Below are positions 1-64,000 of a DNA stretch of 64,000 nt, piece after piece. The position numbers and the translations under genes are program-made. Position 1 is the first letter of the stretch. Each line of letters begins with the position of its first letter. Below the pieces are notes generated by a model. It saw nothing but the letters and a program-made list of their open reading frames with translations. It was not told the origin of the DNA and did no database searches. The DNA comes from Variovorax paradoxus (GTDB taxonomy: Bacteria > Pseudomonadota > Gammaproteobacteria > Burkholderiales > Burkholderiaceae_C), in the NCBI RefSeq assembly GCF_009498455.1, contig NZ_CP045644.1, forward strand, positions 372,001 through 436,000, written 5' to 3'.

Positions 1-1
1 G

Positions 2-808
2 GGCCTGCGCGGCACCGGCGGCTGGCACAAGCTGCGGCGTCATGCGGTGCCGCTGGCGCTGCACGGCTTTGCGGGCTTCGGCGTGTTCAGCATCCTGCTG
101 TTCATCGGACTCTCGCACTCGGAGCCTTCGCACGGCGCGGTGCTGATCGCGACCACGCCGATCACCACGCAGCTGCTGCGCTGGTGGCTCGACGGCGTGC
201 GCCCGACGCGCACCACCTTGCTGACCGCTGCGCTGGCGCTGGCCGGCGTGGCAACGGTGGCCGGGCTGCTGTCGCCCGGCGGCGCGGCGCTGTCGCACGA
301 CACGTTGTACGGCGACGCCATCGCCTTCGTCGGCACGCTGGGCTGGGTGGTCTACACGCGCGGCGCGGCGCGCTTTCCCACGCTCGACACGGTGGAATAC
401 ACCGCGCTCACGGTGCTGGCCTCGTGGCCGCTGCTGCTGGCCGTGGCGGTGGGCATGGCCGCGCTGGGCGCATCGCCCGCGCCCGACGCGCAAGGGCTGC
501 GCCTGTCGTGGCAGGTGCTGCTGTACGCGGGGCTGGTGCCGTCGGCGGTCGCGGTGCTGGCCTTCAACCACGGCGTGCGCGCACTCGGCCCTGTCACGGG
601 CACGGCCTTCCTGAACTTCGTGCCGGTGTCGACACTGTTGATGGGCGTGGCGCTGGGCAAGCCGCCCGCCACGCACGAGATCGTCGGCGTGGCGATGGTG
701 GTGGCGGCGCTGCTGCTGCATGTGATGGCGACGAAGCGCGCGGCGACGCCGGTGGCTGCGGTTCACGGCCCGGTGCCCAGTCAGCGCACCTGCGGCGTCA
801 CGCCCTGA
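2..808 (+). CDS. EamA-family (DMT) permease, 5' end cut off by window
   Basis: Inner-membrane transporter of the drug/metabolite superfamily; the substrate cannot be told from sequence. The reading frame is open from base 2, so the true start lies outside the window. The visible 268 residues are a run of hydrophobic helices with short loops, including a GPVTGTAFLNFVPVSTLLMG stretch of the kind that ends EamA repeats, followed by a short polar tail. Full-length relatives have about 300 residues and ten helices, so only the first one or two helices are missing. It is convergent with the acetyltransferase gene, 22 bp downstream. Confidence 0.85.
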   Translation, partial: GLRGTGGWHKLRRHAVPLALHGFAGFGVFSILLFIGLSHSEPSHGAVLIATTPITTQLLRWWLDGVRPTRTTLLTAALALAGVATVAGLLSPGGAALSHDTLYGDAIAFVGTLGWVVYTRGAARFPTLDTVEYTALTVLASWPLLLAVAVGMAALGASPAPDAQGLRLSWQVLLYAGLVPSAVAVLAFNHGVRALGPVTGTAFLNFVPVSTLLMGVALGKPPATHEIVGVAMVVAALLLHVMATKRAATPVAAVHGPVPSQRTCGVTP

Positions 809-830
809 GTGACCACAGGCCACACGGCCG

Positions 831-1370
831 TCAGTCGCCGAGCGCGCGATAGAAGTAGGTGGTGCCGCACGGCGTGCCGTCGGGCAGCAGCGCGTAGCCG
901 GGGATGGTGCCCACGCGCTGCCAACCGCAGCGGGTGTACAGCCGCTCGGCCTCGGGGCTGGAGGTGTCGAGCACGAGCAGGGTCTTGCCGTGGTCGCGCG
1001 CGCGTTGTTCGGCGCTTTGCATCAGCAGGGCGCCGAGGCCGAGCCGGCGTGCGCGGCGGTGCACCAGCATCTTCGCGACCTCGCCGCGGTGCGGCTGGTT
1101 CTCGGGCTGGGCCAGCACCAGCTGCACGGTGCCGACGATGCCTTCGTCGTCCTCGGCCACGAGCAGCTCGCGTTCTCCGCGCGCCACGCCGTCGGCCACG
1201 TGGCGCCAGAAGGCCCGCGCGCGCTCGGGCGTGAGCGGCTGCATGAAGCTCACGGAGGCACCGCCTTCGACGCAGTCGATGAGCACGTCAGCCAGCGCAT
1301 TCAGCTCGGTCTCGCTGACGGTAGACAGGGCGCGCAGGCGCGGGGTGGTGGTGGCAGCAGTCATGGTCAT
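831..1370 (-). CDS. GNAT-family N-acetyltransferase
   Basis: Predicted cytoplasmic acetyl-CoA-dependent N-acetyltransferase, substrate unknown. The acetyl-CoA loop is visible as RRARRLGLGALL near residue 130 (the R/Q-x-x-G-x-G/A pattern), followed by a C-terminal GNAT strand with SPEAERLYTRCGW. The chosen ATG (1370) overlaps the stop of the upstream XRE-cupin gene as ATGA, so the two genes look translationally coupled. A second ATG two codons later (1364) is better spaced from an AGGAA motif and may be the real start. Length, about 179 residues, is normal. The regulator/acetyltransferase pairing suggests that both act on the same metabolite. Confidence 0.88.
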   Translation of the reverse strand: MTMTAATTTPRLRALSTVSETELNALADVLIDCVEGGASVSFMQPLTPERARAFWRHVADGVARGERELLVAEDDEGIVGTVQLVLAQPENQPHRGEVAKMLVHRRARRLGLGALLMQSAEQRARDHGKTLLVLDTSSPEAERLYTRCGWQRVGTIPGYALLPDGTPCGTTYFYRALGD

Positions 1371-1972
1371 TTCCTGTTCGATGCGTGAGAGGGTGCGCTG
1401 GTGATGACGACCGCGTAACGGGCCGTCTTGCGGGTGGGGTTGTGATAACTCGTCGGCTGGTCGAGCACGAGCGCAACGCAGTCGCCGGTTTCGAGCCGGT
1501 ACTGCTGATCGCCCACCGCGAGTTCGATGCAGCCTTCGAGCACCCACACCTGCTGGTGGATGCGCGGCTCGCGCGCGCCGGTTTCGTAGGCCACGCGCGC
1601 GCCGGGCGGAAACAGCACCTCGACGATCTGGATCGGCGAAGCGTCGCCGCCGGCCGAGACGTTGCGGCGCAGGTAGCCCGAATGCGGATCGCGCCACTCG
1701 AGCTGGTCGGCGCGGCGCGACACCGGGCTGGCCGTGGGCGCGTCGGGCTCGAACAGCGAGGCCAGCGGCACGCCCAGGCCGGTCGCGAGTTTTTCGAGCA
1801 GCACCGCGGTCGGACTGCTCTCGCCGCGCTCGATCAGAGAGATCATCGAGCGGCTGACGCCGCAGTGCGTGGCCAAGGCGTCGAGCGAGAGATCGCGTGC
1901 GGCGCGCAGCGCACGCACGCGCTGGGCGATGCGGTCGTTGAGGCTGGGGGTCGAAGCTGATTCTTCTTTCAT
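1367..1972 (-). CDS. XRE-family transcriptional regulator with C-terminal cupin domain
   Basis: Predicted 201-residue DNA-binding regulator. Residues 10-65 form a lambda-repressor-like helix-turn-helix (LDALATHCGVSRSMISLIERG). Residues 110-185 form a cupin_2 barrel that would bind a small ligand. The ATG at 1972 is preferred; an in-frame TTG at 1990 falls inside the palindrome at 1973-1991. The gene is divergent from putA and overlaps the GNAT gene by 4 bp. A perfect palindrome directly against the start codon suggests autorepression. Whether it also regulates putA is open; the shared intergenic region would allow it. Confidence 0.9.
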   Translation of the reverse strand: MKEESASTPSLNDRIAQRVRALRAARDLSLDALATHCGVSRSMISLIERGESSPTAVLLEKLATGLGVPLASLFEPDAPTASPVSRRADQLEWRDPHSGYLRRNVSAGGDASPIQIVEVLFPPGARVAYETGAREPRIHQQVWVLEGCIELAVGDQQYRLETGDCVALVLDQPTSYHNPTRKTARYAVVITSAPSHASNRK

Positions 1973-1991
1973 ATTGGATGAAATATCCAAT
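1973..1991. promoter_or_regulatory. Palindromic operator candidate upstream of the XRE-cupin gene
   Basis: ATTGGAT, a 5-bp spacer GAAAT, then ATCCAAT: a perfect 7-bp inverted repeat touching the start codon of the XRE-cupin regulator and 93 bp before the putA leader ORF. A partial second copy (CTGGATGAAA) follows about 20 bp further on. The position fits autorepression. Binding is inferred, not shown. Confidence 0.55.
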
Positions 1992-2084
1992 GAAATAGAA
2001 ATTCAGTCAACCCTGGATGAAAGCGTGCCGTCGCGACCTTCGGAGACTTGTTCGTCGAAGTGAATGTTCTTTGGAGAAATATTC

Positions 2085-2135
2085 ATGCCCATCGCTGAAA
2101 TCATCCAACACATCACCACCACCGACGCACCATGA
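2085..2135 (+). CDS. Putative 16-residue leader peptide coupled to putA
   Basis: Short ORF encoding MPIAEIIQHITTTDAP. It has a good Shine-Dalgarno (GGAG at 2073-2076, 8 nt before the ATG), and its stop TGA overlaps the putA ATG in an ATGA arrangement. The putA start itself has no recognisable ribosome-binding site, so putA translation may depend on re-initiation after this ORF. The peptide starts Met-Pro and ends with Pro directly before the stop; a C-terminal proline is known to slow termination. A role in sensing proline is attractive for a proline catabolic gene but is inference. Confidence 0.5.
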   Translation: MPIAEIIQHITTTDAP

Positions 2136-5100
2136 GCGCCAACGATCCCGCCCCCCTGCCCTCGCGTTTCGCCACCTTCGCCGATGGCCCCGCCGCGCCG
2201 TCCGCGCTGCGCACCCGCATCACCGCCGCCTGCCGGCCGCCCGAAGCAGAGGCGCTCCAGCCGCTGCTCGACCAGGCCCGGCTGCCCGCCGGCCCCGCCG
2301 ACGAAGCCCACGCCCTCGCCCACCGTATTGCTCACCAGCTGCGCCAGCGCAAGAACGGCGGCGGTCGCTCCGGCCTCGTGCAGGGCCTGCTGCAGGAGTA
2401 CGCGTTGTCGTCGCAGGAAGGCGTGGCGCTGATGTGCCTGGCCGAGGCGCTGCTGCGCATTCCCGATGCCGACACGCGCGACGCGCTCATCCGCGACAAG
2501 ATCGCGCAGGGCCAGTGGCAGGCGCACGCGGGGCGCAGCCCGTCGGTGTTCGTCAACGCCGCCACGTGGGGCCTGCTGCTCACGGGCAAGCTGGTGGCCA
2601 CGCACAGCGAGACGGGCCTGTCGGCCACGCTCACGCGGCTGATCGGCAAGGGCGGCGAGCCGCTGATCCGCAAGGGCGTCGACATGGCGATGCGCATGAT
2701 GGGCGAGCAGTTCGTCACCGGCGAAACCATCGGCCAGGCGCTGGCGCATGCGCGCACGCTCGAGGCGCAGGGCTTTCGCTATTCGTACGACATGCTCGGC
2801 GAGGCCGCACTCACGGCCGACGATGCGCGCCGCTACCGCGCCGCCTACGAAGACGCGATCCACGCCATCGGCCGTGCGTCGAACGGGCGCGGCGTGTACG
2901 GCGGGCCGGGCATCTCGATCAAGCTGTCGGCGCTGCACCCGCGCTACAGCCGCGCGCAGTACACGCGCGTGATGGCCGAGCTGTACCCGGTGCTGCGCGA
3001 CCTGGCGCTGCTGGCGCTGCACTACGACATCGGCCTGAACATCGATGCCGAAGAGGCCGACCGGCTTGAACTCTCGCTCGACCTGCTGGAGCGCCTGTGC
3101 TTCGAGCCCGCGCTGGCGGGCTGGCAGGGCATCGGCTTCGTGGTGCAGGGCTACCAGAAGCGCTGCCCCTTCGTGATCGACTGGGTGATCGACCTCGCGC
3201 GCCGCAGCGGCCACCGGCTCATGGTGCGGCTCGTGAAGGGCGCCTACTGGGACAGCGAGATCAAGCGCGCGCAGCTCGACGGACTCGCGGGCTACCCGGT
3301 CTACACGCGCAAGGCCTACACCGACGTGTCGTACCTGGCCTGCGCGCGCCGCCTGCTCGACGCGCCCGACGCCGTGTACCCGCAGTTCGCCACGCACAAC
3401 GCCCACACGCTGGCCGCGATCTACACGATGGCCGACCCGTCGCGCTACACGCCGGACCAGTACGAATTTCAATGCCTGCACGGCATGGGCGAGCCGCTGT
3501 ACGAGCAGGTGGTGGGCCCGCTCGGCCGGCCCTGCCGCATCTACGCGCCGGTGGGCACGCACGAGACGCTGCTGGCCTACCTGGTGCGGCGGCTGCTGGA
3601 GAACGGCGCGAACACCTCGTTCGTGAACCGCATCGCCGATGCATCGATTCCGCTCGACACGCTGGTGGAAGACCCGGTCGCGACCGTCGAGCGCATGGCT
3701 GCAGAGGAAGGCGCGATGGGCCTGCCGCACGCGGCGATTCCGCTGCCGGTTGCGCTCTACGGTGACCAGCGCGCGAACTCGCAAGGCCTCGACCTCGCGA
3801 GCGAAGACACGCTGCATGCGCTGGCCGCCACGCTGCAGGCCAGCGCGACCGAACCCTGGCGCGCCACGCCGATGCTTGCTGCGCCGCGTGCCGAAGACGA
3901 AGCCGCCCGCACGTGGGCCGACGTGCGCAACCCCGCCGACCGCCGCGACCTCGTCGGGCAGGTGCAGGACGCGGTGCCGGGCGACGTGGCCTCGGCCATT
4001 GCACAGGCCGAAGGCATCGCCACCGCATGGGCCGCCACGTCGCCGGCCGAGCGCGCCGCCGCCCTCGACCGCGCCGCCGCATCGCTCGAAGCGCAGCAGC
4101 CGCGCCTGCTCGGCCTGTTGATGCGCGAGGCCGGCAAGAGCAGCGCCAACGCCATCGCCGAAGTGCGCGAAGCGGTCGACTTCCTGCGCTACTACGCGGC
4201 GCAGGCGCGCACCGATTTCGCCAACGCCACGCACCGCCCGCTCGGACCGGTGGTGTGCATCAGCCCGTGGAACTTTCCGCTCGCGATCTTCACCGGCCAG
4301 GTGGCCGCCGCGCTCGCGGCCGGCAACCCGGTGCTGGCCAAGCCGGCCGAGCAGACGCCGCTGGTCGCCGCCGAAGCGGTGCGCGTGCTGTGGGAGGCCG
4401 GCGTGCCGCGCGCGGCGGTGCAGCTGCTGCCGGGCCGCGGCGAGACCGTCGGTGCCGCGCTGGTCGGCGACGCGCGCGTGCAGGGCGTGATGTTCACGGG
4501 CTCGACCGAGGTCGCGCGCCTGCTGCAGAAGACGCTGTCGACGCGCCTCGGTGCGCACGGCGCGCCGGTGCCGCTGATCGCCGAGACCGGCGGGCAGAAC
4601 GCGATGATCGTCGACTCGTCCGCGCTCGTGGAGCAGGTGGTGGCCGACGTGATGGCCTCGGCCTTCGACAGCGCGGGCCAGCGCTGCTCGGCGCTGCGCG
4701 TGCTGTGCGTGCAGGAAGAAGCGGCCGACCGCCTCGTCGCGATGCTGCAGGGCGCGATGGCCGAGAACTGCATCGGCAATCCCGCGCGGCTCGCGGTGGA
4801 CGTGGGCCCCGTCATCGACGACGAGGCGCGCGACGGCATCGAGCGCCACATCGCCGGCATGCGCGGGCGCGGCCGGCGTGTGTTCCGCCAGGGCCGCGAG
4901 TTCGGCCACGACATGCGCCACGGCACCTTCGTGCTGCCCACGCTGATCGAGCTCGACCACCTGGGCGAGCTGGAGCGCGAAGTGTTCGGCCCCGTGCTGC
5001 ACCTGTTGCGCTACCGCCGCCGCGACCTCGGCGCGCTCATCGGCCAGATCAACGGCAGCGGCTACGGCCTCACGCTGGGCGTGCACACGCGCATCGACGA

Positions 5101-5872
5101 GACCATCGCGCAGGTGGTGACGCAGGCGCAGGCCGGCAATGTCTACGTGAACCGCAACATGGTCGGCGCGGTGGTGGGCGTGCAGCCTTTCGGCGGCGAA
5201 GGGTTGTCGGGCACCGGGCCGAAGGCCGGCGGGCCGCTGTACATGGCGCGCCTGCTGTCGGCGCGGCCCGACGACGTGCTCGCGCGCGCCGTGGCCGAAG
5301 ACGAGCCCGCTGCACCGTCCAGCGGCCTCGCGGCACTCGAAGGCTGGGCGCGCGACACGGGCCGCGACGCACTCGCCGCGCAGTGCCGCCGCTTCGCCAG
5401 CCTTGCGCCCGTGGGCCGCGCGCGCACGCTGGCCGGCCCGACCGGCGAGCGCAACGTCTACACGCTGCAGCCGCGCGAGGCCGTGCTGTGCCTCGCCGAT
5501 GCAGAGGCCGACCGGCTCGCGCAACTGGCGGCCGTGCTGTCGGTCGGCAGCACCGCCATCTGGCCGGCCGATGCGCCCGGCGCACATGCACTGCTGGCCG
5601 CGCTGCCCGACGAGGCGCGCCACGCGGTCGTGCTCGCCAACGACTGGCGCGCGCCCACCGTGGTGTTCGATGCCGTGCTGCACCACGGCGACGCCGACCA
5701 CCTCGCAGTCGTGCTGCAGCAGGTGGCGGCGCGGCCGGGCCCCATCGTCGGCGTGCGCAGCTTCGCGCCCGGCGACGCCGGCATCCCGCTCGAAAGCCTG
5801 GTGCTGGAGCGCGCGCTGAGCGTCAACACCGCCGCGGCCGGCGGCAATGCGAGCCTGATGACGATCGGGTGA
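2132..5872 (+). CDS. putA: Bifunctional proline dehydrogenase / L-glutamate-gamma-semialdehyde dehydrogenase
   Basis: Oxidises proline to P5C with FAD and then glutamate semialdehyde to glutamate with NAD. The 1246 residues run in order: N-terminal arm; proline dehydrogenase barrel (about 180-490, with YSYDMLGEAALT and CLHGMGEPLYEQV); aldehyde dehydrogenase domain (about 570-1040, general base E818 in ETGGQN, nucleophile C852 in SAGQRCSA); and the C-terminal domain found in long PutAs. It lacks the N-terminal ribbon-helix-helix DNA-binding domain of E. coli PutA (1320 residues), so it is not a self-repressor and needs another regulator. The start overlaps the leader ORF stop. It is convergent with the AhpD-like gene, 6 bp away. 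Confidence 0.98.
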   Translation: MSANDPAPLPSRFATFADGPAAPSALRTRITAACRPPEAEALQPLLDQARLPAGPADEAHALAHRIAHQLRQRKNGGGRSGLVQGLLQEYALSSQEGVALMCLAEALLRIPDADTRDALIRDKIAQGQWQAHAGRSPSVFVNAATWGLLLTGKLVATHSETGLSATLTRLIGKGGEPLIRKGVDMAMRMMGEQFVTGETIGQALAHARTLEAQGFRYSYDMLGEAALTADDARRYRAAYEDAIHAIGRASNGRGVYGGPGISIKLSALHPRYSRAQYTRVMAELYPVLRDLALLALHYDIGLNIDAEEADRLELSLDLLERLCFEPALAGWQGIGFVVQGYQKRCPFVIDWVIDLARRSGHRLMVRLVKGAYWDSEIKRAQLDGLAGYPVYTRKAYTDVSYLACARRLLDAPDAVYPQFATHNAHTLAAIYTMADPSRYTPDQYEFQCLHGMGEPLYEQVVGPLGRPCRIYAPVGTHETLLAYLVRRLLENGANTSFVNRIADASIPLDTLVEDPVATVERMAAEEGAMGLPHAAIPLPVALYGDQRANSQGLDLASEDTLHALAATLQASATEPWRATPMLAAPRAEDEAARTWADVRNPADRRDLVGQVQDAVPGDVASAIAQAEGIATAWAATSPAERAAALDRAAASLEAQQPRLLGLLMREAGKSSANAIAEVREAVDFLRYYAAQARTDFANATHRPLGPVVCISPWNFPLAIFTGQVAAALAAGNPVLAKPAEQTPLVAAEAVRVLWEAGVPRAAVQLLPGRGETVGAALVGDARVQGVMFTGSTEVARLLQKTLSTRLGAHGAPVPLIAETGGQNAMIVDSSALVEQVVADVMASAFDSAGQRCSALRVLCVQEEAADRLVAMLQGAMAENCIGNPARLAVDVGPVIDDEARDGIERHIAGMRGRGRRVFRQGREFGHDMRHGTFVLPTLIELDHLGELEREVFGPVLHLLRYRRRDLGALIGQINGSGYGLTLGVHTRIDETIAQVVTQAQAGNVYVNRNMVGAVVGVQPFGGEGLSGTGPKAGGPLYMARLLSARPDDVLARAVAEDEPAAPSSGLAALEGWARDTGRDALAAQCRRFASLAPVGRARTLAGPTGERNVYTLQPREAVLCLADAEADRLAQLAAVLSVGSTAIWPADAPGAHALLAALPDEARHAVVLANDWRAPTVVFDAVLHHGDADHLAVVLQQVAARPGPIVGVRSFAPGDAGIPLESLVLERALSVNTAAAGGNASLMTIG

Positions 5873-5878
5873 AGGGGC

Positions 5879-6271
5879 TTATTTGTCGAAGGCTGGGTCG
5901 ATGGGGACCCGGTAGCCATTGACCAGCCGGTTGGTCTCGTTCGCCATGCCGACCACGGCCATCAGCTCGGCGAACATGGCCGGCGTCATGCCGGCCTTTT
6001 CCGCACCCGCGTGGTGGCTCGCGATGCAGTAGCCGCAGTTGTTGGTGACGCTCACCGCGAGGTAGATCATTTCCTTCATCACCGGGTCGAGCGCGCCCGG
6101 CGCCATCACCTCCTTGAGGCTGGCCCAGGTGCGCCTCAGCGTGACCGGATCGTTGGCCAGGTACTTCCAGAAGTTGTTGACGTCGGGCACGTGGCGCGAC
6201 GCCTTGATGTCGTCGAACACCGCGCGGACCTCGTCGGAAGCGGCGGCGTGTTCGATGGGCTGGGGTTTCAT
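5879..6271 (-). CDS. Carboxymuconolactone decarboxylase / AhpD-like protein
   Basis: A 130-residue alkylhydroperoxidase-like protein. It carries the CxxC-x3-H active-site motif (NNCGYCIASHHAGA) of the AhpD/CMD fold, whose members are usually thiol-dependent peroxide-reducing proteins or decarboxylases. The start at 6271 is supported by AGGAG with about 5 nt spacing; the frame continues upstream without such a site. It is divergent from the adhesin gene across a 170-bp region with two perfect inverted repeats. The substrate is unknown; an antioxidant role is the usual reading for CxxC-bearing members. Confidence 0.88.
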   Translation of the reverse strand: MKPQPIEHAAASDEVRAVFDDIKASRHVPDVNNFWKYLANDPVTLRRTWASLKEVMAPGALDPVMKEMIYLAVSVTNNCGYCIASHHAGAEKAGMTPAMFAELMAVVGMANETNRLVNGYRVPIDPAFDK

Positions 6272-6304
6272 GCGATCTCCTAAGGAAAGTGTGAATGCGG
6301 GTTG

Positions 6305-6323
6305 GAAAGCAACATTTGCTTTC
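6305..6323. promoter_or_regulatory. Inverted repeat between AhpD-like and adhesin genes
   Basis: GAAAGCAA, 3-bp spacer CAT, TTGCTTTC: perfect 8-bp arms, 34 bp upstream of the AhpD-like start. Probable regulator-binding site; the regulator is unknown. Confidence 0.45.
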
Positions 6324-6329
6324 GGCACC

Positions 6330-6346
6330 TTCACATTTATTGTGAA
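6330..6346. promoter_or_regulatory. TTCACA-N5-TGTGAA inverted repeat upstream of adhesin operon
   Basis: Perfect 6-bp arms (TTCACA / TGTGAA) around TTTAT, with an additional TGTGAA half-site at 6290-6295. It lies in the divergent promoter region, 96 bp before the adhesin ATG. It is not a CRP site, whose half-sites have the opposite order. The binding protein is unknown. Confidence 0.45.
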
Positions 6347-6441
6347 TTAGGTCCTAGGTTCTCGCGGCCTTCGATTCATACAGTCGAAGCGTCACACATC
6401 CAGCGCGCCATCAGGCGCCATCTCAGGGAGCAGAGAGAACC

Positions 6442-7911
6442 ATGGAACACGTCATCCAGCGCGTGGGGACCGGTGCGCGCGTCGCATGCGTCCACAAGAA
6501 GAAAACCCAAGGCATCGCGGGCGCCGTGCTCGCACTGGCCGCCAGCTTCGCGGGACCATCGGCCTGGGCCGACGTGAGCCTGGGCGGCACCAGCTACACG
6601 ACCGGCTCGGGCGCGGTGTGCAGCTCCGGCAGCGCCGGCCCGACATGGGCCTGCCAGGTGCCCAACGGCAGCGGCGGCTTCGCGCTCATCACCGGCGTGC
6701 CGACCGATCCCGTGAACGGCGGCCCCGATGCCGCGGCCTTGCAGGGGATGGTGAACGGCAACCTCGGCGGCGACGCGCTGCTGCTCGGCGGCACTGCTGC
6801 CAAGGCCACCGGCTACGGCAGCGTGGCGGCGGGCTCCGACGCGCGCGCCACCGAAACCTACGCCACCGCCATCGGCTCCACCACCGTGGCCGCGGGCGTC
6901 AGCAGCACGGCCGTGGGCAACGTGGCCCAGGCCTTCGGCACCAACGCCACCGCCATCGGCGCCAACACCACCGCCGTGGCCACCAGCAGCCTCGCAGCAG
7001 GCGACCGCGCCACCGCGAGCGACATCAATTCGACCGCACTCGGCGCCAACACGCAGGCGCGCAAGAAGAGCAGCCTCGCGGCCGGCGATAAGGCGATTGC
7101 CGATGGCATCAACGCCGCCGCGCTCGGCGCGAACACGCAGGCACTGGCCGACAGCGCCGTCGCCGTGGGCGACCGCGCCACCGCGAACGCCGAATCGGCC
7201 GTGGCCGTGGGCCGGCAGAGCACGGCATCGGCCGCGTCCGCTGTGGCGATCGGCACCGGCGCGACGGCGAGCGCCGTCAACGGCGTGGCGCTGGGCGCCG
7301 GCGCCGTTGCCGACCGCGCGGGCATGAACGGCCAGAAGGAACGCTTCTCGAACATCGCCGTGGGCTCGACGCAGGGCGCGGTCTCGGTCGGCAGCGCGGG
7401 CGGCGAACGGCAGATCACCAACGTGGCGGGCGGCACGCAGGCGACCGACGCAGTCAACGTGCGCCAGCTGCAGGCGGTGCAGGCCGGCGCGGTCAACTAC
7501 GTCACCAATGTCGACGGCAGCGTGAACCACAACCAGATCGTGCTGGGCAACGGCCAGGCGCCGAACGGCACCACCGTGTCGAACGTGGCGCCCGGCGTGG
7601 CCGGCACCGACGCGGTCAACGTCAACCAATTGAACGCGCAGGGTGCGCAATGGCGCGACGCCATCCGCCTGAACCAGCGCGACGCCAACGCCGGCACCGC
7701 CGGTGCGATGGCCATGGCGGGCATGCCGCAGGCCTACATGCCGGGCAAGAACATGCTCGCGGCGGGCGTGGCCGGCTACGAGGGCCAGAGCGCCGTCGCG
7801 CTGGGCTTCTCGAGCATCTCGGACAACGGCAAGTGGGTGATGAAGTTCACCGGCTCGGCCAACTCGCGCGGCAACGTCGGCGTGTCGGCCGGTGCGGGCT
7901 TCCAGTGGTGA
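6442..7911 (+). CDS. Short YadA-type trimeric autotransporter adhesin
   Basis: Surface adhesin of type Vc secretion, 489 residues. An extended signal peptide (about 1-43, cut after AWA) precedes the passenger. Residues about 115-290 are tandem YadA-head repeats (patterns such as AVAVGDRATANAESAVAVG). Two neck motifs ending TDAVNVRQL and TDAVNVNQL follow, then a short coiled coil and the C-terminal YadA membrane anchor ending FQW. The passenger is short for the family and has essentially no long stalk. A lipoprotein gene follows 5 bp downstream, as is typical of adhesin operons that carry an assembly helper. Confidence 0.93.
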   Translation: MEHVIQRVGTGARVACVHKKKTQGIAGAVLALAASFAGPSAWADVSLGGTSYTTGSGAVCSSGSAGPTWACQVPNGSGGFALITGVPTDPVNGGPDAAALQGMVNGNLGGDALLLGGTAAKATGYGSVAAGSDARATETYATAIGSTTVAAGVSSTAVGNVAQAFGTNATAIGANTTAVATSSLAAGDRATASDINSTALGANTQARKKSSLAAGDKAIADGINAAALGANTQALADSAVAVGDRATANAESAVAVGRQSTASAASAVAIGTGATASAVNGVALGAGAVADRAGMNGQKERFSNIAVGSTQGAVSVGSAGGERQITNVAGGTQATDAVNVRQLQAVQAGAVNYVTNVDGSVNHNQIVLGNGQAPNGTTVSNVAPGVAGTDAVNVNQLNAQGAQWRDAIRLNQRDANAGTAGAMAMAGMPQAYMPGKNMLAAGVAGYEGQSAVALGFSSISDNGKWVMKFTGSANSRGNVGVSAGAGFQW

Positions 7912-7916
7912 GGCGC

Positions 7917-8315
7917 ATGAATTTCCGCCCCATCGCCACGCTGTTGACCGTGCTGTCGCTCACCGGCTGCACCTCGTACGTGAGCCGCGGCATCGACAGC
8001 GACGGCAAGGCCACCGAACTCGTCTGGCCCGGCAGCGAGCAACAACAGACCTGGCAGACCGAAGGCAGCTTTCCGAACCGCGAGAACCTGCGCGCCATCG
8101 GCCCCGGCGCCACCAAGGACCAGCTCTACGCCCTCATCGGCCGCCCGCACTTCGACGAAGGCATGGCGGCCGTGCGCGAGTGGGACTACGTCTTTCACTT
8201 CCGCTCGGGCGGCGGCATGACCAGCTGCCGGTACAAGGTGATCTTCGACACGGCCTACAAGGCGCGCAGCTTCCACTGGAACCCTGCGATCTGCGCGGAA
8301 CTGGCGAAGGGCTGA
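7917..8315 (+). CDS. BamE/SmpA-like outer-membrane lipoprotein, adhesin partner
   Basis: A 132-residue lipoprotein with lipobox LTGC (Cys18) and a BamE/OmlA-like domain (IGPGATKDQLYALIGRPHFDEG, then EWDYVFHFR). In BamE proteins this motif pattern helps outer-membrane protein assembly. The gene starts 5 bp after the adhesin stop, so both are surely cotranscribed. The likely role is local help in anchoring or exporting the adhesin, comparable in context to SadB or TaaP lipoproteins of other trimeric-adhesin operons although the domain differs. Function is inferred from context. Confidence 0.85.
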   Translation: MNFRPIATLLTVLSLTGCTSYVSRGIDSDGKATELVWPGSEQQQTWQTEGSFPNRENLRAIGPGATKDQLYALIGRPHFDEGMAAVREWDYVFHFRSGGGMTSCRYKVIFDTAYKARSFHWNPAICAELAKG

Positions 8316-8331
8316 CCGGTTGCTGGTCAGC
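8311..8331. terminator. Hairpin between convergent lipoprotein and ybaN genes
   Basis: GCTGACC, 7-nt loop, GGTCAGC, covering the stop codons of both convergent genes. There is no T-run on either side, so this is at best a weak bidirectional terminator. Confidence 0.3.
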
Positions 8332-8761
8332 AGCCCTGCGGCGGCGGCTCCGGCCGCCGCCACAGCCACGCCAGCACGACCGCCATCGACCCGATGCCCA
8401 CGCCCGCGAGCCACGGCTTGTGCGCGGTGAACGCGATGACGACCGCGCAGAACGCCATCGCCGCGGTGGCGCTCCACTTGGCGCGGCGGCTCACCGTGCG
8501 GCCGTTTTCCCAGTTGCGCAGCAGCGGGCCGAAGAGCCGGTGATTCAGCAGCCAGCGATGCAGCCGCGGCGAGCTGCGCGCGGCGGCCCATGCCGCCATC
8601 AGCACGAAGACCGTGGTCGGCATGCCCGGCGCCACCACGCCGATGGCGGCCAGCACCAGGCACAGCGCGGCAAAGACCAGCAGCAGCCACCGCACGACGA
8701 GCGGCAACGGCCGGGGCTCCACGACAGCGGGCGGGTTCTGGGGGTCTTCGTCGGGCGTCAC
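8327..8761 (-). CDS. ybaN: YbaN-family (DUF454) inner-membrane protein
   Basis: A 144-residue protein with about four hydrophobic helices and the family signature VLAAIGVVAPGMPTTVFVLMAAWAAARSSPRLHRWLLNH, then FGPLLRNWENGR. The N-terminal tail is proline-rich and the C-terminus ends in PEPPPQGC. No biochemical function is established for the family. The gene is divergent from the hemerythrin gene; the FNR-type box between them lies 42 bp upstream of the ybaN start and could affect both. Confidence 0.85.
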   Translation of the reverse strand: MTPDEDPQNPPAVVEPRPLPLVVRWLLLVFAALCLVLAAIGVVAPGMPTTVFVLMAAWAAARSSPRLHRWLLNHRLFGPLLRNWENGRTVSRRAKWSATAAMAFCAVVIAFTAHKPWLAGVGIGSMAVVLAWLWRRPEPPPQGC

Positions 8762-8802
8762 CGGACGATTGTCTTTCTTTCTCCTGCGCCGCTCGGACGC
8801 GC

Positions 8803-8844
8803 TTGATTCAGATCAACCGCGTGCCGCTTTCGGCTGCCGATACT
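8803..8844 (+). promoter_or_regulatory. FNR/Anr-type class II promoter of the hemerythrin gene
   Basis: A perfect FNR box TTGAT-TCAG-ATCAA at 8803-8816 is followed by a -10-like GATACT at 8839-8844. If transcription starts near 8851, the box centre (8809.5) sits at about -41.5, the standard class II activator position. This predicts induction of the hemerythrin gene under low oxygen by an FNR/Anr-type protein. Confidence 0.7.
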
Positions 8845-8879
8845 GGACCTTTACACCCACCTGCAAAGTTCCGAAGACC

Positions 8880-9392
8880 ATGGCCCACCTTGTATGGAAG
8901 ACCGAACTCGATACGGGCATCCATGAGATCGACACGCAGCACCGGCGCATCGTGCAGTACATCAATGCGCTGGACGACGCCCGGCGCACCAACGACCGCA
9001 AGGTCGTGGGCCGGATCATCGAAGAGACCATCGACTACACCGCCTCGCACTTCGCGTTCGAGGAAGCCATGATCGAGGACGCGGGCTACCCCTTCTCGGG
9101 CCCGCACCGAAAGGTGCACGAGATCTTCGTGCGCCGCGTCACCGAATTCCGCGCACGCTTCGAATGCGGCGAGGAGGTGCTGGCCGAGCTGCACGACATG
9201 CTCTCGCGCTGGCTGTTCAATCACATCCGGCATGAGGACGGTGCGTATGTGGCGACCGTGAAAGCGCATCTGCGGACGACGGATTCATCGGCCGAAGTCC
9301 TCGTGCATGCGCAGGTCCGCCAGGCGGTGCAGCAAGGCGGCGCCGCGGGGCAGGTCAAGCTGGGGTGGATGCGGCGGTTGTTCGGGGGGTGA
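8880..9392 (+). CDS. Bacteriohemerythrin (oxygen-binding di-iron protein)
   Basis: A 170-residue single-domain hemerythrin. All seven di-iron ligands are present: H21, H57, E61, H76, H80, H115 and D120, in the motifs EIDTQHRR, HFAFEE, HRKVHE and HIRHED. The C-terminal 40 residues extend past the fold and end in a basic segment. Hemerythrins bind O2 reversibly and serve as oxygen carriers, stores or sensors. The FNR-type promoter directly upstream suggests induction when oxygen runs low, in keeping with oxygen delivery or scavenging. Confidence 0.93.
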   Translation: MAHLVWKTELDTGIHEIDTQHRRIVQYINALDDARRTNDRKVVGRIIEETIDYTASHFAFEEAMIEDAGYPFSGPHRKVHEIFVRRVTEFRARFECGEEVLAELHDMLSRWLFNHIRHEDGAYVATVKAHLRTTDSSAEVLVHAQVRQAVQQGGAAGQVKLGWMRRLFGG

Positions 9393-9459
9393 GTACGCCG
9401 CCAGGGCTGCGCGCAGCGCATCGAGACTCGCACTCCGGCAGCTTTGAAGAGCCGCCGCG

Positions 9460-10038
9460 CTACTCGTTCGACAAGACCAGGAGCGCGACTGCTTGCGCGC
9501 GTCCGACTCGCCGCAGCCGATGCGCAAGATAGCCCGGAAACTGAACGCAATCGCCTTTTTGCAGCTGGAAAGACTGCGTCCGAAAAATGAGCTCGACCGA
9601 ACCTGAGACGATGAAAAGCATCTCCTGTCCCGCATGTCGTCCTTCGACTTCGTTCGCATCTTTTCCCGGATAGAACAGGAACGCCTCGAAGGACCCGACG
9701 GAGCCGCCGTGCAGAAGCGGAAGAAACCGGTGCGCGTCGTTCTTGTCGTCGGCGGCCTCCAGGTCCGCGGCTCGCGTGATCCGGATCTCCGATTCGTCCA
9801 GCGTCTCGCCAAGCAGGTGTCCCATCGTCGTGCCCAGCTCCTGAGCGAGCTGCGCCAACATGGCGATGGAAGGTGTCTTGACGTTGTTCTCGATGCGCGA
9901 AAGGTGCGCCTTGTCTACCCCGGTGGCCCGCGCGAGGCTGTCCACAGTCAAACCCTTGACCCGTCGCAGCTGGCGAACTCTGGCGCCTAGTTGGAGGCTA
10001 CCGGTCGAGGAAGTCGATTCGTTCTGGTTCTTGGTCAT
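9460..10038 (-). CDS. XRE-family regulator with cupin domain, controls the catabolic operon
   Basis: A 192-residue regulator: helix-turn-helix at about 20-75 (DSLARATGVDKAHLSRIEN) and a cupin_2 barrel at about 110-185 that would sense a metabolite. ATG 10038 was chosen because the domain begins soon after; no clear ribosome-binding site is seen. It is divergent from the aldolase-hydroxylase-ABC operon, and the intergenic region holds three GTTGACC boxes. By position it is the local regulator of that operon. It is not closely similar to the other XRE-cupin protein at 1367-1972 beyond the shared architecture. Confidence 0.88.
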   Translation of the reverse strand: MTKNQNESTSSTGSLQLGARVRQLRRVKGLTVDSLARATGVDKAHLSRIENNVKTPSIAMLAQLAQELGTTMGHLLGETLDESEIRITRAADLEAADDKNDAHRFLPLLHGGSVGSFEAFLFYPGKDANEVEGRHAGQEMLFIVSGSVELIFRTQSFQLQKGDCVQFPGYLAHRLRRVGRAQAVALLVLSNE

Positions 10039-10105
10039 CAATAAGTAGCCGGCGTACAACCCCAGCCGTTTCGTGTCAGTCCGCGATCTTAGGGTAAGTC
10101 CACAT

Positions 10106-10153
10106 GTTGACCTTTTATGGCATCGATGCATACTACAGGTCAACAAGTTGACC
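10106..10153. promoter_or_regulatory. Operator/promoter of the catabolic operon with three GTTGACC boxes
   Basis: GTTGACC at 10106-10112 overlaps a -35-like TTGACC. A perfect palindrome GGTCAAC-AA-GTTGACC lies at 10138-10153, just after a -10-like CATACT (10129-10134, 16-bp spacer). Occupancy of the boxes would cover both ends of the promoter, as expected for repression by the adjacent XRE-cupin protein. Confidence 0.6.
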
Positions 10154-10181
10154 AATTGAACACGGACTGCCCGAGGACCAC

Positions 10182-10970
10182 ATGGAAGAGAAAACCCTGA
10201 CGCGTGCGCGCGTCGACATGGAAATTGCCAAGAAGCTCGTGCCTGTCAGACGCAGTGCCAGAGAGCGTCTGGTGTTGACCTGCCGGATGCTTGGTTCGCA
10301 CGGCCACTGGTATGGAGGCCTGGCCGGGCAGCTCACGACGAAAGGGGAACGCGAGGGCACCTTCTGGACGCTGCGATTCGGCGTGGGAGCCGACGAGGCG
10401 ACGCTGTCCGATCTCATCCTGGTGGACGAGCACCTGAACGTGCTGGAAGGCGACAGCCTCGCCAACCCGGCCGTTCGCTTTCACCTGTGGGTGTATCGCG
10501 CGCGACCGGATGTTCAAAGCATCGTGCACACCCATCCGCCGGCAGTGTCCGCGCTGTCGATGACCGGGCAAGCACTGAAGGTGGCGCAGATGGACGCCAC
10601 GCCGTTCCATGAGAACTGCAGCTACCTGGCCGAGTGGCCGGGGTTGCCGATCGGCGATGACGAAGGCCACGCCATTGCGGGCGCCCTGGGTCCGAAGAAC
10701 AAGGCGCTTCTGCTGGCGCATCACGGGCTTCTGACCGCGGGTGTCAGTCTTGAGGAGGCTGCTGTTCTGGCGATCTGGTTGGAACAGGCGGCGCAGGCCC
10801 AACTGCGCGCCGCTGCGGTTGGGCAGATCCGCGAGATCCGCCCCGAACTGGCGGCCGAGTCCCGCGACTTTCTGCTGAAGCCCGAAATCGTTGATCTCAC
10901 GTTCCAGTACTTTGCCCGGCAAGTGCTGAGAGCGGATCCGACCTGCCTGTCCGCAACGCCCGCGGGTTGA
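10182..10970 (+). CDS. Class II aldolase/adducin-family protein (aldolase or decarboxylase)
   Basis: A 262-residue zinc enzyme of the fold shared by fuculose-phosphate aldolase and by aromatic-acid decarboxylases such as the 3,4-dihydroxyphthalate type. Visible metal ligands are H116 and H118 (VHTHPP) and H180 in the AHHG motif. The phosphate-binding GN-x-S loop of sugar-phosphate aldolases is replaced by GGLAGQLT, which argues against a sugar phosphate and for a carboxylated or aromatic substrate. It is the first gene of the catabolic operon; the hydroxylase gene follows after 184 bp. The exact reaction is unknown. Confidence 0.8.
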   Translation: MEEKTLTRARVDMEIAKKLVPVRRSARERLVLTCRMLGSHGHWYGGLAGQLTTKGEREGTFWTLRFGVGADEATLSDLILVDEHLNVLEGDSLANPAVRFHLWVYRARPDVQSIVHTHPPAVSALSMTGQALKVAQMDATPFHENCSYLAEWPGLPIGDDEGHAIAGALGPKNKALLLAHHGLLTAGVSLEEAAVLAIWLEQAAQAQLRAAAVGQIREIRPELAAESRDFLLKPEIVDLTFQYFARQVLRADPTCLSATPAG

Positions 10971-11154
10971 GTCGGCGTTGTGCGTCGTCGCGACAGAGAA
11001 CTGCTTCACACCGCATCGAGCTGGCGACGCCTCACGCAGCTTCGTGGTGACCTGAGCCGACCGCCGGCCACCGGTGGCGGCTGGGCCACGCTCGTTTCAA
11101 GCCACTGGCTCGGCCACCGCGCCAGGCTTCAGAGTTTTTTTGAAAGGGTATGTC

Positions 11155-12702
11155 ATGGATTTTCAAGTTGTCATCTCGGGGGGCGGCCCCGCCGGCATGT
11201 GGCTGGCGTGCGAACTCAGACTCGCCAACGTTTCCACATTGATCATCGATCAGACCGCAGAGATCGATCCCAACTCCAGGGCGCTCACGATTCACCCGCG
11301 AACGATCGAGATCCTAGCTTCGCGCGGCGCACATGAACAACTGCTTGCCGAGGGCGCGCGCATTCCGACGGGCCATTTCGCGCTTCTGAACAGCAGGCTG
11401 AACTTCTCGGGACTGGATACGCCCTATCCCTTCACGCTGGCCATCTTCCAGGCACGCACGACGGCGCTGTTGCAGCAACGCGCGATCGAACTGGGCGCCG
11501 TCGTGCGGCGCGGCCATCGTTTCGTGGGACTCGAAGAACGTGCGTCCTCGGTCATCTCCACCATCGAAGGACCCGAGGGTTCGTACACGGTCGAATCGGA
11601 CTACCTCGTGGGTTGCGATGGCACCCGCAGCACCGTTCGCGGCGCGGCCGGCATCGACTTCACTGGCACACAGGCCACCGTACTGGGATGGCTCGGAGAC
11701 GTCGAGCTTCGCGATCCACCGCCCGAGCCCGTCCTCTACAAGTGGAGCCTGAACGGAATGGGGATGGTCGTCAGGCTGGCGGATGGTCGCTACCGCATCG
11801 TCGGGATCAATCCTCACGACATCCGCACGGACTGGCCGGGCGACTTCACCATTGAAGAGCTGAAGACGAATTCGATCGCCATCTTCGGAACGGATTTCGG
11901 TCTGCATTCGCCCTGCTGGTTGTCGCGTTACGGCAATACCAGCCGCCAGGCGACAACCTATCGAAAGGGCCGCGTCATCCTGGCTGGCGATGCGGCGCAC
12001 CAGCACTTTCCTGCAGGAGGCGTCGGTCTGAACGTCGGCGTCCAGGACGCCATGAACCTGGGCTGGAAGCTTGCTGCGACTGTTCATGGCTGGGCACCGG
12101 GAGGGCTGCTCGACAGCTACCACGATGAACGCCACCCGGTCGGTCAGGACCTGCTCGAGCATACGCAGGCCCAGACCGCGCTCATGAGCGCGTTCACGGT
12201 CGAAGGCCAGGAACTGCGGTCCTTTCTCACCAAGCTGATGAAAGAGCGCCCCGAGATCGAGGTCTCACTGACCGAGCGGTTGACGGGACTTCATGTGGCG
12301 TATCCCTCGCCGCAGGGTCATCCGCTGGCAGGCACGCGTGCACCGGATCTGACATTCGTCGGAAGCGATGAGCACCTGTTTTCCATGATGCGCGAAGGCA
12401 AGTACATCCTGCTGGATCTTTCCCACGCCGACGATGCATCGCCCGTCCAGAACGCCCACGTCCGGAACGCCCATCCAAACAGGCATTGCCACCGCGGCGC
12501 GCTGTCGGGTGAACAGCGCAGCGCATGGTCGGCCGTCACCGCAGCGCTGATTCGACCGGACGGGTATGTGGCGTGGGCCTGCGAACAGACGGACCCTGCG
12601 AAGCTCGCTGGCGAACTCGATCGGGCGCTCAGCGCCACGCATCGCCTCACCGCGGCTCAGGCGCAAGGTGCCGCCAGGACCGAACCCGCGCAGCAAGTCT
12701 GA
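11155..12702 (+). CDS. FAD-dependent aromatic hydroxylase (PheA/TfdB/MhpA-like)
   Basis: A 515-residue single-component flavin monooxygenase that would hydroxylate an aromatic ring with NAD(P)H and O2. Visible motifs are the N-terminal GGGPAG Rossmann loop (VVISGGGPAGMWLACEL), the DG motif (GCDGTRSTVRGAAG), the GD motif (GRVILAGDAAHQHFPAGG), and a C-terminal thioredoxin-like extension found in phenol-hydroxylase-type members. ATG 11155 is preferred (AAGGG about 7 nt upstream) over an earlier in-frame start. The ABC ATPase gene starts 13 bp after its stop, so hydroxylation and import are co-expressed. The aromatic substrate is unknown. Confidence 0.88.
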   Translation: MDFQVVISGGGPAGMWLACELRLANVSTLIIDQTAEIDPNSRALTIHPRTIEILASRGAHEQLLAEGARIPTGHFALLNSRLNFSGLDTPYPFTLAIFQARTTALLQQRAIELGAVVRRGHRFVGLEERASSVISTIEGPEGSYTVESDYLVGCDGTRSTVRGAAGIDFTGTQATVLGWLGDVELRDPPPEPVLYKWSLNGMGMVVRLADGRYRIVGINPHDIRTDWPGDFTIEELKTNSIAIFGTDFGLHSPCWLSRYGNTSRQATTYRKGRVILAGDAAHQHFPAGGVGLNVGVQDAMNLGWKLAATVHGWAPGGLLDSYHDERHPVGQDLLEHTQAQTALMSAFTVEGQELRSFLTKLMKERPEIEVSLTERLTGLHVAYPSPQGHPLAGTRAPDLTFVGSDEHLFSMMREGKYILLDLSHADDASPVQNAHVRNAHPNRHCHRGALSGEQRSAWSAVTAALIRPDGYVAWACEQTDPAKLAGELDRALSATHRLTAAQAQGAARTEPAQQV

Positions 12703-12715
12703 CCAGGAGACGGCA

Positions 12716-13525
12716 ATGTCTGCTCAGGCCACAGCCCAACCGCGCCCAGCCTCGCAAGGGCACATTCGAATCAGCAACCTCTCGAAGTCATTCGGCTCGA
12801 CCAGCAGCGAGAGCGTGCTCGCCCTCGATTCGGTCGACTGCACGATCGAGAAGGGAAGCTTCGTGTCGATCGTCGGTCCCAGCGGGTGCGGCAAGACGAC
12901 ATTGCTGCGGATGGTGGCCGGCCTGATGCAGGCGACGCACGGCACCGTGTCGATCGATGGCCAGGTCGTCACTGGAACCCGGCGCGATGTCGGTGTCGTT
13001 TTCCAGAGCTCCATCCTCTTGCCTTGGAGGACAGTGATCGAGAACGTCCTCCTTCCGGCGGAGATTCTTCGCCTCGACATGCGAGCCTCCCGTCAACGGG
13101 CGATGGACTTGCTGCGGCTGGTCAAGTTGGAGGGGTTCGAGAACAAGCTGCCACGTCAACTGAGCGGCGGCATGCAGCAACGAGCGTCGATCGCCCGCGC
13201 CCTCCTTCATGACCCGAAGGTACTGCTCATGGACGAGCCGTTCGGAGCGCTGGACGCGCTGACCAGGGAAAAGATGAATCTTGAGCTGCAGCGCATCTGG
13301 ATGGAGAGCGGCAAGACAGTCATCCTGATCACCCACTCCATACCGGAAGCCATCTTTCTGGGTGACAGCGTCTTCGTGATGACGCCGCGACCCGGTGCAC
13401 TGAAGCGTGTCATCAAGGTCGATCTGCCCCGGCCGCGTGGCATGAGCGCGATGGGCGCGTCGGAATTCGTCCGTGTCTCTGACGAAATTCGCGAGATCTT
13501 TTCCCACAGCGGCAACTTCGATTGA
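12716..13525 (+). CDS. ABC transporter ATP-binding protein, NitT/TauT type
   Basis: A 269-residue ATPase. Walker A GPSGCGKTT, Q-loop VFQSSILLPWR, signature LSGGMQQR, Walker [13 protein letters not shown] and switch His (ITHSIPEA) are all intact. The similarity pattern is that of SsuB/TauB/nitrate-type importers. CAGGAGA lies 7 nt before the ATG. It works with the permease and binding protein directly downstream to import the operon's substrate. Confidence 0.95.
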   Translation: MSAQATAQPRPASQGHIRISNLSKSFGSTSSESVLALDSVDCTIEKGSFVSIVGPSGCGKTTLLRMVAGLMQATHGTVSIDGQVVTGTRRDVGVVFQSSILLPWRTVIENVLLPAEILRLDMRASRQRAMDLLRLVKLEGFENKLPRQLSGGMQQRASIARALLHDPKVLLMDEPFGALDALTREKMNLELQRIWMESGKTVILITHSIPEAIFLGDSVFVMTPRPGALKRVIKVDLPRPRGMSAMGASEFVRVSDEIREIFSHSGNFD

Positions 13526-13530
13526 ACGAC

Positions 13531-14385
13531 ATGAACGCAACCACCACACCTTCAGGACGGGCCGTGCAACCGCACGCGAAACATCGAAGCCGAGTTCCAT
13601 CGACTCGCCTTGCTTCGGTGGCCCTGTTTCTTGCGTTGGTCTTCACCTGGGAGTTCGGCGTCCGCTTCTTCGAGGTTCCGAAGTTCCTGTTGCCTCCATT
13701 GAGCGACGTTCTCTCCGCGATGTACAACGGGTTCGCCAAGTCACCCATGGCCAAGGATGGCTTCTGGTATCACACCTTCGTGACGTCGTGGGAAATCCTG
13801 ATCGGCTTCTCGCTCGGAAGCCTGATTGGCCTGGCCCTGGCCATGGCCATCGCCGAGGTGGACTATCTGGAGCGGATGCTGCAGCCCTATATCGCTGCAC
13901 TCCAGAGCCTTCCAAAGGTCGCAGTGGCTCCGATCATCGTCACCTGGATGGGTTTCGGCATGAGTTCGAAAGTCGCCATCGTTTGCCTGATCACGTTCTT
14001 TCCGGTGTTTGTCACCAGTCTGGCGGGGTTCAAGGCCATCGATGCAGATCGTGTCGATCTTCTGAGGTCACTTTCCGCCACGCGCTGGCAGATCTTCGTC
14101 AAGTGCAAGTTTCCAAGCGCACTCCCCTACATCTTCGCCGGCCTGGACATGGCCGCAGCCTTCTCCGTCGTTGGCGCCGTCGTGGGCGAATTCGTCGGCG
14201 CACAGGCAGGCCTGGGAGTGCTGATCCTTCAACTCGAAGGGCAGCTTGATACGGGGGGAAGTTTCGCCGTCTTCATTCTCCTGTCGGTCATCGGAATTGC
14301 CCTCACGGGAGCGATTCGGGCTGTTCGCAAAAGGGTCCTCGGCTGGATGCCGGCCGACGAATCTCGCAACGCGGTCAGCGCGTAA
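13531..14385 (+). CDS. ABC transporter permease, NitT/TauT type
   Basis: A 284-residue inner-membrane permease with about six helices and the EAA-type coupling loop (KAIDADRVDLLRSLSATRWQIFVKCKFPSALP). ATG 13531 is chosen; an in-frame TTG at 13522 overlaps the ATPase stop and is less likely. It lies 5 bp after the ATPase gene and 49 bp before the binding-protein gene. Confidence 0.93.
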   Translation: MNATTTPSGRAVQPHAKHRSRVPSTRLASVALFLALVFTWEFGVRFFEVPKFLLPPLSDVLSAMYNGFAKSPMAKDGFWYHTFVTSWEILIGFSLGSLIGLALAMAIAEVDYLERMLQPYIAALQSLPKVAVAPIIVTWMGFGMSSKVAIVCLITFFPVFVTSLAGFKAIDADRVDLLRSLSATRWQIFVKCKFPSALPYIFAGLDMAAAFSVVGAVVGEFVGAQAGLGVLILQLEGQLDTGGSFAVFILLSVIGIALTGAIRAVRKRVLGWMPADESRNAVSA

Positions 14386-14434
14386 CGCGCACGGTCATTT
14401 TTTCGACACGACTTTTCAACACGAGGATCAACAC

Positions 14435-15526
14435 ATGATTGACAGGCGCTTCTTCAACCTTGCGCTGGGTGGCCTTCTTTCAGTACCTTTCGCTCACGCC
14501 CAGAGCCGCCGCATCGTCAAGGTGGCGAACCCAAACTCGACGGTCGACGTCTCGCAGGCATTCGTCACCTGCGGTCGGGATCCTCGGCTCAAGTTCTACG
14601 AGTCCGAAGGGTTGGACATCGAGTACGTGAACATGAGCAGTCAGACGCAGGCAATGCTGTCCATCGCGACCGGCCAAGCCGATACCGGGGCCCTGGTTCC
14701 AGCGTTGTTCCTTCCCGCGATTGCGAAGGAGCCGGGACTTGGCCTGCTTGCCATCTACAACTGGCTCCCGCGCAACGCGAACGTCGTTGTGGTCGACCCC
14801 GACAGCCCCGTGCGCGCCATCAGCGACCTCGCCGGCAAAAGAATCGGCATCCGCAACCAAGGAGACGGCGGCATTGCTCAACTGCAACTGATGTTGACGG
14901 AGCTTGGCGTGTCCACGCAGAACATCGACTTCATTGCCGTGGGTGACGGCGGGCTGGCCGGATCAGCGCTCAAGCAGAAAAAGGTCGATGCCCTGGTGAC
15001 CTACGACACTGCCGCCGGTCGGATCGAGGCCGTCGGATTTCCACTGCGTTACTTACCGCTGCCGCCGCAGTATGAGAAGTTGCCAGCAGGCTGGTTCGGA
15101 TTCCGCAAGAAGGACCTGAAGGACGACCGAAAGACCGTGGTGGGCTTTTGCCGCGGGATGGCCAAGTCGTCTCTGTTCGCCACCACCAACCTGGCAGCCG
15201 CACTCGATCTCCATTGGTCGCTTTACCCTGAGTCCAAGCCGAAGTCGACGTCCCCGGAGGCAGTGCGCAAGGAGATGAAGACCATCCTGGCCCAACGGCG
15301 CATCAACTGGGTTCGCAGGCCTGACGACCCGGACCCGCGGATGGGTGCCTCCAGCGCCGGCCAATGGAGGGGAACGATCGCAAGCGTCGCCAAGAGCAGT
15401 GGCAATCCGCTGCTGCCGCAGCAGATCGGCGATCCCGCAAACATCTTCACCAACGAGTTGATCGACGAAATCAACGACTTCGACAAGGCGGCGGTCGTGC
15501 GCCAGGCCAAGTCGTTCAAGGCATGA
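14435..15526 (+). CDS. ABC transporter periplasmic substrate-binding protein (NMT1/SsuA-like)
   Basis: A 363-residue exported protein. The signal sequence is short, with an arginine pair (DRRFFNLALGG) and cleavage near AHA-QS; the arginine pair could also be read as a weak Tat signal. The mature part has the NMT1/SsuA fold features (TGQADTGALVPALFLPAIA, LAGKRIGIRNQGDGG). GAGGA lies 7 nt before the ATG. The ligand is not deducible; context suggests an aromatic or nitrogen-containing compound that the hydroxylase then attacks. Confidence 0.9.
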   Translation: MIDRRFFNLALGGLLSVPFAHAQSRRIVKVANPNSTVDVSQAFVTCGRDPRLKFYESEGLDIEYVNMSSQTQAMLSIATGQADTGALVPALFLPAIAKEPGLGLLAIYNWLPRNANVVVVDPDSPVRAISDLAGKRIGIRNQGDGGIAQLQLMLTELGVSTQNIDFIAVGDGGLAGSALKQKKVDALVTYDTAAGRIEAVGFPLRYLPLPPQYEKLPAGWFGFRKKDLKDDRKTVVGFCRGMAKSSLFATTNLAAALDLHWSLYPESKPKSTSPEAVRKEMKTILAQRRINWVRRPDDPDPRMGASSAGQWRGTIASVAKSSGNPLLPQQIGDPANIFTNELIDEINDFDKAAVVRQAKSFKA

Positions 15527-15597
15527 CTTCGCCCGCTCTTCGCGCGAGGTCCGTTCGCATTCTTCATTCTTGCAATCAACAGTCTCCAGGAGAAATC

Positions 15598-17055
15598 ATG
15601 ACGACTTCTACACTCAGCGCACCCGACCGCTCAGAGCCGTCGGCGGTGGATCGCGGCCTCGGCCTGCTCATCGGCGGGGAGCTTTCCCCAGGCGATCGCC
15701 GCATGGATGTGGTGAATCCGGCAACCGGCAAGGTGGGTGCGACGTGTCCGCGCGCATCTGCTGCGCAGTTCGAAGCGGCCATCGCTGCTGCGAAGGCGGC
15801 GTTTCCCGCATGGAGCGCGTCACCCATCGGCCAACGTCGGGCCCTGCTTCACGAGATTGCCGATGTCATTGAAGCCAACAGCACCGAGCTGGCCAACTTG
15901 CTGATGCTCGAGCAAGGCAAGCCCCTGGCAGATGCGCTCTTTGAAATCGGCGGGACGGCGGCGTTCTTCCGGCACACCGCAGACGCGACGTTCGAGCCTC
16001 GCACGCTGGAAGACAGTGAGCGACGTCGCGCGCAGCTGCATCGCAGGCCACTGGGCGTTGTTGCAGTCATTGTTCCCTGGAACTTTCCCATGCTGATCAT
16101 GGCCTTCAAGGTTCCGCCCGCCCTCCTGACGGGCAATACGGTCGTCATCAAGCCCGCTGCGACGACGCCGTTGACCACGCTGCGCTTTGCGAACCTGGTC
16201 GCCGATGTCGTACCGGCAGGTGTGATCAATGTCGTCACCGACGCGAATGATCTCGGCGACATCCTTGCATCGCATCCTGATGTCGCGAAGGTTTCATTCA
16301 CGGGCTCGACCGCCACGGGCCTCAAGGTGATGGCCAATGCCGCGAGGTCTCTGAAGCGCGTCACGTTGGAATTGGGCGGAAACGACCCGGGTATCGTTCT
16401 TGACGATGCAGATCCAGAAGCGATCGCGCAAGCCATCTATCGCGGCGCATTCTTCAACAGCGGTCAAGCCTGCATCGCGCTCAAGAGGCTGTACGTTCCC
16501 GATGCCATGTACGACCGCATGTGCCAGGCGCTCGTGAAAATTGCTGCAAGCACGGTAATAGGAAGCGGTGTCGAAGCAAGCACCGTCAGCCCGCTGCAGA
16601 ACAGGACACAGTACGAGCGCGTGAAAGATCTCCTGGCTGAGGCGCGGGCCCAGGGCCGAATCATCGGGGGTGGCGACGTACCTGAAGGCGGGGGCTTTTT
16701 CATTCAGCCGACGATTGTTGATGCCAACCGTGACGACAGCCTTCGCGTGGTCAGCGAAGAGCAATTTGGCCCCATTCTTCCTGTGCTTCGCTACACAGAC
16801 ATCGAAGATGCCATCGAACGGGCGAATTCTGGAAGCTATGGTCTGGGCGCTTCGGTGTGGTCTCCCGACATCGCGCGGGCAGAGAAGGTGGCCATGCAGC
16901 TCGACGCGGGGACGGTCTGGATCAATCAGCACATCGATCTTGCGCCCCATATTCCACAGGCCGGGGCAAAGAAGTCCGGGTTTGGCGTGGAGCTTGGCGA
17001 GGAAGGTCTGCTTGAGTTCACGCAGCTCCAGGTCATCAACATCAACAAGCAGTGA
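15598..17055 (+). CDS. NAD(P)-dependent aldehyde dehydrogenase
   Basis: A 485-residue aldehyde dehydrogenase. The Rossmann part has VPWNFPMLIMAFKVPPALLTGN and FTGSTATG; the general base is E258 (LELGGND) and the nucleophile C292 (NSGQACIA). CCAGGAGA precedes the ATG. It sits in the catabolic operon, 71 bp after the binding-protein gene and 58 bp before the Rid gene. It probably oxidises an aldehyde or semialdehyde produced by the upstream steps. Specific substrate unknown; 2-aminomuconate-semialdehyde-type chemistry is one possibility given the Rid partner. Confidence 0.93.
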   Translation: MTTSTLSAPDRSEPSAVDRGLGLLIGGELSPGDRRMDVVNPATGKVGATCPRASAAQFEAAIAAAKAAFPAWSASPIGQRRALLHEIADVIEANSTELANLLMLEQGKPLADALFEIGGTAAFFRHTADATFEPRTLEDSERRRAQLHRRPLGVVAVIVPWNFPMLIMAFKVPPALLTGNTVVIKPAATTPLTTLRFANLVADVVPAGVINVVTDANDLGDILASHPDVAKVSFTGSTATGLKVMANAARSLKRVTLELGGNDPGIVLDDADPEAIAQAIYRGAFFNSGQACIALKRLYVPDAMYDRMCQALVKIAASTVIGSGVEASTVSPLQNRTQYERVKDLLAEARAQGRIIGGGDVPEGGGFFIQPTIVDANRDDSLRVVSEEQFGPILPVLRYTDIEDAIERANSGSYGLGASVWSPDIARAEKVAMQLDAGTVWINQHIDLAPHIPQAGAKKSGFGVELGEEGLLEFTQLQVININKQ

Positions 17056-17113
17056 CGGTGCGTCCTGCTTTGTCAAACCATCGCAATCTGATCAGAAAGA
17101 CAGAGGAATACAC

Positions 17114-17518
17114 ATGAGCAATGGAATTCGAGCCGTCAACCCCTCCAAGCTGCCGAAGCTTTCCACAGTGATGTCACATGCTGTCGTCGTCGAGCGTGCC
17201 GGACTTGTCTATACCTCCGGGCAACTGGCTTGGGATGAGAACGGCGACCTGGTGGAAGGAAACCTTAGCGAGCAGTTCAGGCGCGCGTACGAGAACATCG
17301 ACATCGTTCTCGAAGAAGCGGGAACCTCCCGCGCCAATGTGATCAACGAGACCATCTACCTGGCCGGCTATTCTCCTGAGAATGTTGGCGAACTGATCGG
17401 TGCGATCACGGCGGCACGGCTGCCTGGCGCAACGCCACCCGCGAGCGTCGCCGTCGGTGTTCAGACGTTGTTTGCACCCGGTTTCCTGGTCGAAATTCAG
17501 GTGGTAGCGACCGTTTAA
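17114..17518 (+). CDS. Rid-family (YjgF/YER057c/UK114) protein without the canonical arginine
   Basis: A 134-residue trimeric Rid-fold protein (VYTSGQLAWDENGDLV, then QFRRAYENIDIVLEEAG). RidA enzymes hydrolyse enamines/imines with a conserved Arg in a PAR-S motif near the C-terminus. Here the aligned residue is Ser111 (TPPASVAV), so classical 2-aminoacrylate deaminase activity is unlikely. It is the last gene of the catabolic operon and may act on a ring-fission or ketone intermediate. The function is inferred from position only. Confidence 0.88.
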   Translation: MSNGIRAVNPSKLPKLSTVMSHAVVVERAGLVYTSGQLAWDENGDLVEGNLSEQFRRAYENIDIVLEEAGTSRANVINETIYLAGYSPENVGELIGAITAARLPGATPPASVAVGVQTLFAPGFLVEIQVVATV

Positions 17519-17683
17519 CCTCTGGAGGCCATTTCACGGAAGCTGTGATTCCCTTCTGGTGTATCACTGCAATCGTGAAGTGCACCCGGCTCACCGGCGC
17601 GATGCGTCCCTTGCTGCGGCGGGGATGGACATCGACTTGGTCACTCACGCGCACCGCGAGGGCCATCTCGCCTGACTGATCTT
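17519..17683. other. Intergenic stretch with a possible gene remnant
   Basis: 165 bp between the convergent Rid and LysR genes. On the + strand a 32-codon open stretch (about 17579-17674, ending MDIDLVTHAHREGHLA then stop) has coding-like composition but no start or identifiable family; it may be the tail of a deleted gene. No terminator with a T-run was found. Confidence 0.3.
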
Positions 17684-18559
17684 CTATTTTTCGGTGAGAA
17701 ATTCGAGCAAGGCGCGTAGCGCGGCGCTTTTGTGGTTGCGGTGTGGATAGGTCGCGTACAACCATATCGACTTCGGCATCGCGTCTTTCAGTACTGGCAC
17801 CAGTGCGCCGGAACCAAGATGTGCTCGCGCGAGAACCTCCGGCACGCAAGTGACGCCCAGTCCCTTGACTGCGAGAGCGATCAGAGGCGCGGCATCGTCC
17901 GCTTCGATGCGACTGCGCACATCAACGTACTTCGTCTCTCCGTCCACGACAAACGAGAGTCGGGATGCGCAGTCCCAGAGGGAATGTGTCAGCACGTCAT
18001 GCGCCGCAAGATCCTCTGGCCGAGAAGGAATTCCACGGCGTGCCCAGTACTTTGGTGAGGCGCACAGAACCATGGGAACGGGCTGGAGTTTTCGCACAAT
18101 GAGCTCACGCTGCTCGATGGGGCCTATTCGCAAGGCGACGTCGATCCCTCCGACGATGAGGTCTTCCTCGCGATTGCTCAGATGCAGGCTCACATGAACA
18201 TCGGGATACTGGGCAACAAAGTCGTCGATGTTCTTGCCGAGAACGCCCAACGAGAGCCCATGCGGTGCAGCAAGCCGAAGCCTGCCTTTGGGGTGTGTTG
18301 CGAACCCTGCGAGTTCGTCCCGCAACTCGGAGATCAGCTTGAATATCGGGTCGAGGCGCTCATAGAGCGTCGCCCCCGCATCCGTGACCGTCACGGATCG
18401 CGTCGAACGGTTGAGCAAGCGAACGCCGACATCCTCCTCGAGGTGAGCGATGCTCTTCGTCACGTTGGCCTTCGACACTCGCAGCGCGAAAGCTGCGCGG
18501 GTGAAGCTCTTGCGAGCAGCTACTTCCTTGAATACGCGCAGTTGATGAAGGTCACTCAT
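17684..18559 (-). CDS. LysR-family transcriptional regulator (GcvA/AaeR-like group)
   Basis: A 291-residue LTTR. An N-terminal winged helix-turn-helix (KSFTRAAFALRVSKANVTKSIAHLEEDVG) precedes a periplasmic-binding-protein-like effector domain (about 90-291). ATG 18559 gives the standard MSDLHQLRVF start. It is convergent with the catabolic operon and lies downstream of the STAS-like gene, so its target is not obvious. An inverted repeat CTGGC-N10-GCCAG (18593-18612) lies just upstream and may be its operator. Confidence 0.9.
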   Translation of the reverse strand: MSDLHQLRVFKEVAARKSFTRAAFALRVSKANVTKSIAHLEEDVGVRLLNRSTRSVTVTDAGATLYERLDPIFKLISELRDELAGFATHPKGRLRLAAPHGLSLGVLGKNIDDFVAQYPDVHVSLHLSNREEDLIVGGIDVALRIGPIEQRELIVRKLQPVPMVLCASPKYWARRGIPSRPEDLAAHDVLTHSLWDCASRLSFVVDGETKYVDVRSRIEADDAAPLIALAVKGLGVTCVPEVLARAHLGSGALVPVLKDAMPKSIWLYATYPHRNHKSAALRALLEFLTEK

Positions 18560-18617
18560 TGACTGTGCCGAGAGGATCGATGAGATGGAGCGCTGGCATC
18601 TTGGATCGCCAGACTCC

Positions 18618-18986
18618 CTAACGATCAAGCAGCTTCTTGGCCTCGGTCGGAAATGACGCTTCTACGCAGATGCTGACCGGAAAGCCAAACGCTTTGCTCA
18701 GCCCTCGCACCACGGGTCCAAGCGCGAAGACCAACGACGGGGCTTCCACGATCAGGATGCTTCCCGCACAACGCCCCTTGAGCTCGCTGCGGTTCTGCTT
18801 CAGCCACAGCGCCAGCCTTCGTCGGTCCTCATGGTTGCCATTGGGCCCTGAGATCGGGAGGTCTCGCGTCAAGAACACGAACCTCTCGCCGCGAGCGATG
18901 AGTGCGTTGAGGTCAACTTCCCAGTCGCTGGCTGAAATATCCGAGGACATCCAGACCAAGGGGAACTGAGTGCTATCGATACGCAT
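18618..18986 (-). CDS. Small STAS/SpoIIAA-like protein of unknown function
   Basis: A 122-residue soluble protein. The pattern RRRLALWLKQNRSELKGRCAGSILIVE followed by a hydrophobic strand and a C-terminal helix resembles SpoIIAA/STAS-like proteins, but I cannot assign a function. The composition is less GC-rich than that of core genes. A palindrome with the same core (CTAAC-N3-GTTAG) as the TetR autoregulatory site lies 36-52 bp upstream of its start, so it is probably the TetR target. Confidence 0.65.
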   Translation of the reverse strand: MRIDSTQFPLVWMSSDISASDWEVDLNALIARGERFVFLTRDLPISGPNGNHEDRRRLALWLKQNRSELKGRCAGSILIVEAPSLVFALGPVVRGLSKAFGFPVSICVEASFPTEAKKLLDR

Positions 18987-19021
18987 GAGGATCCATCCAA
19001 CTAACGGCGATAGACTATTTT

Positions 19022-19038
19022 ATCTAACGACGTTAGAT
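19022..19038. promoter_or_regulatory. TetR operator candidate upstream of the STAS-like gene
   Basis: ATCTAAC-GAC-GTTAGAT, perfect 7-bp arms. The core CTAAC-N3-GTTAG is identical to that of the palindrome before the TetR gene (19792-19818). An extra CTAACG half-site lies at 19001-19006. Confidence 0.6.
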
Positions 19039-19153
19039 TGATCAATCGTATCGCTGATGGCCTGGACGGTTTCTGCGTAAAGAGGCGGGCGTGCCCCATG
19101 GCCTGCGTGCGGGGCATAGATAACGTCGGAGCGGGTGGCACGCGTCCGACAAG

Positions 19154-19774
19154 CTAGAGCGTGGACTTGAACCCTGCGATGAAAAGGTCGATGCCGTCAC
19201 TGAATCGGCTATCGAAGTCCTCGCTGAAAAATGTGTGGCGTGCTTCCCAGCAATGCGGATACTTGCTCTGCGCCAACTGAAAGAAGGCATCTTTTCGGAC
19301 GGCCACATCCATGGTGCTGTCGATCCCCAGTGCTTGCTCTTCCATGACGAAACCAAGGATGAAATACAGCAAGCTCAGACTTGCATTGGCTGCACGATGC
19401 GCGCTCGCACCGGATCGAACAAAAGCGCCGATCAAGGCATCGCTGGTGCGCAAGACGTTGTCTGTCACCACGTAGGTCCCTGCGAACACGCGAGCCCCGT
19501 CTCTGTGAGCCAGCAAAGCCTGACGGAGCTCGCGCGCTATCAAGCGGGCTTGATCGTCCCACGGCTGCGTCGGAGAAATGTCGCGCGCAACCGTCTCGAC
19601 CAGAGCGTCTGCCATCCCGTCGATCAGCGCCTGCTTGTTGGGGAAATGCCAATAGAGCGAGGGCGCTTGGATCTGCAACGCCAGCGCCAACTTTCGCAGA
19701 GTCAAGCCCTCTATTCCGTCTTCCGCAAGGAGGGCCAACGCTGAACTGATTACCTGATCTCGTTGAATTCGCAT
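19154..19774 (-). CDS. TetR-family repressor (TetR_C_1-like ligand domain)
   Basis: A 206-residue TetR regulator. The HTH (GLTLRKLALALQIQAPSLYWHFPNKQALID) is of the subgroup containing TetR itself, and the C-terminal half is an all-helical ligand domain. A 12-bp-arm palindrome 18 bp upstream of its start indicates autoregulation, and a second site with the same core precedes the adjacent STAS-like gene. The inducer is unknown. No efflux gene adjoins it, unlike classical tetR. Confidence 0.92.
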   Translation of the reverse strand: MRIQRDQVISSALALLAEDGIEGLTLRKLALALQIQAPSLYWHFPNKQALIDGMADALVETVARDISPTQPWDDQARLIARELRQALLAHRDGARVFAGTYVVTDNVLRTSDALIGAFVRSGASAHRAANASLSLLYFILGFVMEEQALGIDSTMDVAVRKDAFFQLAQSKYPHCWEARHTFFSEDFDSRFSDGIDLFIAGFKSTL

Positions 19775-19791
19775 GGTGCTTGAATCGCTTG

Positions 19792-19818
19792 GCTAAAACT
19801 AACAAAGTTAGTTTTAGC
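19792..19818. promoter_or_regulatory. TetR autoregulatory operator
   Basis: GCTAAAACTAAC-AAA-GTTAGTTTTAGC: a perfect inverted repeat with 12-bp arms, directly upstream of the TetR gene. Core CTAAC-N3-GTTAG. Confidence 0.7.
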
Positions 19819-19866
19819 ATTCGAAAACTTGGATAGGTGCGAACAGTTGCGCGCCCCCGCGCGCCC

Positions 19867-21747
<1,881 letters not shown>

Positions 21748-21831
21748 AGGGAGTACCTTGTCTTGAAGAACAGAAGGGCTCGATGGTAGGGAGCCATCGG
21801 GGAAATAAGGCGTCTAAATTCCCACAGTTTT

Positions 21832-21895
21832 GGAGTTTTATTTCATTCAAACCTATAGATGGAGTTTTATTCCATAATTCCAACCGATATGGAAT
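21832..21895. promoter_or_regulatory. Repeat-rich control region of the Lrp-type gene
   Basis: A 15-bp near-perfect direct repeat GGAGTTTTATTyCAT occurs at 21832-21846 and 21861-21875. The second copy lies inside a palindrome (ATGGA-N7-TCCAT, 21859-21875). A further inverted repeat ATTCCATA / TATGGAAT spans 21869-21895. This AT-rich, repeated layout just before and into the start codon is typical of Lrp/AsnC autoregulation. Confidence 0.55.
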
Positions 21896-22371
21896 CAATC
21901 TCCCTCGACGCGATCGACCTCAAGCTGCTCGACGCGCTCCAGCAGGACGCCTCGCAGACCAACCAGCGCCTGGCGGCCGAGGTGGGCATTTCGCCGCCGA
22001 CCTGCCTGCGCCGCGTGCAGCGCCTGCGGCAGGAGGGACTCATCGAGCGCCAGGTCGCCCTGCTCTCGCCCGACCGCCTCGCCGCGGTGCTGGGCCACGG
22101 CCTGCAGGCGGTGGTGGAGATTTCGCTCGACCGGCAGGACGCCGCCGCGCTCGACGCCTTCGAGGCCCGCGTGATCGCGGACGATGCGGTGCAGCAGTGC
22201 TGGCGCGTGTCGCCGGGGCCCGATTTCGTGCTGGTGGTGGTGGCGCGCGACATGCCCGGCTACGGCGCGCTGACGCAGCGGCTGTTCACGGCCGACGCCA
22301 ACGTGCGCAATGTGAAGGCGTTCTTCAGCCTGAAGCGCGCGAAGTTCGGGGCCCGCGTGCCGCTGGGCTGA
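21889..22371 (+). CDS. Lrp/AsnC-family transcriptional regulator
   Basis: A 160-residue feast/famine regulator: N-terminal HTH ([30 protein letters not shown]) and a C-terminal RAM ligand-binding domain with [16 protein letters not shown] 21889 is preferred; an in-frame ATG at 21859 lies inside the probable operator and would add ten atypical residues. It is divergent from glmS (141 bp) and convergent with otsA. The effector is probably an amino acid; target genes are unknown. Confidence 0.9.
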
Positions 22372-22389
22372 CGCGGGCTCCAGGCGCGA

Positions 22390-23775
22390 TCAGCGCTCGC
22401 TCGCCGCAGCGCGCAGCGCTTCGAGAAATTCGCGCCGCCACCAGTGGATGTCCTGCGCCCGGATGCGCGACAGCAGCTTCTGGTGCCGTTCGCGCCGCTC
22501 TTCCAGCGGCATCTGCAGCGCCTGCTGCACCGTCTCGGCGGTGCCGTGCGTGTCGTACGGATTCACGAGCAACGCTTCCTTCAGCTGCTCGGCCGCACCG
22601 GCAAAACGCGACAGCACCAGCACGCCGGGGTCGGCCGGGTCTTGCGCCGCGATGTATTCCTTGGCGACGAGGTTCATGCCGTCGCGCAGCGGCGTGACCA
22701 GCCCCACGGCCGCCGCGCGGCACAGCCCCGGCACCCGCTTGCGCGCCACCATGCGGTGGATGTAGCGCACCGGCATCCAGTCGAGCTCGCCGTAGTCGCC
22801 GTTGATGGCGCCGCACAGCGATTCGAGTTCGCGGCGGATGTCGCCGTACGCATCGACCGTCTCGCGCGTGGGCGAGGCGATCTGGATCAGCGTGGCGCTG
22901 CGCCGGTTCTCGGGGTAGTGGGCCAGCAGCTCGCGGAAGGCGCGCACGCGCTGCGGGATGCCTTTCGAGTAATCGAGCCGGTCGATGCCCAGCAGGAGCC
23001 GGCGGCTGGAGTACTCGCGCTTCATGGTCTCGTACATGTCGCGCGATTCCTTGGCGTGCGTGAGCGCCGCGAACTCGTCCACGTCGATGCCGATCGGAAA
23101 GGCCGCTGCGCGCACGGTGTTGCCGTAGGCGCGGAACAGGTCGCCGCCCAGCGCTTCGCCGTGCGCCTCGTTGTGCACGTAGTGCGCGAAGTGCTGCACG
23201 TCCTGCTCGGCCTGGAAGCCGATCAGGTCGTACGAGAACAGCGAGCGCATCAGCCACTCGTGCTGCGGAATGGCCGCCATGATGATCTGCGGCGGCAGCG
23301 GGATGTGCAGGAAGAAACCGATGCGCTGCTTGCAGCCCATGGCGCGCAGCTCGGCCGCGAGCGGGATCAGGTGGTAGTCGTGCACCCAGAGGATGTCGTC
23401 CTCGCGCAGCAGCGGCAGCAGCTTGCGCGCAAAGAGCTGGTTCACGCGCCGGTAGCCGCCGATGAAGCCGGCCTCGAAGTGCGCCAGGTCGAGCCGGTCG
23501 TGGAACACCGGCCACAGCACGTCGTTGCTGTAGCCCAGGTAGTAGCTGTCGTGGTCGTCGCGGCTCAGGTCGATGGTGGCAAGCGTGACCTTGCCGGCCT
23601 GCTGCGTGTGCAGTTCGCCTTCGCCCGTGGGGCCGCCTTCGACGATCTGCCCGCTCCAGCCGAACCACAGGCCGCCGCTCTGTTGCAGGCTTTCGCCCAG
23701 CGCCACGGCCAGGCCACCGGCAGCGGGCTTGCGTGGGTCGGCCACGCGGTTCGAGATGACGACGAGGCGGCTCAT
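22390..23775 (-). CDS. otsA: Alpha,alpha-trehalose-phosphate synthase (UDP-forming)
   Basis: Retaining GT20 glycosyltransferase joining UDP-glucose and glucose-6-phosphate. At 461 residues it has the normal length: N-terminal [14 protein letters not shown] with GGLAVAL (donor loop), [10 protein letters not shown], and the C-terminal GMNLVAKEY with ESFGG-like nucleotide-site elements. The ATG overlaps the stop of the GH15 gene (ATGA), so the otsB-GH15-otsA operon is tightly coupled. It serves trehalose synthesis for osmotic and desiccation stress. Confidence 0.96.
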
Positions 23776-25706
23776 ATGCACGAATCCCAGGGAGCGGATA
23801 AACGCACGGCCGCATTGATGATGCCGACCATCGAATAGGTCTGCGGAAAGTTGCCCCACATCTCGCCCGTGACCGGGTGCGTGTCTTCCGACAGCAGGCC
23901 CAGCGGATTGCGCGCGGCGAGCATGGTTTCGAAGATCTGCCGCGCCTCGGCCTTGCGGCCGATCTTGGCCAGCGCGTCGATGCGCCAGAAGGTGCAGATG
24001 TTGAAGGCGGTCTCGGGCTTGCCGAAGTCGTCGGCGGCTTCGTAGCGGCGCATGTAGGGGCCGTCGCAGAGCGACTTTTCCATCGCGTCGACGGTCGAGA
24101 TGAAGCGCGGATCGCGCGCATCGATCAGGCCCACCTCGACCATCAGCAGGATGCTGGCGTCGAGCTCGTTGCCGCCGAAGCTCTCGGCAAAGGCCTGGCG
24201 CTCCTCGCTCCACGACTTGGCCAGAATTTCTTCCTTCATGCGCGCCGCATGGCCGTGCCAGTAGGCGGCACGTTCGGGCAGCTCCAGCGTGCGCGCGATC
24301 TTGGCGAGCCGGTCGCAGGCGGCCCAGCTCATGAGCGCCGAGCTGGTGTGCACGCGGGCGCGCGTGCGCAGCTCCCACATGCCGGCGTCGGGCGTGCCGT
24401 ACACGCGCACCGCCTTTTCGCCGACCGCCTCGAGGTGCGGAAACTCCGCCACGCCCGCGCGGCTCAAAAGCCGATGGTCATGAAAAGCCTGCGCCGCGCC
24501 GAGCACGATGTTGCCGTACACGTCGTGCTGGAAGTGCTCCTGCGCCTGGTTGCCCACGCGCACCGGGCCCATGCCGCGGTAGCCGGGCAGGCCGTCGACA
24601 AAAGACTCGGGCAGCTCGCGCTCCAGCCCGATGCCGTACAGCGGCTGGATGTGCTCGCCGTGCGAGCCGATCACCACGTTGCCGAGCCAGCGCAGGTAGT
24701 CTTCCATCGTGCCCACCTCGCTCAGCGAGTTGAGCGCACGCACCACGAAGAAGGCGTCGCGCAGCCAGCAGTAGCGGTAGTCCCAGTTGCGCTGGCTGCC
24801 CGGCGCCTCGGGGATGCTGGTGGTCATGGCGGCGACGATGGCGCCGGTGTCCTCGTACAGCGAGAGCTTGAGCGTGATGGCCGCGCGGATCACCGCGTCC
24901 TGGTACTCGAAAGGAATGGCCAGGCGCTTGCTCCAGGTGCGCCAGTAGGCGATGGTTTCCTGCTCGAACTTGCGCGCGGTGTCGGCGATGCCTTCGAGCA
25001 GCGTCTCGTCCACGCCGAACATGAAGTTGTACTCGCGCGAGATCACGAAAGGCTGGCGCGACAGGATGTGCGAAATCGACGCGTCGGTGTTGAGCCGCAA
25101 GGTCACGTCGGGCCCGACGTAGCGGATGTGGTTGCTGCCGCGCGTGACCTCGGTGGGCTCCGAGGCGCCCCACTGGAAGCGCGGGTCGAGCGCCACACGG
25201 ATGCGCGGCGCGCCGGCAATGGGGCGCACGCGGCGCACCATCATGAGCGGGCGGAAGTAGCGCGAGCGGCTGTAGAAGCGCGGCGCGAAGTCGGTGATCT
25301 CGATGCCCTGCCCCGCGCTGTCGAACAGCTGCGTGCGCAGCACGGCGGTATTGGGTTCGTACCACTGCTTGCTGGAAGCGAAGTCCTCGATCTCGATGGC
25401 CCAGGCGCCGGCTTCCTCGCCGGGGTGCAGCAGCGCGTTGAAGACCGGGTCGCCGTCGAAGCGCGGCAGGCAGCACCACACGGCGCGGGCGCGCGCATCG
25501 ATGAGCGCGCTGTAGGCGCAGTTGCCGATCACGCCGACATTGAGCGAGGGCTCGGCCGGCGGCGCGAAGCCGCGCGGCGGGGTGGCGGCCACCTGCGCCG
25601 CAACTTTCGCGACGTCCGCGGGCGCCGTGTCGTCGGGGCCCGCCGCGCCGGCCAGTGCGTCGCCCGCGCGGTCCTCCGGGGCCTCCGGCAGTTGGTGTTC
25701 GCTCAT
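23772..25706 (-). CDS. Glycoside hydrolase family 15 protein (glucoamylase/trehalase-like)
   Basis: A 644-residue cytoplasmic enzyme. An N-terminal beta-sandwich domain (IGNCAYSALIDARARAVWCCLPRFD) precedes an (alpha/alpha)6 barrel with WDYRYCWLRDA, the catalytic-acid region MWELRTR and the second acidic site near GKPETAFNICTFWRIDAL. It has a poorly conserved Ala/Pro-rich N-terminal 50 residues. It overlaps both otsB and otsA by 4 bp. Within a trehalose operon it may be a trehalase that turns over the product, or a glucoamylase supplying glucose; sequence alone does not decide. Confidence 0.9.
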   Translation of the reverse strand: MSEHQLPEAPEDRAGDALAGAAGPDDTAPADVAKVAAQVAATPPRGFAPPAEPSLNVGVIGNCAYSALIDARARAVWCCLPRFDGDPVFNALLHPGEEAGAWAIEIEDFASSKQWYEPNTAVLRTQLFDSAGQGIEITDFAPRFYSRSRYFRPLMMVRRVRPIAGAPRIRVALDPRFQWGASEPTEVTRGSNHIRYVGPDVTLRLNTDASISHILSRQPFVISREYNFMFGVDETLLEGIADTARKFEQETIAYWRTWSKRLAIPFEYQDAVIRAAITLKLSLYEDTGAIVAAMTTSIPEAPGSQRNWDYRYCWLRDAFFVVRALNSLSEVGTMEDYLRWLGNVVIGSHGEHIQPLYGIGLERELPESFVDGLPGYRGMGPVRVGNQAQEHFQHDVYGNIVLGAAQAFHDHRLLSRAGVAEFPHLEAVGEKAVRVYGTPDAGMWELRTRARVHTSSALMSWAACDRLAKIARTLELPERAAYWHGHAARMKEEILAKSWSEERQAFAESFGGNELDASILLMVEVGLIDARDPRFISTVDAMEKSLCDGPYMRRYEAADDFGKPETAFNICTFWRIDALAKIGRKAEARQIFETMLAARNPLGLLSEDTHPVTGEMWGNFPQTYSMVGIINAAVRLSAPWDSCI

Positions 25707-26497
25707 GCAGGCTTCCTCGGTGATGCTTCTGGGGTGTTGTCAGGTGCGGCCAGCAGGTCGCGTGCCTGCACCAGCCACTCGTAGACCGCGCGCGGCGATT
25801 CGAGCCGGTGCAGCGCCAGGCTGGGCCCGGCGCCGACCTTGATCGCGACACCGCCGCGCGGCTGCACGACGGCGAAGCCGCTCTCGTCGGTGGTGTCGTC
25901 GCCCGCGAAGACCGGCGTGCGGCCCACGAAGGGCGCTTCGTTCATGAAGGCTTCGATGGCGATGCCCTTGTTGACGCCCGAAGGCTTCACCTCGAACACG
26001 AACTTGCCGTGCAGCAGTTCGAGCTGCGGATGGCCTTCGATGGCGCGCGTCATCGCGTCGCGGCACACGGCCTCGAGCTGCGGCGCGAGCCGGTAGTGCA
26101 GCGCGATGGCGGCGTGCTTGCGCTCCACCAGCAGGCCTTCGTGGATGCGCGCGAGTTCGTTGGCGATGTCCAGGATGGGCACGAGGTCGGGCGGGCGTTG
26201 CTCCTGCATGCCGCCCTTCGCGTCGCGGCGCTGCACGCCGTGCTCGCCCGCGGCGGGCAGCCGCAGCGGCGCCAGAAAGCGGTCGATGGCGTCGATCTGG
26301 CGACCCGACACCACGGCGAGCGCGCCACCGAGCAGGTCGCGCAGGTCGCTCAACAGGGGCACGAGGGCGGGCGGCACCTCGATGGCTTCAGGCGTGGCGG
26401 CAAGGCCGACCAGCGTGCCGTCGAAGTCGAGAAAAAGGGCGGCGTCCCGGCCCGGCGGAGGAGGCAACTGTGCGTTGCTGCTGGAGGACTTTGGCAT
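25703..26497 (-). CDS. otsB: Trehalose-6-phosphate phosphatase
   Basis: HAD-superfamily phosphatase giving free trehalose. In 264 residues: motif I FLDFDGTLVGLA, motif II VVSGR, and motif IV FAGDDTTDESGF with the catalytic/metal aspartates. ATG 26497 was chosen because HAD motif I follows within 25 residues; no strong ribosome-binding site is seen and upstream in-frame residues look non-coding. It is the first gene of the otsB-GH15-otsA operon. Confidence 0.95.
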   Translation of the reverse strand: MPKSSSSNAQLPPPPGRDAALFLDFDGTLVGLAATPEAIEVPPALVPLLSDLRDLLGGALAVVSGRQIDAIDRFLAPLRLPAAGEHGVQRRDAKGGMQEQRPPDLVPILDIANELARIHEGLLVERKHAAIALHYRLAPQLEAVCRDAMTRAIEGHPQLELLHGKFVFEVKPSGVNKGIAIEAFMNEAPFVGRTPVFAGDDTTDESGFAVVQPRGGVAIKVGAGPSLALHRLESPRAVYEWLVQARDLLAAPDNTPEASPRKPA

Positions 26498-26569
26498 TGG
26501 GAAAAACCATAGCACGGCTCGCACGCGGCGCGTGTCGGCCAAAGTCCCGGCGTGTGCCGATGGTGCTGT

Positions 26570-27841
26570 TCAGTCGGCGGTCGCCGGCAGCGACGCCGCC
26601 ACCGCCGCGATGCGCGCCCGGTGGATCGCCTCGCCGATGCGCGGCCCGGTGGCGCCGGCCTGCTGCGCCTCGCGCGCCACCGCATCGGTGGCCACCGCCT
26701 GGGCCGCCGCGAGCACGGCGAGCAGGCGGGGCCGCTGCGGGTAGGCCCGGTCCTCGAAGCCGAGCCGGCCGCGCGCGTCGCATTCGCAGGCCAGCAGCGC
26801 CTCGGCAAAGCGCGCCGGCTTGCGGAAGGCGTCGCAGCGCTCGAGCAGCCGCACCAGCGGCGTGGCACCGAGCGTGGCGCTGCGGTGGATGTTGCCGTGC
26901 TCGCGCGCCACCACCTCGGCCAGTTCGCGCAGCTCCACAGGCACGCGCCAGCGTTCGCACACGGCCTGCAGCAGGTCGACGCTGCGCAGCTCGTGGTTGA
27001 TGTGGCGCGGCAGCATGTCGGCCGGCGTGGTGCCTTTGCCGAGGTCGTGCATGAGGCAGGCGAAGCGCACGGGCAGCGTGGCGCCCAGGCGCGCGCTGGT
27101 GTCGAGCACCATCATCAGGTGCACGCCGGTGTCGATCTCGGGGTGGTGCAGCGCCGGTTGCGGCACGCCCCAGAGCCGGTCGACCTCGGGCAGCAGCACG
27201 GCGAGCGCGCCGCAGTCGCGCAGCACGTCGAACATGCGCGAGGGCCGCGTTTCCATGAGGCCGCGCGCGAGCTCCTGCCACACGCGCTCGGGCACCAGCG
27301 CATCGACCTCGCCGGCCGCGACCATCTCGCGCATGAGCGCCATGGTTTCGGGCGCGACGGTGAAATCGTCGAAGCGCGCGGCAAAGCGTGCCACGCGCAG
27401 GATGCGCACCGGGTCTTCGCGGAAGGCGTCGGTCACGTGGCGCAGCACCTTGTCGCGCAGGTCGCGCTGGCCGTGGAAGGGGTCGGCCAGCGTCTCGGGG
27501 CGCGGATCGAAACTGCCGTCGTCGCCCACGTGCTCGGCGGGCAGCGCGATGGCGTTGACGGTGAGGTCGCGCCGCGCGAGGTCTTGCTCCAGCGTGACGT
27601 CGGGCGCCGCATGCACGACGAAGCCGCGGTAGCCCGGCGCGCTCTTGCGTTCGGTGCGGGCCAGCGCGTACTCCTCGCGCGTGCGCGGATGCAGAAACAC
27701 GGGGAAATCGCGCCCCACGGGCAGGTAGCCGCGCGCCACCATGGCCTCGGGCGTGGCGCCCACCACGAGCCAGTCATGGTCGGAAACCGGGCGGCCCAGC
27801 AGCCGGTCGCGCAGTGCACCGCCGACGAGAAAAATGTTCAT
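26570..27841 (-). CDS. cca: Multifunctional CCA tRNA nucleotidyltransferase
   Basis: Adds and repairs the 3' CCA end of tRNAs. In 423 residues: nucleotidyltransferase head (GGALRDRLLGR; metal aspartates in SDHDWLVVG), RRDLTVNAIA, EDPVRILRVARFAARF, and a C-terminal HD domain (MHDLGKGTTP) giving phosphatase/phosphodiesterase activity as in E. coli-type Cca. The start ATG 27841 matches the family N-terminus. It is divergent from the OmpW gene across a region with twin operators. Confidence 0.96.
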   Translation of the reverse strand: MNIFLVGGALRDRLLGRPVSDHDWLVVGATPEAMVARGYLPVGRDFPVFLHPRTREEYALARTERKSAPGYRGFVVHAAPDVTLEQDLARRDLTVNAIALPAEHVGDDGSFDPRPETLADPFHGQRDLRDKVLRHVTDAFREDPVRILRVARFAARFDDFTVAPETMALMREMVAAGEVDALVPERVWQELARGLMETRPSRMFDVLRDCGALAVLLPEVDRLWGVPQPALHHPEIDTGVHLMMVLDTSARLGATLPVRFACLMHDLGKGTTPADMLPRHINHELRSVDLLQAVCERWRVPVELRELAEVVAREHGNIHRSATLGATPLVRLLERCDAFRKPARFAEALLACECDARGRLGFEDRAYPQRPRLLAVLAAAQAVATDAVAREAQQAGATGPRIGEAIHRARIAAVAASLPATAD

Positions 27842-27876
27842 GAGTGCAGTGTAGGGATACTCGCCCTGCACAAAAA

Positions 27877-27919
27877 GAACGGTCGTTCGATAATCTTCGA
27901 GCGATGCGAACGACCGTTC
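27877..27919. promoter_or_regulatory. Twin palindromic operators around a -10 element, cca/ompW region
   Basis: Two 12-bp quasi-palindromes, GAACGGTCGTTC (27877-27888) and GAACGACCGTTC (27908-27919), are exact reverse complements with centres 31 bp (three helical turns) apart; together they form 13-bp inverted arms. A -10-like GATAAT (27889-27894) lies between them. The shape is typical of a TetR-family operator pair. The regulator is not encoded next to it. Confidence 0.6.
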
Positions 27920-28006
27920 GTAAATTCGCATCGCGCGAAGCACCGGTCGCTGGCCGGCGCCCCCGTGCGCGGGGCTGTTTTCAACACCCAAGGAGCATTC
28001 ACACCT

Positions 28007-28744
28007 ATGAAAAAACTCACAACAACAGCATCGTTGGCTTTGGCGGCATTCGGGGGCCTGGCATCGGGCAGCGCCCTGGCGCAGAACGCCGGCGACTGGG
28101 TCGTCGGCACCGGCTGGTTCCATCTGTCGCCGCAGGATTCAAGCAAGCCGCTGACCGTGACCTCGCCCGTGCACAGCGTGCTGGCCGGCTCGGGCGCGAG
28201 CGTCAGCAACTCGGACACGCTGGGCATGAACATCGCCTACTTCGTCGACAGCCACTGGGCCGTCGAAGGCGTGCTCGGCGTGCCGCCCAAGTTCAAGCTT
28301 CAGGGCACCGGCACGCTGGCGCGCGTGGGCGAGCTCGGCCAGGCCCGCCAGTGGAGCCCCACGGTGCTGGCCAAGTACTACTTCAACGAAGGCAACGACG
28401 CCTTCCGTCCGTTCGTGGGCCTGGGCGCCACCTATGTCTGGTACAGCGACGTGAAGCTCACGCCGAACCTGCAAGGCGCGCTGGCCAGCCAGTTCCACGT
28501 GCGTCCGTCGTCGGTGAACACCACGGCCAAGCTCGACAGCGCGTTCGCGCCCGTGCTCAACGCCGGCGTGGCCTACCAGTTCGACAAGCACTGGGGCGTG
28601 TCGTTCTCGGTGTCGTACATCCCGCTGAAGACCAAGGCCAAGCTCACGACGACCAGCATCACCGGCCTGCCGGTGGCGCGCAGCGAGTCGAGCCTGAAGC
28701 TGAACCCGATCGTCACCTACCTGGCGGCGACGTACCGGTTCTGA
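28007..28744 (+). CDS. ompW: OmpW-family outer-membrane protein
   Basis: A 245-residue small beta-barrel with a signal peptide (MKKLTTTASLALAAFGGLASG, cut near ALA-QN), WVVGTGWFHLSPQDSS, GMNIAYFVDSHWAVEGVLGVP, KYYFNEGNDAFRPFVGLGATY and a C-terminal aromatic residue (ATYRF), the usual barrel-insertion signal. OmpW proteins form eight-stranded channels for small hydrophobic molecules and respond to stress. AAGGAG lies 11 nt before the ATG. Strong operator-like repeats upstream suggest repression. Confidence 0.93.
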   Translation: MKKLTTTASLALAAFGGLASGSALAQNAGDWVVGTGWFHLSPQDSSKPLTVTSPVHSVLAGSGASVSNSDTLGMNIAYFVDSHWAVEGVLGVPPKFKLQGTGTLARVGELGQARQWSPTVLAKYYFNEGNDAFRPFVGLGATYVWYSDVKLTPNLQGALASQFHVRPSSVNTTAKLDSAFAPVLNAGVAYQFDKHWGVSFSVSYIPLKTKAKLTTTSITGLPVARSESSLKLNPIVTYLAATYRF

Positions 28745-28764
28745 TGAAGTCCGGCGAGCCCCGA

Positions 28765-28784
28765 TCGCGCGCTCAATCGCGCGA
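28765..28784. terminator. GC hairpin between ompW and the GST gene
   Basis: TCGCGCG, 6-nt loop CTCAAT, CGCGCGA. No T-run; a possible weak bidirectional terminator. Confidence 0.25.
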
Positions 28785-29459
28785 GGTGCGGTAAGGCTCG
28801 TCGAAGGCCACGAAGGTCTTCTCGGCCAGGGCGCCCGCGATCCATGCGGCGACGCCCGGCAAGGCCGCCACGCGCGCGATGTACGCGTCAATGGCCGGCG
28901 GCACCGGCAGGCCGTAGCCGCGGATGCGCATGCCCACCGGCGCGAAGAAGGCGTCGGCGATGGTGAAGGCCCCGAACAGCATCGGGCCGCCGTGCGTCTC
29001 GAGCAGCTCGGTCCACATCTGCACGATGCGGTCGAGGTCTTCCTGCACGCCGGGCTGCTCGGCCAACAGCCGCGCGCCCACCTCGGGCAGCGAGGCCTCG
29101 ATGTTCATCGGGCAATTGCCGCGCAGGTGCGTGAAACCCGAATGCATTTCGGCGCAGATGCTGCGCGCACGGGCCCGCTCGGCCACGCCCTGGGGCCACA
29201 GCTGCTTCTCGGGAAAGCGCTCGGCCAGGTACTCGGCGATGGCGAGGGTGTCCCAGATGGCGAGGTCGCCGTCGACCAGCACCGGCACCTTGGCGACGGG
29301 GTTGATGGCGCCGATCACGTGCTTGAACTGCGAGGTGGCGTCGAACGAGTCGAAACGCACCATCACCTCTTCGAAGGGAATGCCGGCTTGGGTCATGAGC
29401 ACCCAGGGGCGCATGGACCACGACGAGTAATTCTTGTTGCCGATGTAGAGCTTGGACAT
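28773..29459 (-). CDS. Glutathione S-transferase family protein
   Basis: A 228-residue cytosolic GST. The N-terminal thioredoxin-like domain has NYSSWSMRPWVLM (catalytic Ser region) and VPVLVDGDLAIWDTLAIAEYL (cis-Pro and glutathione-binding segment); an all-helical C-terminal domain ends VAFDEPYRTSRD. It belongs to the YfcF/zeta-like bacterial group by pattern. Substrate unknown. It is convergent with ompW; a GC-rich hairpin (28765-28784) sits between them. Confidence 0.92.
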   Translation of the reverse strand: MSKLYIGNKNYSSWSMRPWVLMTQAGIPFEEVMVRFDSFDATSQFKHVIGAINPVAKVPVLVDGDLAIWDTLAIAEYLAERFPEKQLWPQGVAERARARSICAEMHSGFTHLRGNCPMNIEASLPEVGARLLAEQPGVQEDLDRIVQMWTELLETHGGPMLFGAFTIADAFFAPVGMRIRGYGLPVPPAIDAYIARVAALPGVAAWIAGALAEKTFVAFDEPYRTSRD

Positions 29460-29568
29460 CTGTCAGGGTCTCCGGGTCAGTGCGGGAATGCGGGGCAAAG
29501 CCGTCGATGCTAGCCGGGCGGCGCGCTGCGATTGATGCCGAAGGCGGCGCGAATTGATGCGAGCCGCT

Positions 29569-30129
29569 TCAGCGTTCGTCGTCACGGCGCGATTCGGGCG
29601 GCACGATCACGCGCGGGCTGGCGCCGTTCGCATTCGATGGCTTCACGACGCGCTCGATGAGGGTCACGAGACGCGGCACCAGCGACAGCACCGCGAGCGC
29701 CAGCAGTGCGCTGAGCACGGCCGTGACCTCGCGGCCGAGCCCGCAGGCCATGCCGATCGCGGCCGTCATCCAGAGCCCGGCGGCGGTGGTGAGGCCCTGC
29801 ACGTGCGATTCGTCCTTGCCCTGCTTGAGGATGGTCCCGGCGCACAGGAAACCGACGCCGGCCACCAGCCCCTGGATCACACGGCTCATGTCGGCCGGCA
29901 CGATGCCGGTCTGCTGCGGGATCAGCACGAACAGCGCCGAGCCGATGGCCACCAGCATGTGGGTGCGCACGCCGGCCGCCTTGCCCTGCTGCTCGCGCTC
30001 GAAGCCCAGAAAGAAGCCCAGCACGGCTGCGAGCAACAGTCGCACCGCGATGCGCGTGAGCTGCGCGACGTCGCCCACGTCCGAAAACTCGGACGCGACG
30101 GTGTCGAGCACCTCATCGCGCCAGGTCAT
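29569..30129 (-). CDS. MgtC/SapB-family inner-membrane protein
   Basis: A 186-residue membrane protein with five hydrophobic segments. The family motifs LGFEREQQGKAAGVRTHMLVAIGSALF and GVGFLCAGTILKQG, then GLTTAAGLWMTAAIGMACG, are clear. It lacks the long C-terminal ACT-like domain of Salmonella MgtC. The family is linked to Mg2+ limitation and to regulation of ATP synthase and membrane potential. It starts 1 bp after the stop of the lytic transglycosylase gene, so they form an operon. Confidence 0.92.
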   Translation of the reverse strand: MTWRDEVLDTVASEFSDVGDVAQLTRIAVRLLLAAVLGFFLGFEREQQGKAAGVRTHMLVAIGSALFVLIPQQTGIVPADMSRVIQGLVAGVGFLCAGTILKQGKDESHVQGLTTAAGLWMTAAIGMACGLGREVTAVLSALLALAVLSLVPRLVTLIERVVKPSNANGASPRVIVPPESRRDDER

Positions 30130-30130
30130 C

Positions 30131-32161
30131 TCAGGGCAGGTCCTTGTTGGGCTCGGGCTCGGCGGCGTTGCGCGGCCCCACGCGGCCCAGGCGCTCTTTC
30201 AGCGACTGCGGCTTGCCGCTGATGATCGCGGCGTAGTGGGTGGTGTTGGCCAGCACCTTCTTCACGTAGTCGCGCGTCTCGTTGAAGGGCACGTTTTCGG
30301 CCCAGATGGCCGCGTCGATCACCGGGCCGTTGCGCCAGTTGCGCGGGCGGCCGGGACCGGCGTTGTAGGCCGCGGCGGCCAGCGCCATCGAACCGTCGAA
30401 GTCGTCGAGCGCGAGCTTCAGGTAGTTGGTGCCGATGGTGATGTTGGTCTCGCGGTCGTTGATCTGGCCGGGCGTGAAGTCGGTCATGCCGATCTTGCGG
30501 GCGGTCCAGCGCGCGGTGGCGGGCATGACCTGCATGAGGCCCGAAGCGCCGACGCCCGAGCGCGCGTCCATGATGAAGCGGCTTTCCTGGCGGATCAGGC
30601 CGTACACGTAGGCCGGGTCGAGGCCGATGTCCTGGCTCTTGCGCAGCACCGTGTCGTGGAAGGGCATGGGGAAGCGCTGCTCGACATCGATCACGCCCTT
30701 GGTGCGCTCGCTGGTGTTGATGCAGCGGTCCCACACCTCGCGCTGGCAGGCCAGGTCGGCGGCGGCCAGCAGGGCGCGGTCGTCCATGCCGCCCTTCTCG
30801 TGCAGGTTGGTGGCGTAGTTCCACTCGCGCGTGCCTTCGGAGCGCAGGCCCATGCCGATGGCGTACAGGCCGCGTTGCAACCCGGGGTTGGTGCGCGCGG
30901 CGTTCTTTTCTTCGGGCGTGAGCGGCGCGGGGCGCGTGGCCGCCACGACGCGCTGGCCCAGCTCTTCGAGCGCCAGCATTTCGTAGAAGCCGCGCGTGCC
31001 GGCGATGCTGGTGTACAGCTCGCGGGCCTGCGCGCGGCGCTCGTCGCCGCCCGCGGCGCTGAGCGCGCGGGCCTTCCAGTAGACCCAGGTGGGGTCTTGC
31101 TGGGCGGCGTCGCTCATGGCGTTGATGGCGGGCGCGACGTCTTTCCACTGGCTGGCGCGCAGTGCGGCGCGCACACGCCAGCCGAGCATGTCGTCGGACA
31201 GGTCGCTGTTCTTGGTGACATTGCCGAAGTAGCTCACGGCCATCGGCGAGAGCTTGTTCGCGGCCGCGCGGCCGATGGTGCCCCAGACCCAATTGCGCTC
31301 CTCGGCGGAAAGCATCGGGCTCCACTTGCTGTCGAGCTGCGCGGCGCCCTGGTCGGGGTCTGCGACCGCGATCTTGATGAGCGCGAGCACCACGAGTTCC
31401 TTGCGCGACTTGGCGGCCACGAAGGCGCGGCCGGTGAGGAACTTGGCGGCGCTGGCGTTGACCTCTTCGAACAGCGGCAGCGCGTCAGGCGCGGCGATGG
31501 TGACGGCGCCGCGCGCGGCCGCGGGCCGGTTGGCCTCGATGGCCAGGCGCGCCTTCTTCCAGGCGTCGTTGGTCGTCATGAGGCGGGCCGCGACCATGCG
31601 GTCGACGGCGGTGAGGCAGCCGTCGTCGCTGTCCTTTTGCGCGAACCAGTTGCGGCGTACTTCGTCGGCCTGTGCCTGCGTGGCCGTGCCGGTGCGCAGC
31701 GTGTCGACCAGCACCGCGTAGCAACGCACCTGGGCGTCGTCGCCCATGCGGAAGCCGGCGATGTTGGCGGCAAAGCCGTCCCAGTCGCGACGCTGGCCGA
31801 GCAGCAGCAGCCAGTCGTTGCGCAGGCGGTCTTCCTGGTAGGTGTTGGGGTAGCGGGCGTAGAAGTCCTGCACCTCGTTGGGCGCGGCTTCCTGCAGGCG
31901 GGCCTTGAGCTCCCAGTAGGCGGCCCAGGGTTCGAGTGCGTGGCCGCGGGCCTGCGGCAGCAGGGCCGTGAGGCGGGCCTTGTCGCCGCGCTGGAAGGCC
32001 TGCTTCATCTGGACCAGCACGTCGTCGTTGGTGTTGTTCTGCGCGGCGGCGGGCTGTTGCGACAGCAGCGCGGCGAGTGCAAGAACGGCGAAAAAAATCA
32101 GGGCGGGCGCGCCGCGACGCGGATGAGCGCGCGCGGATGCCAAAATGCTTGGGAACTGCAT
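30131..32161 (-). CDS. slt: Soluble lytic murein transglycosylase (Slt70-like, family 1A)
   Basis: Cleaves peptidoglycan glycan strands in the periplasm with formation of 1,6-anhydro-muropeptides. The 676 residues comprise a signal peptide ending near AAA-QN, a long alpha-superhelical U/L domain, and a C-terminal SLT domain with the catalytic Glu in YGLIRQESRFIMDARS, then GLMQVMPATA and AAAAYNAGPGRPRNW. It is divergent from the folate gene with only 9 bp between start codons, so the promoters must lie in each other's 5' ends. Confidence 0.96.
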   Translation of the reverse strand: MQFPSILASARAHPRRGAPALIFFAVLALAALLSQQPAAAQNNTNDDVLVQMKQAFQRGDKARLTALLPQARGHALEPWAAYWELKARLQEAAPNEVQDFYARYPNTYQEDRLRNDWLLLLGQRRDWDGFAANIAGFRMGDDAQVRCYAVLVDTLRTGTATQAQADEVRRNWFAQKDSDDGCLTAVDRMVAARLMTTNDAWKKARLAIEANRPAAARGAVTIAAPDALPLFEEVNASAAKFLTGRAFVAAKSRKELVVLALIKIAVADPDQGAAQLDSKWSPMLSAEERNWVWGTIGRAAANKLSPMAVSYFGNVTKNSDLSDDMLGWRVRAALRASQWKDVAPAINAMSDAAQQDPTWVYWKARALSAAGGDERRAQARELYTSIAGTRGFYEMLALEELGQRVVAATRPAPLTPEEKNAARTNPGLQRGLYAIGMGLRSEGTREWNYATNLHEKGGMDDRALLAAADLACQREVWDRCINTSERTKGVIDVEQRFPMPFHDTVLRKSQDIGLDPAYVYGLIRQESRFIMDARSGVGASGLMQVMPATARWTARKIGMTDFTPGQINDRETNITIGTNYLKLALDDFDGSMALAAAAYNAGPGRPRNWRNGPVIDAAIWAENVPFNETRDYVKKVLANTTHYAAIISGKPQSLKERLGRVGPRNAAEPEPNKDLP

Positions 32162-32170
32162 CGGGGGATT

Positions 32171-32788
32171 ATGGACAAGTCAAAGGATGCCGACACCTCG
32201 GCCACGGCGAGTTTTCTGAAGGGTCAACTGCGAAAGGCGCTCATCGAGCAACGGCTGGGCATGCCCGACCGCCTCGCGCGGGCCGACCTGTTGCAGCGGG
32301 TGATGCGGATCTGGCTGGTCGGCCGGCCCGACACCGTGATCGGCGCCTACTGGCCGATCAAGGGCGAGTTCGACCCCCTACCCGCCCTGCACCGCTGGAA
32401 GGAAGACGGCGAGCTCATGGAAGAAACGCAGCGCCGCCGCATCGGACTGCCGGTGATCGACAAAGTCCACAAGACGCTCACCTTCCATGCCTGGTACCCG
32501 GGCTGCCAGATGGAAGAAGACGCCTACGGCATTCCCAAGCCCAAGGACACCGAGCTGATCGTGCCGACCCTGCTGTTCGTGCCCTGCGTGGGCTACAGCG
32601 CCGGCGGCTACCGGCTGGGCTACGGCGGCGGTTTCTACGACCGCACGCTGGCGGCGCTCGAGCCCCGACCGTTCACCGTGGGGCTGGGCTTCACGAACGG
32701 CTTTCTGGACGACTTCGAGCCCGAGGCGCACGACCTGCCCCTGGACGCGATCCTCAACGACAACGGCGTCGTCTGGCCGACGTCCTGA
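32171..32788 (+). CDS. 5-formyltetrahydrofolate cyclo-ligase
   Basis: Converts 5-formyl-THF to 5,10-methenyl-THF using ATP. The 205 residues carry the nucleotide/folate motif GYRLGYGGGFYDRTLAAL and the N-terminal LRKALIEQR. A GGGGGA motif precedes ATG 32171; the long open frame upstream is antisense to slt and is not coding. It is convergent with the LysR gene, 6 bp downstream. Confidence 0.93.
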   Translation: MDKSKDADTSATASFLKGQLRKALIEQRLGMPDRLARADLLQRVMRIWLVGRPDTVIGAYWPIKGEFDPLPALHRWKEDGELMEETQRRRIGLPVIDKVHKTLTFHAWYPGCQMEEDAYGIPKPKDTELIVPTLLFVPCVGYSAGGYRLGYGGGFYDRTLAALEPRPFTVGLGFTNGFLDDFEPEAHDLPLDAILNDNGVVWPTS

Positions 32789-32794
32789 GCCGGT

Positions 32795-33778
32795 TCAGTC
32801 GAGGTTGTCGACCGTGTCCGGGTCGGGCACCTCGCCCACCGTTTCACGCGTGGTGGCGGCCTGCGCTTCCAGCCAGTCGGAAAAGGCCTTGATCTCCGGC
32901 CGCAGCGCATTGCGCGGCCCTGAAATGAGCCAGTAGGCCATCGGCGAATCGAGGCGGTGCTGCGGCAGCACCTCGATCAGGTCGCCATTGGCCAGGCTCT
33001 CGGCCACCAGCGAGTTGCGCGCCAGCACCACGCCCTGGCCGGTGAGCGCGGCCTGCACCATCTGGTAGGCATAGTTGAAATAGAGCCAGCGCTTGGGCTG
33101 CGCGCGCTCCATGCCGTTCACCTCGAACCAGCGCCGCCACGTGAGCCATTCGAGGTGCGTGCGGTGCGCGTCGCCGGCCTCGATGAGCGTGAAGCGCGCA
33201 ATGTCGGCCGGCGTCTTGATCGGCGGGTTGCTCTTGATGAGCCACGGGCTCGCCACCGGCGTCAGGTTTTCGCCGAACAGGCGCACGGCGCCGGCGGGCA
33301 TGGCCTCGGGCGGGCCGTAGCGCAGCGCGATGTCGACGTCGGCCACGTCGAGGTCGACCGCGATGTCGCTGGCGTCGATGCGGATGTCGATCTCGGGGTT
33401 GTCGCGCTGAAAAGCCTCGAGCCGCGGAATCAGCCACATCGAGGCGAACGAGGCAAAGGTGGTGAGCGCCACGCTCTTGCGGCCCGCGCTCTGGCGGATC
33501 TGCCGCACGGCCATGTCGATGCGCGGCAGCGCCTGCTGCACCGACAGCAGAAGCTGCGCTCCGGCGCTGGTCAGCTCGACCGCCCGCGTGTGGCGCAAAA
33601 ACAGCGACACGCCCACCTCTTCTTCGAGCGACTGGATCTGCCGGCTCACGGCCGACTGGGTGAGCGCCATTTCCTCGGCCGCGGCGCGGAAATTGAGGTG
33701 CCGCGCGACCGCCTCGAAGGCCCGCAGGTGCCCCGCGGAAATCGGGCGGGAGCGCAGGTGGGTTTGCGAATGTTGCAT
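32795..33778 (-). CDS. LysR-family regulator (GcvA-like), divergent from a DUF2917 gene
   Basis: A 327-residue LTTR: HTH LNFRAAAEEMALTQSAVSRQIQSLEEEVG and a GcvA-type effector domain (SVALTTFASFASMWLIPRL). The C-terminus carries an extra acidic tail. Divergence from the DUF2917 gene, with a perfect inverted repeat between them, suggests that it regulates that gene and itself. Confidence 0.92.
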   Translation of the reverse strand: MQHSQTHLRSRPISAGHLRAFEAVARHLNFRAAAEEMALTQSAVSRQIQSLEEEVGVSLFLRHTRAVELTSAGAQLLLSVQQALPRIDMAVRQIRQSAGRKSVALTTFASFASMWLIPRLEAFQRDNPEIDIRIDASDIAVDLDVADVDIALRYGPPEAMPAGAVRLFGENLTPVASPWLIKSNPPIKTPADIARFTLIEAGDAHRTHLEWLTWRRWFEVNGMERAQPKRWLYFNYAYQMVQAALTGQGVVLARNSLVAESLANGDLIEVLPQHRLDSPMAYWLISGPRNALRPEIKAFSDWLEAQAATTRETVGEVPDPDTVDNLD

Positions 33779-33816
33779 GGGTATGACTTTGGTGTGCGTC
33801 CCGGCGGCCAGTCGAT

Positions 33817-33835
33817 TGATGCGGGAATCGCATCA
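33817..33835. promoter_or_regulatory. Inverted repeat between LysR and DUF2917 genes
   Basis: TGATGCG-GGAAT-CGCATCA, perfect 7-bp arms, 39 bp upstream of the LysR start. It has the dyad form expected for an LTTR autoregulatory box. Confidence 0.5.
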
Positions 33836-33951
33836 GTAGGCTACCTCGTTTTCATTGGACCTCCAAGGCCGCAAAAACGATCATTCATTCCCGAACTGCG
33901 CCAACCTCTCTGTCTGTCAATGCGCTTCGGACCAGCTTAGGAGTCCACACC

Positions 33952-34269
33952 ATGTCCACCGCCGTCTGCACCAACGAATCGCTCGCTTCCCTGTCCCGTT
34001 CCACCCGCACCGCGGCCATTCCGCCGGCCGTGCGCCGTGGCGCCTGGCAGATCGCGCCCGGCGAGGCGATGAGCCTGAAGGCGCGGTCGGCGAGCGTGCT
34101 GCGCGTCAAGCAAGGCCGCGTGTGGGTCACGCCCGACGCCACGGCCCGCGGCCCCAGCGAAGACATCGTGCTGGCCCCGGGCGAGTCGCTCACGGTGGCT
34201 GCCGGCCAGCGCATCGTGATGGAAGCCTGGGATGGCTACGGTGCCACCTACGTGTGGGACCCGGTCTGA
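33952..34269 (+). CDS. DUF2917-family small protein
   Basis: A 105-residue predicted cytoplasmic cupin-like beta protein (SVLRVKQGRVWVTPDATARGPSEDIVLAPGESLTVAAGQR, then VMEAWD). TTAGGAG lies 9 nt before the ATG. No function is known for the family. A strong terminator follows 41 bp after the stop, so it is transcribed alone. A second protein of the same type is encoded at 38082-38420. Confidence 0.8.
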   Translation: MSTAVCTNESLASLSRSTRTAAIPPAVRRGAWQIAPGEAMSLKARSASVLRVKQGRVWVTPDATARGPSEDIVLAPGESLTVAAGQRIVMEAWDGYGATYVWDPV

Positions 34270-34310
34270 CCGGCCGCCCGCGCGACCGGCAGCTCCCGCA
34301 CTCCTGATCC

Positions 34311-34337
34311 AAGGCGGCTTCGGCCGCCTTTTTCTTT
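34311..34337 (+). terminator. Rho-independent terminator after the DUF2917 gene
   Basis: AAGGCGGC, TTCG tetraloop, GCCGCCTT, then TTTCTTT. An 8-bp stem closed by the stable UUCG loop and followed by a T-tract; the clearest terminator in the window. Confidence 0.9.
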
Positions 34338-34358
34338 GCCCGGCGTTGTCGTGCGCCG

Positions 34359-34382
34359 CAGCAGCAGCAGCAGCAGCAGCAG
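34359..34382. repeat. (CAG)8 trinucleotide repeat
   Basis: Eight perfect CAG units between the terminator and the 3' end of the BLUF gene, 8 bp beyond its stop. It lies outside coding sequence, so length change would not shift a frame. Confidence 0.9.
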
Positions 34383-34390
34383 CGCCGGGC

Positions 34391-34825
34391 TCAGCTGCTG
34401 ATGTCGAAACTCGCGCGCAACGCCAGGAAGTACGCCAGCGCGGCCTCGCCGCGCAAGGCCTGCAGGGCCGAGATCGGGTCGGGCCCCTCGCACTCGGCCA
34501 GCCCCATGGCAAAGCCCGTGTAGCGCCGGGCGGCCAACGGCCCGTCGTGGACCACCACGAGGTCCGCATGCCGGGGATCGCGCTGCAGCCGCGCCATCAG
34601 GCCTTGCGCCGCCTCGTGCGGCCCCTCGAAATGCTGGCAGAAGAATTGGCCGTCGAACACCAGAAGGCCGGAGATGCCGTCCACGGCATTGCGGGCGCGG
34701 GCCTGGGTGACGATGGCGCCCACGGTGGCGGGCGGCAGGTCCTGCGTGAGCAGGCTGCAGTAAAGGAATTCGTGCAGTTTTTCCGGTTCTGCGGGATTGG
34801 ATGCGGGTGATTGTTCTTGTGTCAT
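34391..34825 (-). CDS. BLUF-domain blue-light photoreceptor (single-domain)
   Basis: A 144-residue protein consisting of one BLUF domain that binds FAD. The photocycle residues line up with AppA: Y22 (FLYCSLL), N46 (ARARN, before GISGLLVFDG) and Q64 (FFCQHFEGP); the later Met of the family is present (GFAMGL) with Phe where AppA has Trp104. There is no output domain, so it must signal by protein contact. It is divergent from the FNR-like regulator with 91 bp between them, which makes that regulator the obvious candidate partner or target. Confidence 0.92.
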   Translation of the reverse strand: MTQEQSPASNPAEPEKLHEFLYCSLLTQDLPPATVGAIVTQARARNAVDGISGLLVFDGQFFCQHFEGPHEAAQGLMARLQRDPRHADLVVVHDGPLAARRYTGFAMGLAECEGPDPISALQALRGEAALAYFLALRASFDISS

Positions 34826-34905
34826 TCGGTGCGGAAGGGTAAACGCTTCCGAGTCTAGGGAGCTGCCCGGCGTCCCGATATGTAAAAAGACACAGCGCCG
34901 CGGCC

Positions 34906-34911
34906 TATAGT
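34906..34911 (+). promoter_or_regulatory. -10 element almost touching the start of the FNR-like gene
   Basis: TATAGT lies 5 bp before the GTG start. The predicted transcription start (34917-34918) coincides with the start codon, so the mRNA may be leaderless. No Shine-Dalgarno is present. The -35 match is poor, so activation may be needed. Confidence 0.45.
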
Positions 34912-34916
34912 GCGGC

Positions 34917-35687
34917 GTGAAATTCGAGGACTACCCCATTGCCGCCGCGCCGCCCCAGGGCGCGAATGCGTGCGAACACTGCGCCCTGCGCCGTCTTGAG
35001 GCCTTTTTGCCGGTGACGGCGCAGCAGCTGCAGGCCATCGGGGCCTTTCGCATCGGCACCCGGCGTGTCGAGGCGGGCGGCACCGTCATCGAGGAGCACC
35101 GCGCCAGCCCGCAGCTGTTCACGCTCTACGCAGGATGGGCCTTCCGCTACAAGACGCTGAGCGACGGCCGCCGGCAGATCCTGAGTTTCCTGCTGCCGGG
35201 CGACTTCATCGGCCTGCAGGACGAGTTTGCAGACGGCCACACGCACGGTGTCGAGGCCGTGACCGACGCCACGCTCTGCGCCTTCCCGCGCGACCGCCTG
35301 TGGGAGCTGTTCCACGCCGAGCCCCGGCTCGGCTACGACATCACTTGGCTCGCCGCGCGCGAGGAAAAGATGGTGGACGACCACCTCGTCACCGCGGGCC
35401 GCCGCAACGCCGGCGAGCGCGTGGCCATGCTGCTCATGCACCTGTACCGCCGGGCCCAGCGCCTGGGCATGGTGCGCGACGAGTGGGTCGAGTTTCCGTT
35501 CAACCAGCAGCACATCGCCGACGCGCTGGGGCTGTCGCTGGTGCACACCAACAAGACGATGCGGCGGCTGCAGGGTCTGGGCCTGTACAAGCTCGACGGC
35601 GGATGGCTGCGCATCCTGGAGCCGCATGCGCTCGAAACGCTGGGCGACTACTTCGAGCGCCCGATGCGGCCCGTGCCGATGCTCTGA
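34917..35687 (+). CDS. Crp/Fnr-family regulator with partial FNR cysteine set
   Basis: A 256-residue regulator: cNMP-binding-like beta-barrel (about 40-150), dimer helix, and winged HTH (QQHIADALGLSLVHTNKTMRRLQ). FNR's Fe-S ligands are C20, C23, C29 and C122. Here C19, C22 and C121 are present, but the third position is E28. The recognition helix (VHTNKT) lacks FNR's E..SR contacts, so it probably does not read TTGAT-N4-ATCAA. GTG 34917 is the only plausible start that keeps the CxxC segment. It is divergent from the BLUF gene. Confidence 0.88.
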   Translation: MKFEDYPIAAAPPQGANACEHCALRRLEAFLPVTAQQLQAIGAFRIGTRRVEAGGTVIEEHRASPQLFTLYAGWAFRYKTLSDGRRQILSFLLPGDFIGLQDEFADGHTHGVEAVTDATLCAFPRDRLWELFHAEPRLGYDITWLAAREEKMVDDHLVTAGRRNAGERVAMLLMHLYRRAQRLGMVRDEWVEFPFNQQHIADALGLSLVHTNKTMRRLQGLGLYKLDGGWLRILEPHALETLGDYFERPMRPVPML

Positions 35688-35708
35688 GGGCGGCGTCCGC
35701 CCGCTGCC

Positions 35709-36608
35709 TCAGCGCGCGGCCACCAGCTGCCGCAGGTCGCCCTGGTAGGCCTGCAACCGCCGCACCGCCTGCTCGCGCTGCGCGGCGCTGGTGGTGTTGT
35801 GCAGCGCCGCCAGGTTGCGGCAGCCTTCCTGCAGCAGCGCCTGCTGCTGGTCGCGCCAGGGACCGGGCGGCGGATCGGCGATGCGCAGCACGTAGGCGTG
35901 CAGCGCGGCGCGGGCCTCGGCCTGCGAGGTGCGCGGGCCGCCGTTGCTGCCAAGAAAGCCCCGCAGCAGCACCAGCGCCTCCTGCTGGCGCAGGCGCCGT
36001 TCTTCATACGCCAGCCGCGGGCTGAACACCGACTGCGCGACCTGCTGGCGCAAGAGCGCGCGCTGCTCGGTCGTCAGGCGGCCGTAGAAGTCTTCCTGCC
36101 GCTCGAGAAACTGGTCGTAGCGCTTTTCCTGCACCTGCGCGGGGCTGCGGTCGAGCCAGTCCTTGCGGTACTCGGCGTTTTTCTTCGCGTACTTGCGTTC
36201 GAGCTGCTGCAGCTGCGCCTCGCTCAGGCTCAGCACGAGTTCCGCGCTGGCGGCCTCGGCACGCTCGGTGACGGCCAGCAGCCGCTCGCGCACCCGGTCG
36301 GCCAGCTGGCAGGCCTGGGCCGGCGTCACGTCGGCCGACGCCAGGCCCTGGGCCTCCTGCAGCAGGCCGATGAGGCGCGGCAGCTCGTTCTGGCGGTGCC
36401 AGGCCAGCAGTTGGGCCAGTTCGTCGCGCACCTTGGGGGTCTGGGCGTCGTCGAAGTCGAAGTAGCCGTCGAGCCACCAGTAGCTCAGCTCGGGCAGGTT
36501 GTTGTAAGCAAGCTTGACCGCGCTGCAAGCCCCCAGGGCAGCAGCCAGCAGGAGCACACCGATAATCCGGGCCAGTCCAGCACAACGAATCCGGGAAGAA
36601 AAGCGCAT
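35709..36608 (-). CDS. DUF6279-type lipoprotein
   Basis: A 299-residue lipoprotein with lipobox LGAC (Cys28), then SAVKLAYNNLPELSYWWLDGYFDF, the recognisable N-terminal pattern of this family, and a helix-rich, coiled-coil-like body rich in Gln, Glu and Arg. No function is known. Its ATG (36608) overlaps the glmU ATG head to head by 2 bp, so each gene's promoter must lie within the other's coding sequence. GGAG lies 9 nt before the start. Confidence 0.85.
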   Translation of the reverse strand: MRFSSRIRCAGLARIIGVLLLAAALGACSAVKLAYNNLPELSYWWLDGYFDFDDAQTPKVRDELAQLLAWHRQNELPRLIGLLQEAQGLASADVTPAQACQLADRVRERLLAVTERAEAASAELVLSLSEAQLQQLERKYAKKNAEYRKDWLDRSPAQVQEKRYDQFLERQEDFYGRLTTEQRALLRQQVAQSVFSPRLAYEERRLRQQEALVLLRGFLGSNGGPRTSQAEARAALHAYVLRIADPPPGPWRDQQQALLQEGCRNLAALHNTTSAAQREQAVRRLQAYQGDLRQLVAAR

Positions 36609-38037
36609 GAATCAGACTCCGCAGCAGAGCAACCAGGGACCGGTCGACGTCGTCATCATGGCGGCCGGCAAGGGCACGCGCATGAAGAGCAAGTTGCCCA
36701 AAGTGTTGCATCGTTTGGCCGGCCGCGCCTTGCTGGCCCATGTGACCGACACCGCCGCGCGCATCGGCGCGCGCCATGTCGTGGTCGTGACGGGCCACGG
36801 CGCCGAGCAGGTCGAGACCGCCATCAAGGCCACCGCCGTCAACGCCGCCGCGCTCGGCTTCGCACGCCAAGAGCCCCAATTGGGCACCGGCCATGCCGTG
36901 CAGCAGGCCACGCCGCAGCTGCCGGACGACGGCACCGTCGTCATCCTGTCGGGCGACGTGCCGCTGATCGCCGAGGACACGCTGCGCACCCTCATCGCCG
37001 CCAGCGGCGGCGAGCGGCTCGCGCTGCTGACCATCGAACTCGACGACCCCACGGGCTACGGCCGCATCATCCGCACCACGGCGGGCGGTGAAGTGACGGC
37101 CATCGTCGAGCACAAGGACGCGACCGAGGCACAGCGCGCCGTGCGCGAGATCAACAGCGGCGTGATGGCCGCGCCCGCGCGGCTGCTCAAGGGCTGGCTG
37201 GCGCGGCTGGACAACAAGAACGCCCAGGGCGAGTACTACCTGACCGACATCGTGAAGTTCGCGGCCGACGACCGCGTGCCGGTGGTGGCGCATGTCACGA
37301 CCGACGCGCTGCAGGTGGCGGGCATCAACAGCCCGGCCCAGCTTGCGGCGCTGGAACGCGCCTGGCAGCTGCGCCAGGCCAACGCGCTGATGGAACAGGG
37401 CGTGCGCCTGGCCGATCCGGCGCGCTTCGACCTGCGCGGCACGCTGAGCTGCGGCGCCGACGTCGACATCGACGTCAACTGCGTGTTCGAAGGCACGGTG
37501 TCGCTGGGCGAAGGCGTGCGCATCGGCGCGAACTGCGTCATTGCCAACGTGCGCATCGAGGCGGGCGCGGTGATCCACCCCTTCACCCACATCGACGGCG
37601 AGAAGGCTGGCGTGACGGTGGGTCCGGGCGCGCTGGTCGGGCCCTTCGCGCGGCTGCGGCCCGGCGCCCAGCTGGGTGCCGAGGTGCACATCGGCAACTT
37701 CGTCGAGGTCAAGAACTCCACGCTGGCGGCGGGCGCCAAGGCCAACCACCTGGCCTACCTGGGCGACGCCACGGTGGGCGAGCGCGTGAACTACGGCGCG
37801 GGCAGCATCACGGCCAACTACGACGGCGCCAACAAGCACCGCACCGTGATCGAGGCCGACGTGCATGTGGGCAGCAACTGCGTGCTCGTGGCGCCTGTGA
37901 CGATCGGCGCGGGCGGCACCATCGGCGGCGGCTCGACCGTGAACAAGTCGACCGAGCCCGGCGCGCTGACCGTGGCACGCGGCAAGCAGGTCAGCTTTTC
38001 AAACTGGAAGCGGCCGCAGAAGTTGCCGAAGAACTGA
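36607..38037 (+). CDS. glmU: Bifunctional GlmU: GlcN-1-P acetyltransferase / UDP-GlcNAc pyrophosphorylase
   Basis: Makes UDP-GlcNAc for cell wall and LPS. The 476 residues comprise an N-terminal uridyltransferase (VDVVIMAAGKGTRMKSKLPK, LSGDVPLI) and a C-terminal left-handed beta-helix acetyltransferase (RLRPGAQLGAEVHIGNFVEVKNS, NYDGANKHRT). GGAAG precedes ATG 36607; a longer in-frame extension exists but has no family counterpart. It is slightly long at the N-terminus (MNQTPQQSNQGP). Confidence 0.98.
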   Translation: MNQTPQQSNQGPVDVVIMAAGKGTRMKSKLPKVLHRLAGRALLAHVTDTAARIGARHVVVVTGHGAEQVETAIKATAVNAAALGFARQEPQLGTGHAVQQATPQLPDDGTVVILSGDVPLIAEDTLRTLIAASGGERLALLTIELDDPTGYGRIIRTTAGGEVTAIVEHKDATEAQRAVREINSGVMAAPARLLKGWLARLDNKNAQGEYYLTDIVKFAADDRVPVVAHVTTDALQVAGINSPAQLAALERAWQLRQANALMEQGVRLADPARFDLRGTLSCGADVDIDVNCVFEGTVSLGEGVRIGANCVIANVRIEAGAVIHPFTHIDGEKAGVTVGPGALVGPFARLRPGAQLGAEVHIGNFVEVKNSTLAAGAKANHLAYLGDATVGERVNYGAGSITANYDGANKHRTVIEADVHVGSNCVLVAPVTIGAGGTIGGGSTVNKSTEPGALTVARGKQVSFSNWKRPQKLPKN

Positions 38038-38058
38038 CGGCGGCTTCGGGCGTGGGTT

Positions 38059-38077
38059 CGGGGCAGGCCCTGCCCCG
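38059..38077. terminator. GC hairpin between glmU and the DUF2917-like gene
   Basis: CGGGGCAG, loop GCC, CTGCCCCG, between convergent stops. No T-run; possible bidirectional terminator of the GC-rich kind. Confidence 0.35.
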
Positions 38078-38081
38078 GACC

Positions 38082-38420
38082 TCACCAGCCCGTCAGCAGG
38101 CGCACGAAGCGCATCACCGGCCGCACCTCTTCTGCCGGCGCCGTGGCCCGCGCGGCCCGCACCGGCGCATGCACCCGCAAGTGCACCGGCGTGATCGCCG
38201 ACACCTCGATCCAGCCGCCCTGCGGAACGCAGTGCACATCGCCTTCGCCGAGCAGCGTCTCGGTCATGAACACCCGCTCGCCCAGCCAGCCCGGCGGCGA
38301 CACCACGCGGGCGCGGCCTTCGGCCAGCTGAAGCCAGGCGCCCGCATCGACGGCGGTGCGCAGGCTCTGGCCGGGTTCAAGGACGATGGAATCGGGCGCT
38401 TCGCAGAGGGTGGTGATCAT
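38082..38420 (-). CDS. DUF2917-like small protein (second copy)
   Basis: A 112-residue protein with the same layout as the DUF2917 protein at 33952: SIVLEPGQSLRTAVDAGAWLQLAEGRARVVSPPGWLGER, then a Gly-rich turn and basic tail ending FVRLLTGW. Assignment is by pattern and is less certain than the first copy. It is divergent from the MocR-type regulator, which may control it. Confidence 0.65.
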   Translation of the reverse strand: MITTLCEAPDSIVLEPGQSLRTAVDAGAWLQLAEGRARVVSPPGWLGERVFMTETLLGEGDVHCVPQGGWIEVSAITPVHLRVHAPVRAARATAPAEEVRPVMRFVRLLTGW

Positions 38421-38521
38421 GGCGGACCTCGGGTGGATGAGGCTTCATCGTAGGAATTTCGCCGCCCAGAAAACAGGCACACCCGATGGCTATTGCGACC
38501 GGAACAGCCGGGCCGCCGCGC

Positions 38522-38560
38522 CATCTGTTATGGTCATTTTCCCGAGCAACTGCATCTGTT
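38522..38560. promoter_or_regulatory. Direct repeat upstream of the MocR-type gene
   Basis: CATCTGTT occurs at 38522-38529 and 38553-38560, 31 bp (three helical turns) apart, ending 31 bp before the start codon. Spaced direct repeats are the usual binding pattern of MocR-type GntR regulators, so this is probably an autoregulatory site. Confidence 0.5.
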
Positions 38561-38591
38561 TTTGGATGCCCGATGCGGGGAACATCGACCC

Positions 38592-40106
38592 ATGGACTCG
38601 CTACCGCTCTACCGCCAGCTCGCGGCGCACTACGTGGACGCGATCCACGCCGGCTCGCTCAAGGCCGGCGACAAGCTCCCGTCGCTGCGCAGCCTGATGC
38701 GGCTGCACGACATCAGCCTCTCGACCGCGCTGCAGGTCTGCCGCGCCATGGAAAGCGAAGGCTGGGTCGAGGCGCGCGACCGCTCCGGCTACTTCGTGCG
38801 CCGCCCGCAGCGGCTGGCCATCGCGGCCATGGAAGAGCCCGTGTCCGGCCTGCCGCCCGACCCCGCGCAGTTCGTCAACATGCGCACGCGCATGGCCAAC
38901 TTCATGGCGCGCGGACGGCTCAACGACGTGAAGCTCAACTTCGCGATCTCGCGCGCCGCCCCCGAGCTCTACCCCGCCGAGGCGCTGCGCAACGCCATGA
39001 CGCGCGCGCTGCGCCAGCGCCCCGAGCTGCTGACCACCGCCTCGTCGCAAAAAGGCCACGAGCAGTTCCGCCAGGTCGTGGCCCAGCGCAACCTGCGCGT
39101 GGGCATGACCGTGGCGCCCGACGACGTGCTGGTCACCAACGGCTGCATCGAGGCGCTGAACCTCGCGCTGCGCGCCATCGCCAAGCCCGGCGACACCGTG
39201 GCGGTGGAATCGCCCACCTTCTACGGCCTGCTGCAGGTGCTCGAAAGCCTGGGCCTGCGCGGGCTGGAGATTCCCACCAGCCCGCAGACCGGCATCTCGC
39301 TGGAGGCGCTCGACCTGGCCATTCACACCTACGACGACATCAAGGCCGTGGTGGTGGTGCCGCACCTGCAGAACCCCATCGGCAGCGTGATGCCCGACGC
39401 CCACAAGCAGCGGCTGGTGCAGATGTGCGAGAACCACGGCATCGCGCTGGTCGAGGACGACACCTACAGCGACCTGGTGGAAACCGAGGTGCCGCTGCGC
39501 GCCATCAAGTCCTGGGACCGCACGGGCAACGTGGTGTATTGCGCCTCGCTGCACAAGGTGCTGGCGCCCGGCCTGCGGCTGGGCTGGATCACGGCCGGGC
39601 GCTGGCATGCGCAGGTCGAGATGCTCAAGTACGCGCAGACGCGCAACAACGAAGCGCTGGCGCAGATCGCCGCGGGCGAGATCATTGCCAGCGGCGGCTA
39701 CGACCGCCACCTGCGCCGGCTGCGCGAACGCCTGCACACGCAGCGCGACCAGACGGCCGACGCCATCGCCCGCTACTTCCCGGCCGGCACCCGGCTCAAC
39801 CTGCCGCGCGGCGGCTTCCAGCTGTGGGTGGAGCTGCCCGATCGGCTCTCGTCTGTCGCGGTGTTCGAGGCGGCCCTGCGCGAGCACATGCTGGTGGCGC
39901 CGGGCGCGCAGTTCTCGAACGCCTCGCGCTTCGACCATTACCTGCGCATCAACTGCGGCTGGCCCTTCAGCGAAGCGGTCGATGCGGGGCTGCGGCGGCT
40001 CGGACAGATCGTCGAGGAAGGCTGCGCGGCGCAGAAGAACCAGCCGGCCCCGCGGGTCCGGTCGCCGCGCACCGCAACTCAGTCGAGCAGCGCCAGGGCC
40101 GCGTAG
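38592..40106 (+). CDS. MocR-type GntR regulator with aminotransferase-like domain
   Basis: A 504-residue regulator: N-terminal GntR winged helix (LYRQLAAHYVDAIHAGSLKAGDKLPSLRSL) and a class I aminotransferase fold that would bind PLP (lysine in SLHKVLAPGLRLGW; NGCIEALNLALRAI). ATG 38592 gives the standard start. The C-terminal 30 residues are a low-complexity tail that overlaps the 3' end of the convergent ROK gene by 28 bp. Divergence from the DUF2917-like gene suggests a local target; the amino ligand is unknown. Confidence 0.92.
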   Translation: MDSLPLYRQLAAHYVDAIHAGSLKAGDKLPSLRSLMRLHDISLSTALQVCRAMESEGWVEARDRSGYFVRRPQRLAIAAMEEPVSGLPPDPAQFVNMRTRMANFMARGRLNDVKLNFAISRAAPELYPAEALRNAMTRALRQRPELLTTASSQKGHEQFRQVVAQRNLRVGMTVAPDDVLVTNGCIEALNLALRAIAKPGDTVAVESPTFYGLLQVLESLGLRGLEIPTSPQTGISLEALDLAIHTYDDIKAVVVVPHLQNPIGSVMPDAHKQRLVQMCENHGIALVEDDTYSDLVETEVPLRAIKSWDRTGNVVYCASLHKVLAPGLRLGWITAGRWHAQVEMLKYAQTRNNEALAQIAAGEIIASGGYDRHLRRLRERLHTQRDQTADAIARYFPAGTRLNLPRGGFQLWVELPDRLSSVAVFEAALREHMLVAPGAQFSNASRFDHYLRINCGWPFSEAVDAGLRRLGQIVEEGCAAQKNQPAPRVRSPRTATQSSSARAA

Positions 40107-41005
40107 TCGCCCACCTTGTCGCCGAGCCCGGCGGGCACCAGCAACACGCCGCGCGTGAGCGGCAGCAGCTTGCCGTCGACCTGCGCCTGCAGCCGCGGCA
40201 GCACGAAATCGCGGTGATGCAAGAACACACTGCCGCCCAGGCTGATGCGCTGCAGGTCGAGCGTGATGACCAGGTTGTAGAGCATGCGGCCGATCACGCG
40301 GCACAGCGCGTCGGCCTTCTCAAGTGCAGCGGCGTCACCGGCTGCAGCGGCCGTGAACAGGTCGGCCGCGGGCTGGCCGAAGCGGTGCGCGATCGAGTTG
40401 CCGCCGGCCAGTGCTTCCACGTCGCCCAGGTTGCCGCAGCCGCACAGCGCGCCGCTGTCGTCGTCGACCACGAAGCTGTGGCCCGCATGGCCGGCGTTGC
40501 CGTTCTTGCCGCGCAGCGCCTTGCCGTCGACGCACAGGCCCACGCCCACGCCGGTGCTCCACGTGGCGTAGGCGCAGTTGTCGAGCCCCTTCAGCGCGCC
40601 CCAGTGGCGCTCGGCCTCGAGCGCGGCCACGGCGTCGTTCTCGACGCGCACGCGGGCGAAGCGGCGCGCCAGCGGCGCCTCGACGATGGCCGTCATCCAG
40701 TCGTTGGGCAGCCCGCGCGACGGACCGGCGATGCCGCCGCAGATGTTGGGCGTGGCCAGTTCGACCATGCCGTCGTGCAATTCGAAAGGCCCGGTCGACG
40801 ACACGCCCACGCGGTCGATGCTCGTCGGATCGACGCCCTGCTCGGCGCAGACCTCGTCGATGAGCCGCAGGATCTGCACCGCCACGGCATCGTTGGCGCC
40901 GGTCTTGGCGGTGGGCTCACTGCGGCGGCCGATCAACGGCGCGTCGCTCGAAGCGGAAAGGCTCACGGCGACCTTGGTGCCGCCGATGTCTACGCAGGCT
41001 CTCAT
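40079..41005 (-). CDS. ROK-family sugar kinase or regulator-like protein
   Basis: A 308-residue protein of the ROK family without a DNA-binding domain, hence probably a sugar kinase. The phosphate loop is CVDIGGTKVAVSL and the catalytic region ARVRVENDAVAA. The zinc motif normally CxCGxxGCxE reads CGCGNLGDVE, with Asp for the third Cys, so zinc binding may be weakened or changed. It heads a string of minus-strand genes; sugar specificity is unknown. Confidence 0.88.
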   Translation of the reverse strand: MRACVDIGGTKVAVSLSASSDAPLIGRRSEPTAKTGANDAVAVQILRLIDEVCAEQGVDPTSIDRVGVSSTGPFELHDGMVELATPNICGGIAGPSRGLPNDWMTAIVEAPLARRFARVRVENDAVAALEAERHWGALKGLDNCAYATWSTGVGVGLCVDGKALRGKNGNAGHAGHSFVVDDDSGALCGCGNLGDVEALAGGNSIAHRFGQPAADLFTAAAAGDAAALEKADALCRVIGRMLYNLVITLDLQRISLGGSVFLHHRDFVLPRLQAQVDGKLLPLTRGVLLVPAGLGDKVGDYAALALLD

Positions 41006-41045
41006 TGCGGGGTTCTCTTCTTTCTCAGTCTTTGCCGCTCCGTGC

Positions 41046-41240
41046 TCAGAGCAGCCGCGCCACCAGCGCCGCGATCATGCTGAGCACCACCGTGCTCGCG
41101 ATCGGCAACTGCCAGTCGCGGCCGAAGGCGCGAAACTCGAAATCGCCGGGCAGCCGTCCGAAGCCGAAGCGGCGCAGCCAGGCGGTCAGGCCGCTCATGA
41201 GCACCAGCGCAAGGACGACGACGATCAGCCAGCGGAACAT
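41046..41240 (-). CDS. DUF2905-family small membrane protein
   Basis: A 64-residue protein with two hydrophobic helices joined by a conserved basic/acidic loop (LRRFGFGRLPGDFEF), the DUF2905 signature. The function of the family is unknown. It is tucked between the hisN-type phosphatase (9 bp) and the ROK gene. Confidence 0.85.
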   Translation of the reverse strand: MFRWLIVVVLALVLMSGLTAWLRRFGFGRLPGDFEFRAFGRDWQLPIASTVVLSMIAALVARLL

Positions 41241-41249
41241 GAAAACAGT

Positions 41250-42026
41250 CTAGGCGGCCAGTACAGCCAGGGCTTGTCGGTGAAGTTCGGGTGTGGCTGC
41301 AGCGATCACGCGCTGATCGGGATTCAGCCCCAGCGGCCGGCCTTCCCAATCGGTGACGACGCCGCCCGCCGCTTCGATCAAGCCCGCCGGGCCCAGGAAG
41401 TCGTAGGGCTGCAGGCCCGTCTCGACCACGAGGTCGATGGTGCCGCCCGCGAGCTGGGCGTAGCCGTAGCAGTCGCCGCCGAAACGGCGCATCGCGCACT
41501 GGCGGCTCAGGCGGTCGAAGGCGCTCCAGTCGGCCGGCGAGAAGATGTCGGGCGAGGTGGTCACGATGCGGGCCTTGGCGATCTCGGTGCAGCCGCTCAC
41601 GCGCACGGACTGGCCGTCGCGCGTGGCGCCCTTGCCGGCCTCGCCCACCCAACGCTCCTTAAGCACCGGCATGTCGACCATGCCGAACACCACGCGACCG
41701 CCCTGCAGCACGCCGATGAGCGTGCCCCACAGCGGCGAGCCGGTGATGAAGCTGCGTGTGCCGTCGATCGGGTCGAGCACCCAGATGCGGTCGGCGTCGA
41801 GCCGCTCGGGGCCGTGCTCTTCGCCGAAGATGCCGTCGGTGGGCACGCGTGCGCCGAGGATCTCGCGCATCGCCGTTTCAGCGGCACGGTCGGCCAGCGT
41901 GACCGGGCTTTCGTCGGCTTTGGTGATGATGTCCAGCGGCGTGCGGAAGTAGCGCATCGACTGGGCGGCGGCCGCATCGGCCAGCGCACCGGCGATCGCG
42001 GAAAGGTCGGGGGCGGAAGAGCTCAT
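41250..42026 (-). CDS. hisN: Inositol-monophosphatase-family phosphatase, HisN-type histidinol-phosphatase
   Basis: A 258-residue Mg2+-dependent phosphatase. Metal-site motifs GEEHGPE and WVLDPIDGTRSFITG are intact, as is GLQPYDFLGPAGLIEAAGG. The pattern matches the HisN subgroup (histidinol-phosphate to histidinol) better than plain inositol phosphatases, but the substrate is inferred. ATG 42026 is chosen over a TTG seven codons upstream. No other his genes are nearby. Confidence 0.85.
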   Translation of the reverse strand: MSSSAPDLSAIAGALADAAAAQSMRYFRTPLDIITKADESPVTLADRAAETAMREILGARVPTDGIFGEEHGPERLDADRIWVLDPIDGTRSFITGSPLWGTLIGVLQGGRVVFGMVDMPVLKERWVGEAGKGATRDGQSVRVSGCTEIAKARIVTTSPDIFSPADWSAFDRLSRQCAMRRFGGDCYGYAQLAGGTIDLVVETGLQPYDFLGPAGLIEAAGGVVTDWEGRPLGLNPDQRVIAAATPELHRQALAVLAA

Positions 42027-42127
42027 GGGAAGGAGAACGCGTGCCAAAAGCTGCGATTAGACCCGAGCCCGCGCCCGTTTCGCCATCGCCGGGGCATTCG
42101 TTCCGCCCCGCCCCGCTCACACGCCAG

Positions 42128-42997
42128 TTACCGCTGCTGGCCCCAGCGCCGCACCGTGAGCCGCTCCAGCGTGCGAAAGCCCAGGCTTTCCACCAGCAGG
42201 CCGATCAGCACCACCATTGCCAAGCCTGCGAACACGCGGTCGGTGTAGAGCTCGTTGCGGTTCTGGAAGATGTACCAGCCCAGCCCGCCCTTGCCCGACG
42301 AGGCGCCGAACACCAACTCGGCCGCGATCAGCGTGCGCCATGCAAAGGCCCAGCCGATCTTCAGCCCCGAAAGAATCGACGGCAGCGCGGCCGGCACCAG
42401 GATCTGCAGCACGTAGCGCAGCCCCGTCAGGCCGTAGTTGCGCCCCGCCATGCGCAGCGTCTCGGGCACACCCTGAAAGCCCGCATAGGTGTTGAGCGCC
42501 AGCGGCCACAGCACCGAATGGATCAGCACGAACACCAGGCTGCCGCGCCCGAGCCCGAACCACAGCAGCGCCAGCGGCAGCAGCGCGATCGCGGGCAGCG
42601 GGTTGAACATCGAGGTCAGCGTGTCCAGCAGGTCGCGCCCGATGCGCGTGGACACGGCCAACGTGGTGAGCCCGAAGGCCAGCAGCACGCCCGCGAGGTA
42701 ACCCTGCAGCAGCACGGCGAGCGAGATGCGCACCTTCTCGACCAGCTCGCCGCTGGCCAGCCCTTCGACCAATGCGCGGGCGGTGGCGGTGAAGGTGGGC
42801 AGCAGCAGGTCGTTGTCCTGCCAACGCGCCGCCAGTTCCCACAGCACGGCGATGACGGCGAGGATCAGGCCCTTGCGCAGCCAGGTGTGCGAGGCGAGGC
42901 GCGTGGCCAGCGGCAGCGCGCGTTCGACCGGCAGCTCGGTGAAGGGCTCGAGCGTGCGTTCGTATTCGGGGCGGATGGGAGGCGAAAGAGTGCTCAT
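42128..42997 (-). CDS. ABC permease, taurine/sulfonate (NitT/TauT) type
   Basis: A 289-residue permease with six helices and the coupling loop GVPETLRMAGRNYGLTGLRYVLQILVPAALPSI. It is the last gene of a tauD-binding protein-ATPase-permease operon. The 121-bp gap to the ATPase gene is filled by a palindromic repeat (43008-43110), which may change expression of this gene relative to its neighbours. Confidence 0.93.
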   Translation of the reverse strand: MSTLSPPIRPEYERTLEPFTELPVERALPLATRLASHTWLRKGLILAVIAVLWELAARWQDNDLLLPTFTATARALVEGLASGELVEKVRISLAVLLQGYLAGVLLAFGLTTLAVSTRIGRDLLDTLTSMFNPLPAIALLPLALLWFGLGRGSLVFVLIHSVLWPLALNTYAGFQGVPETLRMAGRNYGLTGLRYVLQILVPAALPSILSGLKIGWAFAWRTLIAAELVFGASSGKGGLGWYIFQNRNELYTDRVFAGLAMVVLIGLLVESLGFRTLERLTVRRWGQQR

Positions 42998-43007
42998 CGT
43001 GTATTGC

Positions 43008-43110
43008 TCCTTCCCCCTCTGGGGGAAGGTTGGGATGGGGGCAGGCAGAGCGCCCGATAAGTACGCCGCGTGCCCCCACCCCCGCCCTCCCCCGGAAGGG
43101 GAGGGAGAAA
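43008..43110. repeat. Palindromic intergenic repeat, copy A
   Basis: About 103 bp: a CTTCCCCC/GGGGGAAG hairpin, TTGGGATGGGGGC, a variable middle, TGCCCCCACC, then a CCCTCCCCC/GGGGAGGGAG hairpin. It is homologous, in inverted orientation, to copy B at 43916-44019; the two flank the ATPase domain. It has the nature of a small mobile palindromic (REP/MITE-like) unit. Confidence 0.8.
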
Positions 43111-43118
43111 GACCGGGG

Positions 43119-44051
<933 letters not shown>

Positions 44052-45062
44052 TCAGTTCCCCGAGGCGGTGTGCGCATCGTCGAAGAAATAGTCCTTCACC
44101 GACGCCGGCTTGTTCTTGATCGCTCCCACGCGGTGCATGAACTCCGCGAACACGTAGGTGTTCTGCGGCGCGGTCTTGAACTGCACCTCGGGGTTCTTGA
44201 TGATCTTCAGCAGCAGCGCGCGGTCGAGCTTCGCGTTGCTCACCTTGAGGTAGATGTCCGCCGCCTTCTCGGGATTGGCCGTGACGAACCTCGCTGCCTC
44301 GTCGAGCGCATCGACGAACGCCTTGTAGGTCTTCGGGTTCTCGTTGCGGAATTTCTCGGTCGCGTACAGCACCGTGGCCGACGACGGCCCGCCCAGCACC
44401 TGGTACGAGTTCAACACGATGCGCGCGTTCGGATTGCCCGCGAGCTCCTGCTCCTGGAACGGCGGATTGCCGAAGTGCCCCGTGATCTCCGTGCCGCCCT
44501 TGATGATGGCCGCGGCCGCATCGGGGTGCGGCAGCGCAACGCTGATCTTGTCGAGCCGATTGAACTCCTTGTCGCCCCACAGCTTGGCCGACGCGATCTG
44601 CAGCACCCGCGACTGCACCGACACCCCCACCGCAGGCAGCGCGATGCGGTCCTTGTCCGTGAAGTCGGCGATCGATTTCACCTTCGGGTTGTTGCTCACC
44701 AGGTAGTACGGAAAGTTGCCCAGCGACGCCACGCCCTTCACGTTCTGCTTGCCCTTGGTGCGGTCCCACAGCGTGAGCAGCGGCCCCACCCCCGCACCTG
44801 CGATCTCGATGTTCCCCGACAGCAGCGCGTCGTTCACCGCCGACCCGCCCGAGAGCTTGACCCACTCCACCTTCGCATCGACCCCTGCGGCCTTCGCGTG
44901 CTTCTCGATCAGCTTCTGCTCCTGCGCCACGTTGAGCAGCAGGTAGACGATGCCGAACTGCTCGGCGATGCGGATCTGCCCTTCGGCCTGCGCGGCCAGG
45001 CTGCCCGCGAGAAGGCCGAGGCCGGTGACGAGCGCAGCGGCGCGGCGTGTGAAGCGGTTCAT
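44052..45062 (-). CDS. Periplasmic binding protein, taurine/sulfonate (SsuA/TauA) type
   Basis: A 336-residue exported protein: signal peptide cut near AQA-EG, then IRIAEQFGIVYLLLNVAQEQKLIEKHAK and LSGNIEIAGAGVGPLL, the SsuA/NMT1 pattern. It sits 39 bp after tauD and directly abuts the ATPase gene (TGA then GTG). The ligand is likely an alkanesulfonate such as taurine, because a TauD-type dioxygenase is in the operon. Confidence 0.92.
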   Translation of the reverse strand: MNRFTRRAAALVTGLGLLAGSLAAQAEGQIRIAEQFGIVYLLLNVAQEQKLIEKHAKAAGVDAKVEWVKLSGGSAVNDALLSGNIEIAGAGVGPLLTLWDRTKGKQNVKGVASLGNFPYYLVSNNPKVKSIADFTDKDRIALPAVGVSVQSRVLQIASAKLWGDKEFNRLDKISVALPHPDAAAAIIKGGTEITGHFGNPPFQEQELAGNPNARIVLNSYQVLGGPSSATVLYATEKFRNENPKTYKAFVDALDEAARFVTANPEKAADIYLKVSNAKLDRALLLKIIKNPEVQFKTAPQNTYVFAEFMHRVGAIKNKPASVKDYFFDDAHTASGN

Positions 45063-45101
45063 TGAAAAGTCCGAGAGAAAGAAGGAAGAAAAAGAAAGAA
45101 A

Positions 45102-46001
45102 TCAGAAAGGCGTATCGCCCACGATCGTGGTGCGGTTGAGCCGGCGACGCAGGTGATCGGGCGTGCCCGCCGCAAGGTGCATCAGCGAGCGGTTGTCCCA
45201 GAACACCAGGTCGTGCGGCGCCCATGCATGGCGGTACACGAACTCGGGCTTCACGCTGTGCGCGAACAGCTCGGCCAGCAGCGCATCGCTCTCGTCCTGC
45301 GGCAGGCCGACGATGCGTGTCGTGAAGTGCTCGCTGACGAACAGCGCCTTGCGCCCCGTCTCCGGGTGCGTGCGCACCACCGGCTGCACTGCGGGCGCGA
45401 CCTGGTCGATCTGCGCCTGCGACAACTTGGGCCGCCACGGATTCTTCGCACGCAGCTCTTCGTACTTCGCGAGGTAGCTGTGCTCCGCCTTCAGCGGCAG
45501 GATGCGTTGCTGCAGCGCCTGGCTCAGTGCTTCCCACGCCAGGTGCTGGTCGGCGAACAACGTATCGCCACCTTCGCTCGGCAGCTCTTGCGCATGCAGC
45601 AGCGAGCCCAGGCTGGGCTTGGGTTTGTACGAAATGTCGGAGTGCCAGTACACGCCCGCATCGCCGAGACCGATCGGTTCGCCGTTCTCCTTGATGTTCG
45701 AGACGATCAGGATCTCGGGATGGTTCTTCAGCTGGAACTGGTGCAGCACGTGGATCTCGAGCGGCCCGAAGCGGCGGCTGAAATCGATGTGCTGCGCGGG
45801 CGTGATGCGCTGGTCGCGAAAGACCAGCACGTGGTGGTCGAGGTGCGCGCGGTGGATGCGTTGGAAGTCGGCGGCGTTGATCGGCTCAGCAATGTCGAGC
45901 CCGACGATCTCCGCACCGACCGGCGCATCGAAAGGCCGCACCTCGAAGTGCTGTGCAGGGGCATCTGCAGTGGGGGTTGCGCGGGAAAGAACGGCAGTCA
46001 T
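45102..46001 (-). CDS. tauD: TauD/TfdA-family Fe(II)/2-oxoglutarate dioxygenase (taurine dioxygenase type)
   Basis: A 299-residue non-haem iron oxygenase. The iron triad is H120 and D122 (WHSDISY) plus a distal His in RSLMHLAAG; the 2-oxoglutarate Arg is in the RRRLNRTTI region. In TauD the reaction releases sulfite from taurine; related enzymes act on other sulfonates or on phenoxyacids, so the exact substrate is open. It is the first gene of the operon with the ABC importer, which supports sulfonate-sulfur scavenging. Confidence 0.9.
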   Translation of the reverse strand: MTAVLSRATPTADAPAQHFEVRPFDAPVGAEIVGLDIAEPINAADFQRIHRAHLDHHVLVFRDQRITPAQHIDFSRRFGPLEIHVLHQFQLKNHPEILIVSNIKENGEPIGLGDAGVYWHSDISYKPKPSLGSLLHAQELPSEGGDTLFADQHLAWEALSQALQQRILPLKAEHSYLAKYEELRAKNPWRPKLSQAQIDQVAPAVQPVVRTHPETGRKALFVSEHFTTRIVGLPQDESDALLAELFAHSVKPEFVYRHAWAPHDLVFWDNRSLMHLAAGTPDHLRRRLNRTTIVGDTPF

Positions 46002-46074
46002 GCCGCCAATGTAGGAGCGCAAGCAGCGTTCCCCAACGAAGTCTTTGTTGCTTGCTTATGACCAACTCTTCTCG

Positions 46075-46400
46075 TTGAAAGCACAAGCAAAAGGCACCAA
46101 AGGCGCGCAGCACCTGTGGTGCCTTGGTGGCCGAGCGCAGCGACGGCCCGCCCGGCTCCCAAGCCCCTCTGTATGCGCCGAGGAGCGCAGCGTTTCGCGG
46201 ATCAGGGCTCGCAGCTGTTTGAGCCGAAGGCGAGTTCTGCGAGACCCCGCGAAACGCGAGCACCGCAGGTTGCCCGCAGCGAAGCGGAGGGACGCAGACA
46301 GTGGGGTCGCCTTTTCTTTGCTTACTTTCTTTTGGCGAAGCAAAAGAAAGCAAGTCGCCCGCCGGGGCGAGTCCCGGCCTCGGGAAGCAAAAGCTCGGCA
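46075..46400. repeat. Long intergenic repeat element, no gene
   Basis: The 412-bp gap between tauD and the methyltransferase has no credible gene. Most of it is a GC-rich repeat of a type I recognise from Comamonadaceae genomes. It contains a 10-bp perfect hairpin CTTTCTTTTG-GCGAAG-CAAAAGAAAG (46325-46350), GCCGGGGCGAG near 46365 and inverted motifs around TTTCGCGG and CCGCGAAA. Short ORFs in it are shadows of the repeat. The exact ends cannot be set from one copy. Confidence 0.6.
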
Positions 46401-46413
46401 AGAACCAAAGCCC

Positions 46414-47521
46414 TCAGAGCGTATGACTCCGATCCCCTTCAGCGAACCCAACGGCGTCCCAAGGCTCCCCCACAGCAAACCCCACCACCTTGAACAACTC
46501 CCCCATCTCATGCTCATGAATCAACCGAGCCGCCATCCCCCGCTGCGCCACAGTCCCGCGTTCCATCAACCCCAACATCCCGCAATTCAAAAGAAACCGC
46601 GCCTGGCTCGTGTAGCCAAGAACAGCAAGCCCCGCCTCCTGCCCCGCCACAGCGATCCCCGTGAAGTCGACGTGCGCCGTGATGTCCTTGTACCCAACCT
46701 CAGACAGCGGATCGCCATCCGCCTGGTGCCCCCGATGGCACATCACCGTCCCCATGTGCCGCTGCGGGTGGTAGTACTCGCCCTCGGGAAACCCATAGTC
46801 GATGAGAAAAGCCGCGCCCTTCTCCAGACGATCCGCCAGCGTCGCAATAAAAGCCTGAGCCTGCGGATGCACCTCGGTGAGGTAGTCATGAACTCCTGAC
46901 ACCTCGACTGGTGGCCGCAACTCGGTAGGCCGGTCCGCCCAGGTCCACCCATCCCCGCCGGATTCCGCACCACCCCGCTCGAACCAAGCCCCCTTCACCC
47001 GCGCCAGCAACTGCACCGGCATCGCGTCAAGCACTTCATTGCCGACCACCACGCCCTGCATCACCTCAGGCAGCTCCCAGCCATTCAACCCGCCCCGCAT
47101 GCCCCGCCAGCGCCTGCTGCTGCCGCTCCCGCAAGGTGCCCGACAGATCGACGATGCGGTAGCGCACATCGCTGCGCCCCATCTCGCCCAGCGCATGCAG
47201 CAACTGCACCGCCAGCGCCCCCGAGCCCGCGCCGAATTCCCACACCGTGTCGGTGCCGGTTTTCTCCAGCGCCTCGAGCACCTGCACCGCGAGCGTGTGC
47301 CCGAACATCGGCGTCAGCTCGGGCGCGGTCACGAAGTCGCTGCCGGATGAAGGCATGTGGCCGAACTTGGCCGAGCTGTTAGCGTAGTAGCCGAGCCCCG
47401 GCGCATACAGGGCCAGGGCCATGAAGCGGTCGAAGCCGATCCATCCGCCCGCACGTTCGACAGAACGGGTAATCAGATGGTCGAGGGCGATGGGTAAACT
47501 GTTTGTAGTTGGCGTCGTCAC
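46414..47521 (-). pseudogene. MidA/NDUFAF7-family SAM-dependent methyltransferase, broken by a frameshift
   Basis: The family arginine methyltransferase is split over two frames. The N-terminal part (GTG 47521 to a stop at 47066) has GFDRFMALALYAPGLGYYANSSAKFG and the SAM-binding VWEFGAGSGALAVQLL. The C-terminal part, in another frame, continues GVVVGNEVLDAMPVQLL, FLIDYGFPEGEYYHPQR and the rest to 46414. The break lies near the CCC run at 47076-47078: one extra base or two missing bases restores a full protein of about 368 residues. It could be a real pseudogene or a sequencing error; both halves are otherwise well conserved. Confidence 0.85.
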
Positions 47522-47560
47522 GGCGCCATTGTCCTCTTCCTCCTCGTTTTCTTCCCTCGC

Positions 47561-48343
47561 ATGCGTGCCACTCCACCCACCTCCCCCGATCGCCGCCGCA
47601 CCGTCCTCGTCACGGGCGCAGGCCGCCGGCTGGGCCGCGAGATCGCGCTGGCGCTCGCGGCGGGCGGCTGGCAGGTGGCGGTGCATTACCGCAGCTCGCG
47701 TGCCGAAGCCGAACAGACCGTGGCCGACTGCGCCGCGCGCTCGGGCGACTCGGCGCTGTTCGAGGCCGACCTCGCCGACGAGCAGGCCACGCGCGCCCTG
47801 CTGCCGCGCGTGGCGGCGCGCTTTCGCACCGTCGATGCGGTGGTGCACAGCGCCGCCCTCTTCGAACACGACGACGCCGCCAGCTTCAGCTACGCGCTCA
47901 TGGAGCGCCACGCGCGCAGCAACACGGGTGCGGCCATCCTGCTGGCGCAGGCGCTGCACGACCACCTGGCCCGTCGCGACGCGCAGGGCGCCGTGGTCCA
48001 CCTGCTCGACCAGAAGCTCTGGAACCCGAACCCCGACTTCCTGAGCTACACGCTCTCCAAGGCCGCGCTCGAAGCCGCCACCCCCATGCTGGCGCTGGCG
48101 CTCGCGCCGCGCGTGCGCGTGGTGGGCGTGGCGCCCGGCCTCACGCTGGCGAGCCACATGCTCGACGACGACAAGTTCGCGCAGCTGCACACGCTGTCGC
48201 CGCTGGGCCGCTCGTCCACCTCCGACGACGTGGCCGCCACCGTGAAGTTCGCGCTGGAAAACAGCTCCATCACCGGCACCACGCTGCTCGTCGACGGCGG
48301 CCAGCACCTCATGAAATTCGAGCGCGACTTCTCGCTCATGTGA
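47561..48343 (+). CDS. folM: SDR-family pteridine reductase-like protein (FolM-like)
   Basis: A 260-residue short-chain dehydrogenase. The N-terminal TGAGRRLG fits the TGxxxRxG signature of pteridine reductases/FolM rather than the usual TGxxxGxG; the catalytic YxxxK is YTLSK. The next gene is folB, so reduction of dihydropterins (dihydromonapterin or dihydrofolate) is the likely role. The symbol is assigned on signature plus context. Confidence 0.8.
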   Translation: MRATPPTSPDRRRTVLVTGAGRRLGREIALALAAGGWQVAVHYRSSRAEAEQTVADCAARSGDSALFEADLADEQATRALLPRVAARFRTVDAVVHSAALFEHDDAASFSYALMERHARSNTGAAILLAQALHDHLARRDAQGAVVHLLDQKLWNPNPDFLSYTLSKAALEAATPMLALALAPRVRVVGVAPGLTLASHMLDDDKFAQLHTLSPLGRSSTSDDVAATVKFALENSSITGTTLLVDGGQHLMKFERDFSLM

Positions 48344-48357
48344 CGAGCACCACCACC

Positions 48358-48735
48358 ATGTCCACGAACACACCGCACGGCCACCAGACACTCACCCTCC
48401 AGGGCCTGCGCTTCGACGCCAACCTGGGCATCCTGGAGCAGGAAAAAACCGCGCCGCAGCCGATCCTGGTGGACGCCGAGCTCAACCTCGGCCCGCAGCC
48501 GCTGCTGCCGCAGGACGACGACATCTTCCACGTGCTGGACTACCGCAAGGTGCGCCGCATCATCATCGACGAGTGCACCGCCGAGCACGTCAACCTGCTC
48601 GAAAGCCTGATCGGCAAGCTCGCGCAGCGCCTGCTGCAACTGCCCGGCGTGCGGGGCGTGCGCGTGAAGATCGCCAAGCTCGAAATCTTCGACGACTGCG
48701 AAGTCGCCATCCGCATCGAAGCCGGGGAATGGTGA
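48358..48735 (+). CDS. folB: Dihydroneopterin aldolase
   Basis: Folate-pathway aldolase, 125 residues: [31 protein letters not shown] (family start with the GI.. E.. motif), [32 protein letters not shown] and [21 protein letters not shown]. The alternative start GTG 48340 overlaps the SDR stop (GTGA) and would add six residues; ATG 48358 was kept as the shorter form. It is cotranscribed with the FolM-like gene. Confidence 0.93.
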
Positions 48736-48744
48736 TCCAAGGCA

Positions 48745-48769
48745 AAATCGGGGGTCTTTCCCCCGATTT
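48745..48769 (+). promoter_or_regulatory. Strong hairpin between folB and ttcA
   Basis: AAATCGGGGG, loop TCTTT, CCCCCGATTT: perfect 10-bp stem, 9 bp after the folB stop and 18 bp before ttcA. It has no following T-run. It could partly end the folB transcript or shape the ttcA 5' leader; the ttcA ribosome-binding site is not obvious. Confidence 0.5.
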
Positions 48770-48787
48770 GCCCGAAGTAGCCACCCA

Positions 48788-49717
48788 ATGAACGCCGTCT
48801 GGATCGACGAAACGCCCGAAGCCGGCGCGCCCCCCCATTCGCTCAAGATCGAGCGCGAGACGCACAAGCTCGAGAAGCGCCTGTGCCGCCAGGTCGGCCA
48901 GGCCATCGTCGACTACAACATGATCGAAGAGGGCGACAAGGTCATGGTGTGCGTCTCGGGCGGCAAGGACAGCTACGCGCTGCTCGACATCCTGCTCAAG
49001 ATGAAGGCGCGCGCGCCCATCCACTTCGACATCGTTGCGGTCAACCTCGACCAGAAGCAGCCCGGCTTTCCCGAAGAGGTGCTGCCCAAGTACCTGAGCG
49101 ACCTGGGTGTGGCCTTCCACATCGAGAACCAGGACACCTACAGCATCGTCAAGCGCGTGATCCCCGAGGGCAAGACCACCTGCGGCCTGTGCAGCCGGCT
49201 GCGCCGCGGCATCCTGTACCGCGTGGCCGACGAGCTGGGCGCCACCAAGGTCGCGCTGGGCCACCACCGCGACGACATGCTGCAGACCTTCTTCCTCAAC
49301 ATGTTCTTCGGCGGCAAGTTGAAGAGCATGCCGCCCAAGCTGGTGAGCGACGACGGCAAGCACATCGTGATCCGCCCGCTGGCCTACGTGGCCGAAAAAG
49401 ACACGGTGCGCTGGGCGCAGCACCGCGAGTTCCCGATCATTCCCTGCACGCTGTGCGGCAGCCAGGAAAACCTGCAGCGCAAGCAGGTCGGCGAGATGCT
49501 GCGCGAGTGGGACAAGAAGTACCCCGGCCGCGTGGAAAACATGTTCACCGCACTGCAGAACGTCGTGCCTTCGCACCTGCTCGACGGAACGCTGCACGAC
49601 TTCCAGGGTCTGAAGGCGACGGGCGTGGCCGACGAGAACGGCGACAAGGCCTTCGACACGCCCGCTTTCGACCTGCTCTCCCAGGCACCCTCAGCCTTGC
49701 GCATCGTTCAAGGCTGA
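48788..49717 (+). CDS. ttcA: tRNA 2-thiocytidine(32) synthetase
   Basis: Thiolates cytidine 32 in tRNA using ATP and an Fe-S cluster. The 309 residues have the PP-loop [13 protein letters not shown], CxxC in [12 protein letters not shown] and the third cysteine in [20 protein letters not shown], all the expected ligands. The length is normal for TtcA. Confidence 0.96.
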
Positions 49718-49763
49718 CTTGGGCAACCCAGGGGAATTTAGGGCACTTGGCCCGGAGACCCTT

Positions 49764-50387
49764 ATGTATCGTGCGTTTTCAGCTCTATTTTTGGTAGCAA
49801 CCCTGAGCGGCTGCGCCACCTCCTGGGTGGTCGACAGCAACGTCAAGAGCTTTGCCACGCCGGGCACGACCGTGCCGCCCGGTGCCACCTACCGCTTCGA
49901 GCGCCTGCCTTCGCAGCAGGCCGACACGGCGCGCCAGGACGGCCTCGAGGCCATGGCCGCGGCCGCGCTCGACAAGGTCGGCCTGCGCCGCGACGACGCC
50001 AGGCCGCAGTACACGGCGCAGATCGGCGCACGCGTCACGGCGGCGCTGTCGCCCTGGGCCGATCCATGGCTGTATGGCCCCGGCCCCTGGGGCTACGGCT
50101 ACAGCGGCTACTACGGCCACCGCTGGCATGGCGGCGGCTGGTACGGCGGCCCGATGTTCACACCGCCGGCCAACCCCTGGTACCAGCGCGAGGTGAGCGT
50201 CGTGTTGCGCGAGGCAGGCGGCAGCCACCGCGTGGTGTACGAGACCCGCGCGCGCAACGACGGCCCCTACAGCTCGAGCGCGGCGATCCTGCCGGTGATG
50301 TTCGAGGCCGCGCTGCAGGGCTTTCCGAACCCGCCGCCGGGCGAGCGCCGCGTGAACATCGAGCTCACGCCGGCCGCCAAGAAATGA
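49764..50387 (+). CDS. DUF4136-domain lipoprotein
   Basis: A 207-residue lipoprotein with lipobox LSGC (Cys17), then YRFERLPSQQADTARQDGLEAMAAAALDKVGLRRDDARPQYTAQI, the DUF4136 pattern, and a middle Gly/Tyr/Trp-rich linker (YGPGPWGYGYSGYYGHRWHG). CGGAG precedes ATG 49764. Cell-envelope location; function unknown. Confidence 0.85.
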   Translation: MYRAFSALFLVATLSGCATSWVVDSNVKSFATPGTTVPPGATYRFERLPSQQADTARQDGLEAMAAAALDKVGLRRDDARPQYTAQIGARVTAALSPWADPWLYGPGPWGYGYSGYYGHRWHGGGWYGGPMFTPPANPWYQREVSVVLREAGGSHRVVYETRARNDGPYSSSAAILPVMFEAALQGFPNPPPGERRVNIELTPAAKK

Positions 50388-50409
50388 CGCACTTCTAGAA
50401 TTCGGACGG

Positions 50410-51060
50410 ATGGAAGCCCACCTCACCCGCCTGATCGCCGTGCGCCACGGCGAAACCGCCTGGAACGTCGACACCCGCATCCAGGGCCACCTCGACATCG
50501 GCCTCAACGCCACCGGCCTGTGGCAGGCGCAGCGCGCCGGACGGGCGCTGGCCGACGAGCCGATTGCAGCGGTGTACGCGAGCGACCTTTCGCGCGCCTG
50601 GCAGACCGCCCAGGCCATCGCCGCGCCCCACGGCCTCGACGTGCAGCCCGACCTGGGCCTGCGCGAGCGCGCTTTCGGCCGCTTCGAGGGCATGAGCTTC
50701 GCCGAGATCGAGGCCACGCTGCCCGAAGACGCCCGCCGCTGGCGCGAGCGCGATCCCGAGTTCGAGCCCGAAGGCGGCGGTGAAAGCCTGCTGACCTTTC
50801 GCGACCGCGTGACAGGCACCGCCTCGGCCATCGCCGCGCGCCACCCGGGCCAGCTCGTGGTGCTGGTGGCCCACGGCGGCGTGATGGACGTGCTCTACCG
50901 CGCCGCCACGCGCCAGGAACTGCAGGCGCCGCGCACCTGGCAGCTCGGCAACGCAGCCATCAACCGCATGCTGTGGACGCCCGAGGGCTTCAGCCTCGTG
51001 GGCTGGAGCGACATCACGCACCTGGCCGCGGACACGCCGCTCGACGAGTCCACGACCTAG
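50410..51060 (+). CDS. Histidine phosphatase family protein (phosphoglycerate-mutase-like)
   Basis: A 216-residue protein. The catalytic RHG motif is LIAVRHGETAWN, with ASDLSRAWQTAQAI, RERAFGRFEGMSF and the second His in VLVAHGGVMDVL. The pattern fits cofactor-independent-looking GpmB/CobC-type phosphatases rather than glycolytic dPGM. Substrate unknown. It follows the DUF4136 gene by 22 bp. Confidence 0.92.
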   Translation: MEAHLTRLIAVRHGETAWNVDTRIQGHLDIGLNATGLWQAQRAGRALADEPIAAVYASDLSRAWQTAQAIAAPHGLDVQPDLGLRERAFGRFEGMSFAEIEATLPEDARRWRERDPEFEPEGGGESLLTFRDRVTGTASAIAARHPGQLVVLVAHGGVMDVLYRAATRQELQAPRTWQLGNAAINRMLWTPEGFSLVGWSDITHLAADTPLDESTT

Positions 51061-51102
51061 CGTGACGGACCGCCTGCCGTTCCGCCCCGGCAAGACGCTT
51101 CC

Positions 51103-51795
51103 ATGAAAAAAACCAATCCCACCCCCTCGGCATACGCCAGCTGGGATGCCGCCCAGACGCTGTCTGCGCCATGGATCGAAGCCACGCAGCTGGGAAGCTT
51201 CGTCACCCTGGACGCCGGCGACACCATTGCGCGCGAGGGCGAACGGCACGACTACTTCTATCTGTTGCGATCGGGGTTCGTGCATTCGACGATCCACCGA
51301 AGCAACGGCTCGGAGTTTCTGCTCGAGATCTTCGGACCCGGGGCGATCTTCGGCGAAGGCCCCGCCTTTGCCGACAGCCCTCGGCCGACGACGACGCGCG
51401 TCGTAGCGCCGGCGGTCCTCAGCCGCTATCGCCCGGCGGATGTCGCGCAGCAGTTCTCGGCGCTTCCCGAACTCGCGACCTCCCTGATCCGACTGCTCGG
51501 GTTCAAGAACCACATGATCGTCGCCAAGCTGGCCGGCGTGGCCTCGGCGGCGCCCAAGGAGCGGATCATCGATCTGCTGCTGCGCGTGGCGCGCCTGCCG
51601 TCGGCGCAGGCATCGAAACCGCTCACGGTCGACCTGACGCACGAACAGATCGGCGCCATGACGGCCTTGAGCCGCGTCACCGTCACCCGCACGTTGAATC
51701 TGCTGGCGGGACACGGCCTCATCGAAACGCGGGCCCGGCAGGTCAGCATTCCGGACGCGCCGGCCCTGCGTCGTTTCCGCGATACATCATCGTAA
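51103..51795 (+). CDS. Crp/Fnr-family regulator without cysteine cluster
   Basis: A 230-residue regulator: cyclic-nucleotide-like barrel (GDTIAREGERHDYFYLLRSGFVHS, FGEGPAFAD) and winged HTH (THEQIGAMTALSRVTVTRTLNLLAGHGLIE). No N-terminal cysteines, so no Fe-S sensing. The recognition helix SRVTVTR resembles CRP-type SRETVGR with Val for the Glu. The sensed signal is unknown. A terminator lies before the convergent RND gene. Confidence 0.9.
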   Translation: MKKTNPTPSAYASWDAAQTLSAPWIEATQLGSFVTLDAGDTIAREGERHDYFYLLRSGFVHSTIHRSNGSEFLLEIFGPGAIFGEGPAFADSPRPTTTRVVAPAVLSRYRPADVAQQFSALPELATSLIRLLGFKNHMIVAKLAGVASAAPKERIIDLLLRVARLPSAQASKPLTVDLTHEQIGAMTALSRVTVTRTLNLLAGHGLIETRARQVSIPDAPALRRFRDTSS

Positions 51796-51986
51796 GAAAA
51801 ACCTGCTTCCTGTATCGCTGGATACCGTCAAGACTTTCACCCCTGGCGATCATTCATCCGGTCACACACATGGACGGAAGAGGGCAGGAGGAGAGAACGG
51901 AGGGACCGTTGAAGAGAAGGCCGGAGCGCCTTCACATGGCGATCGCCCGGGTGTGACGTTTCGCAGGACTGCAGAAGTTCTTTCAG

Positions 51987-52024
51987 GCCGGATGGCGCAC
52001 GCGCGTGGCCATCCGGCATCTTTT
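51987..52024 (+). terminator. Rho-independent terminator downstream of the CRP-like gene
   Basis: GCCGGATGGC, 11-nt loop, GCCATCCGGC, then ATCTTTT. A 10-bp perfect stem plus a short T-run for rightward transcription, next to the convergent RND stop. The 190 bp before it (51796-51986) hold no gene. Confidence 0.75.
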
Positions 52025-52033
52025 GAATCGCCG

Positions 52034-55000
52034 TCAGGCGTGCGAGGCGGCGCGACCGCCGGCCGAAGCCTCGGCCTTCGCCTCGCCCGGCAGTTCCACC
52101 ATCGGACCGCTGCCGCTGTAGCGGTCGAGCGCCAGGTAGATCGCGGGCGTGATGTACAGCGTGATCACCTGCGAGAAGATCAACCCGCCCACCACGGCCA
52201 CGCCCAGCGGCTGGCGCAGCTCGGCGCCGGCGCCCAGGCCCAGCGCAAGCGGCAGTGCGCCCATCAGCGCGGCCAGCGTGGTCATGAGAATCGGGCGGAA
52301 GCGCAACCGGCAAGCCTCGCGGATCGCATCGACCGGCTGCATGCCCTCGGTGCGCTGCGCGTCGAGGGCGAAGTCGATCATCATGATCGCGTTCTTCTTC
52401 ACGATGCCGATCAGCAGCAGGATGCCGATGGTCGCGATCAGCGTGAGGTCGAAGCCGAAGAGCTTCAGCGAAAGCAACGCGCCCACCGCCGCCGAGGGCA
52501 GGCCCGCCAGGATGGTGATCGGGTGGATGTAGCTTTCGTACAGCACGCCCAGCAGCACATAGATGACCAGCACCGCCAGCACCAGCAGCACGGCCTGGCT
52601 GCCCTGCGAACTCTGGAACACCGCCGCGTCGCCGCCGTAGGTCGTGATGATCGACTGCGGCATCTTCAGCTCGTCCTTGAAGCGGTCGATCTTCGCGGTC
52701 GCGTTGCCCAGCGGCACGTCGGGGCCGAGGTTGAACGACACCGTCACCGCCTGGAGCTGGCCCTGGTGGTTGACCGAGGTCGGGCCGACGGTGCGCTTGA
52801 CGGTCGAGAAGGCCGACAGCGGCACCAGCTTGCCGGTGGTGCTGCGCACCGACAGCCGCGCCACGTCTTCCTCGAACTGGCGGTCGCTGTCGGCCGCCGA
52901 CAGGATGACCTGGTAGGTGTTGTTGGCGCCGTAGATGCTGCCAATCTGGCGGTCGCCGTACGCGTTGTACAGCGCGGTGCGCAGGTCGCCCACGGCCACG
53001 CCGAGCACGCCGGCCTTGTCGCGGTCGATCTCGAGCGTGGCCTGCAGGCCGCGGTTCTGCGAGTCGCTCGTCACGTCGCGGAAGTCGGGGTCGGCGCGCA
53101 TGCGCTCCATGAGCTTGGTCGACCACGGCACCATTTCGCCGGCGTTGACGCTTTGCAGCGTGTACTGGAAGCGCGCCTTGCTCTGGCGCCCGCCCAGGCG
53201 CAGGTTCTGCACCGGCTGCATGTAGACGGCCACGCCCGGAATTTCGCGGAAACGCTGGCGCAGCGACTCGAGCACCTTCGGCATCTTCGGACGTTCGCTG
53301 CGCGGCTTGAGCACCGCGAACAATCGGCCCGAGTTCTGCGTGGCGGTCGGGCCGCCCACGCCGACAAAGGAGCTCACGTAGGCCACGCTCGGGTCGGCCT
53401 GCAGCGTCGCGGCCACGCGCGCCTGCAGCGCCTTCATGGCGGTGAACGAAATGTCTTCGGCCGCTTCGGTGGTGATCTGGATCTGGCCGATGTCTTCCTC
53501 GGGGAAGAAGCCCTTGGGAATGCTGATGAACAGCCACGCCGTGACGACGAAGGTCAGCCCCGCCATGACGAGCATGAGTGCGCGGTGCCCGAGCGTCCAG
53601 TCGAGCGTGCGCATGTAGGTGCCGTGCACCGCGCGGTAGCCGCGCTCGAAGGCGCGGCCGATCGCGGTGCCGGGCTCGGGGTGCCCTTCTTCATGGTCCA
53701 GCGCGCCGTCCTTGCGCGGCACGTGCTTGAGCAGCCGGCTCGCGAGCATCGGCACGAGCGTGAGCGACACCACGGCCGACACCAGCACGGCCAGCGCCAC
53801 CACCACGGCGAACTCGTGGAACAGCAGGCCGATCACGCCCGGCATGAAGAAGATCGGAATGAACACGGCCACCAGCGAGATCGAGATCGACACGATGGTG
53901 AAGCCCACCTCGCGCGCGCCGCGCAGGGCGGCGGCCATCGGCTCCATGCCCTTCTCGACGTAGCGCATGATGTTTTCGAGCACCACGATGGCGTCGTCCA
54001 CCACCAGGCCCACGGCCAGCGTGATGCCCAGCAGCGAGACGTTGTCCAGGCTGTAGCCGAAGGCGTAGAGCAGCGCCACGGCGCCGATCAGCGAAATGGG
54101 AATGGTGGCCGCCGGAATCAGCGTGGCCACCAGCCGGTGCAGGAACAAAAAGATCACCAGCACCACCAGCGCGATGGTGCCCAGCAGCGTGAGCTGCACG
54201 TCGTGCACCGCCTCGCGGATCGAGAGCGAGCGGTCGTTGACCATGTGGATCTCGACCGACTGCGGCAGCTCGGCCTTGAAGCGCGGGATGAGCGCCCGCA
54301 CCGCGTCCACCACCTGCACGGTGTTGGCGTTGGGCTGGCGCTGCACGGCCAGCGAAATCGAGTCTTGCCCGTTGAAGCTGCTGGCGGTCTTGACCGACTC
54401 GAAGCTGTCTTCGAGCGTGGCCACTTCGTCGAGCCGCACCGGTGCGCCATTGCGCTGGGCAATGATGAGCTTGGCGAAGTCGGCCGCCTTCATGAGCTGG
54501 CGGTTGGCCTGGATGGTGAGCGTCTGGCGCGGACCGTCGAGCGTGCCGACCGGCGTGTTGGCGTTGGCCGAGTTCACGGCCTTGGCCAGTTCGTCGAGCG
54601 TGATGTTGCGCGCGTTGAGCAGGTCGGCATTGGCCTTGATGCGCACCGCGAAGGCCTTGCGCCCGTACACGCCCACCTGCGCCACGCCGTCGATCGTCGA
54701 GAGCGTGGGCGAAATGAGGTTCTCGGCGTAGTCGTTGAGCTCCGACGGATTCATCGACGGCGAGATCAGCGCAATGAACAGCACCGGCGCGTCGGCGGGA
54801 TTCACCTTGCGGTACGAGGGCAGCTGCGTGAGTTCTTGCGGCAGCTGGCGCTGGGCGCGCAGCAGCGCGGCCTGCACGTCGACGGCGGCGGCGTCGATGT
54901 CGCGGCTGCTGACGAATTCGAGCGTGAGCGAGGTCACGCCCTGGGTGTTCACCGAACTGATGGTCTGCAGGCCGGGAATGGTCGAGAACTGCTTTTCGAG

Positions 55001-55198
55001 CGGGAGCGCCACCGAGCTCGCCATGGTCTCGGGGCTGGCGCCCGGCAGCTGCGCGTTGACGTTGATGACCGGCGTGTTGTAGCTCGGCAGCGCCGCGACG
55101 GGGATGCTGAAGTACGCAAAGATGCCGATGACCACGACGGCCGCGGACAGCAGCACCGTCATCGCCGGACGGCGGATGCAGAGCTCTGAAATGTTCAT
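52034..55198 (-). CDS. RND multidrug efflux pump inner-membrane transporter (MdtB/MdtC/MuxB-like)
   Basis: A 1054-residue proton-driven exporter with the classical layout: two repeats of one plus five helices and large periplasmic loops. TM4 carries the paired aspartates (LAVGLVVDDAIVVLENIMRYVEKG), and TM10 the lysine (GIVKKNAIMMIDFAL). Similarity is to the MdtBC/MuxBC branch, here as a single pump gene. The ATG overlaps the adaptor gene stop (ATGA). No outer-membrane channel gene is present in the window, so it must borrow one. Confidence 0.96.
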   Translation of the reverse strand: MNISELCIRRPAMTVLLSAAVVVIGIFAYFSIPVAALPSYNTPVINVNAQLPGASPETMASSVALPLEKQFSTIPGLQTISSVNTQGVTSLTLEFVSSRDIDAAAVDVQAALLRAQRQLPQELTQLPSYRKVNPADAPVLFIALISPSMNPSELNDYAENLISPTLSTIDGVAQVGVYGRKAFAVRIKANADLLNARNITLDELAKAVNSANANTPVGTLDGPRQTLTIQANRQLMKAADFAKLIIAQRNGAPVRLDEVATLEDSFESVKTASSFNGQDSISLAVQRQPNANTVQVVDAVRALIPRFKAELPQSVEIHMVNDRSLSIREAVHDVQLTLLGTIALVVLVIFLFLHRLVATLIPAATIPISLIGAVALLYAFGYSLDNVSLLGITLAVGLVVDDAIVVLENIMRYVEKGMEPMAAALRGAREVGFTIVSISISLVAVFIPIFFMPGVIGLLFHEFAVVVALAVLVSAVVSLTLVPMLASRLLKHVPRKDGALDHEEGHPEPGTAIGRAFERGYRAVHGTYMRTLDWTLGHRALMLVMAGLTFVVTAWLFISIPKGFFPEEDIGQIQITTEAAEDISFTAMKALQARVAATLQADPSVAYVSSFVGVGGPTATQNSGRLFAVLKPRSERPKMPKVLESLRQRFREIPGVAVYMQPVQNLRLGGRQSKARFQYTLQSVNAGEMVPWSTKLMERMRADPDFRDVTSDSQNRGLQATLEIDRDKAGVLGVAVGDLRTALYNAYGDRQIGSIYGANNTYQVILSAADSDRQFEEDVARLSVRSTTGKLVPLSAFSTVKRTVGPTSVNHQGQLQAVTVSFNLGPDVPLGNATAKIDRFKDELKMPQSIITTYGGDAAVFQSSQGSQAVLLVLAVLVIYVLLGVLYESYIHPITILAGLPSAAVGALLSLKLFGFDLTLIATIGILLLIGIVKKNAIMMIDFALDAQRTEGMQPVDAIREACRLRFRPILMTTLAALMGALPLALGLGAGAELRQPLGVAVVGGLIFSQVITLYITPAIYLALDRYSGSGPMVELPGEAKAEASAGGRAASHA

Positions 55199-56418
55199 GC
55201 GCGTTCTCGCGCCGGCTGCACGTCCGACGAGGCTGCGCTGCCGGGCGTGACGCCCGTGGTGCCGTTGGCGGGCGCCCCGCCCGGGCCAGCCGGCGCCTTG
55301 ACGTCAACGCGCACCTTGCCGCCCGGGCGCACGTTCTGGCTGCCTTCGATCACGACCTGCTCGCCGGGCGTGACGCCGCTCACCGCAACCTGGGTGCCGA
55401 AGGTGTGCAGCACCTTGACCTGGCGGCGTGCCGCGTTGCGCTCGGCATCGACCACGTACAGCGAGGTGCCGTCGGACAGCATCATGAGCGCCGCGGCCGG
55501 CACCACGGTGACGCCGCCGAGCATGCGCACGGTGATGCGCGTGTTGACGAACTGGCCGGGCCACAGGCTCTGGTCGGCGTTGGCGAACACGGCCTTGGCG
55601 CGCACGGTGCCGATCTGCGGATCGACCGTGTTGTCGACGAAGTCGAGCGTGCCGAACAGCGGCTCGCGCCGGCCCGTGACCAGCGCCTCGACCTTGGCGC
55701 GCGTGCGCGCGGCGGCCAGCAGGTCCTGCAGGTTGCCCTCGGGCACCGGGAAGCTCACGGCGATGGGGTCGAGCTGGGTGATGGTGACCAGCGACAGCGT
55801 GGGCTGCACCAGCGTGCCCGGGTAGATGTTGACGGCGCCGATGCGCCCCGCGATGGGCGCGCGCAGCGTGGCGTAGCCCAGCGCGACCTGCGCCGACTGC
55901 ACGGCGGCGCGGTCGGCCGCGACGGCGGCGCGCTGCGCCTGGAGCTGCGACAGCGTGGCGTCGGCCGCGCTCTTGGCAATGAAGTTCTGTGCCACCAGGT
56001 CCTGGCTGCGCTTGTACTGGCGCTCCAGGTCGGCCATGGCGGCCTCGTCCTTCTGCTGCTGGGCCCGGGCGCGCGCGAGGTTGGCCTGGTCGTTGCGGTC
56101 GTCGAGCGTGAAGAGCAGCTGCCCTGCCTTCACGAACTGGCCTTCCTTGACGTGCACCGCGCTCACGGTGTTGGTGACCTGCGGACGCAGGTCGACGCTG
56201 TTGAGCGAAACCACGCTGCCGTTGACCTGCACGGTGACCGGCACGTCCTTTTTTTCGGCCGTGGCCAGCGCGACCAGCGCGGCGGGAGGCCCGGCGTTCG
56301 CGGACCTGGCGTCTTTCGTGTCTTTGGTGGCGGGCTGATCGCCCGACATGCGCCACCAGCCGCCCGCGACGGCTACGATCAACACGCCCGCGAGGGCGAA
56401 GGCGGCAGTTTTCTTCAT
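55195..56418 (-). CDS. RND efflux periplasmic adaptor (membrane fusion protein)
   Basis: A 407-residue HlyD/AcrA-family adaptor: N-terminal anchor helix, lipoyl halves (VKEGQFVKAGQLLFTLDDRNDQ and YATLRAPIAGRIGAVNIYPGTLV), an alpha-hairpin with coiled coil (ARAQQQKDEAAMADLERQYKRSQDLV) and a beta-barrel. ATG 56418 gives the natural MKKTAAFALAG start. First gene of the pump operon, behind a direct repeat typical of OmpR/CpxR-type regulators. Confidence 0.95.
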   Translation of the reverse strand: MKKTAAFALAGVLIVAVAGGWWRMSGDQPATKDTKDARSANAGPPAALVALATAEKKDVPVTVQVNGSVVSLNSVDLRPQVTNTVSAVHVKEGQFVKAGQLLFTLDDRNDQANLARARAQQQKDEAAMADLERQYKRSQDLVAQNFIAKSAADATLSQLQAQRAAVAADRAAVQSAQVALGYATLRAPIAGRIGAVNIYPGTLVQPTLSLVTITQLDPIAVSFPVPEGNLQDLLAAARTRAKVEALVTGRREPLFGTLDFVDNTVDPQIGTVRAKAVFANADQSLWPGQFVNTRITVRMLGGVTVVPAAALMMLSDGTSLYVVDAERNAARRQVKVLHTFGTQVAVSGVTPGEQVVIEGSQNVRPGGKVRVDVKAPAGPGGAPANGTTGVTPGSAASSDVQPARERA

Positions 56419-56488
56419 GGGTTCTTGTGCACTTTGGGCTGACAGCAACTATTGCAGCAGTGGCCGACGCGCAGTGTTCATGGGCGCC

Positions 56489-56503
56489 GTAAAGAAATGT
56501 AAA
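56489..56503. promoter_or_regulatory. GTAAA-N5-GTAAA direct repeat upstream of the efflux operon
   Basis: A perfect GTAAA-GAAAT-GTAAA, the CpxR consensus form and a typical 10-bp-period repeat for OmpR/PhoB-family response regulators. It lies 71 bp upstream of the adaptor start and 100 bp upstream of the divergent small exported protein. Confidence 0.55.
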
Positions 56504-56602
56504 GCAGGTCGACAGAAAGCCCCTCACCACCCGCTGCGTCCCGGCATGAGGGAAAACACCCCCTCGCTAAAATCGCCGGTCCACAGCCTCTGGATATACC
56601 CC

Positions 56603-57061
56603 ATGAACCGCTGCAAGACACCCACGAAAACGCTCACTTCCCTCGCTCTTTGCGCAGCCCTTGCCGGCGCCGCAGGTCTTTTCTCCCTCCACGCCAGCGC
56701 CCAGGACGAGGTGCCCCGTCCGCAGACGCAGAACGAGTCGCTCAACGGCGGGCGCAACTTTCCCATCGGCACGCTGCGCGGCAAGTTCATGGTGACCAGC
56801 GCCCCGGACGTCGAACTCGACGGCCGGGCCGATCGCCTGGGCGCCGGTGCGCGCATCCGCAGCCCGCAGAACATGCTGGTGATGCCCGGCGCCATCATTG
56901 GCCAGAAGTACCTCGTGAACTACACGCGCGACGCCGCCGGGCTGCTGCGCGAAGTCTGGATCCTGACGCCCGACGAGGCCATGGCCAGCCGCGAATCGCT
57001 GAACAAGCCGTTCCTGAACATCTGGCCGTTCGTCTCGAACGACACGGTGAACACGCAGTAA
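56603..57061 (+). CDS. Small exported protein of unknown function
   Basis: A 152-residue protein with a signal peptide (cut near ASA-QD). The mature part is GTLRGKFMVTSAPDVELDGRADRLGAGARIRSPQNMLVMPG, then LVNYTRDAAGLLREVWILTPDEA: a beta-rich domain I recognise only as a conserved hypothetical of this bacterial group. It is divergent from the efflux adaptor gene and upstream of miaB (90 bp). No function proposed. Confidence 0.75.
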   Translation: MNRCKTPTKTLTSLALCAALAGAAGLFSLHASAQDEVPRPQTQNESLNGGRNFPIGTLRGKFMVTSAPDVELDGRADRLGAGARIRSPQNMLVMPGAIIGQKYLVNYTRDAAGLLREVWILTPDEAMASRESLNKPFLNIWPFVSNDTVNTQ

Positions 57062-57151
57062 CGCGGCCACCCCGCAAGCAAGCAAAAATCCGCGGGCGCC
57101 ACGCGCGCCTCGCAGTCCTTCACCTTTTCGAAGGGCACAGAGAACTCCCCC

Positions 57152-58513
57152 ATGAAAAAAGTATTCATCAAGACCTTCGGCTGCCAGATGAACGAGTACG
57201 ACTCGGACAAGATGGCGGACGTGCTCCACGCCGCGCAGGGCTACGAGCCCACGCAGAACGTGGACGAGGCCGACCTCATCCTGTTCAACACCTGCTCGGT
57301 GCGCGAGAAGGCGCAGGAGAAGGTGTTCTCCGACCTCGGCCGCGTGAAGCACCTGAAGGCCAAGGGCGTGAAGATCGGCGTGGGCGGCTGCGTGGCGAGC
57401 CAGGAAGGCCAGGCCATCATCGCGCGCGCGCCCTATGTCGACATCGTGTTCGGCCCGCAGACGCTGCACCGCCTGCCCGAGATGCTGAACGACCGCGACA
57501 GGCTCGACCGCCCGCAGGTCGACATCAGCTTCCCCGAGATCGAGAAGTTCGACCACCTGCCGCCCGCGCGCGTCGAAGGCGCGACCGCCTTCGTGTCGAT
57601 CATGGAAGGCTGCTCCAAGTACTGCAGCTACTGCGTGGTGCCCTACACCCGCGGCGAGGAAGTGAACCGCCCGCTCGACGACGTGCTGGTCGAGATCGCC
57701 GGCCTCGCCGACCAGGGCGTGCGCGAGATCACGCTGCTGGGCCAGAACGTGAACGCCTACCGCGGCAAGATGGGCGACACCGCCGAGATCGCCGACTTCG
57801 CGCTGCTCATCGAGTACGTGGCCGAGATCCCCGGCATCGAGCGCATCCGCTACACCACCAGCCACCCGAACGAGTTCACGCCGCGCCTCATCGAGGCCTA
57901 CGCCAAGGTGCCGCAGCTCGTCTCGCATCTGCACCTGCCGGTGCAGCACGGCAGCGACCGCATCCTCATGGCCATGAAGCGCGGCTACACAGCCATGGAA
58001 TACAAGAGCACGGTGCGCAAGCTGCGTGCCATCCGCCCCGACCTCGCATTGAGCAGCGACTTCATCGTCGGCTTCCCCGGCGAGACCGATGCCGACTTCG
58101 ACAAGATGATGAAGCTCATCGACGACTGCCAGTTCGACAACAGCTTCAGCTTCATCTTCAGCCCGCGCCCCGGCACGCCCGCCGCCGCGCTGCAGGACGA
58201 CACGCCGCACGAGGTGAAGCTGGCGCGCCTGCAGACGCTGCAGCGCGTCATCGATGGCAACGTGCGCCGCTTCGGCGATGCGCTCGTGGGCAGCACGCAG
58301 CGCGTGCTGGTCGAGGGCGCGTCGCGCAAGGACGCGAACGAACTCATGGGCCGCACCGCCTGCAACCGCGTCGTCAACTTCGAAGGCGACGCCCGCCTCG
58401 TGGGCCAGATGGCCGACCTGCGCATCACCCGCTCGCTGGCGTACACGCTGCGCGGCGAAGTGGTCACGCGCGAATCGGCCCTGGCTGCCGCCGCCACGGC
58501 GCTCGCCCACTGA
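57152..58513 (+). CDS. miaB: tRNA-2-methylthio-N6-dimethylallyladenosine synthase
   Basis: Radical-SAM methylthiotransferase acting on A37 of tRNA. In 453 residues: UPF0004 domain ([42 protein letters not shown] with the three cluster cysteines), the radical-SAM CxxxCxxC (CSKYCSYC), and a C-terminal TRAM domain. The stop overlaps the glrK ATG by one base (TGATG), so translation is coupled. Confidence 0.97.
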
Positions 58514-59940
58514 TGGCGAAACGTCCGTCCGTCCGGGGCTCGTTCCAGCAGCTCCTGCTGTTTGCCTTTTTGCTCATCACCGCGCTGCTGGTGGGTGTGG
58601 CGCTGCGCTCGGTGCTGCAGTACGACGCGCTCGTCACGCAAAGCCGCGACGCCGCGGCGCGCGCGCTGCGCCTGTCGGGCGCTTCGCAGTCGCTGGCCGA
58701 ACGCAGCGCGGCCATGGAGCGCGCGGGTCGCCAGTCGCTGGTGCTCAACGACGCCGTGCTGCGCCGCCGCTTCGACGAGGCGGCGCGCGAAGCCCACCAG
58801 GTGCTGGAGCGCCTGGAGCGCAACGGCCTGCCGGCCGCCGGCATCGACATGTGGCGCGGCCAGCTCGGCGTGATCGAAGGGCTGCTCAGCGGCAGCCCCG
58901 ACAGCGCCCTGGCCCGCGAAAGCACGATGGCGATGCAGTTTCGCGAGCTCGACGCGCTGAACACCAACCTCGCGCAGCAGGCCCAGTTTCTGATCGAAAC
59001 GCAGAACGACGCACTGGCCAAGCGCATCGAGAACGCGCGCCGCCGGCTGATGCGCGAGGTGGTGGCCGCCAGCGTGCTGGCCGTGTCGCTGGCGCTGGCC
59101 TTCGGCATCTGGCTGGCGCGTCCCTTCAAGCGCATGGAGCACGCCATCGTCGGCCTCGGCCAGAACCGGCTCGACGAACCGATCGACATCCGCGGCCCGG
59201 CCGACGTGCGCCGCGTGTCGCAGCAGCTCGAATGGCTGCGCCTGCGCCTGACCGAACTCGATGCCGACAAGGCGCGCTTTTTGCGCCACGTGTCGCACGA
59301 GCTGAAGACGCCGCTGGCCGCGCTGCGCGAAGGCGTGTCGCTGCTCGAAGACGGCGTGACCGGCCCGCTGAACCCGGCGCAGCTCGAAGTCGCGCAGATC
59401 CTGCAGCAAAACACCGTGTCGCTGCAGAACCAGATCGAGGCACTGCTGCGCTTCAACGCCGCCGCCTTCGAGGCGCGCGAACTGCGCCGCGAACGCACCG
59501 AGCTGCTGCCGCTGATCGAAGAGCAGATCGAGGCCCAGCGCCTGCAGTGGCAGGCACATGGCCTGCGCGTGCGCGCCGAGGGCGAGCCGATCACGCTGAC
59601 GGTCGACCGCACCAAGCTGGGCACCGCCATCGCCAACCTGCTGTCGAACGCGATCCGTTTCTCAGCCGCGGGCGGCATCATCACGCTGGCCGTGTCGGGC
59701 ACGCCCGAGGCGGTGCACATCGACGTGTGCGACGCCGGCCCCGGCATTGCCACGGGCGACCGCGACCGCATCTTCGAACCCTTCTTCCGCGGCGAGCGCC
59801 AGCCCGAGCACACGGTGAAAGGCACCGGCATCGGACTTTCCATCGTGCAGGAGTACATTGCAGCCCATGGGGGCCGCATCGCCCTGCTGCCGGACGGCCC
59901 CGGTGCACGCTTTCGCATCGAACTGCCGCGCACGACCTGA
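58513..59940 (+). CDS. glrK: Sensor histidine kinase GlrK (QseE-like)
   Basis: A 475-residue membrane kinase: TM1 (about 12-33), a roughly 140-residue periplasmic helical sensor, TM2 (about 177-197), HAMP, the H-box FLRHVSHELKTPLAALREGVSLLEDG, and an ATPase domain (N box IANLLSNAIRFSAAGG, DAGPGI, FRGE, GTGIGLSIV). It is assigned as GlrK because a QseG-like lipoprotein and a GlrR-like sigma-54 regulator follow in the enterobacterial order. Confidence 0.9.
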   Translation: MAKRPSVRGSFQQLLLFAFLLITALLVGVALRSVLQYDALVTQSRDAAARALRLSGASQSLAERSAAMERAGRQSLVLNDAVLRRRFDEAAREAHQVLERLERNGLPAAGIDMWRGQLGVIEGLLSGSPDSALARESTMAMQFRELDALNTNLAQQAQFLIETQNDALAKRIENARRRLMREVVAASVLAVSLALAFGIWLARPFKRMEHAIVGLGQNRLDEPIDIRGPADVRRVSQQLEWLRLRLTELDADKARFLRHVSHELKTPLAALREGVSLLEDGVTGPLNPAQLEVAQILQQNTVSLQNQIEALLRFNAAAFEARELRRERTELLPLIEEQIEAQRLQWQAHGLRVRAEGEPITLTVDRTKLGTAIANLLSNAIRFSAAGGIITLAVSGTPEAVHIDVCDAGPGIATGDRDRIFEPFFRGERQPEHTVKGTGIGLSIVQEYIAAHGGRIALLPDGPGARFRIELPRTT

Positions 59941-59984
59941 CCCCGGACACCCCCACCCAACACCGCCCCGCGCTTTTTCGACCC

Positions 59985-60638
59985 ATGTTCCTTTCGTTCG
60001 TCCGCAGATCCACCTTCGCCGGGGCCATGGCCGTGCCATGCGCCCTGCTGCTGGCGGCCTGCGCCTCCCAGCCCAAGCCGCCGGCCGAAGCCGACGCGCT
60101 GCCGCCGCCCGTGGCCGCGCCGCGCGTGGTGCCGGTCGAGGCCGAGCCCCGCGCGCCGGCCACGCAGCCGGCCTCGCTGTTCACGCAACTCACGCAGGGG
60201 CCCGTCGCGGCCCTGCTGGCCTATGCCGACAAGGTGCGCCCGCTGGGCGGCGCCGACCTGAGCGCCGAAATTTCGCGCGTCGGCGAACAGGGCGAAACGC
60301 CCGCAGCGCAGATGCAGCTCGCGATCCTGCTTGCGCAGACCCGCGTGCCGGCCGACCTGGCGCGCGCGCTGGGCCTGCTGCAGCGCGTGATCGGCAACCC
60401 CGCGCCCGAAGCGCAGCCGCTGCAACCGCTCGCACGGGTGCTGGCGGCGCGTTACATCGAGCAACGCCGCGTCGAGGACGACCGCGACAAGCAGGTGCAG
60501 CAGCTGCGCGACAGCCAGCGCCGCATCGACCAGCTCAACGAACGCATCGAGGCGCTGCGCGCCATCGAGCGCAGCTTCGCCCGGCCGAACACGCCGGCAC
60601 CTGTCACTGCCCCCAGCGGAAGCCGAACCAATCCATGA
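59985..60638 (+). CDS. qseG: QseG/YfhG-like outer-membrane lipoprotein
   Basis: A 217-residue lipoprotein (lipobox LAAC, Cys26) with a Pro/Ala linker, a helical domain and a C-terminal coiled coil (DKQVQQLRDSQRRIDQLNERIEALRAIE). In E. coli the gene between glrK and glrR encodes QseG, an outer-membrane lipoprotein that contacts the kinase. Sequence similarity is modest; the assignment rests on position, lipobox and coiled coil. Confidence 0.75.
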   Translation: MFLSFVRRSTFAGAMAVPCALLLAACASQPKPPAEADALPPPVAAPRVVPVEAEPRAPATQPASLFTQLTQGPVAALLAYADKVRPLGGADLSAEISRVGEQGETPAAQMQLAILLAQTRVPADLARALGLLQRVIGNPAPEAQPLQPLARVLAARYIEQRRVEDDRDKQVQQLRDSQRRIDQLNERIEALRAIERSFARPNTPAPVTAPSGSRTNP

Positions 60639-60699
60639 GCGGCGTGCCGGGCCGCCCCAAACAAGCTCGCACCAAAGTGCGAAGCACGGAGGTAGATCG

Positions 60700-62088
<1,389 letters not shown>

Positions 62089-62097
62089 CGACAGGCC

Positions 62098-62110
62098 TAA
62101 GTCGTTGATT
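62098..62110 (-). promoter_or_regulatory. IHF site 1 within an 18-bp direct repeat
   Basis: On the minus strand AATCAACGACTTA matches WATCARNNNNTTR. It is part of AAGTCGTTGATTTGAAAG (62099-62116), repeated exactly at 62224-62241. Confidence 0.55.
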
Positions 62111-62142
62111 TGAAAGGCTGTTTTCCGAGGGCCGTCAGGGCT

Positions 62143-62160
62143 TGTCGGGATTCGGCGACA
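62143..62160. promoter_or_regulatory. GlrR-type binding site 2
   Basis: TGTC-N10-GACA, perfect, centre about 129 bp upstream of the predicted start and 67 bp from site 1. Enhancer-type position for a sigma-54 activator. Confidence 0.75.
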
Positions 62161-62174
62161 AAAACGGGGGTTTC

Positions 62175-62193
62175 AGGGGCCTGACGGGCCCCT
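62175..62193. terminator. GC hairpin between GlrR site 2 and the sigma-54 promoter
   Basis: AGGGGCC, loop TGACG, GGCCCCT, followed by CCCCC and then A-rich sequence. It may end the glrR transcript; no T-run on the + strand. Confidence 0.35.
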
Positions 62194-62222
62194 CCCCCAC
62201 AAAAAACGGCTCCGAGTCGCGC

Positions 62223-62235
62223 CAAGTCGTTGATT
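62223..62235 (-). promoter_or_regulatory. IHF site 2 within the 18-bp direct repeat
   Basis: Minus strand AATCAACGACTTG matches WATCARNNNNTTR. It lies between GlrR site 2 and the sigma-54 promoter, where a bend would bring the activator to the polymerase. Confidence 0.65.
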
Positions 62236-62254
62236 TGAAAGCGTTTTTCCAGGC

Positions 62255-62269
62255 TGGCACAGGGTTTGC
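62255..62269 (+). promoter_or_regulatory. Sigma-54 (-24/-12) promoter upstream of opgH
   Basis: TGGCAC-N5-TTGC with GG (62256-62257) and GC (62268-62269) exactly 10 bp apart. Predicted transcription start about 62281, 210 nt before opgH. Confidence 0.75.
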
Positions 62270-62281
62270 CCCTGTACTGGC

Positions 62282-62482
62282 ATGACAGCACTTACCAGCC
62301 CATCTTTCGCACTGCGTCCGCAGCGCGACGGCCTGCGTCAAAAGCAGTTTTCCTCCTCGCGGCCCCGTGCCGCGGGCCATTCGCTGACCGCGCTCCCGGG
62401 CGTCGGCGGCGCCGCCACGGACTGCGTCTTCAAGCGCCTTCCGGCCATTGGCGACACCCCCCTCGACAAGCAGCGTTGGTGA
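62282..62482 (+). CDS. Possible small ORF at the sigma-54 transcription start
   Basis: A 66-codon ORF (MTALTSPSFALRPQRDGLRQ...) whose ATG lies one base after the predicted start, so it would be leaderless. Its TGA is followed at once by ATG AAA CGA TGA, a three-codon ORF that overlaps the opgH ATG. No family is recognised. The sequence is basic and Ser/Arg-rich and could instead be an untranslated leader or small RNA. Coding status is uncertain. Confidence 0.3.
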   Translation: MTALTSPSFALRPQRDGLRQKQFSSSRPRAAGHSLTALPGVGGAATDCVFKRLPAIGDTPLDKQRW

Positions 62483-62490
62483 ATGAAACG

Positions 62491-64000
62491 ATGAAGCCGA
62501 ACGACTTCTCCCAACTCAACGTCCTCGCCGAATCCGATTTCGCGCGCCGCAGCGCGCTGCGCGAGGAACGCCACCCCAACGCCGTCACGGCACCGCCGGT
62601 GAACCGCGGTTCCATGGCACCGCGCCCCTGGCGCGGTTTCTGGAACAGCCTGGGCACCGCCATGCTCGTGCGCCTGGGCGCCGGCCGCAATGCCGACAGC
62701 GCCCCTGCCGCCAAGCAAGCCACCCCGGCCCCGCAGGCCTGGGAACGCACCGCCGGCCAGCGCCGCCTCGCCTTCATGCTGCTCACGCTGCTGAGCACGG
62801 TGATCGCGTCGTCGCTGTTCGCCAGCGTGCAACCCGACTACGACAACGTCTGGCTCGAATACGGCCAGATCGGCCTGTACGGCCTGCTGTCGGGCTGGGT
62901 CGTCACCGGCTTCGTGACCGCGCTCATGGGCTTCTACGTTTCGGTGCGCGGTGACAAGCACGCGCTGTCGGCCAAGCAGGTCGCCACCCATCCGATGAAC
63001 CCCGAGGCACGCACCGCGATCATCATGCCGATCTGCAACGAAGACGTTGCCACGGTGTTCGCCGGCCTGCGCGCCACCTGCGAATCGGTTGCCACCACGG
63101 GCCACGCCAGGCAGTTCGACGTGTTCGTGCTGTCCGACAGCTACAACCCCGAGACCGCCGCCGCCGAGCGCGCCGCCTGGGAAGACTTGCGCGCCGCACT
63201 GGCCGAAAGCCCGAACCAGCCGCAGGTCGAGGTGTACTACCGCCTGCGCACCCGCCGCACGCACCGCAAGGCCGGCAACGTCGCCGACTTCTGCCGCCGC
63301 TGGGGCAAGGACTACCGCTACATGGTCGTGCTCGACGCCGACTCCGTGATGAGCGGCGACTGCCTGGCCTCGATGGTCAAGCTGATGGAAGCCAACCCCA
63401 CCGCCGGCATCATCCAGACCGCGACGCAGGCCATCGGCCACGTCACGCTGCACGCCCGCGCACAGCAGTTCGCTTCGCGCGTGACGGGTCGCCTGTTCAC
63501 GCTGGGCATGCAGTTCTGGCAGCTCGGCGAGTCGCACTACTGGGGCCACAACGCGATCATCCGCGTCGAAGCCTTCATGAAGCATTGCGCGCTGGCCCCG
63601 ATCAAGGGCACCGGCGGCATGTCGGGCGGCATCATGTCGCACGACTTCGTCGAAGCCGCGCTGATGCGCCGCGCCGGCTACCACGTGTGGCTGGTGTCCG
63701 ACCTGGTCGGCAGCTACGAGCAGCAACCGCCGGACCTGCTGGCCGAGCTGCAACGCGACCGCCGCTGGTGCCAGGGCAACCTGCAGAACGCCCGCCTGAT
63801 GGCCGAACCCGGCATCCACCCGGTGCACCGCGCGATGTTCGTGACCGGCACCATGGCGTATGTCTCGGCCCCGCTGTGGCTTGCGTTCCTGACGCTGGGC
63901 ACCGCCCTCTGGCTGAGCGGCTCGAGCCTCGTGTCGAGCTGGAGCGTGCTGCCCGCCGAACTCGCCGGCCTCTGGCTCTGGACCCTGTGCCTGCTGTTCC
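62491..64000 (+). CDS. opgH: Glucans biosynthesis glucosyltransferase H, 3' end beyond window
   Basis: Inner-membrane GT2 enzyme that polymerises and exports the backbone of osmoregulated periplasmic glucans. The visible 503 residues hold a cytoplasmic N-terminal tail, two TM helices (about 95-145), and the GT2 domain with IIMPICNED, VVLDADSVMSGD (DxD), GHNAIIR and QRDRRWCQGN (Q/R-x-x-R-W), then further TM segments starting AYVSAPLWLAFLTLG. The usual partner opgG is not upstream. The start has only a weak GGTG site and overlaps a three-codon ORF; the gene lies behind a GlrR/sigma-54 promoter. Confidence 0.95.
   Translation, partial: MKPNDFSQLNVLAESDFARRSALREERHPNAVTAPPVNRGSMAPRPWRGFWNSLGTAMLVRLGAGRNADSAPAAKQATPAPQAWERTAGQRRLAFMLLTLLSTVIASSLFASVQPDYDNVWLEYGQIGLYGLLSGWVVTGFVTALMGFYVSVRGDKHALSAKQVATHPMNPEARTAIIMPICNEDVATVFAGLRATCESVATTGHARQFDVFVLSDSYNPETAAAERAAWEDLRAALAESPNQPQVEVYYRLRTRRTHRKAGNVADFCRRWGKDYRYMVVLDADSVMSGDCLASMVKLMEANPTAGIIQTATQAIGHVTLHARAQQFASRVTGRLFTLGMQFWQLGESHYWGHNAIIRVEAFMKHCALAPIKGTGGMSGGIMSHDFVEAALMRRAGYHVWLVSDLVGSYEQQPPDLLAELQRDRRWCQGNLQNARLMAEPGIHPVHRAMFVTGTMAYVSAPLWLAFLTLGTALWLSGSSLVSSWSVLPAELAGLWLWTLCLLF

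Follow-up and report, generated by a model that had tools for sequence, protein, structure and literature searches.

The DNA between glrR and opgH in Variovorax paradoxus is, judging by its predicted sites and their recurrence in relatives, a real and conserved control region of the GlrR-IHF-sigma-54 type for genes of periplasmic glucan synthesis. We analyzed a window, the whole stretch of 64,000 nucleotides of contig NZ_CP045644.1 described here, and scanned the genome to which it belongs (7,288,087 bases, one contig). We consider it likely that a sigma-54 promoter controlled by GlrK-QseG-GlrR and assisted by IHF drives opgG-opgH, or opgH in Variovorax, and that it does so through a leaderless mRNA and on the plan of the E. 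coli glmY control region. This reading builds on the presence of the sites and on how they recur at fixed distances, together with the position of an ATG, the conservation of coding and a missing Shine-Dalgarno sequence. Periplasmic glucan genes appear to be a new target for the known GlrR system, and no paper tying GlrR/QseF to opgG or opgH was among the matches listed in open-licence PMC literature. GlrK/QseG/GlrR would gain with them a direct candidate target outside enterobacteria, in culturable comamonads.

Genes in the window follow the order glrK, a lipoprotein gene, glrR, the control region, an open reading frame (ORF) of 66 codons and opgH, all on the plus strand. The sensor kinase gene glrK (qseE, 58513..59940) encodes a protein that shares 33% identity (138/423) with GlrK of E. 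coli K-12 and has HisKA and HATPase domains in the translation from 58510. At the qseG position lies a lipoprotein gene of 217 codons (59985..60638) with the lipobox LLLAAC in its sequence. An NCBIfam search found no convincing match for this protein (best E 0.003, far under the cut-off), and we name it QseG-like by position. The gene for the enhancer-binding response regulator, glrR (qseF, 60700..62088), ends with a stop codon at 62086-62088. Its product has GlrR as its top NCBIfam model, at 621 bits and under the 763-bit cut-off, and its best named matches are from Variovorax (99% with V. boronicumulans, among the matches listed). The earlier note had described the GlrR recognition segment as nearly identical to that of E. 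coli; the stretch RNRTEFY is indeed identical, but over the full length identity to GlrR of E. coli K-12 is 57% (257/449). A GlrR orthologue is present, then, in a cluster of the glrK-qseG-glrR type. The glucosyltransferase gene opgH (mdoH) begins at 62491, reaches the window edge at 64000 and continues past it, and its product matches the MdoH model NF003960 with 960.6 bits (cut-off 829). The genome encodes RpoN, as seen from two sigma-54 DNA-binding domain matches, and has four genes of the HU/IHF family, matched at family level and not as IHF subunits. The sole MdoG-family protein of this genome is encoded elsewhere and has a twin-arginine-like RRSFLA near its start. We compare it to OpgD, which we take to have such a start.

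The claims made earlier for this region were a pair of perfect TGTC-N10-GACA boxes, two IHF motifs within an exact 18-bp direct repeat and a -24/-12 promoter, in the right order between glrR and opgH, and our inspection of the sequence and script check agree with them. Putative GlrR box 1 (62076..62093, TGTCGCCGAGTAGCGACA) overlaps the glrR stop codon, and putative box 2 (62143..62160, TGTCGGGATTCGGCGACA) is likewise exact. The predicted IHF motifs, at 62098..62110 and 62223..62235, are both on the minus strand with 0 mismatches, and each begins one base ahead of its copy of the repeat AAGTCGTTGATTTGAAAG (62099-62116 and 62224-62241). The predicted sigma-54 promoter (62255..62269, plus strand, TGGCACAGGGTTTGC) has all 10 of the 10 specified consensus bases of TGGCAC-N5-TTGC. 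Transcription is predicted to start at 62280..62282 on the plus strand, no more than 2 nt from the A of an ATG and 12 nt after the promoter GC, as in annotated E. coli glmY. Strict -24/-12 counting puts +1 one base earlier; with a leader of 0-2 nt, this makes no practical difference. In coordinates counted from this ATG, the two boxes are at -206 and -139, with IHF motifs placed at -184 and -59. The promoter had been said to face opgH. It does lie upstream of opgH, but the first frame behind it is the 66-codon ORF (62282..62482, plus strand), which the first reading missed.

Among the closest known systems is the glmY control region, which combines a QseE/QseG/QseF system, IHF and sigma-54 and has in common with the window the type of box, IHF motifs, similar distances and a 12-nt interval from GC to RNA start, predicted in the window. 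In E. coli K-12, boxes of the TGTC-N10-GACA type lie at -230, -197 and -134, IHF motifs are found at -177 and -58, the promoter is TGGCAC-N5-CTGC, and the annotated RNA start falls 12 nt after the promoter GC (TGGCACAGTTACTGC). According to excerpts of PMC6075780, QseF, aided by IHF, binds three upstream activating sequences (UAS; TGTN12ACA) before glmY, and also activates rpoE. The two regions differ in that glmY has three boxes and the window two, and in that the second IHF motif of glmY is in the opposite orientation. The glmY control region also lies upstream of glrK and yields a small RNA, whereas that of the window lies downstream of glrR and begins a protein frame.

We compared the frequency of these patterns with that of controls. 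A lone TGTC-N10-GACA is common, with 92 occurrences in the genome versus 62 for a reversed control pattern. A box with TGGCAY-N5-TTGC 80-108 nt downstream of it is found a single time in the 7.29 Mb genome, at this locus, and the control pattern has 0 matches. Across 299 genomes of the family, the box-promoter composite was found at 46 places in 45 genomes, compared with one control match. By coordinates, 37 of these places are at glrR, two are at opgGH away from glrR and seven are elsewhere. The latter seven were considered as further GlrR targets and judged to be chance matches, because the 200 nt upstream of each contain no further exact box and no common gene was noticed downstream of them.

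The order of genes behind glrR argues for a link between GlrR and glucan synthesis. In a sample of 84 genomes from 44 genera, where the best match was accepted as the GlrR orthologue at E <= 9.1e-171, opgG or opgH comes next after GlrR in 71 of 84 orthologues and 38 of 44 genera, with other arrangements in the remaining 13. For the sites themselves, we drew on 166 stretches that follow GlrR orthologues (30 from the family-genome sample, 80 from GTDB contigs among the matches listed and 56 fetched), which became 157 when near-identical stretches were removed; the GlrR identities for loci L128-L183 rest on a short C-terminal piece, and locus counts are swollen by shared ancestry. An opg gene follows glrR at 112 of these loci (opgG at 64, opgH at 48). 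At least 8 of the 10 promoter consensus bases are present in 111 of the 112, and 78 of the 111 have all 10. Where two exact boxes are present, they are spaced 67 bp apart in 37 of 39 pairs. An exact box is present at 102 loci. Measured from the last such box, the promoter follows after 110-113 nt in 66 of them, after 177-183 nt in 13 (box 1 alone) and at another distance in 23.

Site by site, and at the distances found in the window, box 2 is exact in 66 of the 111 opg loci and in all 21 of the nearest loci, which share the small ORF described below. Box 1 is exact in 49 of 111 and in seven of these 21, and both boxes are exact in 36 of 111. The upstream IHF motif is strict in 54 of 111 and again in 21/21. 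For the promoter-near IHF motif, strict matches number 70 of 111 (102 with at most one mismatch) and eight of 21. A search for the same set before opgH in relatives had been proposed, and its outcome is divided: the sites recur singly at fixed distances, but all five strict sites occur together at these distances in only 18 of the 111 loci, six of them among the 21 nearest. The exact 18-bp repeat, as a general feature, is not generally conserved among relatives. The plan of the predicted control region is conserved, and the strict set in the window is among the more complete.

Relocated genes carry the same predicted sites. In two genomes of one genus (g120), the glrR locus has no box and opgG-opgH sits on another stretch, where it has two boxes of its own, 68 bp apart, and a promoter. 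Since boxes and promoter accompany the relocated genes, the control region appears to go with opgG. The earlier proposal that GlrK/GlrR is wired to periplasmic glucan synthesis holds up in view of these two copies and the 71 of 84 orthologues followed by opgG or opgH, and the putative GlrK/QseG/GlrR wiring to these genes is well supported by comparison.

The start codon at the predicted +1 is also not peculiar to the window. An ATG is present 11-14 nt after the promoter GC in 87 of the 111 glrR-opgG/opgH loci, with 6, 64, 11 and 6 loci at offsets of 11, 12, 13 and 14 nt, compared with a background at other offsets from 0 to 79 of 0.95 ATG per offset on average and 5 at most. In the genome sample, such an ATG was found in 50 of 71 opg loci and 26 of 38 genera. 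At opgG loci, it is in the OpgG frame in 49 of 63 cases and is the sole in-frame ATG before OpgG homology in 42. Signal-peptide-like sequence begins right at this ATG, as with MKALSRLAQLLTVLLL (a Ramlibacter) and MWRTLWLSLCLAWPLA (Rubrivivax albus). At opgH loci, 38 of 48 have the +1 ATG, which is the start of OpgH in 13 of them and the start of a short ORF in 25. These short ORFs have 66-70 codons in 21 cases, 21 codons in two, and 29 and 32 codons in one case each. The ATG is missing from this position in 24 of the 111 loci, 14 of them with a perfect promoter. Several loci have leaders of about 31-53 nt (e.g., L138, L139, L142, L157, L161 and L162), two with a perfect promoter have no nearby start (L165 and L168), and the relocated opgGH copies in two genomes have no ATG at 11-14 nt. 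Other, non-opg promoters behind glrR have an ATG there in two of 30 cases. The arrangement with a start codon at the predicted +1 is that of part of the family and not of GlrR systems generally.

These patterns suggest a mechanism in which phosphorylated GlrR would bind the two boxes and IHF would bend the DNA, with RNA polymerase carrying sigma-54 starting at the A of the ATG or at most 2 nt away from it. The mRNA would then be essentially without a 5' leader, and its translation would proceed without a Shine-Dalgarno sequence. In many relatives, OpgG would begin with the +1 ATG, as would OpgH in those that lack opgG. In Variovorax, Xenophilus and Pseudacidovorax, this ATG would open a gene of 66-70 codons. 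We infer a leaderless mRNA from this sigma-54 promoter because, in a plan common to both regions, the A of the ATG stands where GlmY has its first base.

The small ORF of the Variovorax, Xenophilus and Pseudacidovorax group was found at 21 loci, where it starts at the +1 ATG, and it is conserved as a protein. Its pN/pS is 0.53, compared with 1.07 and 1.34 in the shifted frames, and pairwise differences by codon position number 2807, 2367 and 4345 (20 sequences for both analyses). A protein search gave 89 clusters at E <= 0.01 among 90 candidates, all without Pfam domains and called "hypothetical protein" where the source gives a name. The 66-residue product, rich in basic residues, matched 0 families in Pfam and NCBIfam. 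Aligned with its homologues (32 sequences, 31 of the 89 clusters given), it has 11 invariant columns in two blocks, around SPSFALRPQRDGLRQKQ and around DCVFKRFPAIGDTP. An overlooked, uncharacterized and conserved gene, predicted to encode a small protein, stands where a small RNA had been proposed. By eye, we noted a vague likeness between the small ORF and the 5' end of opgG.

The ORF could matter through its translation alone, as a leader cistron that delivers ribosomes from a leaderless start to opgH, which we regard as somewhat unlikely. In all 21 loci, its stop codon falls between -4 and +14 nt relative to the opgH ATG (8 nt before it in the window, and in an ATGA overlap at one locus). 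With the ORF ending no more than 14 nt from the start of opgH, coupling probably accounts for most of the translation of opgH. Such coupling need not be general, since six of the 21 loci have a Shine-Dalgarno-like sequence before opgH. A role for translation alone would also fit other opgH loci, where dissimilar ORFs (21, 29 and 32 codons) take its position, and an AlphaFold2 model of the product without a confident fold (mean pLDDT 61.8, pTM 0.14). However, the two conserved blocks, the low pN/pS and a length held at 66-70 codons argue against a product of no importance, as does a genome in which no OpgH was found. This genome (G065; 2.5 Mb, 230 contigs, 92% completeness) is one of the two non-opg cases with an ATG in the +1 position. 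It keeps both boxes, both IHF motifs, a promoter with 9/10 consensus bases, the ATG at offset 12 and an ORF of 67 codons with the conserved blocks of the small protein, as judged by eye. The 1.1 kb after this ORF are not opgH, and no OpgH match was found in the 92%-complete genome. Since the ORF is kept where OpgH was not detected, a function of the small protein itself is favored, although this genome is incomplete. It is possible, and we suggest it tentatively, that start codons at +1 of sigma-54 promoters are stable across much of the family, yielding leaderless mRNA from a promoter that depends on an activator, and that the small protein kept by Variovorax and its allies is new, under GlrR control, has an envelope-homeostasis function of its own and is retained without detectable OpgH.

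RNA could also begin further upstream, from another promoter or by read-through from glrR, with the position of the ATG being a compact arrangement and nothing else. The 24 loci with the ATG elsewhere would agree with such a start, which we nonetheless consider improbable. The ATG peak is sharp and at one offset, and a consensus scan of 61900-62700 found no sigma-70-like promoter. A Shine-Dalgarno-like tetramer precedes the +1 ATG in only six of 87 loci, and the window has none, so a longer leader would supply no ribosome site. Leaderless mRNA, the reading that we prefer for the predicted start, is known from rhizobia. Excerpted texts report 171 leaderless mRNAs with the RNA start on AUG in Sinorhizobium meliloti (PMC3616915) and 192 exact RNA starts on AUG in Bradyrhizobium japonicum, where the motif before leaderless mRNAs is an extended -10 (TGnTA) (PMC4842269). 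No tie to sigma-54 was seen for these mRNAs in the excerpts of either paper, and the start in the window, unlike theirs, is a predicted one. Among the matches listed in open-licence PMC, we found no paper that treats leaderless mRNA from sigma-54 promoters as a class. The loci described here would add many natural examples of a sigma-54 promoter under strict regulation that apparently feeds translation without a leader, and they open the question of whether ribosomes prefer such mRNAs during envelope stress.

The earlier note had offered a new small RNA in the 210-nt leader as an option. That the promoter makes a GlmY-like regulatory RNA from this leader, with opgH as a read-through target, would suit the glmY promoter plan and the shared distance from GC to start, but is very improbable. 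The stretch is conserved as protein (pN/pS 0.53, 89 protein clusters). Its fold is ordinary (z -0.39, with 61 of 200 shuffled sequences folding equally well), and two nearby Rfam matches are both below the gathering score. The Variovorax genome has 0 matches to the GlmY model RF00128 (the E. coli control was found), and the consensus scan of 61900-62700 gave no terminator-like site. In many relatives, OpgG or OpgH itself begins at this start. We rejected a small RNA in the leader on the evidence of coding conservation, fold and the Rfam and GlmY searches.

Other known or candidate GlrR targets resemble the window in part. The other known QseF target in E. coli, rpoE P2, is described in excerpts of PMC6075780 as sigma-54-dependent, concerned with envelope homeostasis and equipped with glmY-like UAS; likened to the window by this description, it differs in that it targets the gene of a sigma factor, which is not located at glrR. 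Broad control of the bacterial exterior has been attributed to sigma-54 (PMC3162934, in excerpts), and the main text of that paper contains none of the terms glucan, mdoG and opgG. The genes qseEGF are present in Betaproteobacteria, according to excerpts of PMC12691602. By lineage, one kind of control region seems to serve the glmY RNA, BON-domain genes, opgG, opgH and small ORFs, which would make it a clear instance of a single regulator exchanging its targets. The BON-domain genes lie behind glrR, with a sigma-54-type promoter, in Herbaspirillum, Janthinobacterium, Chitinimonas and others. These loci differ from the window in having a leader of 58-80 nt, a Shine-Dalgarno-like sequence (12/12) and a different target gene, and the BON domain was confirmed in all six proteins tested.

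In other Betaproteobacteria, a BON-domain protein is encoded near or behind the glrR-linked promoter (loci L100, L091, L111, L114, L102, and L123), and two of these proteins (L114 and L123) carry EF hands besides the BON domain. BON-domain genes may possibly represent an older target of GlrR.

At three loci (L069, L021, and L025), the control region lay 449–946 bp downstream of glrR and was still close to an opg gene, as if a sequence insertion had separated glrR from the control region. Two genomes had opgGH apart from glrR (L184 and L185), where these genes were associated with a double box and a predicted promoter of their own. In both, the triplet at 11 nt after the promoter GC was ATC instead of ATG.

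Short ORFs preceding opgH, with the ATG at the same position, were also present in other lineages with opgH directly downstream (L012, L015, L014, and L131). These ORFs were dissimilar, with lengths of 21, 29, and 32 codons.

A further conserved block immediately followed the second GlrR box (box 2) and occupied positions 62160–62179 of the window, where it reads AAAAACGGGGGTTT. Its conservation was 1.45 and 1.13 bits per base across the 21 small-ORF loci, and 0.83 and 0.42 bits per base across 40 other loci.

The second rpoN-like gene of the window's genome (L195, G000:C1:5874771 onward) had a TGGCACGACCATTGC site 13 nt before its ATG. Since this site is located within long open frames as well, it may be a chance occurrence. 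Across the whole genome, an ATG was found 10–14 nt behind 5 out of 29 sites of this kind (control, 1 out of 11).
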